A program made the position numbers and the translations under genes. From positions 1 through 36,678 of IMG/VR virus record IMGVR_UViG_3300025536_000186: a stretch of DNA of 36,678 bases. One strand, written 5' to 3'. The notes under the pieces were generated by a model. The model saw nothing but the letters and a program-made list of their open reading frames with translations. It had not been told where the DNA came from and searched no databases. The DNA is from a virus. Positions 1 to 36,678 of the stretch are shown here, piece after piece (positions within the stretch are counted from its first letter, which is position 1; each line of letters begins with the position of its first letter).

Positions 1-2
1 GC

Positions 3-782
3 GCCGAGTTTGACATCGCGCTCGACCGGATCGTCATCGGTAGGCGCCTGCGGCCCCTGAACGAGGCCCGCGCCGCCCTGATCGCCGACAGTATGAAGAA
101 CCGCGGCCAGCTGCAGGCGATCGAGGTGAGCCCGGCCGGCAAGGACCGCTGGCACCTGGTCTTCGGGCTGCATCGTATTGCCGGCGCCAAGATCAACGGC
201 TGGTCGTCGCTGCGGGCGAAGAAATTCGAGGGCGATGCAGATGCCCGCGAGCTGCGTGAGATCGAGGAAAATCTCATGCGCAGCGATCTTAATGCCCTCG
301 ATCGGGCGTTTACTGTCCAGCGCTGGTTTCATCATGCCGGGGTGATCCGCAAGGGCGGAGCGGACGAGAAGAGTCTATCGAATCAAAGCTTTGCCAAGTT
401 GGCAGAGCGGATTCCGGCTGAAGTGGCGGAGAAGGTCGACCTCAGCGAGCGGTCCATCTATCGCGACCTCAAGCTGGCGCGCCTGCTGGCCCCGATCCGC
501 GACAAGATCGCAGGCCACCCGATCGCCGAGAACCACTCTGACCTGATGCGCCTGGCCAAGCTCGATGGCCCGAAGCGCACCAAAGCCCTGGCCGGCCTCG
601 CCGCAGGCAAGCCCTTCAAGGAAGTCGTCGCCGGCCCGAAGGACAGCCCGGCCAACCGCGACAAGGAACTGAGCGCGCTGATCACGATCTGGCGGCGCAC
701 TTCGAAGAAGACAAAGGCGGCCTTCGTGAAGGCGTTCGATGCCGAGCTCGCCGAACTGCTCGAGCGCAAGGCCGCACGATGA
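3..782 (+). CDS. ParB-like N-terminal domain protein, 5' end cut by the window
   Basis: The frame is open from the first bases of the window, so the true start lies upstream. An ATG at 93 exists, but it falls inside the conserved domain and is not a credible start. The visible N-terminal part reads like a ParB/sulfiredoxin-type domain: DRIVIGRRLRPLNEARAALI, then a QLQAIEV strand and the FGLHRIAGAK segment that corresponds to the ParB G-E/H-R-R box. A helix-turn-helix-like part follows (KLAERIPAEVAEKVDLSERSIYRD splits as two helices). ParB-like genes near the left end are known from Mu-like phages of alphaproteobacteria. The role is probably DNA binding or early regulation; partition is not implied, since there is no ParA partner here. 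It overlaps the next gene by 4 bases. Confidence 0.8.
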   Translation, partial: AEFDIALDRIVIGRRLRPLNEARAALIADSMKNRGQLQAIEVSPAGKDRWHLVFGLHRIAGAKINGWSSLRAKKFEGDADARELREIEENLMRSDLNALDRAFTVQRWFHHAGVIRKGGADEKSLSNQSFAKLAERIPAEVAEKVDLSERSIYRDLKLARLLAPIRDKIAGHPIAENHSDLMRLAKLDGPKRTKALAGLAAGKPFKEVVAGPKDSPANRDKELSALITIWRRTSKKTKAAFVKAFDAELAELLERKAAR

Positions 783-1231
783 AAAAGAGCGTGTCACCGG
801 CGCCCCCTCGCGTTCCCCGTGACACGCCGCCGGCGGCGACCTCCCGCGTCGCCGGCACCCTTCTTTTCGATGCGGGCCTGACAAACCGGATCAGGAGCCT
901 GCTTGATCTTTTCGACACCCGGAGCGAGGCCGCACAAGTCGCTGAACGATCGACAGATGCCCTCCAAAATTGGATTGCCGGCAAGTCCGCGCCTACGTTC
1001 GAGGCGATGGCGAAGTTGGCCTTCGCCAAAGGGGTAAGCCTGCAGTGGCTTGCCACGGGCCTCGGCGACATGCTGACCGGCGCCGACGTGCTCCTAACCA
1101 CCTACAGCGAGCTGCCCTTTGATCTGAGGCAGCGCGTTGACCAGGCGGTTGAGCTCGTCGCGCGTGCGCATCGACAGCGGCAATCGGATGTTGAGCGGAT
1201 TCTGGTCCTCACGCTCGAGCCGCCAGCATGA
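779..1231 (+). CDS. HTH (XRE/C1-type) DNA-binding protein
   Basis: This 150-residue protein overlaps the ParB-like gene by ATGA. Residues about 40-95 look like a phage C1-type helix-turn-helix: RIRSLLDLFDTRSEAAQVAE, then a turn and STDALQNWIAGKSAPTFEAM, closing with GVSLQWLATG, which is typical of XRE repressors. The first 30 residues are Pro/Ala/Arg-rich and look disordered. No C-terminal peptidase (LexA-like) domain is visible, so it is not a complete C1 repressor. It is probably a small Ner-like or accessory regulator of the early operon; that role is inferred from fold and position. The gene runs in the same direction as the transposase, unlike Mu c. Confidence 0.7.
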   Translation: MKKSVSPAPPRVPRDTPPAATSRVAGTLLFDAGLTNRIRSLLDLFDTRSEAAQVAERSTDALQNWIAGKSAPTFEAMAKLAFAKGVSLQWLATGLGDMLTGADVLLTTYSELPFDLRQRVDQAVELVARAHRQRQSDVERILVLTLEPPA

Positions 1232-1689
1232 CGCGCCGCATCCGCGATCCCTACACCAAGGACCTGTTGAGCTGGCAGCCGCCCGAGCCGGTGAAGAAGT
1301 TCGAGCCGGACCAAGTCCGCGCTTCCTCGCTCGACGGCCGGATCTGCAAGGCCATCGTCGTAGCGCTTCGGGACTGCGGTCTCGACCGCTGTGACGTCGC
1401 CCAGACAATGACCAACTATCTCGGCGAGCGCGTCAGTACCGCCATGCTGAACGCCTACGCGAGCCCCGGCCGGCAAACCCACACCATCAACGTCGTCCGC
1501 TTCGTCGCCCTGGTGCATGCCACCCGGGATCGCCGCCTCCTCGAGCTGCTCGCCGAGCTCTTCGACTGGAGCGTCGTCGACGAGCGCTACGCCGATGCGA
1601 TCAAGGAAGTCGAGCTCGCCGAGAAGCGCGAGGAAATCGACCGCCAGATCACGCTGACACGCATGCACAGACGTTCGGGGGGACGATGA
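1228..1689 (+). CDS. Small early protein, CII/HTH-like, function unknown
   Basis: The start ATG overlaps the preceding stop (ATGA). The 153-residue product has a central helical region (about 45-115) with a pattern of helix, turn, YASPGR, then RFVALVHATRDRRLLELLAE. This resembles in outline the P2-type CII/CP76 regulators, in which a Cro-like helix bundle is followed by a 'value of age/dose' helix pair. The C-terminal tail is charged and probably coiled (KEVELAEKREEIDRQI). Similar proteins sit between the HTH gene and MuA in related Mu-like phages. I cannot assign a function beyond likely DNA binding. Confidence 0.6.
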   Translation: MTRRIRDPYTKDLLSWQPPEPVKKFEPDQVRASSLDGRICKAIVVALRDCGLDRCDVAQTMTNYLGERVSTAMLNAYASPGRQTHTINVVRFVALVHATRDRRLLELLAELFDWSVVDERYADAIKEVELAEKREEIDRQITLTRMHRRSGGR

Positions 1690-1940
1690 CCACTTTGTAC
1701 GACCGCCCAGCCTTTCGCGTCGGGCACCGATTTCCGATCACGGTCGATGAGATCGGGCGGCTCGAGGTGTTGCGGCGGCAACTCGACAGTGCGGCCCACG
1801 AGCTCGACGTCGCCCTGCGGACACAGAACATAACAGCGCTCCGTCGCGCTCTGCGTTACGCCGCCGCCGCCGCTGCTTTGACCGAGGAATTCAAGGCCAC
1901 CTTCGCCGCGTCGCCGACGGCGGAGGTCGCCACGCGATGA
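1686..1940 (+). CDS. Small early protein of unknown function
   Basis: The 84-residue product is joined to both neighbours by 4-base overlaps (ATGA at each end), which supports it as a real, translationally coupled gene. It starts with a short basic and aromatic stretch (YDRPAFRVGHRFPITVDEI), followed by two Ala/Leu/Arg-rich helices. No catalytic motif, membrane segment or cysteine pair is seen. Its place directly before MuA suggests an accessory early function, but nothing in the sequence specifies which. Confidence 0.6.
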   Translation: MTTLYDRPAFRVGHRFPITVDEIGRLEVLRRQLDSAAHELDVALRTQNITALRRALRYAAAAAALTEEFKATFAASPTAEVATR

Positions 1941-3922
1941 GCCACTGGTTGAGCGCCGCCGATATCGCAGCACTCGGGCTCCCCGGCCTGCCGACGACGG
2001 AGCGCGGCGTGCAGCTGCTGGCCAAGCGCGACGAGTGGACGCCGCCGGCGAAGCAATGGCCGCTGAACGATCAGGGCACCTGGCGCCGCCGCAAGGGTCG
2101 CGGCGGCGGCCTCGAATTTCATTGGTCGATTCTGCCGGCCGAGGCGCGCACCAAGATCGCGATCGGCAAGGTGACCGTCACCACCTTCGATCTGCCGGAA
2201 GCGGGCGAGAGCGAGCAACAGACCGCACCGGCGCTCGAGCGCAGCGAGATCTGGCGCCAGTTCGATGCCCAGCCGCAGCACCGCAAGGACGAGGCCGGCA
2301 AGCGCGTGAAACTGCTCGACGCGATCGAGCGGCTGTCGCTGTCGGGCACGCCGCGCTGCGCCGCCTTCGCGCTGCTGGCGGCCGAATCCGGCGTCGCCGA
2401 GCGCACCCTTCGCCTGTGGCGCGCCAAGGTCGACGGCATCGAGCGGCCCGACTGGCAGGCCTACCTGGTGCCGCGCCACGTCGGCGCGCGCGGGCGCGAG
2501 AAGCCGGTCGACGGCGACGCCTGGGATTTCATCCGGGCCGACTGGCTGCGCGTCGAACAACCGCCCTTCACCAGCTGCTGGCGTCGCCTCGAGCGCGCCG
2601 CCCAGGAGCACGGCTGGGAGCTGCCGTCGGCCAAGACGATCGAGCGCAAGCTGCACGCGCTGCCGCGCACTGTCATCGTCGCCGGCCGCCAGGGCATGGA
2701 GGCGCTGAAGGAGCTCTACCCGGCGCAACAGCGCGACCGTTCGATCTTCCATGCGCTGAACGCGGTCAACGCCGACGGCCACAAGTGGGACGTCTTCGCC
2801 AAATGGCCCGACGGCAGCATCGGCCGCCCGATGATGGTGGCCTTCCAGGATCTCTACTCCGGCAAAATCCTGAGCTGGCGCATCGACCGCTCCGAGCATG
2901 CCGGCCTCGTACGCCTGGCGCTGGGCGACATGGTGTCGACCTTCGGCGTGCCCGATCACTGCTGGCTGGATAACGGCCGCGGTTTCGCCGCCAAGTGGCT
3001 GACCGGCGGCACGCCGACCCGCTACCGCTTCAAGGTCAAGGAAGAGGACGCCGCCGGCGTGCTCACCACGTTGGGCGTGCAGGTTCACTGGACGACGCCG
3101 TACTCGGGGCAGAGCAAGCCGATCGAGCGCGCCTTCCGGGACTTCTGCTCGGACATCGCCAAGGACCCGCGCTTCGCCGGCGCCTACACGGGCAACACGC
3201 CGATGGCGAAGCCGGAGAACTACGGCAACAGCGCGGTGCCGATCGACACCTTCATCGCCGTCGTCTCCGAGGGCATCACGCTGCACAACGCCCGCCAGGG
3301 CAGGCGTGCCGCCGTGGTCAACGGCCGTTCCTTCGACGACGTGTTTCTCGACAGCTACCGCGTCTCGCCGATTCGCCGCGCCTCGGAAGAGCAGCAGCGC
3401 CTGTGGCTGCTCGCGGCCGAGGGCGTGCGCAGCCGGCGTGACGGCTCGATCGAGCTCCTGGGCAACCGCTTCTGGACCGAGCAGTTGGTCGAGTATGCCC
3501 AGCACAGACTGATCGTCCGCTTCGATCCGCAGGCGCTGCACGACCAGGTGCACGCCTACCGGCTCGACGGCTCCTACATCTGCAGCGCTCCCGTCATCGA
3601 GGCCGTGGGCTTCGCCGACGTCGACGCCGCCCGCCGCCATGCCCATGCCCGCGCCGGCTGGATGCGCGCGCAGAAGGACATGCTCGCGGCGGAGCGCGTG
3701 ATCGGCATCGACCAGGTCGCGGCGCTGATGCCGCAGTTCGACGCGCCACCGGTGCCAGAGCCCACCGTCGTCCGGCCGATGTTCGGCGCCGGCAACACGG
3801 CGCTCGCCATGCGGCCCGATGCAGATCGCGATTTGGACGAACCAGAACAACGCGGCCAGGCCGGCATCAGGAATTTCCTGAAGTTGGTGCGGGCGCAGGA
3901 AAACGGCGCCGACGAGGTCTAG
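1937..3922 (+). CDS. A: Mu A-type DDE transposase
   Basis: The 661-residue size matches MuA (about 660). Residues 1-75 form the winged-helix Mu DNA-binding region (WLSAADIAALGLPGLPTTER...KRDEW), followed by the second HTH region (about 110-180), which binds transposon ends. The integrase-like catalytic core holds the DDE triad: Asp280 in NADGHKWD, Asp345 in CWLDNGRGF and Glu397 in SGQSKPIERAF. The spacing of 65 and 52 residues is close to MuA. A C-terminal Mu-transposase beta-barrel and a basic tail that contacts MuB follow. It cuts and joins phage ends to target DNA, both for lysogenic insertion and for replicative transposition. The gene overlaps the previous stop by ATGA. All key residues are intact, so it is probably functional. 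Confidence 0.97.
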   Translation: MSHWLSAADIAALGLPGLPTTERGVQLLAKRDEWTPPAKQWPLNDQGTWRRRKGRGGGLEFHWSILPAEARTKIAIGKVTVTTFDLPEAGESEQQTAPALERSEIWRQFDAQPQHRKDEAGKRVKLLDAIERLSLSGTPRCAAFALLAAESGVAERTLRLWRAKVDGIERPDWQAYLVPRHVGARGREKPVDGDAWDFIRADWLRVEQPPFTSCWRRLERAAQEHGWELPSAKTIERKLHALPRTVIVAGRQGMEALKELYPAQQRDRSIFHALNAVNADGHKWDVFAKWPDGSIGRPMMVAFQDLYSGKILSWRIDRSEHAGLVRLALGDMVSTFGVPDHCWLDNGRGFAAKWLTGGTPTRYRFKVKEEDAAGVLTTLGVQVHWTTPYSGQSKPIERAFRDFCSDIAKDPRFAGAYTGNTPMAKPENYGNSAVPIDTFIAVVSEGITLHNARQGRRAAVVNGRSFDDVFLDSYRVSPIRRASEEQQRLWLLAAEGVRSRRDGSIELLGNRFWTEQLVEYAQHRLIVRFDPQALHDQVHAYRLDGSYICSAPVIEAVGFADVDAARRHAHARAGWMRAQKDMLAAERVIGIDQVAALMPQFDAPPVPEPTVVRPMFGAGNTALAMRPDADRDLDEPEQRGQAGIRNFLKLVRAQENGADEV

Positions 3923-3982
3923 TCGCCGGCGCCGTGACGTCGGGCCTCAAGCCCAAACGCAGCACTGAAGGAGCAAGCATAC

Positions 3983-4951
3983 ATGAACGACGCCCAGAAC
4001 GAAACGACGTTGGACGATGCTGCGGTCGCGCGCATCCGCACCGACGCCAACAGCATCATCGGCGGCGAGAAGATGACGCAGCGGGCCGCGGCCGACGAGG
4101 CCAACATCCCGACCGGCACCTTCAATGCCTTCATCAACGGCAGCTATGCCGGCGACAACGCCCGCGTCGCGGCCGAGGTCGCCAAGTGGCTCGAGGCCCG
4201 GCGCAACCGCAAGAGCATCAAGGCCATCGTGCCGCTCGCGCCGGCCTTCCTGCAGACCAAGACGGCGCAGCAGATCGTCGAGCTGCTGACGTGGGCGCAA
4301 ACCCTCTCTGATTTCGGCGTCATCGTCGGCTCGCCCGGCACCGGCAAGACCTGTGCCCTCGAGTACTACCGTGCGGCCAATCCTGCCGTGTTCGTGGCGA
4401 CCATGGAGCCGGCGAAGTCGAGCGTGCACCATCTGCTGTCCGAGCTCGCCAGCACGGTGAAGGCATCCGAGCGCAGCGCCGTGGCGATCGCCGACGCCGT
4501 CGTGCGCCGCCTCAAGGACCGTCAAGCGCTGCTGATCGTCGATGAAGCCCAGCACCTTCAGAGCGCCGCGATCGATCAGCTGCGCACCGTGCACGACAAG
4601 GCGCGCTGCGGCGTCGTCCTGGTAGGGAACGAGAGCATCGTCTCCAAGCTGGGCGATCCCGAGCGCACGCCGCAGCTCGCCCAGCTCTACAGCCGCATCG
4701 GCCTGCGGCTGACCCTCGCGCGCGCCGCCAACCAGGACGTCGACTCGCTGCTCAAGGCCTGGTCGGTCGAGGACAAGGACGAGCGCCAGTTCATGCGCCT
4801 CGTCGCCTCAAAGCCGGGTGCGCTGCGCGCGCTCACCAAGACGCTGATTGCGGCGACGGCCATGGCCGCCGGCAACAAGGAGCCCCGCACTATCGCGTAC
4901 ATGCGCGACGCCTGGAGCCGTGTCGGCGCCGGCCCGATCGGCAACAGCTGA
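3983..4951 (+). CDS. B: Mu B-type AAA+ ATPase, target DNA activator
   Basis: This 322-residue protein has an N-terminal HTH part (about 30-70, TQRAAADEANIPTGTFNAF), as in MuB, then an AAA+ ATPase. The Walker A motif is GSPGTGKT (116-123) and Walker B is LLIVDEAQ (183-190). The C-terminal helical domain (about 245-310) is where MuB contacts DNA and MuA. MuB coats target DNA in an ATP-dependent way, delivers it to the MuA transpososome, and gives target immunity. It lies 60 bases after the transposase with its own Shine-Dalgarno (GGAG near 3970). ATPase residues appear intact. Confidence 0.95.
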   Translation: MNDAQNETTLDDAAVARIRTDANSIIGGEKMTQRAAADEANIPTGTFNAFINGSYAGDNARVAAEVAKWLEARRNRKSIKAIVPLAPAFLQTKTAQQIVELLTWAQTLSDFGVIVGSPGTGKTCALEYYRAANPAVFVATMEPAKSSVHHLLSELASTVKASERSAVAIADAVVRRLKDRQALLIVDEAQHLQSAAIDQLRTVHDKARCGVVLVGNESIVSKLGDPERTPQLAQLYSRIGLRLTLARAANQDVDSLLKAWSVEDKDERQFMRLVASKPGALRALTKTLIAATAMAAGNKEPRTIAYMRDAWSRVGAGPIGNS

Positions 4952-4961
4952 GGAGGCCGGC

Positions 4962-5282
4962 ATGTCGACCCTGAGGCTGAGCGACCTGATCGACCGCACC
5001 ATCTGGTGGCTGAAGGAGAATGACGGCCCGAAGCCGGCGGAGCTGCGCCGCGCCAGCGAGATCGTGCAGGAAGTGCTGCGCGATCTCGGCATCTTCGCCC
5101 GCGAGATGGAGCGCGCCGAAGCGCATCACTCCGACGATCCGATGCGCCAGTTGCAGGAGCGCGCGATGGCGGCCGAGCGGCTCTACGGCCGCATGATCGA
5201 CCCGCCGCGCGCCGACAACGTGGCGGTGATGCCGGCCAGGGGCCTGCAGGGCGTTGTCGTCCTGGAGTCGTTCCGGTCATGA
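4962..5282 (+). CDS. Small early protein of unknown function
   Basis: The start at 4962 is chosen because AGGAGG (4951-4956) stands 5 bases before it; the frame stays open upstream, but that part lies inside MuB. The 106-residue product is mostly helical and charged (LIDRTIWWLKENDG, then a long helix around RRASEIVQEVLRDLGIFAREMERAEAHH). No known motif is recognised. The next gene starts inside its stop codon (ATGA), so the two are coupled. It sits between MuB and the DnaA-like gene, in the replication part of the operon. Confidence 0.65.
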   Translation: MSTLRLSDLIDRTIWWLKENDGPKPAELRRASEIVQEVLRDLGIFAREMERAEAHHSDDPMRQLQERAMAAERLYGRMIDPPRADNVAVMPARGLQGVVVLESFRS

Positions 5283-5830
5283 GCAGAGCCGCACCGCACG
5301 CCTTCCTCAGCAACTCGCAAGCCGAGCTGATGGCGCACATCGTCGATGCGGTGGCGGACGAGTTTGGCGTGACGGCGGCCGACATTCGCGGCCGTCGTCA
5401 GAACGCCTGCCACAGCTGGGCGCGCCAGGTGACCATGGCGCTGTGCGTGGAATTCACTGGCGAGACGAGCGCCGACGTCGCCGCCGCATTCAATCTCGAT
5501 CCCACGACCGTGCTGTATGCGACGCGCAAAGTCGCACGCCTCGAGGGCGAGACGCCGGCGGTCGCTTCCAAGCTCGCCGACGTCCGGCGTGCCATCGAGG
5601 CGCTCGTGCCGGGCATCACCCAGCGCCGCTCCGAGCGCGCCGTCGATGGCCACCGGCGAGCCATCCAGGAGAACGACACGGACCAAGCCTCGGCTGAGCG
5701 CCAACTCGACGCGCTCCTGCGCGTGCTCCGGCGGAACCTGATCGCCGCCGTACGCGCCAACCCCGGCGCCGTCCTGGCCGGCCTCATGCGCGCCGCCGAC
5801 GAAATCAACGGCAAGGAGAACCAGTCGTGA
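5279..5830 (+). CDS. Stand-alone DnaA domain IV-like DNA-binding protein
   Basis: In this 183-residue protein, residues about 20-85 match DnaA domain IV in order: IVDAVADEFGVTAADIRGRR, a basic loop, RQVTMALCVEFTGET, then DVAAAFNLDPTTVLYATRKV, the DnaA signature helix-turn-helix. Host DnaA has D-H-T-T-V at the recognition helix; here it is D-P-T-T-V, and the basic-loop arginine region is altered, so base preference is probably not a standard DnaA box. There is no AAA+ domain: this is only the DNA-binding module plus a C-terminal helical tail (about 100-183). It could mark a phage site, compete with host DnaA, or act as a regulator. The family assignment is from sequence; the role is inferred. 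Confidence 0.75.
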   Translation: MSRAAPHAFLSNSQAELMAHIVDAVADEFGVTAADIRGRRQNACHSWARQVTMALCVEFTGETSADVAAAFNLDPTTVLYATRKVARLEGETPAVASKLADVRRAIEALVPGITQRRSERAVDGHRRAIQENDTDQASAERQLDALLRVLRRNLIAAVRANPGAVLAGLMRAADEINGKENQS

Positions 5831-6021
5831 GCACCACCGCCATCCTGGTCCGCAACGACGAAGACGTCAGCGTCCCCACGATCGAGCTCCGGCACTCGAA
5901 GTTCGGCGCCGAGCGCGATTGGTACGGCCTCCGGTCCCACGAGCGCGCGCAGCCACTGTCCGACGTCGGATGCCGCGCACTCGCCTTCCACATCGCCACC
6001 ACCACCCTCAAGAGCAGGTAG
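5827..6021 (+). CDS. Small early protein of unknown function
   Basis: The GTG start overlaps the previous stop (GTGA). The 64-residue product has two short beta-like stretches (TAILVRNDEDVSVPTIELRHS) and a C-terminal helix. No motif is recognised. Its tight packing between the DnaA-like gene and gam is the main support. The start could be slightly different, but the frame fills the gap exactly. Confidence 0.5.
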   Translation: MSTTAILVRNDEDVSVPTIELRHSKFGAERDWYGLRSHERAQPLSDVGCRALAFHIATTTLKSR

Positions 6022-6024
6022 CCC

Positions 6025-6567
6025 ATGACCCAAACCGACATCGAGATGGATCTCATCGAAACTGGAGCGAAGGCCTTGGCGGATGCCCGCCTGCGGCTCG
6101 CCAAGGAGATCCTGCGCGCCGAAGCGAAGCTCCTTGCCGTGCGCGAGGATTTCGAGCGGCCGCTGAAGGAGGCCGCGACGGCGGTGCTGACTCAGCAGGC
6201 CGAACTGCTTTCCCTGGTCGACCGCGCGCCGGCGCTCTTCAAGCGCCCGCAGAGCATCGAGTTTCATGGTGTGCGTGTGGGCTGGCGCAAGGGCAAGGGC
6301 CGCCTCGAGCTGCCGGAGACCGAAACCCTCATCAAGCGAATCGTCGATCAGCTCACGCAGTCGCAGCGAAAGACGGTGCTGAAGGTCAAGACGACTGTGT
6401 TGAAGGGTGGCCTCGCGAAGCTGTCGGGCGAGATCCTGAAGAAGCTCGGCATCAACGTCACCGCTGCCGGCAGTGAGGCCTTCGTCAGTTTCCCGAAGTC
6501 TGATGCTGAGAAGCACGTCGACTGGTGGCTGAAGCCGGTCGCCGCGTCGGCCGACGAGGAGGAGTGA
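6025..6567 (+). CDS. gam: Mu Gam-type host-nuclease inhibitor
   Basis: This 180-residue protein is close to the size of Mu Gam (174). The N-terminal half is a long coiled helix (ADARLRLAKEILRAEAKLLAVRE). A beta segment follows with IEFHGVRVGWRKGKGRLELP (about 77-96), the characteristic Gam strand where the family has a 'gkvgfR' pattern. The C-terminal part, with ILKKLGINVTAAGSEAFV and a WW-containing end, also fits. Gam dimers bind double-strand DNA ends like Ku and protect linear phage DNA from host exonucleases. The position after B in the early operon matches Mu. Confidence 0.9.
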   Translation: MTQTDIEMDLIETGAKALADARLRLAKEILRAEAKLLAVREDFERPLKEAATAVLTQQAELLSLVDRAPALFKRPQSIEFHGVRVGWRKGKGRLELPETETLIKRIVDQLTQSQRKTVLKVKTTVLKGGLAKLSGEILKKLGINVTAAGSEAFVSFPKSDAEKHVDWWLKPVAASADEEE

Positions 6568-6568
6568 C

Positions 6569-7327
6569 ATGACCGACAAGCTCCTTCCCGCCGGACACTA
6601 TGTGATCGCCCTCGCCGCTGTCGGCGGGGCATTCGCCGACGGCGGCTGGGTTTCGCTCCGCCTTGCGCACGCGATGGTTCCTGAAGTCATCCAGCGGGCG
6701 GCAGTGAGTGCAATCGAGACGTTCCTGCCCAAGGACCTGGAGATGCTTCCCGCCGGCGCGTGGTGGCACGTCACCATCACCTACCAGTCGGCCTGGGATT
6801 CGGGCTGCATGCTGGGGGCCCAGCTGCAACTCCCTGACGCGCTGCAGAGCGAACAGTTCCCAGACGCATTGCGCGAATTCATGCCGCGCGCCACCGCGTC
6901 GCATCCTTCGCCATGGCGAATCGTTTCGGCGTGGCACCATCACATGCGCTCGAGGCCGAGCGGCCCGCGCTGCTCAACTGAGGAGGCACAGATGGAACGC
7001 GCCACTTTATCGAATATGTGCCTGCCGCCGCCGGTCGTCGAAGCCATCCGTGACCTGTGCATTGTGATCGCCGAGAACGTCTCCATCCGCGACGGCTACT
7101 TCCGCGCCGGAGCGAGCCGCCTGGCCGCGCGCATCGACGCTGCCATCGCGTCAGGCGCCGACATCAACTTGTCGGGCGACGAGATCGAGCTCGCTGTCGA
7201 CATGGCGGAGGCCATCGTCAAGGCGATCGTTGGCGGCAAGCGGCTGGTCAGCTCTGAAGTCCTGACCCGCATCTGCGTGCGTGTGGTGAATCCGATCACC
7301 GACGCCCTAGGCTATGTCGAGTCATGA
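6569..7327 (+). CDS. Unknown early ORF, probably two genes joined by a frameshift near 6900
   Basis: One frame stays open for 252 codons, starting one base after gam's stop. The first ~110 residues look like a real protein (HYVIALAAVGGAF...WWHVTITYQSAWDSG). From about 6905 this frame becomes Arg/Pro/His/Cys-rich and unlike coding sequence. The frame one base earlier then reads ASFAMANRFGV and ALEAERPALLN and stops at 6979-6981, directly before a perfect Shine-Dalgarno and an ATG at 6992. The simplest reading is an ancestral gene from 6569 to 6981 that suffered a one-base indel near 6900 and now runs into the next gene. A genuine fusion cannot be excluded. Neither part has a recognised function. 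Confidence 0.55.
   Translation: MTDKLLPAGHYVIALAAVGGAFADGGWVSLRLAHAMVPEVIQRAAVSAIETFLPKDLEMLPAGAWWHVTITYQSAWDSGCMLGAQLQLPDALQSEQFPDALREFMPRATASHPSPWRIVSAWHHHMRSRPSGPRCSTEEAQMERATLSNMCLPPPVVEAIRDLCIVIAENVSIRDGYFRAGASRLAARIDAAIASGADINLSGDEIELAVDMAEAIVKAIVGGKRLVSSEVLTRICVRVVNPITDALGYVES
6992..7327 (+). CDS. Probable separate small early protein, unknown function
   Basis: This is the second half of the 252-codon frame, taken from its own ATG because AGGAGG (6981-6986) stands 5 bases before it. The 111-residue product has alternating helices (PPPVVEAIRDLCIVIAENV, then LAARIDAAIASGADINLSG, then ELAVDMAEAIVKAIVGG). It contains no catalytic or metal-binding pattern. Its stop overlaps the next start by ATGA, as is usual in this operon. 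Its role is unknown. Confidence 0.55.
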   Translation: MERATLSNMCLPPPVVEAIRDLCIVIAENVSIRDGYFRAGASRLAARIDAAIASGADINLSGDEIELAVDMAEAIVKAIVGGKRLVSSEVLTRICVRVVNPITDALGYVES

Positions 7328-7674
7328 GCACCGTCGAAGCCCCCGCGGCCGACGCCGCGCCGCCGCCGATCGGGCCCGACCCTTTCGAGACCTTCCCGCT
7401 GCTTGGGTTGCTGTTCGCCTTCGACACGACCTGGCGCGCCTATCGCATCCGCCATCCGCGCAACGAGGACCTGGCCGCACTGCACGAACTCTTTCGGCCG
7501 CTGTCGGCCGAGATCCATCGGCTCGGCATGGTCGACAAGTTCACCGGCCGCCTTTCGTTCAAGGGCGATGCCCGCGAAGTCTTCGATCGCTGCCTCGAGG
7601 TGGCCCGCGGCGCCGGCCTGCAATGGCCGGACATCGTCGAAGCGGTGAACAAGGCCGGGGAGGCCGGCAAATGA
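7324..7674 (+). CDS. Small early protein of unknown function
   Basis: The 116-residue product is linked by ATGA overlaps on both sides. The N-terminus is Ala/Pro-rich and likely disordered. Residues about 25-110 are helical (LLGLLFAFDTTWRAYRIRHP, DLAALHELFRPLSAEIHRLG, AREVFDRCLEVARGAGLQW). The hydrophobic part is too polar overall to be a membrane span. No family is recognised. It precedes gemA directly. Confidence 0.6.
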   Translation: MSTVEAPAADAAPPPIGPDPFETFPLLGLLFAFDTTWRAYRIRHPRNEDLAALHELFRPLSAEIHRLGMVDKFTGRLSFKGDAREVFDRCLEVARGAGLQWPDIVEAVNKAGEAGK

Positions 7675-8399
7675 GCCGGCGTCCCTATCGTAGGCCGCCG
7701 CTCGCACCGATGCCCATGGCGGCGGACGGCGCGCGCAAGAACCTGCTGGCGAAAATCCATATCCAGCAGAAGGAGCTCGCGCTTTCCGACGAGAGCTATC
7801 GCGATGTGCTCTGCCGCATCACCGGCCACCGCTCGGCGGCCCTGTGCGACGACCAGCAGCTCTACGCGGTGCTGAAGGAATTCGATCGGCTCGGCGCCGG
7901 CAAGAAGGCCAGCGCCCGGCCGATCGCCGACTCGCCCATGGCGCGCCGCTGCCGTGCGCTGTGGCTCAACCTCTTCAACCTGGACGAAATCGAGATTGGC
8001 TCCGAGCTCGCGCTTGCCGCCTTCGTCCAGCGACAGACCACGCGCGAGGACATGCGCTTCTGCAACGCCGAGCAGCTCTCCGACGTGATCGAGGCGCTGA
8101 AGGACTGGGGCAAGCGCGTCGGGCTGACCGGCCTGGCGGCCGGCGCCGACAAGCGCGCGCCACGCCGCGCCCTGGTGCGGCTGCAATGGCACCGGCTGCA
8201 CGCAGCGAACTGGGCCAAGGTGGAAGGCGACTCGGGCCTGATGGGCTTCGCCCGGGCATGGCGCGTTGTGCCGCGCGACATGCCGCTCGAGGAGATGGAG
8301 CCGGTCGATCTCGACAACCTGGCAATGAAGCTGGGCGCTCTGGTGCGCAGGCAGCGCCTCGGCCGGCGCCACCAGGCAAACACCGGCGAGGCCGGCTAG
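7671..8399 (+). CDS. gemA: GemA-like (Mu gp16) regulatory protein
   Basis: The start at 7671 overlaps the previous stop by ATGA; the open frame upstream is not used. The 242-residue product carries the GemA/DUF1018 signature near the N-terminus: NLLAKIHIQQKELALSDESY followed by RDVLCRITGHRSAALCDDQQL and VLKEFDRLG. Downstream, a helical region contains two typical 'LW' and 'LNLFNLDEIE' segments and a VIEALKDWGKRVG helix. In Mu, gemA modulates host gene expression and DNA topology-related functions early in the lytic cycle. Its place just before the Mor-like gene is the same as in Mu (16, then 17). Confidence 0.88.
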   Translation: MSRRPYRRPPLAPMPMAADGARKNLLAKIHIQQKELALSDESYRDVLCRITGHRSAALCDDQQLYAVLKEFDRLGAGKKASARPIADSPMARRCRALWLNLFNLDEIEIGSELALAAFVQRQTTREDMRFCNAEQLSDVIEALKDWGKRVGLTGLAAGADKRAPRRALVRLQWHRLHAANWAKVEGDSGLMGFARAWRVVPRDMPLEEMEPVDLDNLAMKLGALVRRQRLGRRHQANTGEAG

Positions 8400-8404
8400 A
8401 CCAG

Positions 8405-8845
8405 ATGGCGACGCCGCGCGTCTTCCGCGATCCCCGCATCGACCGGCTGCCCGGGCAGCTGAAGCCGGTGGCGGAGATCTGCGGCTACGACGGCGTCATG
8501 CGCTTGCTCGAGCACTATGCCGGCCAGGAGGTCTACATCCCGGCGATCGCGCGCAGCCACCGCACCAAGATCGCCAAGTTGTGCGGGCCCGGTGTCGCCC
8601 TCGCTGTCGCCAAAGCCCTGGGCGGGACGCGCAGCGTGCGTATCCCGCTGGCCGAGGGCCTGCGCACCGAGGCCAAGCACCGGGCGATCAACGCCGATCG
8701 GCGGAAGGCCAATGCCGTCGCGCGGGAGCTAGGCATGCACGTCGACTCCGTGCATCGTATCCGCGCCGGCCGGGGCGCCAAGCATCGCGTGCCCAGGGAG
8801 AGCCGGCAGCCGGGGCTGTTCGACGCGCTTTCGAAGCGGTCGTGA
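8405..8845 (+). CDS. mor: Mor/C-family transcription activator
   Basis: The start ATG at 8405 is 5 bases after the gemA stop. At 146 residues it is similar in size to Mu Mor (129) and C (140). The C-terminal half follows the Mor/C plan: a beta strand with R-S-V-R-I-P, a linking helix (LRTEAKHRAINADRRK), then the helix-turn-helix NAVARELGMHVDSVHRIRAG. The N-terminal half (about 1-75) would form the dimerisation helices. In Mu, Mor turns on the middle promoter, and C then turns on the late promoters, by binding inverted repeats next to a weak -35. Only one such protein is present here, so it may do both jobs. It is the best candidate to bind the repeated 16-bp palindrome at 9673 and 18265. Confidence 0.75.
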   Translation: MATPRVFRDPRIDRLPGQLKPVAEICGYDGVMRLLEHYAGQEVYIPAIARSHRTKIAKLCGPGVALAVAKALGGTRSVRIPLAEGLRTEAKHRAINADRRKANAVARELGMHVDSVHRIRAGRGAKHRVPRESRQPGLFDALSKRS

Positions 8846-8863
8846 CGGTGTAGGATCGATTCC

Positions 8864-9109
8864 ATGAATTCGAAACTCACCGCCTGGAGAAGCATCGCGA
8901 ACGACCTGCCGGACTGGTCGGATACCGGGCCTGCGGAGCTTCGCTACGGCGACGGGCGGGTGATCTCAGGTAGGCTTCACATCACCGACTTCATCTCCGG
9001 TGACCCCGAGATCCCGTTGTTTGCCTTCACTTCGAGTGCCGGTGAAGACCTCGATATCTTCACGGCCAAGGAGTGGCGGCTGGTGAGAATCGATCAGAGG
9101 ACGAAATGA
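8864..9109 (+). CDS. Small protein of unknown function
   Basis: The 81-residue product has alternating short strands (AELRYGDGRVISGRLHITDF, then IPLFAFTSSAGEDLDIFTAKEW RLV), suggesting a small beta-barrel. No family is recognised. It follows the Mor-like gene after 18 bases, and its stop overlaps the next start (ATGA). Confidence 0.5.
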   Translation: MNSKLTAWRSIANDLPDWSDTGPAELRYGDGRVISGRLHITDFISGDPEIPLFAFTSSAGEDLDIFTAKEWRLVRIDQRTK

Positions 9110-9663
9110 CCGCCATCCGTCTCATTCTGGCCGACAGCGTGGGCACTAGCGTCGACCCAGTCGATCGCAAGGACCGCTGGTACAGACGCAACCTCGCGGC
9201 GGCCATCAAGGAGGCGGCAACGGTGGAGTCGCTGGGCGACACATTCCAGCGGCTGGCGGTTCATCTCCATCCGGCCGACGGTGATCCGATCGACGTCGAG
9301 TTCTGCTTCGAGGATGCACCCGTCGATCCGCTGAAGCTCGACGCGCTCATGCACCGGGCTGGCACGATCGTCGACGGCCTTCGACATTCGGCAGCGCTGC
9401 TCGGCCGCGAGAAGTCCGCCGTCATCGTGCCGATCGTGAGCTTCGCGGCGCGGACCTCCAGCTTGACCCAGGACGAGCAGGAGCGCGCCGAGCAACGCCT
9501 GTTGTGGGCCGCCAGCTGGAAAAGCCTGGGTGAGCATTACCTCGGCCTCTGCTTCGGCGATGGCATGGCCATCTTCCAGTTCGGCGACTATCGCGACGAT
9601 GTGAACGGGCGGCGGGTGCGCGAGCTCGCGTCGACCACGGCTATGGCCGAGGCCTCCGCCTAG
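9106..9663 (+). CDS. Unknown protein at the end of the early operon
   Basis: The start at 9106 is chosen from the ATGA overlap; an upstream start at 9073 would lie inside the previous gene. The 185-residue product is mixed alpha/beta, with an acidic central region and a Trp-rich stretch (LLWAASWKSLGEHYLGLCF). No motif is recognised. It ends just before the first late promoter and so marks the end of the early/middle block. Confidence 0.6.
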   Translation: MTAIRLILADSVGTSVDPVDRKDRWYRRNLAAAIKEAATVESLGDTFQRLAVHLHPADGDPIDVEFCFEDAPVDPLKLDALMHRAGTIVDGLRHSAALLGREKSAVIVPIVSFAARTSSLTQDEQERAEQRLLWAASWKSLGEHYLGLCFGDGMAIFQFGDYRDDVNGRRVRELASTTAMAEASA

Positions 9664-9672
9664 CGCTCTTCG

Positions 9673-9718
9673 CCCGACATATGTCGGGTTGGTTCTGAGG
9701 GCCTCATCTCCCTAGCGT
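9673..9718 (+). promoter_or_regulatory. Late promoter before the lysis module (Plys-like)
   Basis: A perfect 16-bp palindrome, CCCGACATATGTCGGG (9673-9688), abuts TTGGTT (9689-9694), a plausible weak -35. After exactly 18 bases comes TAGCGT (9713-9718) as -10. The same palindrome, TTGGTT and 18-base spacing recur at 18265-18310. Mu places activator-dependent Plys at the same point. The repeat and spacing are seen; activation by the Mor-like protein is inferred. Confidence 0.7.
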
Positions 9719-9742
9719 CGAGCCTCACCTTGCCGAGGCTCG
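9719..9742 (+). promoter_or_regulatory. Inverted repeat over the late start site and RBS
   Basis: CGAGCCTC (9719-9726) and GAGGCTCG (9735-9742) form a perfect 8-bp inverted repeat with an 8-base loop, ending one base before the ATG at 9744. Its 3' arm contains the only Shine-Dalgarno-like GAGG (9735-9738). It may be an operator at the start site, or, if transcription begins early enough, a hairpin that hides the ribosome site. Confidence 0.45.
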
Positions 9743-9743
9743 A

Positions 9744-10109
9744 ATGCAAGCCCGACCGCTAATCCTCATCGTCTGTTTGCTCCTGCTCTGCTTCGGAGCC
9801 GAAATGCTCGGTGGCATGGCGCGCCGCGCTAATTCGCACGGCGCGGCGCATTGGATCGAGACCAACAAGGCTTACGTCGCCGAGAGCGGCAGCCACTGCT
9901 GCGGCGTCGGCGACTGCCGTCGCGAGGGTGCCACCAAGTTCCGCGAGGCGCCCGAGGGCGTCTATGTTGCTGTCGGCGCGGGCGACGAGGTGCTGATGCC
10001 GCGCCGCCTGATCGGCCGTGGTCTCTATCCCTCGATCGACGACGACTGGTGGATCTGCATCCGCGACGGCGTCGTGCGCTGCATCTTTAAACCGACGACC
10101 GGAGGCTGA
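9744..10109 (+). CDS. Secreted or membrane-anchored Cys protein (CCGxxDC motif)
   Basis: The 121-residue protein starts with a signal peptide or signal anchor (PLILIVCLLLLCFGAEMLGG, about residues 5-24). The mature part carries HCCGVGDC (about 51-58) and a further WICI...VRC pair, suggesting disulfides in the periplasm. Short exported proteins with a CC-x3-DC core are common in alphaproteobacteria and their phages, but their biochemical role is not known to me. It is the first gene after the late promoter, so it may act in the envelope during lysis or on superinfection. It lacks the second membrane span expected of a classical holin. Confidence 0.6.
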   Translation: MQARPLILIVCLLLLCFGAEMLGGMARRANSHGAAHWIETNKAYVAESGSHCCGVGDCRREGATKFREAPEGVYVAVGAGDEVLMPRRLIGRGLYPSIDDDWWICIRDGVVRCIFKPTTGG

Positions 10110-10110
10110 C

Positions 10111-10920
10111 ATGGACCCTCGCACTTCGCGCGGCTTCTACAACAACAATCCCGGCAACATCGACCGCGGCAACGAGCTGTGGCAGGGCGAGATCCGCGAC
10201 ACGGGCGATATCCGCCTCAGCGACTTCCAGCGCGGCGAGCTCACCAAGGGCCGCTTCTGCGTGTTCGTCTCGGCCGAGCACGGCATCCGCGCGCTGGCCA
10301 AGAACCTGTTCGCCTACCGTGACCGTCTCAACCAGCGAACGGTGCGGCAGATCATCAACACCTGGGCGCCGCCCGTCGAGAACGACACCGGCGCTTACGT
10401 GGCGGCCGTCGCCAAGCGCGCCGGCGTCGGCGCCGACGCCGAGATCGACATTCGTGACTACAAGACGCTGCACGGCATAGTGGCGGCCATCATCATCCAC
10501 GAGTGCGGCGGCATGCCCTATGCCGGCAACGAGATCGAGGACGGGCTGCGCCTGGCCGGTGTCGTGAAGCCGGTCGGCGTGACCACGTCGAAAACGGCGA
10601 CCAGCCTCACGGTGGCCTCGGGCGCCACGATCGCGGGCGGCGGCGTCGCCGTGATCCAGGATTCGACGCAGCAGCCGTCGGCGGTCCAGGAGACCGTGAC
10701 GGCGGTGCAGGAACCGCTGCGCCAGACGGCCGAAGGCCTGGCGCCGTTCTCCGGAACCTCGCCGGCGATCGCGCAGGCGTTGTTCTGGCTAAAGATCGCA
10801 CTCGCGGTGATCGCCATCGTCGGCATCGCGGTGGCCGCCTGGGAGCGCGTCAAGCGCGCCCGCCGCGACCGGGAGCAGGCCGCGGCGCAGGCCGCCGCCG
10901 GCACGCTGGTGGGGCAATGA
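10111..10920 (+). CDS. Endolysin (P5/lytic transglycosylase type) with C-terminal membrane segment
   Basis: The start at 10111 is preceded by GGAGG at 10101-10105. In this 269-residue protein the N-terminal domain (1-150) has the signature of phage structural lysins: RGFYNNNPGNI (7-17), W24-Q-G, FVSAEHGIRAL (52-62), then INTWAPPVENDTGAY (82-96) and a terminal IIIHECGG with Glu131. A flexible Thr/Ala/Gln-rich linker (about 155-215) follows, then one hydrophobic segment (about 222-243) and a basic tail (WERVKRARRDRE). There is no N-terminal signal. It cleaves peptidoglycan. The C-terminal anchor suggests it is kept at the inner membrane until release or collapse of that membrane. Confidence 0.85.
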   Translation: MDPRTSRGFYNNNPGNIDRGNELWQGEIRDTGDIRLSDFQRGELTKGRFCVFVSAEHGIRALAKNLFAYRDRLNQRTVRQIINTWAPPVENDTGAYVAAVAKRAGVGADAEIDIRDYKTLHGIVAAIIIHECGGMPYAGNEIEDGLRLAGVVKPVGVTTSKTATSLTVASGATIAGGGVAVIQDSTQQPSAVQETVTAVQEPLRQTAEGLAPFSGTSPAIAQALFWLKIALAVIAIVGIAVAAWERVKRARRDREQAAAQAAAGTLVGQ

Positions 10921-11180
10921 TCGGTGCGCTGTTCGCCGCCGGCGTCGCGCGGCTTGCACCGATCCTCACCGCGGCGTGGGGAAAGATCGTCTTCGTGGGC
11001 GGCATCGCGCTCGCGCTGCTCGGTGTCTATGCCGCGATCCGCAAGAGCGGACGCGATGCGGAGCGCGCCGACTCTCTGGCTACGTCCCTCGACACCGCAA
11101 AGGAGATGCAAGATGCGAACGCTGCTGGCCCCCATACTGCTGGCGACGTTGACGGCCGCCTGCAGCAGCACACCTTCTAG
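10917..11180 (+). CDS. Rz-like inner-membrane spanin (i-spanin)
   Basis: The ATG at 10917 overlaps the endolysin stop (ATGA). The 87-residue product has one membrane span (about 22-41, GKIVFVGGIALALLGVYAA) followed by a charged helix (RKSGRDAERADSLATSLDTAKEMQ), the plan of an i-spanin. It is shorter than lambda Rz. Its 3' end overlaps a lipoprotein gene in another frame, the standard Rz/Rz1 arrangement. Together they would fuse inner and outer membranes in the last step of lysis. Assignment rests on topology and context, not on strong sequence identity. Confidence 0.65.
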   Translation: MIGALFAAGVARLAPILTAAWGKIVFVGGIALALLGVYAAIRKSGRDAERADSLATSLDTAKEMQDANAAGPHTAGDVDGRLQQHTF

Positions 11181-11352
11181 CGGAGCGCCGCCGGTGTGCC
11201 CCCAGCTCGTCGAGTACTCCGCCGCCGTCCAAGACCAGGCGCTGGCCGAGCTGCAGGCGTTGCCCGGCGACGGCATCGTGCGCGGCCGCCTCATGCCGGA
11301 CTACGGCCGCATGCGCGACGAGGTTCGGGCCTGCAAGAAGGCGGCACGTTGA
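11113..11352 (+). CDS. Rz1-like outer-membrane lipoprotein spanin (o-spanin)
   Basis: The ATG at 11113 lies inside the i-spanin gene, in another frame, with AGGAG (11101-11105) upstream. The 79-residue product has a lipoprotein signal with lipobox TAAC and lipidated Cys17. Pro/Ser residues follow (SSTPSSGAPPVC), then a helical part (LVEYSAAVQDQALAELQAL). The overlap with the i-spanin is 68 bases. O-spanins pair with i-spanins through their periplasmic ends. Frame, lipobox and position agree well with the class. Confidence 0.75.
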   Translation: MRTLLAPILLATLTAACSSTPSSGAPPVCPQLVEYSAAVQDQALAELQALPGDGIVRGRLMPDYGRMRDEVRACKKAAR

Positions 11353-11477
11353 TGTGGACGGCGGCGACAGCGGCCTTCGGCCTCGCGGCAGCCTTCGGCG
11401 TGGCGGCATGCTGGTGGGAACTGGTCGGCATTGCGTCCGGCCTCGCCTTCATGTCCGCCGCGGGCGCGTTTTGGTGA
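11352..11477 (+). CDS. Small hydrophobic membrane protein (41 residues)
   Basis: The ATG at 11352 overlaps the o-spanin stop (ATGA-type). Nearly the whole chain is hydrophobic: two short spans (about 4-20 and 23-41) with Trp-Trp-Glu at the turn. It is too short to be assigned to a holin family by sequence, but a two-span hairpin of this size in a lysis cassette could be a pinholin-like or antiholin protein. It could equally be a short membrane anchor. The overlap and composition support that it is translated. Confidence 0.45.
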   Translation: MWTAATAAFGLAAAFGVAACWWELVGIASGLAFMSAAGAFW

Positions 11478-11487
11478 GGGCCGGCTG

Positions 11488-11904
11488 ATGTGGCAGGAAT
11501 TCCGCGACTGGATCGTTCCCGGCATCGCCGTCGGCACTCTGCTCTGGCAGGCCTTCACGGCTCTACGGCGAAACGTCGTCAAGCCCGAGGATCTCGCCAA
11601 GTTCGCCACCACGAACGACATGATGGCCGTCGAGAAGGTGCTGCATGACCAGGTCGATGAATGCGATAGGCGAATCACCGAAGCAGATCACAAGATCGAT
11701 CTCCTGACGAAGGACGTCGGCGCGCTGCCCAACTACAGCGACGTCAATCGCCTCCGCGAGGCGATCAGCGAGCTCACCGCCAACGTCAGCAAACTCTCGG
11801 CCGATATGCACGGCCTCGACAGCACGGTCGACCGCATGGGGAGTTCGGTCGACCGCGTTGAACAACATCTCCTCAATCTCAAGTTGGCCAAGGTCGTTGA
11901 ATGA
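11488..11904 (+). CDS. DUF2730-type phage membrane protein (Mu gp25-like)
   Basis: The start at 11488 is preceded by GAGGG (11476-11480). The 138-residue product has one N-terminal membrane span (about 8-26, WIVPGIAVGTLLWQAFTAL) and then a long coiled coil to the C-terminus, with repeated heptad leucines/valines (RLREAISELTANVSKLSADMHGL splits over two helices). Mu-like phages carry a DUF2730 protein of this layout between the lysis genes and gp26/gp27. Its function is unknown. The position and topology match. Confidence 0.7.
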   Translation: MWQEFRDWIVPGIAVGTLLWQAFTALRRNVVKPEDLAKFATTNDMMAVEKVLHDQVDECDRRITEADHKIDLLTKDVGALPNYSDVNRLREAISELTANVSKLSADMHGLDSTVDRMGSSVDRVEQHLLNLKLAKVVE

Positions 11905-12206
11905 GCCTGGATTATGCCGACACGCTGCGCCGCGCGCGCCGGCGCGTCATCCTCGAGATCCTGGCTGACACGCCTGACGGCCAGTCGGGAGAGCTCTTCA
12001 TCGAGCCGGTGCTGAACAGCCGCCGCATCCGCAGCGACCGCGACCAGGTGCGCACGGAGCTGAGTTGGCTGGCGGACCAGGGACTCGTCGCCACCGAGGA
12101 GATCGCTGGCGACATGTACGCCACAATCCTGGCCGGCGGTCGGGCGATCGCCGATGCCAAGCGCGTGCACCCCGATATCGAGAAGCGTCCGGACAGGCGG
12201 CGCTGA
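11901..12206 (+). CDS. Mu gp26-like small winged-helix protein
   Basis: The 101-residue product overlaps DUF2730 by ATGA. It reads as a compact winged helix: RRVILEILADTPDGQSGE, a helix with RIRSDRDQVRTELSWLADQGLV, then a beta hairpin (ATEEIAGDMYATILAGG) and a helix. This pattern is that of the VpaChn25_0724/gp26 family found just before the small terminase in Mu-like phages. Binding to DNA is plausible from the fold, but the role is not established. Confidence 0.7.
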   Translation: MSLDYADTLRRARRRVILEILADTPDGQSGELFIEPVLNSRRIRSDRDQVRTELSWLADQGLVATEEIAGDMYATILAGGRAIADAKRVHPDIEKRPDRRR

Positions 12207-12208
12207 CC

Positions 12209-12817
12209 GTGGACAGCGACACTCCCGAAGACGGCAAGATCGTTGAGCTGCGTCCTGGCAGCAAAAAGCGGAAGCGCCTCAGCACGATCGACGCCCTGCC
12301 GGCCGACGTGCGGGCCGAGCTCAACATGGCGATCGAGGAAGGCCGGCTCAGCGTCGACGAACTTTGGGAGCTGGTGCGCGACAGGGGCGGCGACGTCAGC
12401 CGTTCGGCCGTCGGCCGGCACAAGGTGCGCCAGGAGCAGCACGAGGCCGTCTTCATGAAGTCGGTGAAGATGGCGGAGTTCTTCGCGCGCGAGCGCGCCA
12501 AGGACCCGACGGGCCCGGCGTCGATCGTCAACAACGAGATCCTGAAGTCGCTCGCGTTCCAGCGGATGATGGCCATGTCGCCCAAGGACGCCGAGAAGGT
12601 GAGTCCCAAGGATCTGTCGCTGCTCGCCGGCGCCGTGCGGGCCGCTGCGTCGACCGACAAGATCACGCTCGAGCGCGAGATGATGATCGCCAAGCGCGCC
12701 GTGGAGAAGGAACGGCAGCGCGCGGCGAGCGAAGTCGAGAAGGTCGCCAAGCAGCGCGGCCTCACCAAGGAAGCCGTCGCCGAGATCCGGCAGAAGATCC
12801 TGGGCATCGCCGGATGA
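12209..12817 (+). CDS. Terminase small subunit (DUF3486, Mu gp27-like)
   Basis: A GTG at 12209 just after the gp26-like stop is chosen as start; the frame is open upstream, but that part overlaps gp26 for its full length. The 202-residue product has the DUF3486 outline: KRLSTIDALPADVRAELNMAI, SVDELWELVRDRGGDVSRSAVGRHK (an HTH-like part, about 20-72), then helices with a coiled C-terminal part (LEREMMIAKRAVEKERQRAA). It recognises phage DNA and stimulates the large subunit. It overlaps the large terminase start. Confidence 0.85.
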   Translation: MDSDTPEDGKIVELRPGSKKRKRLSTIDALPADVRAELNMAIEEGRLSVDELWELVRDRGGDVSRSAVGRHKVRQEQHEAVFMKSVKMAEFFARERAKDPTGPASIVNNEILKSLAFQRMMAMSPKDAEKVSPKDLSLLAGAVRAAASTDKITLEREMMIAKRAVEKERQRAASEVEKVAKQRGLTKEAVAEIRQKILGIAG

Positions 12818-14469
12818 GCACGGCAGCGACCATCGCGCCCGATCGCGCGCCGCCGGGCAACATCCCCGCGGTGCTGTCCTACGACGCGCCAGGCGACCTT
12901 GGCCTGTTGCGCGCCAGCCAGCGCAAGTGGGTAGCCGATCAATCCGAGGTGAAGATCGCCGAGAAGGGTCGCCGCACCGGCTTCACCTTCGGCGAGGCGG
13001 CCGACGACGTCATGATCGCCGCCGCTTCCCGCGAGGCCGGCGGCGACAACGTCTACTACATCGGCACCACGCTCGACATGGCGCGCGAATACATCGACGC
13101 CTGCGGCCGCTGGGCGATCGGCCTGAACTACGCTGCCGGCGAAATCGGCGAGGTTTTGATCGAGGACGTCGACGACCACGGCAACTCGCGCAACATCAAG
13201 TCGTTCCGCATCGATTTCCCGTCGGGCTTCTTCATCCTGGCGCTCTCGTCGCGGCCACGCTCGCTGCGCGGCCGCCAGGGCGTTGTGGTGATCGACGAGG
13301 CCGCTTTCCAGGACGATCTGGCTGGCCTGATCAAGGCGGCGATCGCGCTGATCATCCTGGGCAGCAAGGTCCGCATCATCTCGACGCACAACAGCGTCGA
13401 CAACTACTTCAATGAATTGATCGAAGAGTGCCGGGCCGAGCGCATTCCCTATTCGCTGCACCGGTGCACCTTCGAGGATGCTGTCCGCGAAGGTCTCTAT
13501 CGGTCGCGGTGCCAGGCCAAGGGCGAGGCGTGGACCGAAGACGGCGAGAAGGAATTCGTCACCAAGGTCCGCGCCTTCTACCGGCCGAACGACGCCGAGG
13601 AGCTCGACTGCATCCCGGCGCAGTCGGGCGGCACCTATCTGCCGCTGTCGCTGATCCTGCCCTGCGTCGATAAGTCGATCCCGGTCGTGCGCTGGGACTT
13701 CGCGGACAATTTCCTCGATCTGCCGCTGCACATCCGCGACGCCGAGGTCGAAGCCAGGTGCCGCGACGAGCTGCAGCCGCTGCTCGACGCCATGGACAAG
13801 GAGGCGCCCAGCTATTTCGGCGGCGACTTCGGCCGATCGGCCAACCGCACGACCTACTGGCCGGCGCAGCGCCTGAAGGACACGCGGCTGAAGACGCCGT
13901 TCCTGCTCGAGCTCTACAACTGCCCCTTCGCCCAGCACCGCACGATCTTCAAGTGGGTGACCTTGCGCCTGCCAAGCTTCCGGCACGGCAAGCTCGATGC
14001 GCGGGGCAACGGCGCCGAGCTCGCCGAGTTCATGCGCGGCGAGTTCGGTGCCAGCCGAATCGAGGAAGTGAAGGCGACGCTGGAATGGTACCGCCTCAAC
14101 TGGCCGCTGGCGAAGGCCAGGCTCGAGGACAAGAGCGCCGACGTTCCCGCCGATCGCGACGTCCACGACGATCTGCGCGCCGTGAAGGTCGTAAAGGGCG
14201 TGCCGGTGATTCCGGAGCAGAACCAGGGCAGCGACCAGAGTGGCGGTAGGGGCAAGGGCAAACGCCACGGCGACGCCGCCATCGCCTTCCTGAACCTGAC
14301 GGCCGCCGCGCGCGCCGAGACGTGGGAGGCCGGCTACGACGCCATCAACACCCACGGCCGCGACCGCTACATCGGCACGAGCGAGCGCGGCCTCGATTTC
14401 CTGATGCGCGACGAAGACGATGGCTTCGGGGATCTCCCGAGCGGGCTTCGCCGCGGCCGATATCGCTGA
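12814..14469 (+). CDS. Terminase large subunit (Mu gp28-like)
   Basis: The start at 12814 overlaps the small subunit by ATGA. The 551-residue length equals the usual size. The N-terminal ATPase has a non-classical Walker A region around EKGRRTGFTFGEA (50-62), as in Mu-type enzymes, and Walker B VVVIDEAA (157-164). The C-terminal RNase H-like nuclease has acidic residues Asp338 (GGDFGRS), Asp395 (LDARGNG) and Asp487 (HGDAAIAF). It cuts integrated phage DNA and pumps it into proheads by headful packaging. No damage is visible. Confidence 0.93.
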   Translation: MSTAATIAPDRAPPGNIPAVLSYDAPGDLGLLRASQRKWVADQSEVKIAEKGRRTGFTFGEAADDVMIAAASREAGGDNVYYIGTTLDMAREYIDACGRWAIGLNYAAGEIGEVLIEDVDDHGNSRNIKSFRIDFPSGFFILALSSRPRSLRGRQGVVVIDEAAFQDDLAGLIKAAIALIILGSKVRIISTHNSVDNYFNELIEECRAERIPYSLHRCTFEDAVREGLYRSRCQAKGEAWTEDGEKEFVTKVRAFYRPNDAEELDCIPAQSGGTYLPLSLILPCVDKSIPVVRWDFADNFLDLPLHIRDAEVEARCRDELQPLLDAMDKEAPSYFGGDFGRSANRTTYWPAQRLKDTRLKTPFLLELYNCPFAQHRTIFKWVTLRLPSFRHGKLDARGNGAELAEFMRGEFGASRIEEVKATLEWYRLNWPLAKARLEDKSADVPADRDVHDDLRAVKVVKGVPVIPEQNQGSDQSGGRGKGKRHGDAAIAFLNLTAAARAETWEAGYDAINTHGRDRYIGTSERGLDFLMRDEDDGFGDLPSGLRRGRYR

Positions 14470-14477
14470 GGAATCCA

Positions 14478-16082
14478 ATGGCTCGACCTTCAACCATCGT
14501 CGACAGCTCCGGGCGTCCCTTCATGGTCGACGATCTCGACAAGGAGATCGGCGGTCCGACCGTGAGCGGCGTGCGCCGGTATCCCGCGATGGAGTTGATG
14601 CGGGGCATGACGCCCCAGCGCCTGGCGTCGATCCTGGCCGAGGTGAAGGCCGGCACGCCGATGGCATACTTCGAGCTCGCCGAGGAAATGGAGGAGCGCG
14701 ACCCGCACTACGCGTCGGTGCTCGGCACCCGCAAGCGCGCCGTCTCGCAGCTCACCGTCAAGGTTGAGGCCGCCTCGACCGCCGCGAAGGACGTCGAGAT
14801 TGCCAACGCCTTCCGCAAGTGGACCCAGCGCAAGCGCCTGCAGGCCGAGCTGTTCGACCTGCTCGATGCGGTCGGCAAGGGCATCAGCATCTCAGAGATC
14901 GTCTGGGACAAGAGCCGCACTCCCTGGATGCCGGCGCGGCTGTGCTTCAGGCCGATGAGCTGGTTCCGCCCCGACCTGGTCGATCGCGAGACCTTCCGGC
15001 TGCGGGTCGATGGCAATCCGCGCGGCGACGACCTGCAGCTCGGCAAGTGGATCGTCCACCGCCATCCGGCGAAGACCGGCCTCAGCGTGCGCAGCGGCAT
15101 CGCCTACATCGCCGCCTGGGCCGTGATGTTCACCACCTTCACCGTGGCGGACTGGATGGCCTTCGCCGACACCTACGGCCAGCCGTTCCGCCTCGGCAAG
15201 TATCCGCCGGGCACCGACGGGCCGGCGCGCCGCGTCCTCTACGATGCGGTCACGATGATGGGGGCGGACGCGGCGGCCGCCATCCCGGACACGATGACGA
15301 TCGAGTTCGTCCAGGCCGCCAAGACCGACGGCGCCATGTTCGGCGGGCTCGCCAGCTACTTCAACCGCCTGAAGTCGAAGCTCGTGCTCGGCCAGGAGAC
15401 GACGACCGAGGCGATCTCCGGCGGCCATGCGGTCAGCAAGGAGCAGAACGAAGTGCGCGGCGACATCCGCGACGCCGATGCCGTGCTGGTGTGCGACACG
15501 CTGCAGGAGCAGCTCGTCGGGCCGTGGACCGCCATCAACTACGGACCCAAGGTCGACCCGCCGCTGCTCTCGATCGACTATGAAGGCAACGAGGACGTCA
15601 AGGCGACGCTCGACGGCGCCTTCGGGCTCGCCGATCGCGGCGTGCGCATCAGCGCCAAGCAGCTGCGCGACAAGCTCAACCTGGTGGAGCCGGAAGCGGC
15701 CGAGGAGATCGTGGGCGCCATGGCGCCGGCGGCGCCGTCGACGGAGCCAGCGCCTGGCGCCAAGCCGAAGCCTCGGTCGAAGTTGGTGGCGAAGAATGCG
15801 ACACGCCGCGAGATCTCGACGGCCCTCAATGCCGCGTCGGCCGCCAAGCGCCAGCAGGCGGTCCAGGACGAGATCCTGGCGGCACTCGAGGCGGCCGGTC
15901 AGCCGCTCATCGACGGCTGGCTGGATCGCATCGAGGCGGCCATGAACGCGGCCGAGACGATGGAAGATTTCGCCAGCCGCATGATGGAGCTCTATCCCGA
16001 GCTCAAGGTCGACGACCTCGCCACCGTGATGGGCCAGGCGCTGGCGCTGGCCAACGTCAGCGCACGGGATCTCGATGCTTGA
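14478..16082 (+). CDS. Portal protein (DUF935, Mu gp29-like)
   Basis: The start at 14478 has GAGGAA (14468-14473) before it. The 534-residue protein has the DUF935 layout: LASILAEVKAGTPMAYFELAEEMEERDPHY near the N-terminus (split over helix and turn), VLGTRKRAV, GISISEIVWD, a central HRHPAKTGLSVRSGI segment and WMAFADTYGQPFRLGKYP. A helical C-terminal part follows. It forms the dodecameric ring through which DNA enters and to which the tail attaches. It ends inside the next start with an 8-base overlap. Confidence 0.93.
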   Translation: MARPSTIVDSSGRPFMVDDLDKEIGGPTVSGVRRYPAMELMRGMTPQRLASILAEVKAGTPMAYFELAEEMEERDPHYASVLGTRKRAVSQLTVKVEAASTAAKDVEIANAFRKWTQRKRLQAELFDLLDAVGKGISISEIVWDKSRTPWMPARLCFRPMSWFRPDLVDRETFRLRVDGNPRGDDLQLGKWIVHRHPAKTGLSVRSGIAYIAAWAVMFTTFTVADWMAFADTYGQPFRLGKYPPGTDGPARRVLYDAVTMMGADAAAAIPDTMTIEFVQAAKTDGAMFGGLASYFNRLKSKLVLGQETTTEAISGGHAVSKEQNEVRGDIRDADAVLVCDTLQEQLVGPWTAINYGPKVDPPLLSIDYEGNEDVKATLDGAFGLADRGVRISAKQLRDKLNLVEPEAAEEIVGAMAPAAPSTEPAPGAKPKPRSKLVAKNATRREISTALNAASAAKRQQAVQDEILAALEAAGQPLIDGWLDRIEAAMNAAETMEDFASRMMELYPELKVDDLATVMGQALALANVSARDLDA

Positions 16083-16425
16083 TCTCCGCCGGCAGATCCT
16101 GAGCGCCCTGCGGCAGTCGATCGAAGGCGACGAGCCGATCGCCACCTTGCGTGAACGTTTGTCACCACTCCTGGCCAGGCTGTTGGAGCCCGAGCGCACC
16201 CGGCGAGGGCTGACCGATGTGGAGCGCGATCTCCTCGAGACCTTGCACGATCGGCTGGCCATCGCTCGCGACCGGGTGAGCTTCGCGCTGAAAGAGAACA
16301 CCGTCGACCATGCCATGCCGGCCCTGCAGGACGTGCGGTCGATCTACCAGGGCGCCGCATTCGTCGAGGCGCTGATGCTGGAGCCGATCGGGCCGGGAAC
16401 AGTGCGGTCGGGGCCACCAGCTTGA
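16075..16425 (+). CDS. Unknown protein between portal and F
   Basis: This 116-residue ORF overlaps the portal stop by 8 bases and the next start by 4. It is helical and charged (LRRQILSALRQSIEGD, LSPLLARLLEPERTRRGLTDVERDLLETLHDRLAIARD). No family is recognised. Its packing in the head operon supports it as a gene. A role in head assembly is possible but not shown. Confidence 0.6.
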   Translation: MLDLRRQILSALRQSIEGDEPIATLRERLSPLLARLLEPERTRRGLTDVERDLLETLHDRLAIARDRVSFALKENTVDHAMPALQDVRSIYQGAAFVEALMLEPIGPGTVRSGPPA

Positions 16426-16646
16426 AGATCCGCTTTCACTCCAGCGAGGCGCCCCGGCTTGGACAGTACTTCAAGACCGACAAAGGGCGTAACGCCTACC
16501 ACATCGTCGGGGTAGTGCAGGGCCGCACCGGCGTGGGCGGCGTCATCGTCTTCGCCTGCGAAGTGGAGAAGATGGTAGCCGCGCGCCTGCCGGCCGACGC
16601 TGACATCATTCCGTTCCGGTGGTTCGCCCGTGGCCGCAAGACCTGA
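16422..16646 (+). CDS. Small unknown protein in the head operon
   Basis: A TTG at 16422 overlaps the previous stop (TTGA) and is taken as start. The 74-residue product begins MKIRFHSSEAP when read from the start codon and has alternating strands (AYHIVGVVQGRTGVGGVIVFACEVEKM). It ends 17 bases inside the F-like gene. No motif is known to me. The strand pattern suggests a small beta domain. Confidence 0.5.
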   Translation: MKIRFHSSEAPRLGQYFKTDKGRNAYHIVGVVQGRTGVGGVIVFACEVEKMVAARLPADADIIPFRWFARGRKT

Positions 16647-17880
16647 GATCACTGTCGGCGGCGTGCCGTTCGAGGAGGCTGCGCGCTTCTTCCGTGACAA
16701 GGTCCGCCTGCCGACGAAGCAGTGGACCGATCTCAAGGAGGGAATGCACGCCCGCGCCTTCGTGGTCGCCGGCGCCTCCAAGGACGAGCTGCTCAAGGAT
16801 CTGCAGGCCTCGATCCAGCGCGCGATCGACGATGGCACCGGGCTGGCGCAGTTCCGCAAGGACTTCAGACAGATCGTGGCCAAGCACGGCTGGTCGTACA
16901 CCGGCGACAGCTCGCGCAAGGGCCGCGCCTGGCGCACCAAGGTGATGTTCGAGACCAACCTCTCGGCGGCCCGCGCCGCCGGCCGCTGGGAGCAGATCCA
17001 GCGCGTGAAGCGCACCAGGCCGTTCCTGCGTTACGTGGCTATCCTCGACACGCATGTGCGGCCTGATCATCGGCGCTGGCACGGCACGGTGCTGCCGGTC
17101 GACGATGAATGGTGGCAGACGCACTATCCGCCGAACGGCTGGAATTGCCGCTGCACCGTCATGAGCCTGTCGCGGCGGATGATGGCCGACTTCGGCTACA
17201 AGGAATCGGCATCGCCGCCGCAGTTCGATCCGGTGCGCCGCAAGGACCCTTTCGGCGACGGCACCATCGCGCTCGATCGCGGCATCGACCCCGGCTTCAA
17301 CTACAACGTGGGCGAGGCCCATGTCGGCCTCGAGCGGGCGATACCCGAGCGCTGGGGCAAGACACAGTCGGAATGGAAGCCCATCGAGGGCACCGCCTAT
17401 CGTGCGCTCACGCCGGCCGACTATGGAGACGCGGCGCCGCTTGCCCCGCGGCCGGCGCCGCGCCTGGCCGAGGCCTCCACCGATCGCGAGCAGGCAGTCG
17501 CCGCCATCCGGCGCGAGCTCGGCGCCGATCGCGCGACGCTCACGACGCCCGACGGCGCGCCGATCGCCGTCGATGCGGAGATCCTGGGCAGCCACATCCA
17601 GGCCCGGCGCACGGTGTGGCTGCCGGTGCTGCGCGACCTGATCGAGAAGCCCGACGAGGTGTGGCTGCTGTTCGAGCGGAACGAGCGCACGGGCCAGGTG
17701 GCGCTGCGGCGCCGGCATCTTGCCCTTTACGAAACGGCAAACCGCGACCGGCCGATGCTGCTGGTGTTCCAGGCGGTGCGGGCAGTGTTCGAGGCCTGGA
17801 CGTTCGTGCCGGTCGACCGGGCGGCGTACCTGGAGCGCCAGCGCCTGGGCCTGCGGCTCTGGCCTCCGCGCGTCTTGTAG
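16630..17880 (+). CDS. F: Mu F-like head morphogenesis protein with C-terminal PBECR-type nuclease domain
   Basis: The GTG start at 16630 overlaps the previous gene by 17 bases. In this 416-residue protein the F-type (SPP1 gp7-like) domain (about 40-180) contains FETNLSAARAAGRW (107-120), LDTHVRPDHRRWHG (139-152) and PPNGWNCRC (167-175), all family signatures. After a linker (about 262-290), residues about 300-410 form a separate domain: TTPDGAPIAVDAEIL, SHIQARRTVWLPVLRDLIEKP, VWLLFERNERTGQVALRRRHL and VFEAWTFVP. This matches in outline the phage Barnase-EndoU-ColicinE5/D-RelE-like (PBECR) nuclease module found fused to Mu F proteins. The F part acts in prohead assembly. The nuclease part may be packaged or ejected; that is inference. 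Confidence 0.88.
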   Translation: MAARPEITVGGVPFEEAARFFRDKVRLPTKQWTDLKEGMHARAFVVAGASKDELLKDLQASIQRAIDDGTGLAQFRKDFRQIVAKHGWSYTGDSSRKGRAWRTKVMFETNLSAARAAGRWEQIQRVKRTRPFLRYVAILDTHVRPDHRRWHGTVLPVDDEWWQTHYPPNGWNCRCTVMSLSRRMMADFGYKESASPPQFDPVRRKDPFGDGTIALDRGIDPGFNYNVGEAHVGLERAIPERWGKTQSEWKPIEGTAYRALTPADYGDAAPLAPRPAPRLAEASTDREQAVAAIRRELGADRATLTTPDGAPIAVDAEILGSHIQARRTVWLPVLRDLIEKPDEVWLLFERNERTGQVALRRRHLALYETANRDRPMLLVFQAVRAVFEAWTFVPVDRAAYLERQRLGLRLWPPRVL

Positions 17881-18264
17881 GCGCCGCGCGCTCACCTAGC
17901 CCTGAAAAGGGACGGGCCCGGAAATCACCCGGGCCCTTACCCGACGAGGGGATAAGCCGTGATTGGCAACCCTCGCCTTCGCTGAGCCGAATATAGGCTC
18001 GTGGGCCCCGATTCGGAAGCCCGCGAAAATCTGGCCGCCACGGCCGGCAGGCCGTCCCGGGACGCCCAGACCCCCGCGCTCGACGCCCGACCCGGCGCTT
18101 ACGGCAATTATTCCGGCTTAAACGGCCTTCCAACCCGAGGCGAGGACCCGTCTGACGGCCCGCGCGCCGGGAGCGGCGATTCCTCGTGGGCTCGGCGGGT
18201 GAGTCTCGGCGGCGATTTTCAGGCCGCGACACCGCCGATCGGCGAGGGCCTTGGCGCGGCTTCA
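17881..18264 (+). other. Long intergenic region with successive hairpins, no convincing gene
   Basis: This is the only gene-free stretch over 300 bases. Its first 100 bases hold CCCT-GAAA-AGGG (17900-17911), a GGGCCCGG/CCGGGCCC hairpin (17914-17936), a two-part stem with CGAGGG/CCCTCG outside (17945-17975) and GCC/GGC inside, and GAGCC/GGCTC (17984-18000). A TCGGCGG/CCGCCGA pair lies at 18206-18238. A frame open from a GTG at 18001 runs into the protease gene but has no ribosome site and poor protein character. A structured RNA, a terminator or a leader are all possible. Confidence 0.4.
17914..17936 (+). terminator. GC-rich hairpin, possible terminator after F
   Basis: GGGCCCGG (17914-17921) and CCGGGCCC (17929-17936) pair perfectly over a 7-base loop, 34 bases after the F stop. 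Only TT follows the stem, so an intrinsic terminator would be weak. It stands between two operons, just ahead of the second late promoter, which favours a terminator. Confidence 0.35.
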
Positions 18265-18310
18265 CCCGACATATGTCGGGTTGGTTGCGATTTTTGGTGC
18301 CCCGTAGGTT
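18265..18310 (+). promoter_or_regulatory. Late promoter before the protease/scaffold gene (PI-like)
   Basis: The second copy of the 16-bp palindrome (18265-18280) abuts TTGGTT (18281-18286). An 18-base spacer and TAGGTT (18305-18310) follow. Spacing is identical to the copy at 9673. In Mu, PI lies between G and I, the equivalent place. Transcription would begin near 18316-18318, almost at the ATG at 18319. Confidence 0.7.
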
Positions 18311-18318
18311 CGCTGACA

Positions 18319-19566
18319 ATGCGATCCGAAAGCAACTTGATTCCAGCAAAGCGCGTCGCCCGGGCCCCCAGCACCAGGTTCATGGTGTTGGGGGCCGGTG
18401 TAGCCATCGCGCTCAACCGTGCCGAGGATGGCCTGCCGGCCGGTGCCAAGATCGGCGTCTGCTACGCGCTCCTGGGCGAGACGCTGGCCACGGAGCTCGA
18501 GCTGATCCCGGCCGGCCATTTCGGCGGGCGCGACGGGCGATCCTGGAACAACGACCAGCCCGACCAGGTCGTCGCCCTCTCGCAGGCGATCCAGATCCCG
18601 GCCGGCATCTGCATCGACGAGGACCACGCGCTGGAGTTCTCGGCCAACGAGAAGATCGGCGGCAGCGCGCCGGCCTACGGCTGGATCAAATCCCTCGAGA
18701 TCCGCGAGGGTGCCATCTGGGGCAAGGTCGAATGGACGCCGCTCGGCGCCCAGGCCGTGAAGGACAGGATCTACTGCGGCCTCTCGCCGGTCTTTGCCTT
18801 CGACGAGGACTCGGGTCGCGTGCTGGCGCTGCTCTCCGCCGGCCTCACCAACAAGCCCAACCTGACGCTCAAGGCCTTCAACAGCCGCGAGCGTCATGCC
18901 GTGCAACAGGAGAAAGTCGAAATGAAGAAGATTGCGGAGCTGCTCGGCCTCAAGCCCGATGCCAGCGAAAGCGATATCCAGACCGCGCTCAACGCGGTGC
19001 TGGCGGTGATCGGCGCCCTGGCGGCGGCGATCGGTGTCGATGCGAAGGCGGCCATCGCGCTCAACGCGGAGTCGATGAACGCGGCCCTCACCAAGAAGTT
19101 CGGTGCTCCGAACGCCGTCCTGGTGGCGCTCTGCACTAAGGCCGAGGTCAAGACTGATGCGGCCGCCGACGCGATCATCGCGGGCCTCGAGAAGGTCCTG
19201 ATCGATCCCGCCAAGTTCGTGCCGATGGACGCACACATGGCGCTGAAGGAGGAACTCACCGCGCTCAACGCCGGCAAGCCGGCCGAGCTCGTTAAGCAGG
19301 CGCTGAAGGACGGCCGCCTGCTGCCGCGGCAGGAGAGCTGGGCGCTCAACTATGCCCAGCGCGATCTCGAGGGCTTCAAAACCTACATCGGCGTCGCGCC
19401 GGAGCAGCTCGGCGACGTCCGGAAGCCGACGGACAAGGCGCTCAACGCTTCCGATTCGAAGGCCATCGCCACGGCCGCGCAAGCCTACATCGCCGAGCAG
19501 TCGAAGCTCGGCATCACCGTGAGCGCCACCGCCGCGGTGAACCACGTCACCAAGCAGGGAGCCTGA
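18319..19566 (+). CDS. I: Mu gpI-type prohead protease/scaffold
   Basis: The 415-residue reading starts at the ATG at 18319; an ATG at 18382 is an alternative and fits better the short N-terminus typical of the family. Residues 60-80 read ELIPAGHFGGRDGRSWNND, matching the gpI core, followed by IDEDHALE (His103), GWIKSLEIREG, YCGLSPVF (Ser156) and LTNKPNLTLKAF. The N-terminal half is the protease. The C-terminal half, after residue 201, is helical and Ala-rich and serves as scaffold. The predicted late promoter puts the transcript start within a few bases of the ATG at 18319, so that start would be leaderless. Confidence 0.88.
   Translation: MRSESNLIPAKRVARAPSTRFMVLGAGVAIALNRAEDGLPAGAKIGVCYALLGETLATELELIPAGHFGGRDGRSWNNDQPDQVVALSQAIQIPAGICIDEDHALEFSANEKIGGSAPAYGWIKSLEIREGAIWGKVEWTPLGAQAVKDRIYCGLSPVFAFDEDSGRVLALLSAGLTNKPNLTLKAFNSRERHAVQQEKVEMKKIAELLGLKPDASESDIQTALNAVLAVIGALAAAIGVDAKAAIALNAESMNAALTKKFGAPNAVLVALCTKAEVKTDAAADAIIAGLEKVLIDPAKFVPMDAHMALKEELTALNAGKPAELVKQALKDGRLLPRQESWALNYAQRDLEGFKTYIGVAPEQLGDVRKPTDKALNASDSKAIATAAQAYIAEQSKLGITVSATAAVNHVTKQGA
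18922..19566 (+). CDS. Z: Nested scaffold protein (Mu gpZ-like), internal start in gpI
   Basis: An in-frame ATG at 18922 (residue 202 of gpI) is preceded by AGGAGA (18908-18913) at 8 bases, the best ribosome site in the region. The 214-residue product starts MKKIAELLGLKPDASESD and is helical and Ala-rich, as expected of scaffold. Mu makes gpZ from an internal start in I. The start motif is seen here; production of a separate protein is inferred by analogy. Confidence 0.6.
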   Translation: MKKIAELLGLKPDASESDIQTALNAVLAVIGALAAAIGVDAKAAIALNAESMNAALTKKFGAPNAVLVALCTKAEVKTDAAADAIIAGLEKVLIDPAKFVPMDAHMALKEELTALNAGKPAELVKQALKDGRLLPRQESWALNYAQRDLEGFKTYIGVAPEQLGDVRKPTDKALNASDSKAIATAAQAYIAEQSKLGITVSATAAVNHVTKQGA

Positions 19567-19570
19567 TCGA

Positions 19571-20194
19571 ATGGTCCAGATGGTCCTCAACACCAACGGC
19601 GTCGCCGGCGCGGCGGTCGCTGCCTACCGCATCGTCAAGTTCAGCGACGCCGACGCCAAGTACATCCAGGCCGCCGCCGCCACCGACCTGCTCGTGGGCG
19701 TGAGCGAATCGCTTGCTGCCGCCGACGGCGAACGCATCGACGTCTGCCGCATCGGCATCGCTGCCGTCCTCTACGGCGGCACCATCGTGCGCGGCCAGAA
19801 GCTCACCTCGGACGCCGACGGCAAGGCGGTCGCGGCCAAGGACGGCGAGCAGACGATCGGCACCGCCGAGGTCAGCGGCGTCACCGGCGATATCGGCTCG
19901 GTGCTGATCGCGCCCGCCGGCTCCACGATCAAACGCGGCGTTGCCGCGGTGACCGGCACGCTCGCCGTCGTGACGGGCCTGTCGCTCGTGGCCGCCTGCT
20001 GCGCGACCGCCGAAAGCGATCTTGACGGCACCACCCTGGCCGGCGTGTCCGCGACCAAGGGCGACCAGGCGGGCTCGCCGGCGGCGGGCAGCATCACGCT
20101 GAAGTGCTGGAAGATCACGGCGGCCGACAACGGCGCCCTGATCGCGGCGAACGCGGCCAAGAACGTCAACTGGATCGCGATCGGCACCCCGTAG
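19571..20194 (+). CDS. Head decoration/fibre-type protein (DUF2190-like)
   Basis: The 207-residue protein starts 5 bases after gpI, with GGAG upstream. Residues 1-115 have the DUF2190 capsid-decoration pattern of repeated short strands: YRIVKFSDADAKYIQAAAAT, LVGVSESLAAADGERIDVC and RGQKLTSDADGKAV. The C-terminal part (about 150-207), with DLDGTTLAGVSATKGDQAGS and ITLKCWK...VNWIAIG, is typical of proteins named head fibre or decorator. It would bind the outside of the capsid. Its position just before the major capsid protein agrees. Confidence 0.7.
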   Translation: MVQMVLNTNGVAGAAVAAYRIVKFSDADAKYIQAAAATDLLVGVSESLAAADGERIDVCRIGIAAVLYGGTIVRGQKLTSDADGKAVAAKDGEQTIGTAEVSGVTGDIGSVLIAPAGSTIKRGVAAVTGTLAVVTGLSLVAACCATAESDLDGTTLAGVSATKGDQAGSPAAGSITLKCWKITAADNGALIAANAAKNVNWIAIGTP

Positions 20195-20236
20195 GCCGAA
20201 CGCCACCTTCACACCCACACCGGAGATCAGTCACTC

Positions 20237-21175
20237 ATGCCGACCAAGCCGTTTCCCGTCAGCGCCCGCCTCACCGCGATCGCGCTTGCCTACCGCAATC
20301 CCGACGTGGCGCTCATCGCCGACGACGTGCTGCCGCGCACGCCGACGGCCGAGGAGTTCCGCTGGCTGAAGTACGATCTCGCCCAGGGCTTCACGGTTCC
20401 CGACACGCGCGTCGGCCGCAAGAGCATGCCGAACCAGGTCGACTTCCAGGCGACCGATGAGACCTCGCGCGTGGAAGATCACGGCCTGGACGACTGGGTC
20501 CCCAACCGTGACATCGAGATCGCCGCCGCCCAGGGCGAAGGCATCGACCCCGAGGGCATGGCGACCCAGTACCTCAGCAACCTGGTGCAGCTCGCCCGCG
20601 AGCAGCGCGTCGCAGCACTGGTCCACAACTCGGCCAGCTATCCGGTTGCCCAGGTGTCGACGCTGTCGGGCACCTCGCAGTGGTCGCACGCCGACTCCGA
20701 TCCGACGGTCGCGATCAGCAACGCGCTCGACGTGCCGGTCATGCGTCCGAACATCGGCGCGATCGGGCAGCAGGCCTGGACCGTCCTTCGCCGTCACCCG
20801 AAGCTGGTGCAGGCCGTGAAGGGCACCAACCAGGGCGCGGGCCAGATCACCCGCCAGGAGTTCTGCGATTTCTTCGAGATCCAGCAGCTCAATGTCGGGG
20901 CGTCGTTCGTCAACTCCGCCAAGCGCGGCCAGACCGCCTCGCTGGCGCGCGTGTGGGGCAAGCACCTGTCGCTGATCTACCGCGACCGGGCGGCGGGCCC
21001 ACAGGCCGGCGTGACGTTCGGCTTCACCGCGCAGTTCGGCGACAAGATCGCCGGCTCTCTGGCGGACGAGCGTGTCGGCCTCACCGGCTCGACGCTGGTC
21101 CGCTCCGGCGAGCGCGTGAAGGAGATCGTCTGCGCACCGGACGTCGGCTTCTTCTTCCAGAACGCCGTCGCCTAG
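20237..21175 (+). CDS. Major capsid protein (HK97 fold)
   Basis: The 312-residue protein follows the decoration gene, as capsid proteins do in transposable siphophages such as B3 and D3112. Typical parts are IALAYRNPDVALIADDVLP (12-30), FRWLKYDLAQGFTVPDTRVGRK (split by a turn), LDDWVPNRDIE, then NIGAIGQQAWTVLRRHPKLV and the late VWGKHLSLIYRD strand. It is not of the Mu gpT kind by length or sequence that I can recognise. It forms the shell. It has a Shine-Dalgarno GGAGA at 20221. Confidence 0.85.
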   Translation: MPTKPFPVSARLTAIALAYRNPDVALIADDVLPRTPTAEEFRWLKYDLAQGFTVPDTRVGRKSMPNQVDFQATDETSRVEDHGLDDWVPNRDIEIAAAQGEGIDPEGMATQYLSNLVQLAREQRVAALVHNSASYPVAQVSTLSGTSQWSHADSDPTVAISNALDVPVMRPNIGAIGQQAWTVLRRHPKLVQAVKGTNQGAGQITRQEFCDFFEIQQLNVGASFVNSAKRGQTASLARVWGKHLSLIYRDRAAGPQAGVTFGFTAQFGDKIAGSLADERVGLTGSTLVRSGERVKEIVCAPDVGFFFQNAVA

Positions 21176-21188
21176 GGGAGACGCAAAC

Positions 21189-21371
21189 ATGGCCCAGAAG
21201 CCGAAAGGCCCCACCGGCAAGTACACCGTCGTCCGCTCGCCGCTCAGCCACAACGGCGAGACCTACCAGCCCGGCGAGCCGATCGAGCTCACCGAGGCCG
21301 AGGCGGCTCCGCTCCTCGGCGTCAACGCGATCGAGGCGCCTGCCATCAAGGAAGCCGCCGCGAAGTCCTGA
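21189..21371 (+). CDS. Small head protein of unknown function
   Basis: The 60-residue product has GGGGAG (21175-21180) before its start. It reads YTVVRSPLSHNGETYQPGEP then IELTEAEAAPLLGVNAIE, a small phage family in which a short beta part is followed by a 'T-x-x-E-A-x-x-L' helix. Such proteins often follow the capsid gene. No biochemical role is known to me. Confidence 0.6.
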   Translation: MAQKPKGPTGKYTVVRSPLSHNGETYQPGEPIELTEAEAAPLLGVNAIEAPAIKEAAAKS

Positions 21372-21412
21372 TCATCGAAATCCAAGAAGGGGCGCCGGCT
21401 TTAGGCGCTCCT

Positions 21413-21439
21413 GGGCGGCGCAGGGCAATCGCGCCGCCC
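21413..21439 (+). terminator. Strong hairpin between capsid and downstream genes
   Basis: GGGCGGCGC (21413-21421) and GCGCCGCCC (21431-21439) pair over all 9 bases with a 9-base loop. It lies in the 124-base gap after the small head gene. No T-run follows, so it may be a partial terminator or an mRNA-stabilising end for the abundant capsid transcript. Confidence 0.35.
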
Positions 21440-21495
21440 GCTTCGCAAGCCCCGCGATCGCCGCGAGGTTTTCGAAGCGCAACGTCAGGAAGACC

Positions 21496-21780
21496 ATGAA
21501 GCCTACCATCGGACGCATCGTTCACTATCGGCTCTCGGCACAGGATGCCCAGGAGATCACGAGCCGTCGCGGCGTTCGCGCTCATGCCAACGAGTTTCTG
21601 CGCGGCAATAGCGTCAAGGAAGGCGACACCTTTCCGGCGATGATCGTGCACGTGTGGGGCGAGGCGCCGGAGAGTGCGGTCCAGCTCCAGGTATTCCTGG
21701 ACGGAAACGACACGCATTGGGCGACCAGCGTCCAGGTAGGCGAAGGCCCGCACACCTACTCCTGGCCGACGCGCGACTGA
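21496..21780 (+). CDS. Conserved small phage protein
   Basis: The start at 21496 has AGGAAGA (21487-21493) upstream. The 94-residue product begins MKPTIGRIVHYRLSAQDAQE and has DTFPAMIVHVWGEAPESAVQ and LQVFLDGNDTHWATSVQVGE, closing in a WP motif. This pattern is common in many phages and prophages but has no function known to me. It is a beta-rich single domain. It precedes the gp36-like gene by 7 bases. Confidence 0.7.
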   Translation: MKPTIGRIVHYRLSAQDAQEITSRRGVRAHANEFLRGNSVKEGDTFPAMIVHVWGEAPESAVQLQVFLDGNDTHWATSVQVGEGPHTYSWPTRD

Positions 21781-21787
21781 GCGTCAG

Positions 21788-22210
21788 ATGGCCGCCTACT
21801 GCACCCAAGCCGACCTGGTCGCCCGCTTCGGCGAGTCGGAGCTGATCGCCAACAGCGATCGGGCCGGCGCGGCGGAGATCGACTCGGCGGTGGTGGCGGC
21901 GGCCATCGCCAAGGCCAGCAACACGATCGACAGCTACATCGGCGCGCGCTACGCGCTGCCGCTCGCCTCGCCCGACCCGGTGCTCCAGGGCCTGTGCGAG
22001 GATCTCGCCCGCCATGCCCTCTACACCGTCGAGCGGCCCGAGCTCGTGCAGAAGGCCTACGACGCCGCCATCGCGCACCTGAAGGATATCTCGCGCGGCG
22101 TGGCGCGCCTGGCCATTCCCGAGCCAGCCGCCGCCACCCCGCCGCAGAACGAGATCCTGTACGAGGCGGGCGATCGCGCCGTGTCGCGCGCCGAACTGAG
22201 GAAGCTCTGA
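21788..22210 (+). CDS. DUF1320 (Mu gp36-like) head-tail connector
   Basis: The 140-residue protein has the DUF1320 sequence pattern: YCTQADLVARFGESELI (4-20), VAAAIAKASNTIDSYIGARY (about 36-56), LPLASPDPVLQGLCEDLAR and a C-terminal PPQNEILYEAGDRAVSRAEL. In Mu, gp36 lies between the head and tail genes and is a candidate connector or neck protein. It overlaps the next gene by one base. Confidence 0.85.
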   Translation: MAAYCTQADLVARFGESELIANSDRAGAAEIDSAVVAAAIAKASNTIDSYIGARYALPLASPDPVLQGLCEDLARHALYTVERPELVQKAYDAAIAHLKDISRGVARLAIPEPAAATPPQNEILYEAGDRAVSRAELRKL

Positions 22211-22728
22211 TGAGCGGCGTGCAGATGCGCTTCACGCTCGACGACCGCGAGCTCGCGCGCCAGGTCGAAGGCCTCATCGCCCGCGGCTCGAACCTGCAGG
22301 AGCCGCTAGAGGACATCGGCCAGGACATGGTCAGCATCACCACGCGGGCCTTCGAGGAGAGCCGCACGCCCGAGGGCGTTGCCTGGCAGCCGTCGGCCGC
22401 GGCGACCCGCGAGGGCCGCCGGACCCTGATCGAGCGCGGCGTGCGCGGCGGCCTCATGGGCTCGCTCTCCTATATCGCCGGGCCCGACGGTGTGACCTAC
22501 GGCACCAACATGGTGCACGCCGCCATCCATCAGTCAGGCGGCTCCTTCGCCCATCGCGGCCGGCAGGGCAGCGCCGACGCCGGCACCGGCTTCGGTCAGG
22601 CGCTGGCCGAGTCGATCATCGTGCTGCCGTCGCGCGCCTTCGTCGGCGCCTCCGACACCGACCAGCAGCGCTGGGCCGACACCATCGCCGACTACGTGGC
22701 CGGGCCCGCTGCGGGAGGCGCCGCGTGA
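22210..22728 (+). CDS. G: Phage virion morphogenesis protein (Mu gpG-like)
   Basis: The start at 22210 shares the last base of the gp36 stop. The 172-residue product has the phage_tail_S/gpG signature: LEDIGQDMVSITTRAFEESR (about 32-51), PEGVAWQPSAAATREGRRTL, L-M-GSLSY, a Y-G-TNMVHAAIHQSGG centre and LPSRAFVGASD near the end. In Mu, G acts in head-tail joining. It has moved here to after gp36 rather than after F. It overlaps the next gene by 4 bases. Confidence 0.87.
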   Translation: MSGVQMRFTLDDRELARQVEGLIARGSNLQEPLEDIGQDMVSITTRAFEESRTPEGVAWQPSAAATREGRRTLIERGVRGGLMGSLSYIAGPDGVTYGTNMVHAAIHQSGGSFAHRGRQGSADAGTGFGQALAESIIVLPSRAFVGASDTDQQRWADTIADYVAGPAAGGAA

Positions 22729-23159
22729 TCGACGCCATCATCCAGCAGCTCACCGAGAACTGCTCGGCGCTGAAGAGCGTCGAAGGCGCCGTCGATTTCG
22801 CCGGGCTCATGGATGCGCAGTTCGCTGTGTCCTTCGAGAAGCGGCCGGCGGCCTTCGTGATGTTCAGCGGCGATCGCCCTGGGAAGAACGAGGGCGGCAC
22901 CGGGCCCGTCGTGCAGGCTGTCAGCGAGCTCGCCACGATCGCCATCTGCCTGGGCGATGGCACGCAGCGCGGCAAGCAAGCCGCGACGGACGCGATCGTG
23001 ACCGTACGCAATGCCGTGCTGGCATCGCTCCTGGGCTTCGTGCCTGAGGCCATGTCCGGCGCCCTGGTCTACGGCGGCACCCAGATGCTGGCCGTCAAGC
23101 CACGCACGATCTGGTTCCAAATGTCCTTCACGCGCCTGAACAGCGTGCAGGGCAGCTGA
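22725..23159 (+). CDS. Tail terminator-like protein (gp37-type)
   Basis: A GTG at 22725 overlaps the G stop (GTGA). The 144-residue product is alpha/beta: a start helix (IDAIIQQLTENCSALKSVEG), a beta part (PAAFVMFSGDRPG), VSELATIAICLG, a long helix (GKQAATDAIVTVRNAVLASL) and a closing strand. This is the fold pattern of gp37/tail terminator proteins that cap the tube. Position between G and the tube gene supports it. Confidence 0.65.
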   Translation: MIDAIIQQLTENCSALKSVEGAVDFAGLMDAQFAVSFEKRPAAFVMFSGDRPGKNEGGTGPVVQAVSELATIAICLGDGTQRGKQAATDAIVTVRNAVLASLLGFVPEAMSGALVYGGTQMLAVKPRTIWFQMSFTRLNSVQGS

Positions 23160-23169
23160 GGAGAAGAGG

Positions 23170-23331
23170 ATGGCTGTGAAGAAGACACCCGAGCCCGACT
23201 ACGCGCCGCCTACCACGGGCGGATCGTTCGTGCGCCAGAAAGACGGCTCGCTGCGGGAGATCCCGCCCGAGGCGCCGGCGCCCAACCCCTCACCCGAGCC
23301 GGCGGCGCCGCCGGCGGATAGCAACATCTAA
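23170..23331 (+). CDS. Small Pro-rich tail protein (53 residues)
   Basis: This gene has GAGGAGAAGAGG directly before its ATG at 23170 and stops at 23329-23331, just before the next GGAGG. The product is basic at the start (MAVKKTPEPDYAPPTTGG), then polar, and Pro/Ala/Glu-rich to the end. It fills the gap between the terminator and tube genes. Similar short proteins occur at this place in related phages; the role is unknown. Confidence 0.6.
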   Translation: MAVKKTPEPDYAPPTTGGSFVRQKDGSLREIPPEAPAPNPSPEPAAPPADSNI

Positions 23332-23343
23332 GGAGGCCAGAGC

Positions 23344-24267
23344 ATGGCTATCAGAGCAGAACGCCTGGCCGTCCTGGCCGCCATCGAAGCCGTGTCGGGC
23401 ACCGATCAGACGCCGACGGCGTCGGCGGTGTTGCGCGACGTCACGATCAACGACGTCGAAGGCAACCTGGTCGAAGTCGATTCGATCCGCACCGGCATGG
23501 GTGGCCGCGCCAAGGCGCTGCATGGCCGGCACGTCTCGCTGAAGGGCAAGATCTTCCTCGCGAGCTCCGGCACCGCCGGCACGGCGCCGGCCTGGGACTG
23601 GCTGGCGCGCTGCACAGCGCACGCCAAGACGGTCACCGCGGACACCAAGGTCGAGTACACACCGATCGACGCCGCCCAGGAGTCGGCCTCGCTCTACTTC
23701 AACCTCGAGGCCAACCGCACCCGCATCCTGGGCGCGCGCGGCGGCATCATCTGGCGGTGGGGCGTCGGTGCATTTCCCGAGGGCGAGTTCGATCTGCTGG
23801 GCCTGTTCGACGCCAACGCCAACGTGGCCTACCCGGCTGTCGACTTCACCGCCTGGAAAACGCCGCCGCTGTTCGGCAAGGACACGGTCCCGGCCCTTAC
23901 GATCGGCGGCGCCACCGAGGATCTGCAGAGCCTGGAGATCAACTCCGGGGTCTCGAAGGAGTACAGCGAGCTGATCAATCGCCGGGCGATCGACATCACC
24001 GATCGCCGCCCGTCGGTCACGGTGACCATCCTCGAGCCGCCGTTCGCCACGCGCATCTACCAAGCGACCATCGGCGTCATCGGCAGCCACAAGGCGGTGG
24101 CCATGACGCACGGCTCTGTCGCCGGCGCGATCGTGGAAGCAGCTGTCACCAACTGGCAGACGCAGACCTTCGCGCGCACCCGCGTGAGCGACAAGGCCGG
24201 CATCACGCTGGGCGGCGAGATCGTCCCCGCCGCCGGCGTCGCCGACTACAAGATCACCGTGAAGTAG
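23344..24267 (+). CDS. Major tail tube protein
   Basis: The 307-residue protein is preceded by AAGGAGG. It begins AIRAERLAVLAAIEAVSGTD, common to tube proteins of B3/DMS3-type phages, followed by beta-rich parts (HVSLKGKIFLASSGTAGTAP, SASLYFNLEANRTRILGARG, SVTVTILEP) and ends in a strand with YKITVK. It forms the tube of a long non-contractile tail. No sheath gene is nearby, in contrast to Mu. Confidence 0.82.
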   Translation: MAIRAERLAVLAAIEAVSGTDQTPTASAVLRDVTINDVEGNLVEVDSIRTGMGGRAKALHGRHVSLKGKIFLASSGTAGTAPAWDWLARCTAHAKTVTADTKVEYTPIDAAQESASLYFNLEANRTRILGARGGIIWRWGVGAFPEGEFDLLGLFDANANVAYPAVDFTAWKTPPLFGKDTVPALTIGGATEDLQSLEINSGVSKEYSELINRRAIDITDRRPSVTVTILEPPFATRIYQATIGVIGSHKAVAMTHGSVAGAIVEAAVTNWQTQTFARTRVSDKAGITLGGEIVPAAGVADYKITVK

Positions 24268-24275
24268 AGGGCAGC

Positions 24276-24599
24276 ATGGCCGACGTTAAATTCAAGTTCG
24301 AGGAAGTCTTCACTTTCAAGGAGACGGTGACGGTCATCACGCCCGGCGGCGTGCAGCAGACGTTCACGGCCGAGTTCCTCTATCTCGACGACAAGGCGAT
24401 CGAGGAATTCGTCAAGCTGCCGAACGCCGATGGGCTGCGCCAGGTGTGGAAGGGCTGGGACGGCATCGTCGGACCCGACGATCAGCCGCTGCCGTTCAGT
24501 GAGCCGCAGCGCGAGCTCTTCCTCGGGCACGCCTACATCACCAACGCGGTGCTGTTCTCCTACCTTCGCGGTCGCCAGGGCCTGCTCGCAAAAAACTGA
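24276..24599 (+). CDS. Tail assembly chaperone (G-type)
   Basis: The 107-residue protein starts at 24276, after GAGGG. It has a beta-rich start (KFKFEEVFTFKETVTVITPG) and then helices (DDKAIEEFVKLPNADGLRQV...HAYITNAVLFSYLRG). This layout and place, directly before the tape measure, are those of the lambda G/T chaperone pair. Its last codons contain the slippery heptamer A AAA AAC at 24590-24596 just before the stop. A second, longer product is therefore expected. Confidence 0.8.
   Translation: MADVKFKFEEVFTFKETVTVITPGGVQQTFTAEFLYLDDKAIEEFVKLPNADGLRQVWKGWDGIVGPDDQPLPFSEPQRELFLGHAYITNAVLFSYLRGRQGLLAKN
24590..24596 (+). promoter_or_regulatory. Programmed -1 frameshift site AAAAAAC
   Basis: The heptamer reads A AAA AAC in the G frame, a perfect X XXY YYZ site, and the stop TGA follows at once. 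A GC-rich region follows with GGGCGC (24618-24623) able to pair with GCGCCC (24641-24646). The -1 frame is open to 24967. This is the standard design for G/GT chaperones. Confidence 0.85.
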
Positions 24600-24967
24600 A
24601 GCGGGCGGCGCGGGCCTGGGCGCTGAGCTCGGGTCCGGCGGCGCCCGACCAGGTGCTCGAGGACATGAAGATGCAGGGCGCACCCCCCGAGGTGATCGAC
24701 CAGAAGCGTGCGGAGATCGAGGCCGAGCAACAGGCCGAGACGATCGTGCTGCCGGCCTGCTGTCGCCTTGCCGTGCGAGCCTTCTGCGCCGTCGCCACGC
24801 AGTGGAACAAGCTGGTCGCGGGCGACCGGCTGATCGCCACCGGACTCAACTATGCCGGCGTTCGGGTCGCCTTGCGCGGACACCGCATCCCGTTCTCGCC
24901 GGCGCTGTTCGACGAGCTGCAGGTGATGGAAGACGCGGCCTTGCTCGCCATGGCTGAGAGGCGGTGA
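24596..24967 (+). CDS. GT extension of the tail assembly chaperone (reached by -1 frameshift)
   Basis: After the slip at 24590-24596, translation continues with LKRAARAWALSSG and 123 extra residues to the stop at 24965-24967, giving a GT product of about 230 residues starting at 24276. An ATG at 24653 lies within this frame but has no ribosome site, so an independent gene is unlikely. The extension has helices (VIDQKRAEIEAEQQAETIV) and a Cys pair in PACCRLAV. In lambda, GT contacts the tape measure while G coats it. The same arrangement is inferred here. Confidence 0.78.
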   Translation: MKRAARAWALSSGPAAPDQVLEDMKMQGAPPEVIDQKRAEIEAEQQAETIVLPACCRLAVRAFCAVATQWNKLVAGDRLIATGLNYAGVRVALRGHRIPFSPALFDELQVMEDAALLAMAERR

Positions 24968-24973
24968 CCTGAG

Positions 24974-27900
24974 ATGGCCGGCGCCAGCTTCAAGGTCCAG
25001 GGCGAGCTCGTCCTCGTCGAGGGCGGCTTCGTCGCTGGCGCCAACGCCGGCCGGGCGGCGCTCGACGGGCTGAGCGCGGCCGGCCGCAAGCTGGCCGACA
25101 CCAGCACCGCGGTGGCGACGGCAACGGGCCAGGCGACGCAAGCCCAGGCCGCCGCCACCGTCAGCGCCAAGTCGCAGGCCGATGGTTTCGCGCGGCTCGC
25201 CCAGCAACAGGCGGCCGACGCCGCCAGGGCGCGCTCTCAGGCGTTGATGACGAGCGTCGAGCAGTCGGGGCAGCAGCTGCAGGCGGTGTTCGGTGCCGCG
25301 ACCCGCGCCCAGGTGGCCGAGCTCGCCAAGGGCACGAGCGCAAGCCAGGCCTACGAGACTGCCCAGACACGCGTGCGTGTCGCCAACGACAACACCGCGG
25401 GCTCGATCGAGCGCCAGAACAAGGCGCTCACGCAGCAGCGCATCCAGCTCAGCTACCAGCTGAACGATATCTTCGTGCAGCTCGCGAGCGGCCAGGGTGT
25501 CTTCCGCACCGCCGTGCAGCAGGGTCCCCAGATCACCCAGCTCTACGGCGGCATCGGCAACGCGCTCCGCGCCATCCCGCTCGCCGCCGCCGCCTACGCC
25601 ACCGGCATCGCCCTGGTCGTCGGTGCCACGATCGGCGCCGTCGTGCACCTGGAGACGCTCACCGCCCAGGAGCGCCAGGCGGAAAACGCCCTGCAGGCGA
25701 CCGGGCGCGCGGCCCAGGTCACGGCCGGCCAACTCCAGCTGCTTGTCCAGGCAGAGGCGCGCCGGCCGGGTGCCAACCGCGAGGAGACCCAGCAGGGCGC
25801 GCTGCAGCTCCTGTCGAACAACCGGATCACCGGAGAGGCGGTACAGCGCACGCTGGGCCTGGCACGCGACCTGGCGCGCGTCACCGGCACGGATCTGCCG
25901 ACGGCAGCCTCGGCGCTCTCCTCCGGACTGGATGGCACGGTCGCCGGTGCCAAGAAGCTCGACGCCACCTTCAATGCGCTGACACCGGCCGAGCTCGAGC
26001 AGATCCGCCGCTTCGAGGAGATGGGCCAGAAGGGTGCCGCCGTCGGCGTCGTTCTGACGGCGCTCGAGCGCCACCTCAAGGGCGCCAACGAGCGCGGCCT
26101 GTCGCCGGCGACGCTTGCCGTCAACGAGTTGTCGAAGGCCTGGTCCAACTTCGCCGACAACGTGGCCAAGAGCGGAGCGACCCGCGGCCTCGCCTTCGTC
26201 GCCACGGAAATCCTGAAGGGCGCCACCGCGTTCGTTTCGGGTCGCGGACCCGAGGCCACTCCGGGTGGCGGGCCGACGGCCGAGGACGTCGCCAAGACGC
26301 GCGCGTCGCTCGAGGCGGAGAAGAAGAACCTGCTCGCCCTGCAGGGCGAGTTCGCCAGGGCCAGCTCCGACTTCCAGCGCTCGCAGATCAACCGGTCCCT
26401 CACGGCCAGCGAAGCCCGCATCCGCGACATGCAGGCCAATGTCTCGCAGCTCGAGGGCAAGGCCAGCACGGTCACGGCGAAGGCGGTGCAGGACCAGGTA
26501 ACCAGCGAAGCGACGGCGCTGAAGAACGAAGTCAAGGACGCGATCGCCGTTCTCGACAAGTCGGTGACCGTCGCTGGCCAGCGGCGCGCGCTGGAGAACG
26601 AGCGCGCTCAGATCGAGAAGTCGACCAAGAGCGGTCTGCTCGATCCCGATACGCTGGCGCGCGCCCAGGAGCGCATCACCCAGATCGACGGACAGCTGAA
26701 GGGGCTGCGCACGCCGGCGGAGGAGCTGCAACGCGGCCTCGACCTCGAGTCGACCCTGGCCAAGCTGCCGACGCATCTGCAGGCGGCCGAGCGCGCGTAC
26801 TTAGAAACCAAGAAGCGTGTGCTCGAGCAAGGCGGAACGCTCGAGGAGGCCAACAGGGCGGCAAACCAGGCGCGCGCCAACGTGCTGCAGACCCAGGCGA
26901 CGGCCACTGGCCAGCAGATCCAGCTGCTGTCGGCCGAGGCGGAGGCCGCGCTGCGCGTCGCCGCCGCCTACGGCACGTCACGAGCCTCCGCGCTGCAGCT
27001 CGCCGCCCAGCTGAAGGCCCAGGCGGCCGAGCAGCAGGGCTCGATCGCCGGCGGCACCGCGGGTGAAGTCGCGCAGCGCACGCTCGAGGAGCAGGCCGCC
27101 GGCGCCGTGGCGGCGTCGGCTGAGAAGAATGAGGCCTATGCGCGCGAAGTCGCCGGCCTCGAGCGCCTGGTCGACGCCGAAGGCCGCTCTTCGGCGGCGG
27201 CGCGCGAGACCGAGCGCGCCAACAAGGTCGCGACCTATGCCGAGGATCTCCGCGCCCAGGCCGCCGCCACCAACAACGCCACCATCATCGCCGCGGCCGA
27301 GCGCCAGATCGCGACCTACGATCGCCTCTCCCGCGCTGCCATGGCGGCCGAGATCCGGCGCGATGCCAATGCGCTGAACCGCCAGTACGATCCCAACGTC
27401 GCCTACGACGAGGAGATGGCGAAGCTGCAGGAGCTGCAGGCCACCGGCCTGCTGACCAGCCGCGCGATCGAGGAGTACACGCGGGCGAGTGAGCAGCGCC
27501 GCCTCGAGGCGAGCCGCGACGCCACCGACGGCATGATCGCCGGACTGCGCCGCTATGCCCAGGAGGCGAACAACGCCGGGCAAGCCGCTTCCCAGGGCGT
27601 GACGGCCGGCCTGCGCACGATCGAGGACACGCTGGTCCAGGTCGCCACCACGGGCCAGATCACCTTCTCGCAACTCGCGAATTCAATCATCGCCGATCTG
27701 GCGCGCATCGCCATCCGTCAATCCATCACCGGGCCGATCTCGCAGGCATTCGCCGGCATCCCGTGGGGCAGCTTCTTTAGCGGCGGGAGCACCGTGCCGT
27801 CGATCGGGACCGGCACCGGCTACACCTATCACAAGGGCGGCATCGTCGGCCGTGACGGCACACCCCGCAGCGGCGTGTCGCCGGATCTCTGGATCAACGC

Positions 27901-28252
27901 ACCGCGCTACCACGGCGGCGGCCTGGTCGCCGGCGAGCGCGCGATCATCGCGCAGGATGACGAAGAGGTCCTGACGACCAGCAACCCGCGCCATCGCTGG
28001 AACGTCGGCCGCGGAGGCGCAGGGGGCGGCGCGGCAGGCGGCGTCGTGCTCGAGGTCGATTTTGCGGTCAACAACTACTCGAACGAGCGGGTCCGCTCCG
28101 AGCAGGGCACGGGCGCCGGCGGCAAGCCGATGTTCAGGGTCATCGTCGGCCAAGTGAAGGACGAGATTGCGGCCGACATCACCCAAGGTCGCGGCACGAT
28201 CGTGAAGTCGATCGCCGGCCGGTTCAACCTCAACCCCGCGCCCAGAACATGA
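24974..28252 (+). CDS. Tail tape measure protein
   Basis: The 1092-residue protein sits right after G/GT. It is Ala/Gln/Glu-rich with long coiled segments (about 30-160, 430-560 and 600-860). A hydrophobic segment around residues 200-226 (PLAAAAYATGIALVVGATIG) is a plausible membrane-insertion part. A prophage tape-measure region (LNDIFVQLASGQGVFRTAVQ) precedes it at about 160-180. The C-terminus is Gly/Ser-rich. Length should set a tail of roughly 160 nm if the usual 1.5 angstrom per residue holds. A siphovirus tail is indicated. Confidence 0.9.
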   Translation: MAGASFKVQGELVLVEGGFVAGANAGRAALDGLSAAGRKLADTSTAVATATGQATQAQAAATVSAKSQADGFARLAQQQAADAARARSQALMTSVEQSGQQLQAVFGAATRAQVAELAKGTSASQAYETAQTRVRVANDNTAGSIERQNKALTQQRIQLSYQLNDIFVQLASGQGVFRTAVQQGPQITQLYGGIGNALRAIPLAAAAYATGIALVVGATIGAVVHLETLTAQERQAENALQATGRAAQVTAGQLQLLVQAEARRPGANREETQQGALQLLSNNRITGEAVQRTLGLARDLARVTGTDLPTAASALSSGLDGTVAGAKKLDATFNALTPAELEQIRRFEEMGQKGAAVGVVLTALERHLKGANERGLSPATLAVNELSKAWSNFADNVAKSGATRGLAFVATEILKGATAFVSGRGPEATPGGGPTAEDVAKTRASLEAEKKNLLALQGEFARASSDFQRSQINRSLTASEARIRDMQANVSQLEGKASTVTAKAVQDQVTSEATALKNEVKDAIAVLDKSVTVAGQRRALENERAQIEKSTKSGLLDPDTLARAQERITQIDGQLKGLRTPAEELQRGLDLESTLAKLPTHLQAAERAYLETKKRVLEQGGTLEEANRAANQARANVLQTQATATGQQIQLLSAEAEAALRVAAAYGTSRASALQLAAQLKAQAAEQQGSIAGGTAGEVAQRTLEEQAAGAVAASAEKNEAYAREVAGLERLVDAEGRSSAAARETERANKVATYAEDLRAQAAATNNATIIAAAERQIATYDRLSRAAMAAEIRRDANALNRQYDPNVAYDEEMAKLQELQATGLLTSRAIEEYTRASEQRRLEASRDATDGMIAGLRRYAQEANNAGQAASQGVTAGLRTIEDTLVQVATTGQITFSQLANSIIADLARIAIRQSITGPISQAFAGIPWGSFFSGGSTVPSIGTGTGYTYHKGGIVGRDGTPRSGVSPDLWINAPRYHGGGLVAGERAIIAQDDEEVLTTSNPRHRWNVGRGGAGGGAAGGVVLEVDFAVNNYSNERVRSEQGTGAGGKPMFRVIVGQVKDEIAADITQGRGTIVKSIAGRFNLNPAPRT

Positions 28253-28265
28253 AGGCGATGGGCAC

Positions 28266-28745
28266 ATGACGCTCGACCTCTCCTGGCCGGCCTCGCTGCC
28301 GCTGCCCTCGATGCAGGGCTACGGCATCGACGACGATCCCAAGATGATCCGCACCGAGATGGATGCCGGCTCGGCGCGCCAGCGGCGAACCAGCACGCAG
28401 GCATCGGGCGAGCTCACCGCGCAATGGAGTTTCACGCTCTTCCAGTTCGCGATCTTCGAGGGCTGGCTGCGCCATCGCGCCAACTACGGCGCCACCTGGT
28501 TCAACATCCCGTATCTCGGAGGCCTCGGCCTGGTCGAGTGCGAGGCGCGGTTCCAGAAGGGCAAAGCGCCCGCAAAATTCCAGAACGGCGCGCGCGTCGT
28601 GGTTACTGCCAAGCTCGACGTGCGCGACCGGCCGATGCTCACCGACGCCGACCTCACCATCCTGATCGACGAGGACGGCGACCAGTTGTTCGCCGCCATC
28701 AACGCGCTGCACCAGGTCGTGACCTACGAGCTGTGGACTTCATGA
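28266..28745 (+). CDS. Minor tail protein, function unknown
   Basis: The 159-residue product begins LDLSWPASLPLPSMQGYGID and has TLFQFAIFEGWLRHRANYG and GATWFNIPYLGGLG, a pattern seen in small tail-tip proteins just after the tape measure, the place of lambda M. It is beta-rich. I do not recognise a named family with certainty. The position suggests it joins the tape measure end to the tail hub. Confidence 0.65.
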   Translation: MTLDLSWPASLPLPSMQGYGIDDDPKMIRTEMDAGSARQRRTSTQASGELTAQWSFTLFQFAIFEGWLRHRANYGATWFNIPYLGGLGLVECEARFQKGKAPAKFQNGARVVVTAKLDVRDRPMLTDADLTILIDEDGDQLFAAINALHQVVTYELWTS

Positions 28746-28755
28746 GGACCGATCG

Positions 28756-29799
28756 ATGACCCAAGCCTCCAGCATTGCCGCCGCCGCGGCACTGGTCTCC
28801 GCCGATGCGGCGATCCTTCACGCCGTCGTCACCGGCCCGGCGACTGGCGGCACCAGCCTGGTCGACGTCGGCGGTGGCGAGATGGTGCGCACGCTGGCGC
28901 GTGCGTCCGCCGAGTTGTCGGCGTTCCTCGCCGGTGGCGGTGACTTCACCTTGCCGGCCAAGCTCAACTTTGGTGGCAGCACGTCGAGCTTCCCGTCGCT
29001 GAAGCGATCGGGCGCTTCCATCCAGGCGCGACTCGCCGACGATAGTGCCTATGCGAATTTCCTGGCGTCGAATGTTCTGGTCGAACAGAGCGGCAGCCTT
29101 CTGATCACGAACCGAGGCGGGCTCTCGGCAACGGCGGACGGGCTGTTCATGCTCACCAATGCCGCCGGTACCGACTTCTCGCTGCTGATGCTGGGCGGGT
29201 CGTCATCGAGCTTTCCCGCGTTGAAGCGTTCGGGCGCATCCTTCCAGGTACGCCTTGCCGACGACTCGGACTACGCGAACCTGTTGGCCGCGAATATTAC
29301 GGTTCCCTCTGCTGGCGGCTTCCTGTTCACGTCGCGCGGCTCGCTCTATGCGCCGGCCGACGGCCGCCTTCTCATGGCGAACGCCGCTGGGTCGGATTTC
29401 GGGCGCCTGATGCTGGGCGGCACGACCTCGAGCTTCCCGGCGCTCAAGCGCAACGGGGGGGCCATCGAGGTGCGGCTGGCGGATGACAGCGCCTATGCCG
29501 ATCTCTTCGCATCGAACGTGCTTCTCGCAGGCAGTCTCCTGTGGCCGGCGAAGTTCTCCATCAACTCCCCAAGCGATGGCAATTTGCGTCTCACCAATGC
29601 GGCCGGCAGCGGTTTTACCTCGCTGCTGTTCGCGACCGGCGCTTCGACCGATGTCGGTATCTACCCGTGCACGGGCACACCCGAAGGGGCCGTTACGGCG
29701 CGCATCGGTTCGATTGCCTTGCGCCTCGATGGCGGCGCCAACACGTCGATCTACGTCAAGGAGAGCGGCACCGGCAACACTGGCTGGGTCGCGAAGTAG
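28756..29799 (+). CDS. Repeat-containing tail fibre-like protein
   Basis: This 347-residue protein is built of at least three units with a strict period of 74 residues: the core SSFPxLKRxG has its Phe at residues 79, 153 and 227, each followed by RLADDSxYAxL and LTNAAGxDF-type spacers. A fourth, degenerate unit starts near 290. The end (GSIALRLDGGANTSIYVKES, then GTGNTGWVAK) is common to phage fibre/base proteins. Such repeats usually form beta-structured fibres. Its place between the M-like and DUF1833 genes is unusual, since fibres normally follow J. Confidence 0.75.
   Translation: MTQASSIAAAAALVSADAAILHAVVTGPATGGTSLVDVGGGEMVRTLARASAELSAFLAGGGDFTLPAKLNFGGSTSSFPSLKRSGASIQARLADDSAYANFLASNVLVEQSGSLLITNRGGLSATADGLFMLTNAAGTDFSLLMLGGSSSSFPALKRSGASFQVRLADDSDYANLLAANITVPSAGGFLFTSRGSLYAPADGRLLMANAAGSDFGRLMLGGTTSSFPALKRNGGAIEVRLADDSAYADLFASNVLLAGSLLWPAKFSINSPSDGNLRLTNAAGSGFTSLLFATGASTDVGIYPCTGTPEGAVTARIGSIALRLDGGANTSIYVKESGTGNTGWVAK
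28963..29628 (+). repeat. Three direct 222-bp repeats within the fibre gene
   Basis: Units at about 28963-29184, 29185-29406 and 29407-29628 encode the 74-residue repeat. Period is exact at codon level, but the bases have diverged, so the repeat is old and held by protein selection. Recombination between units could change fibre length. Confidence 0.75.
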
Positions 29800-29816
29800 T
29801 CAGCAAGGAGAAGACA

Positions 29817-30113
29817 ATGGCACTGTCAAAATCGATCGAGACCAATGCTGGCGCCTCGGCAACCTACTGGCGCATCGTCAATGTCGCCTTCGACGTTCGC
29901 GCCCGCACCGTCTGGTATGTGCTGGCGGGCTATGTCAACCAGGCGGCCAACCTGGCAAACAAGGCTCCTCTGCGCGAGCAGCCCTTCACGATGATACTGG
30001 GCGTGGGGCAGACGCCGGAGTCGATCGGCCGGCCCGACCTTTACGCCGACGCCAAGGTGCAGATCGCCGAAGGCCGCGAGGCGCCGGAGTTCGGCGATGC
30101 GGTGGACGCATGA
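29817..30113 (+). CDS. Small tail-region protein of unknown function
   Basis: The start at 29817 has AAGGAGAAG before it. The 98-residue product begins MALSKSIETNAGASATYWRI and has a strand-rich part (RARTVWYVLAGYVNQAANLA), resembling small proteins found beside fibre genes in many phages. It could be a fibre accessory. No function is known. It overlaps the next gene by ATGA. Confidence 0.6.
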   Translation: MALSKSIETNAGASATYWRIVNVAFDVRARTVWYVLAGYVNQAANLANKAPLREQPFTMILGVGQTPESIGRPDLYADAKVQIAEGREAPEFGDAVDA

Positions 30114-30331
30114 AGGCGGCTGCCAAGCGAGCCGCCACGCCGACGGCGGCGGACGATCCGGACGCGGTGTACGAGGTGAGGCTCACGGGACGGCAGATCG
30201 AGGCCGCCTGCCAGCTGATCGATCTGGCCGTCCGCAATGGCGGCCTCACCGTGTCGGCGATCGCGCTGAATGTCGCCGACGCCATCAGCGCGCCGCTCAA
30301 GATTGCGCGGGCCCGGGGCGCGAAGAACTAG
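30110..30331 (+). CDS. Small tail-region protein of unknown function
   Basis: The ATG at 30110 overlaps the preceding stop. The 73-residue product has a charged N-terminus and a helix pair (LTGRQIEAACQLIDLAVRNG and SAIALNVADAISAPL). No family is recognised. It is placed just before the DUF1833 gene with a 3-base gap, so it is probably translated with the tail genes. Confidence 0.55.
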   Translation: MKAAAKRAATPTAADDPDAVYEVRLTGRQIEAACQLIDLAVRNGGLTVSAIALNVADAISAPLKIARARGAKN

Positions 30332-30334
30332 GCA

Positions 30335-30883
30335 ATGCCCGATCCCACCGTCTCCGAAGCACTGGCCGAGGCCTACGCGATCGCGCCCGACGACGAGGTG
30401 GTGATCGACACGCTGGAGATCCGACATCCGAACTTCGTTGACGACGACGGCAACCCGGACTCGATCTGGATCACCACCAACGAGGAGGAGGTCTCGGCGC
30501 CGGTCGAGGACGATGCGCCGGTCAAGGGCGGGCAGACGATCATCTGGCGGTCGTTTGCCTTCAGCTTCGCCCTGGGGCGCATCGAGCCGGGCTCGGGCGC
30601 CGAACTCGCCTTCAAGATCGACAACATCGACCGCCGCATCATCGAGAACCTCGATCTCGCCGTGGTCGAGCCGACCAAGATCATCATGTGCTATCGCCCT
30701 TTCCTGTCGACCGACCTCGACGGCGGGCCGCAGATGATACCGCCGCCCTCGTTCGTGCTGAGCCAGTGCAGCGTCGACAGCTTCAGCGTCACCGGGCGCG
30801 CCCGCGTCGCCCTAGATCTCGCCGGCGCCTTCCCGCGCCATCTCTACACCGCGACCGAGTACCCGGGGCTGATCGGGCAATGA
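30335..30883 (+). CDS. DUF1833 minor tail protein (lambda L-like place)
   Basis: The 182-residue product has the DUF1833 outline: AYAIAPDDEVVIDTLEIRHP near the start, FAFSFALGRIEPGSGAELAF, IDNIDRRIIENLDLAV (about 95-112) and VEPTKIIMCYRPFLS. The end (ALDLAGAFPRHLYTATEYPG) is typical. It occupies the place of lambda L, before the NlpC/P60 gene. It would be a structural part of the tail tip. Its stop overlaps the next start (ATGA). Confidence 0.82.
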   Translation: MPDPTVSEALAEAYAIAPDDEVVIDTLEIRHPNFVDDDGNPDSIWITTNEEEVSAPVEDDAPVKGGQTIIWRSFAFSFALGRIEPGSGAELAFKIDNIDRRIIENLDLAVVEPTKIIMCYRPFLSTDLDGGPQMIPPPSFVLSQCSVDSFSVTGRARVALDLAGAFPRHLYTATEYPGLIGQ

Positions 30884-31320
30884 CGCATTGGTCTGAACGA
30901 TACCTCGGCTTGCCATACGCCAAGGGCGGCGACGATCCATCGGGCTTCAATTGCTGGGGCTTCTTCCGCCACGTCGAGCGCGAGCAGTTCGGCATCGCGG
31001 CCCCGGAGATCGCCCAGCCGGAGAAGCTTTCGAAGCTGCTTCGAAAGGTGCCCGCAGCTGCCGCAGCGTTGGGGTGGGAAGCCGTCGTGACGCCGCGATC
31101 AGGCGACGCCGTGTTGATGGCGCACTGGACGCATCCCAGCCACGTCGGCGTCTGGGTCGACGACGTCGACGGCGGGTCGGTGCTTCACTGCATCAATGGC
31201 GCAGGCTCGGTGCTGCATTCGCGCATGCATCTTCTCGTGGCCAAGTGGCGGATCATCACCTTCTACCGGCCGATCGACATGCCGGCGGTGCCTGCCCTGG
31301 TGGTGCCCGGCCATGGGTAA
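30880..31320 (+). CDS. NlpC/P60-family tail peptidase (lambda K-like)
   Basis: The 146-residue protein starts at 30880. It has the catalytic Cys25 in SGFNCWGFFR and His88 in HPSHVGVWVD, with a third polar residue likely His103 (VLHCING). This is the papain-like NlpC/P60 triad pattern of tail proteins that cut peptidoglycan peptides during entry or assembly. Position between DUF1833 and the J-like gene matches lambda K. It overlaps the next gene by 8 bases. Confidence 0.87.
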   Translation: MTHWSERYLGLPYAKGGDDPSGFNCWGFFRHVEREQFGIAAPEIAQPEKLSKLLRKVPAAAAALGWEAVVTPRSGDAVLMAHWTHPSHVGVWVDDVDGGSVLHCINGAGSVLHSRMHLLVAKWRIITFYRPIDMPAVPALVVPGHG

Positions 31321-34300
31321 GGTCGTCCACTTCGACAATCCGTTCGATCCGCTGCAGCGGCGCGAGTATCGGCTCAAGAAGCCGGTGACGGTGCGTCGCG
31401 CGCTGCGCCAGCGTGGACTCCGTGGCCACACGTCGGTGCGCCGCATCGAGCGGCTGGGCAACCGGCGCGTCCGCGAGTTCAATCGCCCGACCACCTGCCT
31501 GCTCAATGGCCGGCCACTGCTGCGAGCTCAATGGAGCAAGACGGTCATCGGGCCGGAGGACGTCGTCACTTTCGCCACGCGCCTGCAGGGCGGCGGCAAG
31601 GGCGGCGGTGCGGTACTGGGCATCGTGCTGGCCATCGCGATCGCGGTGGCGGCACCCTATCTAGCAGGGCTCTTAGCACCTGTTCTAGGCATCGCAATGA
31701 CGACCGCGGCCGGCGCAGTCACGCTCGGTGGCGCACTCCTAACCGCCGGGATCGGTGTCGTCCTGAGTGTGGCCGCCTCGGGCCTCATGTCGCTGTTCTC
31801 CGGACCGGCGCCGCCACCCAGCGCGGCAGCGTATGGCAGCAGTGCCGCCATGGGCGGCAACGGCGGCGCAACGGCGTCGCCCACCTTCTCGATCGGCGCG
31901 CAGGGCAACACGGCGCGCCTGGAGCAGGCGCAACCGGAGCTGATGGGCCGCCACGTCGTCTATCCCGACCTCGCGATGGCGCCCTATTCGCGCTATGTCG
32001 ACAACGAGCAGTATGTGCATTCGCTGCTGGTGCCGTCGCGCGGCTCGATCCTGATCGAGGACGAGGACAAGGACATCCGCATCGGCGACACGCCGATCTC
32101 TTCGTTTGAGGAGATCGACTGGGAGCAGATCGAGCCCGGCGAGCTGGGCGACCCGGAGATCTGCGACCCGCGCTTCCTGCCCTGCCGCGACCTTGCCACG
32201 GTACTGCTGCCGGATGCCGGCGAGGGCAGTCCCTGGAAGGGACCGTTCGCGGCCAACCCGGCCGGTACGCTGATCGATACCTTCGAGGTCGACCTGATCA
32301 CGCCGGGCGGCCTGTATAAGTACAACACCTCGGGCGGCTTCGACAGCAAGAGCATCACGGTGGTGATCGAAGCGCAGGAGATCGACGCCGAGGGCACGCC
32401 GGTGTCCGAAACCTGGGAGTCGATCGACACCGTGACCAAGACCGCCGCGACCCAGAAGGAGCAGCGCTCGACCGAGACCTATGAGCTTCCGTGGTCGGGG
32501 CGCTGGCAGGTGCGGCTGAAGCGCACCGACACCAAGGATGGCTCCGCCACCGCCCGCCACGACATCCAGTGGGTGGGATTGCGCGGCCGGCTGACGACGG
32601 AAAGGCGCTTCCCCGGCGTGACCACGATCGCAATGCGCATGAAGGCGACCGGCGATCTCAACAACCAGACCAGCCGCCGAGTCAACCTGATCGCCACGCG
32701 CCTGCTGCCGACGTGGGACTTCGAGGCCGAGACGATGACGGAGGAGCTGGTCGCCACGCGCTGTCCGTGCGACGGCTTCGTCCATATCGCCCGCACCTGG
32801 AACACAGACGACAAGATCGACCTCGCCGGGATCTATGCGAACAAGGAGCAGTTCGCCAACGACAACTGGACCTTCGACTTCGTGTGGGACCAGCCGATGC
32901 CGACCCGCGAGGCGCTGCAGCGGGTGGCGCGTGCCGTCGTGGGCGTCGAGGTCGAGCAGGGCAATAAGATCTGCCTGGTGCTGGATCGCGCCAACACCGC
33001 GCCGGCCATGGCCTTCACGCCGAGGAACATCCGCAAGGGCAGTTGGAAGAGCGACTACAAGATGGTCGACGACCAGACGGCCGACGGCGCCAGCGGCACC
33101 TACATCGACACCAACTCGTGGAAGCCGGTCACCGTCACTGAGGCGTTCGACGACAGTCCGCAGCTCAATGTCTCGAAGATCGGCACTGAGGGCATCACCT
33201 ACCGGCCGCAGCTGCGCGCCGTGCTGTGGAACCGGCTGCGCGGCAACCGCTACCGCCGCCGCGCCGCCCAGATCGGCACCGAGATGGAGGGGCTGACGCT
33301 GCTGTTCGGCGACACCATCGCCGTCGCCCACGACCTGCCGGCGTGGGGCCAGTATGCCGAGGTGCTGGCCTGGGACGCAGGCACGCGCACGCTGACGCTG
33401 GCCGAGCCGATGGTGTTCACCGACGGCGCCACGCATTACCTCGCCTTCCGGAGCAACACCGCGATGCAGGTTGGTCCCTTCATCGCGACGGCCGGCGCCT
33501 CGGCCGACAAGATCGTGGTCGGCGCCGGCGAGCTACCGGAGATCCTGACCGGCGGCGATCGCGAACGGACTTTTATCCAGTTCGGGCCGGGCGAGACCTA
33601 TGCCAAGCGGCTAAAAGTGATCGTGGTCGAGCCGCAGGATGAACGGACCTGCGACATCATCGCGGCCGACGACGATCCGCGCATGTATGAAGCGCTGCCG
33701 CCCGACGACGTGGTGCCGCCGGGCTCGCCGGTCGACCCGCTCACCGTCCACATCTCGGCCGACACCAACAACGTCAACCTGCGCACCGTTGCGAATGCCG
33801 CGGGCTACTCCGGCAATCCGGTGCAGGCCGTCACGATCATCATCGACGCCGGCGTTGTCGTGGGCTCGACGTCGGCTGCTTCAACGGCGTTGATCCGCGG
33901 CACCTGGCCGACCGGCGTGAAGCCGACGCTGGTCAACCTCGGCACGATCTCGGGCGCGCACGGCGCCGCCGCCAGCGCCGGCGGCCATGCGCTCGATTGC
34001 GCGTCGGGCATCATCACGGTCGACAACACCGGCGCGCTCATCCGCGGCGGCGGCGGCGGCGGCGGTCATGGCGGCGCGGGCGGCCGAGGCGGCGACGCCT
34101 CCTTCCTGTGGGACTCGGGCGAAGGTTCCCTGCAGACGGCGACGGCCGACGGCGGTCCCGGTGGTGGTGGCGGTGCGGGCGGTGCCGGCGGCGGCTTCGC
34201 GGGTGCCGGCGGCGCGCCGGGCACCGGCGGCAACTTCGTCTCGGCCGGTGGCGCCACGGCGACCGGCGGCACCGGCGGCGCGGGCGGCACGGGCGGCGCC

Positions 34301-34507
34301 GGCGGCGGCTACGGGACGCCCGGCGCGCCCGGCAACACCGGCGCGCCCGGCGGCACAGGCAGCACGGACGGCCTCATCGATCCCACGACGCCGCCGGGCG
34401 CGCCGGGCAGCGGCGGTGGCGGCGGCGGTGCCGCGGGCTACGCCGTCAAGGGCAATGCCAACATCACCTGGACGGGCACCGGCACGCGGACGGGGCCGAT
34501 CTCATGA
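31313..34507 (+). CDS. TipJ/J-type host-specificity tail tip protein with glycine-rich C-terminus
   Basis: The start at 31313 overlaps the NlpC stop; the frame is also open from 31196, but that part lies in the NlpC gene. The 1064-residue protein has a basic beta-grasp-like start (1-95), then a hydrophobic region (about 97-165), recalling lambda gpI fused ahead of J. Residues about 200-860 are the J-like hub. It includes FPGVTTIAMRMKATGDLN and NNQTSRRVNLIATRLLP. From about 911 to 1045 the chain is mostly Gly with Ala/Thr/Pro, ending in NITWTGTGTRTGPIS. The C-terminus probably contacts the host receptor. Confidence 0.87.
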   Translation: MGKVVHFDNPFDPLQRREYRLKKPVTVRRALRQRGLRGHTSVRRIERLGNRRVREFNRPTTCLLNGRPLLRAQWSKTVIGPEDVVTFATRLQGGGKGGGAVLGIVLAIAIAVAAPYLAGLLAPVLGIAMTTAAGAVTLGGALLTAGIGVVLSVAASGLMSLFSGPAPPPSAAAYGSSAAMGGNGGATASPTFSIGAQGNTARLEQAQPELMGRHVVYPDLAMAPYSRYVDNEQYVHSLLVPSRGSILIEDEDKDIRIGDTPISSFEEIDWEQIEPGELGDPEICDPRFLPCRDLATVLLPDAGEGSPWKGPFAANPAGTLIDTFEVDLITPGGLYKYNTSGGFDSKSITVVIEAQEIDAEGTPVSETWESIDTVTKTAATQKEQRSTETYELPWSGRWQVRLKRTDTKDGSATARHDIQWVGLRGRLTTERRFPGVTTIAMRMKATGDLNNQTSRRVNLIATRLLPTWDFEAETMTEELVATRCPCDGFVHIARTWNTDDKIDLAGIYANKEQFANDNWTFDFVWDQPMPTREALQRVARAVVGVEVEQGNKICLVLDRANTAPAMAFTPRNIRKGSWKSDYKMVDDQTADGASGTYIDTNSWKPVTVTEAFDDSPQLNVSKIGTEGITYRPQLRAVLWNRLRGNRYRRRAAQIGTEMEGLTLLFGDTIAVAHDLPAWGQYAEVLAWDAGTRTLTLAEPMVFTDGATHYLAFRSNTAMQVGPFIATAGASADKIVVGAGELPEILTGGDRERTFIQFGPGETYAKRLKVIVVEPQDERTCDIIAADDDPRMYEALPPDDVVPPGSPVDPLTVHISADTNNVNLRTVANAAGYSGNPVQAVTIIIDAGVVVGSTSAASTALIRGTWPTGVKPTLVNLGTISGAHGAAASAGGHALDCASGIITVDNTGALIRGGGGGGGHGGAGGRGGDASFLWDSGEGSLQTATADGGPGGGGGAGGAGGGFAGAGGAPGTGGNFVSAGGATATGGTGGAGGTGGAGGGYGTPGAPGNTGAPGGTGSTDGLIDPTTPPGAPGSGGGGGGAAGYAVKGNANITWTGTGTRTGPIS

Positions 34508-34517
34508 GGAGAGCAGC

Positions 34518-34901
34518 ATGACGCCCCATCGCCGCGGCGAGCCGATGACGTCGACCGACGAGCGTTGCATCCGGGCACTGAAGGATGTGCGAGGCATGAG
34601 CGCCAACGCCTCCCGCATCGCCGACACGCTGCTGGTGGCCGTCACACAGAAGCTGCCGATCACGGTGCGCCAGCGCCATGCGCTCTACGCGATCTGCTGG
34701 CGCTTCCGCCGCCAGATCCCGATGCCGCTGCAGGTGAAGGTGACGATCGCGCTGGCCGAGGCGAAGGCGGCGGGCGAGGAATTCCGGATGAACGAGCCGG
34801 AACCGATTCGCGCCTTCCGCTCGATCGACGGCGGCAAGGCGAAAGCAGCTGCCAACCCGCTCGACGATCTCTTCGCCACGTCGACGCCGGCGACGGCATG
34901 A
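34518..34901 (+). CDS. Unknown protein before the methyltransferase
   Basis: The start at 34518 has AGGAGAG before it. The 127-residue product is basic in its first half (ITVRQRHALYAICWRFRRQI, about 48-67), with an acidic/Ala tail. No zinc-binding Cys set is present, so it is not Mu Com. Similar proteins occur next to MT-A70 genes in other phages. Its stop overlaps the methyltransferase start (ATGA), so the two are coupled. Confidence 0.6.
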   Translation: MTPHRRGEPMTSTDERCIRALKDVRGMSANASRIADTLLVAVTQKLPITVRQRHALYAICWRFRRQIPMPLQVKVTIALAEAKAAGEEFRMNEPEPIRAFRSIDGGKAKAAANPLDDLFATSTPATA

Positions 34902-35494
34902 GCAGCTCGGCCGAGCTCGTGGCGCCGAAGGGAGGCTTCCGGGTGATCTATGCAGATCCGCCGTGGAAGTACGCCACGCGCGGCAAGCAGACCGTCGGCG
35001 CCTCGAGGCTGCCCGATCGGCACTACAAGACGATGCCCACGGCCGAGATCTGCGCGCTGCCGATCGGTGAGTTCGCGGCAAAGAACTGCTGGCTCTTCAT
35101 GTGGTCGACGTGGCCGCACATGCCCGCGGCGCTCCAGGTGATGAAGGCGTGGGGCTTCGAGTACTCCAGCATCGGCTTCTCCTGGATCAAGCTGCGGCGC
35201 AACCACGTCGGCGAGCTCATGACCAGGCGCAGCGTCCACATGCTCACCGGCTACACGACGAGGAAGAACACCGAGCCGTGCTTCCTCGGCCGACGCGGCG
35301 CTCCCAAGCGGAATCGGGCGGACATCCAGGAAGCCGTCTTCGCGCCGGTACGTGAGCACAGCCGCAAGCCCGACGAGGTGGCGCAGCGGATCGTGCGCTA
35401 TGCCAGCGGCCCTCGAGTCGAGCTCTTCGCGCGTCAGGCGCAGCCGGGTTTCGTCGGCTGGGGCGATGAGATTGGAAAGTTCGATGCCGCGTGA
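34898..35494 (+). CDS. MT-A70-family adenine DNA methyltransferase
   Basis: The 198-residue protein has the DPPW motif at residues 20-23 (VIYADPPWKY), a beta-class N6-adenine methyltransferase signature. LFMWSTWPHMPAALQVMKAW and GFSWIKLRRN follow, then HSRKPDE near the end, all typical of MT-A70 phage enzymes. It transfers methyl from S-adenosylmethionine to adenine, most likely on phage DNA to resist restriction. The place at the right end is that of Mu mom, which modifies adenine by another chemistry. No partner restriction gene is present. Confidence 0.9.
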   Translation: MSSSAELVAPKGGFRVIYADPPWKYATRGKQTVGASRLPDRHYKTMPTAEICALPIGEFAAKNCWLFMWSTWPHMPAALQVMKAWGFEYSSIGFSWIKLRRNHVGELMTRRSVHMLTGYTTRKNTEPCFLGRRGAPKRNRADIQEAVFAPVREHSRKPDEVAQRIVRYASGPRVELFARQAQPGFVGWGDEIGKFDAA

Positions 35495-35498
35495 TGCG

Positions 35499-36209
35499 TC
35501 AACGGCCGCCTTGGCTTGTGCGCCTGTTTTCCGGCCGGTAGCGAACGGCCTGCCGAGCAAGGCCGAGCCATTCGGCTTCCTCATCGACGACGAGTTCATC
35601 TATTGCGTTTTTCACGCGCTCGGTTGTCCAGAGACTGCTTTCGTCCCCGCCCCGGAGGATTCTAACCAAGTCTGCGACGAGGACCTGTCCAGGAAGATCC
35701 CGCAAGAGGCGACGGACGTCCCGAATCTGGGCGCCGTAGCGCACTTCGGCCATCACTTTCCAGGCGGCTCTCTGAAATGCTGCAAGCTCGTCTGTCGACC
35801 AGAAAGCGCTGTTAGAAATGGTGCCTCCGGGCACAAAATCGTCGGGCGGCGGGTCGACGTAGTCGTAGAACGATATCCTGGACCGAGTGGGGATGTGCTC
35901 GACCACGCTCCGGTCAAGCCTCCTGAGATCGCTGCGCGGGAAATGGTAGCCGTCCTGTCGATTGGTGGCATGGGGAATGACCTGCCTGAAGTATCCGCCC
36001 AGGCGCTGCCCCTCAGCCGATGCGTGGTCCAGAAGGGCGACAAGCCTCCGAAGGTGGTCCTGATCCGGTGCGTCATCGCCGGAAAGCCAATACCGGAGCT
36101 GGCGCGAGCTCACTCCGAGAGCCTTCGACAGCGGGCCTTGCCAATGTTCGCCGAAGAGCTGTCTGCCAGCGTCGCCAATACGATCGGGGGAAATGGCGGG
36201 ATTCGCCAT
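35499..36209 (-). CDS. HTH protein on the opposite strand, possible moron
   Basis: The start ATG at 36209 (read on the minus strand) has TGGAGG before it; an upstream extension to 36287 has no such site. The 236-residue protein has an HTH near the N-terminus (about 22-60: GPLSKALGVSSRQLRYWLSG, then a second helix with DHLRRLVALLDH). The rest has no family I recognise. The gene converges with the methyltransferase, leaving only 4 bases, and its DNA is visibly less GC-rich than the phage core, which suggests a later acquisition. It might be a lysogenic regulator or a host-altering gene. Confidence 0.65.
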   Translation of the reverse strand: MANPAISPDRIGDAGRQLFGEHWQGPLSKALGVSSRQLRYWLSGDDAPDQDHLRRLVALLDHASAEGQRLGGYFRQVIPHATNRQDGYHFPRSDLRRLDRSVVEHIPTRSRISFYDYVDPPPDDFVPGGTISNSAFWSTDELAAFQRAAWKVMAEVRYGAQIRDVRRLLRDLPGQVLVADLVRILRGGDESSLWTTERVKNAIDELVVDEEAEWLGLARQAVRYRPENRRTSQGGR

Positions 36210-36300
36210 GATTGAGCCTCCACATTTGGCCGGCGTCAGTGCCGCACCAATCACGAAAGTAGGTACTGGGCGACCAGATTGCAACACGCCCGGCCGGAAG

Positions 36301-36678
36301 CTATCGCGAGCTGTAGGGCTGGCCGTTCCATTCGCGTGGCAGGCGGACTTTCACGATGAAGCGGCGAAAGAGAAGGCTCAGCAGCTGGTCGCCGGCCGGC
36401 GCCTGCGGCAGCCGCAGCAGTTCGGTCTCCGGGTCGGTCGTCGTGTTGGCCAGGAACATCATGATCCGCGCCGACAGCAGGGCGCGCAGGGCGCGCGGCT
36501 CGGCCTCGAGGTTGAGGTCGATGTTGTCGGCGAGACGCCGGCAGAGATCATCGACCAGCTTGTTGTGGGCGAAGGCGAGCACCTGGCCGTCGACGGCGTG
36601 CACGAGCTCGTGTTTCCGGCGCCGCATGAAGGCATCGATTGCCTCGCCGGCGCGCTGGGCTTCGATCACGTAGTCCAT
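36301..36678 (-). CDS. Unknown minus-strand protein at the window edge
   Basis: The frame begins with ATG at the very last bases of the window (36676-36678) and stops at 36301-36303. Whether this ATG is the true start cannot be told. The 125-residue product is helical (AGEAIDAFMRRRKHELVHAV, LVDDLCRRLADNIDLN) and basic at the end. No family is recognised. It may be the last phage gene or a host gene; composition is closer to the phage core than to the neighbouring HTH gene. The 91-base gap before it shows no clear promoter or Mu-type end. Confidence 0.45.
   Translation of the reverse strand: MDYVIEAQRAGEAIDAFMRRRKHELVHAVDGQVLAFAHNKLVDDLCRRLADNIDLNLEAEPRALRALLSARIMMFLANTTTDPETELLRLPQAPAGDQLLSLLFRRFIVKVRLPREWNGQPYSSR

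Follow-up and report, generated by a model that had tools for sequence, protein, structure and literature searches.

A free-standing DnaA domain IV protein with an altered recognition helix in the transposition operon of a Mu-like phage

We herein show that the gene at 5279-5830 of a Mu-like phage encodes a free-standing DnaA domain IV fold, followed by a helical tail that is conserved in its kin. The gene lies between those of MuB and a Gam-like protein in the early transposition operon of IMG/VR record IMGVR_UViG_3300025536_000186, whose whole 36,678 bases, hereafter the window, were identified by profile searches as a Mu-like phage of bacteria. Judging from its recognition helix, the protein probably recognises a DNA site different from that of DnaA.

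The genes from 93 to 7674 run on a single strand, with 4-base overlaps or short gaps between them. By profile, the genes of the window include those for a ParB-like protein, a repressor-like HTH protein, MuA, MuB, a Gam-like protein, GemA and a Mor-like protein, and MuA, MuB, Gam, GemA and Mor stand in the Mu order, which bears out the transposition operon that the sequence-only reading had proposed. The features discussed here are:

93..782, + strand: ParB-like protein, which opens the coupled operon (phrog_3264, E=1.8e-23)
1937..3922, + strand: MuA-type transposase (PF02914, E=1.7e-52; phrog_310, E=3.5e-150)
3983..4951, + strand: MuB-type AAA+ target-capture ATPase (PF09077, E=1.3e-17; phrog_296, E=5.8e-75)
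4962..5282, + strand: small partner ORF, 106 aa, its stop overlapping the domain IV start (ATGA); homologues in the kind-II phages defined below
5279..5830, + strand: free-standing DnaA domain IV protein, 183 aa, with domain IV at about 14-109 and a helical C-terminal extension at about 108-183 (PF08299; AlphaFold2; Foldseek and VIA-align)
5492..5533, + strand: recognition-helix region N-L-D-P-T-T-V-L-Y-A-T-R-K-V, E. coli 431-444 (alignment columns mapped on gammaproteobacterial DnaA)
5827..6021, + strand: small ORF, 64 aa, whose GTG start is coupled to the domain IV stop (GTGA overlap; GC by codon position)
6025..6567, + strand: Mu Gam-like end-protection protein (phrog_491, E=3.8e-8; PF07352 under its cut-off)

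The Gam-like call is based on profiles in the window, and in other loci the label is used without a profile assignment. The ParB-like gene is chained to the MuA gene by four 4-base overlaps; the same order, with a ParB-like gene upstream of MuA, is also annotated in POA1180, RhkS_P1 and Aussie. MuB of the window is 96% identical to that of the relative G001 (also L012), and the compared early-operon genes on both sides of it are about 35-73% identical, a pattern that points to a recent swap involving just MuB or else a short stretch.

The domain IV ORF is intact, from the ATG at 5279 to the TGA ending at 5830. It overlaps both neighbours by 4 bases (ATGA at its start, GTGA at its stop), and its GC content by codon position (0.73/0.50/0.86) matches that of the adjacent genes. 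The Bac_DnaA_C profile (PF08299) scores 57.7 bits over residues 19-85 (cut-off 31.5; E=1.2e-15), and a scan of the whole record with this profile gave the same ORF as its single match. When solved structures were searched by sequence, DnaA domain IV ranked first (3pvp, E=7.9e-8; 1j1v, E=6.5e-7). In an AlphaFold2 model built on a 21-row alignment (mean pLDDT 89.2, pTM 0.69), the helices of residues 14-109 form domain IV and three further helices follow up to residue 182. With this model, Foldseek retrieved 3pvp_B (E=2.5e-5), and VIA-align retrieved 3pvp_A (Z 18.3; 96 residues at 1.3 A) as well as 1j1v_A (Z 17.6), whereas the first row that was not DnaA had a Z of only 6.3. The protein thus shares its fold with the domain IV of E. 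coli (1j1v) and M. tuberculosis (3pvp) DnaA, at 1.3 A over 93-96 residues. Both profile and structure confirm the free-standing domain IV that had been read from the letters. The accompanying statement that only the DNA-binding module of DnaA is kept stands in so far as domains I-III are missing, but it leaves out the conserved tail, which the model adds as extra C-terminal helices.

This tail is conserved among the kind-II kin; the C-terminal part modelled alone reached pLDDT 78.8 and pTM 0.47, and Foldseek against solved structures gave no match for it up to E=10, which does not imply a new fold. The protein is not a full initiator: its 183 residues match neither AAA nor DnaA_N, and the DnaA_N profile has no match in the whole record. 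Single-sequence searches returned no close relatives of it from viral contigs, and only full-length Pseudomonas DnaA from genome contigs. A kind-II profile matched 358 of 398 Pseudomonadota genomes; of the matches listed, nearly all lie in DnaA-length frames and not one extends to the tail end, so that this 398-genome sample showed no kind-II copy on a chromosome.

The residues R399, P423, R432, D433, H434 and T435 are described as contacting the DnaA box, base contacts among them (PMC7561715, PMC5043019), and the contact residues of the recognition helix are also given in PMC9638019. In our alignment, the window protein reads Q, A, L, D, P and T at these six positions, where the R399 column may slip by one residue (the loop is G-R-R-Q-N), and so does not retain the complete set of a DnaA-box binder. 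The replacement of D-H-T-T-V by D-P-T-T-V had been noted from the letters and is as described; however, the change is not H434P alone, since R432 is lost to L, P423 is replaced by A and R399 appears to be Q. Given that T435, T436 and the backbone-contacting pair R442/K443 are retained while the base-reading residues are altered, the protein is expected to bind DNA, but not at the DnaA box.

Relatives of the phage were collected without reference to domain IV, seven loci by MuB and 15 by MuA, and PF08299 scored above its cut-off in nine of these 22 records; G011 and G012, both counted, encode one and the same protein. In eight of the nine, domain IV is encoded on the MuB strand and downstream of MuB, either directly after it (L013, L017) or behind one or two small ORFs (L012, L019, L020, L022, L032, L033); the ninth, L023, has a domain IV protein identical to that of L022. 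The proteins possess two kinds of reading head. Kind I keeps R399, R432, D433 and H434, as seen in all five distinct proteins found via MuA or MuB (L013, L017, L022, L032 and L033). Kind II comprises the window, L012, L020 and L019; its four members carry L or V at 432, P at 434 (R in L019) and A, S or T at 423, and three of the four carry Q at 399. In a tree of domain IV (70 rows, 72 columns, built without the unlinked viral rows of even locus number, except L062), the four kind-II proteins form one clade (100/97).

A second search, starting from kind-I proteins, yielded 268 relatives, of which 80 were compared, making 85 loci together with five further ones. MuB is present in 23 of the 85, five of which (L058-L060, L063 and L070) are records already in the first set; in all 23, MuB precedes the domain IV gene and shares its strand, and a GemA homologue follows in 20 of them. 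The examined stretch of the remaining 62 loci contains neither MuA nor MuB. Free-standing domain IV proteins with a DHTT head are widespread in viral contigs (L063-L142), but this wider set was fetched with the motif DHTT[IV]MH or LS[IP][EA][YV]IQQ, so that its heads are no independent evidence and only the five proteins found through MuA or MuB count. In the phage contig L062 (5863-6327), we also observed a D-P-T-T head combined with R at 432 in a domain IV protein, MuA and MuB being absent from the stretch examined.

The domain IV gene of the window is coupled to a small ORF that shows no above-chance Pfam or PHROG match. Homologues of this partner were found in four of four kind-II phages, each with a 4-base overlap onto the domain IV start, and in none of the kind-I loci among the collected loci whose ORFs were searched. 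In comparison with G001, the partner is 43% identical, domain IV 48%, MuA 73% and MuB 96%; over G001 and G009 together the figures are 43-47% for the partner, 48% for domain IV and 73-75% for MuA. Both genes are among the faster-diverging ones of the operon, and they form a two-gene module, reminiscent of gafY-gafZ.

Mu replication goes through PriA and is not known to need DnaA, and what the protein does in the phage had been left between a decoy, a regulator and a helper for delivering the transpososome to origins of the host. We tentatively favour the second, namely that the window protein could well regulate the early/transposition operon by sequence-specific DNA binding, no longer reading DnaA boxes and acting in a GafY-like manner. 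By analogy, this is the role with the best precedent of the three, and a tested one: GafA and GafY are described as DnaA-domain-IV-like transcription activators (PMC9638019, PMC9632790, PMC11150451), and GafY, a homologue of DnaA domain IV, as acting in transcription and not at oriC (PMC9632790, PMC11150451), after it had earlier been taken as the replication factor HdaB (PMC9632790). Similar to the window protein, GafY of Caulobacter and Hyphomicrobiales is a free-standing domain IV, and GafA of Rhodobacter has one at its N-terminus; both belong to prophage-derived systems and are coupled to a partner gene. The GafY-like proteins compared, 12 of 14 PRK06030 matches (L160, a near-copy of L159, and L171, a full-length DnaA of 467 aa, were dropped), have likewise replaced H434, by R in 12 of 12 as opposed to P in the window; the kind-II member L019 shares this R434.

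Mechanistically, the domain IV protein would bind double-stranded DNA specifically, at a sequence distinct from the DnaA box, and once bound would regulate the expression of early/transposition genes as an activator or auto-regulator. The partner ORF, host IHF and RNA polymerase would perhaps take part, and the tail might contact the partner, itself or the polymerase. A regulator with its own sites would explain why the head has changed, why divergence is fast and why the gene is paired with a partner.

However, the regulatory role is carried over by analogy, as the 12 chromosomal GafY-like proteins form a clade of their own (100/98), apart from kind II (100/97), in a tree of only 72 columns, and the window protein falls outside the GafY clade. 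Moreover, the partner of GafY is GafZ (DUF6456, PF20057), found beside the GafY-like genes of L161 and L163, whereas a GafZ-like profile run over the window and the kind-II and kind-I loci supplied gave no believable match, only an antisense one of 14.5 bits, which speaks against a regulator. The tail of the window protein is also longer than that of GafY, and its setting is a Mu transposition operon. In Mu-type phages Ner, the repressor and Mor already control early and middle genes, and a Mor-type gene is present in the window, which weakens the regulatory reading further. A search of DnaA boxes and simple repeats revealed no binding site for the domain IV protein; the repeats in 1-9200 are weak, coding-type similarities that include no candidate operator, and the window holds one match to the DnaA box (TTATCCACA) with up to one mismatch against 3.07 expected, hence no box cluster.

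The place beside MuB fits a helper in DNA transactions equally well. The domain IV protein might work with MuB and MuA, binding chosen DNA and making contacts via its tail, in target capture, in remodelling of the strand-transfer complex or in the hand-over to the host replisome; we consider such a role a real, though less probable, alternative. Its position next to MuB is conserved in both kinds, several Mu-linked kind-I proteins extend into a tail over the same columns of the alignment, and two relatives, G002 and G006, also encode DnaA domain I in the same region. The tails of the two kinds, however, are only weakly similar (hhalign E=0.008, probability 4.9%), and domain I was found in only two of 26 records and in none of the 18 Mu-linked records of the second set, nor is it present in the window. 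Furthermore, 13 of the 22 relatives found through MuA or MuB, some of them fragments, have no domain IV match, suggesting that domain IV is probably not essential to the Mu-type mode of replication. For the narrower proposal, a helper that guides transpososomes to origins of the host, the loss of box-reading residues is a weakness; the general helper, adjoining MuB and with domain I in two relatives, is still plausible.

In those two relatives, domain I (DnaA_N, PF11638) is located on a separate ORF before GemA, besides the domain IV ORF after MuB:

L013 5989-6645 (G002:C1:6436-6609): DnaA domain I ORF, 37.8 bits against a cut-off of 24.6
L017 4864-5628 (G006:C1:5419-5580): DnaA domain I ORF, 31.0 bits against the same cut-off

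Two DnaA modules thus flank an AAA+ protein in G002 and G006. One might speculate, with little confidence, that some Mu-like phages run a distributed initiator, in which the DnaA DNA-binding module, together with a helicase-recruiting domain I in these two relatives, would act as separate proteins around MuB as the AAA+ engine; the phage would thereby steer where transposition complexes load the replisome, and the choice of site would have been re-tuned in the window lineage.

A host-origin decoy or blocker would occupy the DnaA boxes of oriC without an AAA+ domain, stopping host initiation or freeing replication proteins for the phage. For the window protein we consider this improbable, since it has lost its box-reading residues (R432, H434 and P423, with R399 read as Q), and the reassignment of GafY/HdaB from replication to transcription (PMC9632790) points the same way. 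For kind I, whose members at the same place keep R399, R432, D433 and H434, a decoy is possible and a better guess than for the window. Across 253,627 bases of Mu-linked kind-I loci, exact DnaA boxes are absent (1.2 expected), so any box bound by kind I would more likely lie in the host. At up to one mismatch, 33 boxes were counted in these loci against 45.2 expected, eight against 13.5 in kind II and 54 against 60.7 in Mu-like controls without domain IV, a shortage that is small and measured against a crude first-order background, and on which we place no weight; unlinked phages with domain IV carry 11 exact boxes against 5.0 expected. DnaA boxes are near-universal, being common to nearly all bacteria. 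A decoy would have no reason to drop its contacts to so widely shared a site, whereas a regulator following its own sites would, and this favours the regulator. Finally, a moron or remnant, that is, a captured regulator fragment carried in the operon with no role in the phage cycle, would fit the rapid divergence and the patchy presence (nine of 22), but is most improbable for a gene that is intact, coupled and found at the same place with the same partner in four of four kind-II phages, with the fold and 29 invariant positions retained at 36-48% identity.

Phages and prophage-derived systems are already known to carry free-standing domain IV proteins, namely GafY/HdaB, those of the NCBIfam PRK06030 models and the phage 'DnaA C-terminal' proteins of uncultured Caudovirales (BFVD). 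PRK06030 also matches the window protein, though weakly (E=4.7e-5, far under the cut-off). The 'DnaA C-terminal' proteins, of about 92-196 aa, differ from the window protein in that they are mostly not linked to Mu genes (MuB in 23 of 85 loci) and nearly all have the DHTT head, partly through the search motif. What looks new is the recurrent placement in a Mu operon, together with the DPTT head and the coupling to a partner ORF; a literature search by title and abstract, covering mostly papers outside subscription journals, found none on a DnaA module in Mu-like phages. If confirmed, a host-derived DNA-binding module would join the parts list of Mu-type replication and regulation, its head re-tuned in the window lineage. 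The DnaA-like, GafY-like and DPTT heads would offer a natural series for studying how domain IV specificity evolves, and it becomes testable whether Mu-type phages use a domain IV protein on themselves, on the host origin or on the transpososome.

None of 14 named transposable phages reaches the PF08299 cut-off; two Sinorhizobium phages give matches of 16-17 bits. In the Mu-like Sinorhizobium phage Aussie, AUSSIE_8 (L045, 3368-3721) resembles domain IV but has diverged strongly (17.4 bits, under the cut-off); it is encoded just after Ner and before both a ParB-like gene and MuA. Inspected by eye, its surroundings of the ARQVA motif look like those of GafY; StopSmel 2606-2773 and possibly L043 3369-3722 are comparable cases.

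Follow-up and report, generated by a model that had tools for sequence, protein, structure and literature searches.

The question raised by this locus was what function a 16-bp palindrome could serve at two places in the genome of a Mu-like phage. The whole stretch of DNA analyzed (36,678 bp, hereafter the window) belonged to viral record IMGVR_UViG_3300025536_000186, and coded for homologues of MuA and MuB, GemA, a Mor-like protein, an endolysin, a terminase and a portal protein, together with Mu-like head genes (F-like head protein, I protease, scaffold and major head protein). According to the original prediction, the two palindromes mark late promoters equivalent to Plys and PI of Mu and represent a new operator class for the same circuit, bound by the Mor-like protein. 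The sites were as follows.

9673..9688, no strand assigned: operator 1 (proposed), CCCGACATATGTCGGG, centre 9680/9681, defined by the exact repeat and by the relatives
18265..18280, no strand assigned: operator 2 (proposed), CCCGACATATGTCGGG, centre 18272/18273, arms of 9 bp reaching 18264-18281

Exactly these two copies of CCCGACATATGTCGGG were found, as predicted, and the window contained no third copy even when three mismatches were allowed. Dinucleotide shuffles gave a mean of 0.12 matches with at most three mismatches, and two matches in 1 of 100 shuffles. Among the window palindromes with arms of at least 7 bases, no other recurred. TTGGTT lay directly 3' of each copy (9689-9694 and 18281-18286) and was followed after 18 nt by TAGCGT at site 1 and TAGGTT at site 2, in full agreement with the prediction. 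The bases common to both sites reduced to CTTCnCCCGACATATGTCGGGTTGGTT; the remaining flanks differed, so that the shared spacing does not come from a block duplication, as had also been proposed.

Site 1 preceded the lysis genes and started about 10 nt 3' of the stop codon of ORF 9106-9663. Site 2 preceded gene I, with 38 nt between its end and the ATG (18319). The gemA gene (7314-8399), whose product matched the GemA family, lay directly upstream of the mor-like gene, which stood at the end of the early region. The genes surrounding the two sites were:

8405..8845, plus strand: transcription activator of the Mor/C family, 146 aa, proposed to bind the operators
8864..9109, plus strand: ORF between mor and operator 1, without family match
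9106..9663, plus strand: ORF between mor and operator 1, without family match
9744..10109, plus strand: first late gene downstream of operator 1, coding for 121 aa with a hydrophobic N-terminus; its ATG is at +63 from the dyad centre, inside the range of the relatives
10111..10920, plus strand: endolysin-like gene in the lysis operon, matching PHROG 873 (annotated as endolysin) with E=1.3e-54
18319..19566, plus strand: I gene, head maturation protease/scaffold, Pfam PF10123 (4.8e-54) and PHROG 328 (1.6e-65), ATG at +46 from the dyad centre

The literal sequence CCCGACATATGTCGGG looks private to this phage. The exact 16-mer was present in six IMG/VR viral stretches, none with TTGGTT adjacent; these matches had no obviously homologous location and look like chance. 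No relatives were retrieved by searching the viral collection for exact 22-mers and 16-mers, nor by querying viral contigs with Mor or I as single proteins, and tblastn of Mor in phages gave no match. Relatives were obtained through an alignment of the portal protein, which supplied 160 loci (80 each from genomes and viral contigs). Among all sequences compared, 115 loci harbored both a Mor homologue and gene I, in the order expected, and were analyzed. Each was scored for a palindrome shared between the stretch that follows mor and the one that precedes I, the null being built from such stretches of two different phages. The same-phage score averaged 28.2 against a null of 24.8 (sd 2.1) over the 115 loci, and 31.1 against 26.1 (p=2e-20) over 105 loci when the I site was held at a fixed distance from an in-frame ATG. 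This test is conservative, since the null pairs include unrelated phages sharing an operator type by chance. The comparison supports the presence, in Mu-like phages that are mostly alphaproteobacterial, of a phage-specific palindrome of about 16 bp after the mor-like gene and before I.

The palindromes themselves varied from phage to phage, as illustrated by CCCGCAAGCGCTTGCGGG (L153), CGGCCCCGCGCGGGGCCG (L073), TGCCCGCCnTGGCGGGCA (L024) and CCCTGACAnnTGTCAGGG (L033). The pair of the window was among the best-scoring ones. Roughly a third of the loci displayed no clear pair, and the closest relative (L097, portal 67% identical) carried imperfect dyads only (score 27, p=0.38). Operator 1 lay 7-90 nt after mor in most relatives, unlike in the window, where the distance was 835 bp; in L059 it reached about 1.3 kb. 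Beyond the two sites predicted, some relatives had a third one before tail genes: an additional operator preceded a tape-measure-like gene in L152 and L170, and third copies in the relatives stayed at background level except in these two and in Ochrobactrum phage POA1180. In Pseudomonas phage MP22, inspected by eye, an ATG was found equidistant behind a word common to both sides, with no clear operator established.

These distributions bear directly on the idea that the pair is a chance repeat or the functionless remnant of a small duplication. Such an origin would suit a literal sequence that is not conserved outside the window phage, but the two copies have nothing in common beyond the palindrome and a few flanking bases, and most relatives own a pair at homologous places, which already contradicts it; we give it next to no credence. 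Random placement of the palindrome in related phages, named in the original prediction as an outcome that would speak against it, was not encountered, as the same two places recurred. The claim of a new operator class was supported as to the sequence, which differs from the Mu C site; instead of a single class, the palindrome of the window appeared to be one spelling in a series that changes phage by phage.

The sites of the relatives, picked without regard to any -10 element, were then aligned on their dyad centre (62 I-side and 62 lysis-side sites). An A at +33 was found in 54 of the 62 I sites and 47 of the 62 lysis sites, and a T at +37 in 38 and 41, respectively. Those two positions would be the second and sixth bases of a -10 hexamer spanning +32 to +37, which starts 32.5 bp from the dyad centre in the window as well as in the relatives, at one fixed distance from the palindrome. 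Closer to the dyad, a T at +9 was shared by 52/62 I sites and 49/62 lysis sites, and G at +10 and T at +12/+13 also recurred, more weakly. The corresponding promoter elements in the window were:

9713..9718, plus strand: predicted -10 hexamer TAGCGT of the lysis promoter, +32 to +37 from the dyad centre, offset as in the relatives
18305..18310, plus strand: predicted -10 hexamer TAGGTT of the I promoter, +32 to +37 from the dyad centre, offset as in the relatives
9725..9725, plus strand: predicted transcript start of the lysis operon, from the -10 position, +/-2
18317..18317, plus strand: predicted transcript start of the I operon, from the -10 position, +/-2, 0-4 nt from the ATG

Each site thus combined a -10 hexamer with a dyad replacing the -35 element near -43.5, a distance counted from the predicted starts. 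TTGGTT as a -35 box was rejected; the palindrome itself occupies the -35 region, and a portion of TTGGTT, mainly the T at +9, belongs to the shared flank. Both window hexamers were weak. A promoter scan of the plus strand listed no promoter at either site, and a classical sigma-70 promoter was rejected for these places; an activator-dependent promoter would leave the plus-strand scan empty as well. With the palindrome recurring at the same two places and with the same -10 geometry among relatives, the prediction of two late promoters (Plys and PI) gained support from the comparison.

The same palindromes could act as RNA hairpins, serving as terminators or processing sites at operon ends, with the late promoters located elsewhere. 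The transcript CCCGAC-AUAU-GUCGGG folds strongly, and the position of site 1, about 10 nt after a stop codon, like that of other operators 7-20 nt after mor, would suit such a role. Yet no U-tract follows the hairpin, no Rfam match was obtained and the terminator scan listed neither site; the terminator or RNA-element reading was rejected for want of a U-tract or an Rfam match. Hairpins would also leave unexplained both the fixed-distance -10 and the covariation with a DNA-binding helix described below, and we regard them as very improbable.

The 8405-8845 product matched the profile of the Mor/C family. It was assigned to PHROG 836, 'late transcriptional activator' (E=6.7e-17, residues 13-139); the Pfam Mor domain PF08765 scored 23.2 bits, just below the cut-off of 24.9 (a longer ORF was scanned), and hmmsearch with the Mor alignment gave 7.7e-40, the query itself being part of that alignment. 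The protein was 44% identical to Mor of L097, and about equally weakly related to Mor and C of Mu (21% and 19%). In an AlphaFold2 (AF2) model, the helix-turn-helix (HTH) helices covered residues 102-109 and 113-122, with a mean pLDDT of 97 in residues 101-110 and 95 in 111-120. Foldseek with this model returned no significant match, and Mu C and Mor were retrieved only weakly (9l0x, prob 0.63; 1rr7, prob 0.35; E ~1).

For 72 phages, the spelling of the operator was set against the Mor protein. Operator distances rose with those between the C-terminal parts of Mor (Spearman 0.67), and the correlation was 0.615 once I-protein divergence was removed; I-protein divergence retained a correlation of 0.10 with the operator once Mor was removed. 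In a sliding window of 10 residues, the correlation was highest, at 0.674, for residues 113-122 of the window protein (0.496 once the remaining Mor residues were removed too), which correspond to the second and last HTH helix of the AF2 model, built after the peak had been located.

8741..8770, plus strand: predicted recognition helix, residues 113-122 (VDSVHRIRAG), from the AF2 helix and the covariation peak

A partial Mantel test relating residues 111-120 to the operator, with I and the remainder of Mor as controls, yielded 0.475, a value reached by 0 of 1999 permutations. Shared ancestry can make such tests liberal even when controlled, so little should be made of the exact significance, and the position of the peak carries more weight. 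Where Mor was elsewhere less than 40% identical, operator identity was 0.77 for helices at least 60% alike and 0.32 for helices less than 30% alike. Operators with a TGTC core were paired with similar helices (MHVDSVHRI in the window, VHERTVYRV in L050, VTQRTVHRH in L085 and MHERSAYRA in POA1180). Across the series, CTTGCGG went with TDVTVRKYL, GGCGGGC with TETGVDKLF, and TGTCnGG with, e.g., HERTVYR. These comparisons support the view that the operator spelling tracks the recognition helix of each phage's own Mor homologue, and favor the 8405-8845 product as the putative operator-binding protein, as originally proposed.

Covariation also weighs on the possibility that a repressor or a host regulator binds the palindromes at the two late promoters, Mor acting elsewhere. 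Repressors and host regulators typically have perfect, spacerless palindromes as operators, and the record may lack its left end, where a phage repressor would be coded. However, operators differed within a single host genus (Mesorhizobium loci L064, L074 and L087), which speaks against a host regulator, and they followed the recognition helix of Mor; a site in place of the -35 combined with a weak -10 also fits an activator. Control by a repressor or host protein is judged very unlikely.

For gene I, an in-frame ATG or GTG was found at +40 to +50 from the dyad centre in 59 of 64 phages. The ATG clustered between +43 and +48: counted in six-base bins, 52 of 62 fell into a single bin, and its neighbors were nearly empty. 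Sites in both counts were chosen without using the start codon. A Shine-Dalgarno-like word preceded 3 of 56 I genes, versus 30 of 53 first lysis genes. In L097, the peptide ESNLIPA was kept directly after the ATG with synonymous changes, giving an N-terminus (xxESNLIPA) in common with the window, which supports the ATG at 18319 as the start of I. As the -10 ends at +37, transcription is expected to start around +44, on or beside the ATG, and the I mRNA is predicted to be leaderless in the window and in most relatives.

From the sites, their placement, the fixed -10 geometry, the covariation and the position of the I start without a Shine-Dalgarno word, all established computationally, we infer the following mechanism. 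A dimer of the 8405-8845 product would sit on the 16-bp palindrome, about 44 bp upstream of the transcript start and in place of the -35, and would assist the host RNA polymerase in opening the promoter at the -10 hexamer, TAGCGT or TAGGTT. In this way a single early protein would turn on the lysis operon, transcribed from about 9725, as well as the head operon that begins with I, transcribed from about 18317, and the I mRNA, starting at or within about 4 nt of the ATG, would be translated without leader. In each related phage, the palindrome and the recognition helix of that phage's Mor would change in concert. We assign a probability of about 0.86 to this main reading, in which the palindromes are binding sites of a single Mor/C activator switching on the lysis and I operons, with a leaderless I mRNA.

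Mor/C matches numbered one on the plus strand in the window and in nearly all relatives, against two in Mu; the count covers the plus strand, and the window record may be incomplete. A three-stage cascade of the Mu type, with two activators, was accordingly not found within that scope. The simplest reading is that the early region leads to the Mor homologue and the latter to the late operons, without a middle stage, and one Mor/C protein appears to replace both Mor and C of Mu. The predicted identity of the circuit with that of Mu gained support for the lysis and I promoters; it apparently did not extend to the regulators, middle and late control appearing merged in one Mor/C homologue. A broader proposal combines this one-activator switch with co-diversification of Mor and operator that insulates regulons from co-resident prophages, and with a leaderless head protease opposed to a lysis operon with mostly normal leaders. 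It is tentative, with odds slightly short of even, and both the regulon insulation and the differential translation of the late halves are speculation. If true, the two halves of the late program could respond differently to the state of the host ribosomes.

The operator series, the helix match, the merged circuit and the leaderless I were not described in the literature searched, which included few subscription papers, and an earlier description is possible. With the relatives, a private motif of one metagenomic phage becomes a family-wide rule. About 70 natural helix-operator pairs make DNA recognition by Mor/C proteins, previously worked out only in Mu, readable and testable; late promoters of related prophages can be found from sequence alone, and the conserved leaderless capsid-protease gene is a directly testable prediction.

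Mechanistically, the proposed switch is a variant of the Mor/C control known from Mu. There, the site of the Mor dimer is a 16-bp dyad that is centred at -43.5 and takes the position of the -35 (PMC4390567); at Plys, PI, PP and Pmom, C recognizes dyads of a related kind (PMC4287176). As at Mu Pm (PMC4287176, PMC4390567; PDB 1RR7, 9L0Y), a Mor-family activator would here be combined with a 16-bp dyad replacing the -35. The distance from dyad centre to start is 43.5 bp in Pm and about 44 bp here, an offset resting on inferred starts, so that the geometry appears the same within about 1 bp. The Mu dyad consists of two 5-bp arms around a 6-bp spacer, whereas that of the window is a full palindrome of another sequence. 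Mu Mor drives a middle operon making C, whereas the mor homologue of the window appears to drive the late operons directly. Compared with the C-dependent late promoters (PMC4461284; PDB 9L0X), the same operons are concerned here, lysis and I, with tail genes in some relatives, but the operator differs, as predicted, and no separate C was found on the plus strand of the window. For the cryo-EM structures of Mu C and Mor from 2025, the literature search brought up no paper.

A further parallel was the cultured phage POA1180 (PMC5492332), with a Mor homologue whose helix is similar to that of the window. The palindrome CCTGACAnTGTCAGG was present three times in its genome and no more, upstream of the genes for endolysin, protease I and tail sheath, corresponding to Plys, PI and PP of Mu. 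POA1180 thus has three sites with a 1-bp central spacer where the window has two without spacer, and the half-sites CCTGACA (POA1180) and CCCGACA (window) differ by one base. The POA1180 paper describes no promoters, and the word 'promoter' is absent from it.

The start of I also departs from Mu, whose annotated I start has the Shine-Dalgarno-like AGCAGGAC upstream, whereas the window and most relatives have none. Among alphaproteobacteria, leaderless mRNAs are common in Caulobacter (375; PMC4117421) and Sinorhizobium meliloti (171, quoted in PMC4117421), and carry their start codon at the 5' end, as predicted for the I gene of the window. Those are host genes, whereas here the arrangement concerns a phage head protease and is kept across many phages.

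While the palindromic operator lay directly 3' of mor, the gene for the Mor/C-family activator, in most relatives, the window carried two ORFs without family matches (8864-9663) between mor (8405-8845) and its first operator (9673-9688). Given the position of the operator in the relatives, these two ORFs would be transcribed along with the early genes. Third operator copies were found in three related phage loci (L152, 20169; L170, 20201; L009, 19463), where they preceded tape-measure-like or tail-sheath genes, and -10-like hexamers TAGCGT and TAGCCT accompanied the copies of L152 and L170.

In Pseudomonas phage MP22, GTTGAA was common to both places, after mor and before the protease gene I. 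At each of them an ATG was located 46 nt downstream of GTTGAA, with GGCGGC before it, an arrangement that hints at short-leader or leaderless starts also beyond alphaproteobacteria.

Upstream of I, the window encoded an F-like minor head protein with a nuclease domain at its C-terminus:

16630-17880, F-like minor head protein; C-terminal PBECR2 domain (Barnase/EndoU/ColicinE5/RelE-like nuclease), E=3e-17

A strong GC hairpin (GGGCCCGG...CCGGGCCC, 17914-17936) was present 3' of this gene, within the gap leading to the I promoter, and could separate I from the upstream operon.

A noncoding block, GGCGCTTACGGCAATTATTC (18094-18132), was matched exactly upstream of the I gene of the closest relative (L097) and was followed by TTAAACGG in both phages, its distance upstream of the I operator being about 175 bp in the window and about 127 bp in the relative. 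As the strong gyrase site of Mu (Mu 17879) occupies the corresponding place, this block may, by analogy, be its equivalent.
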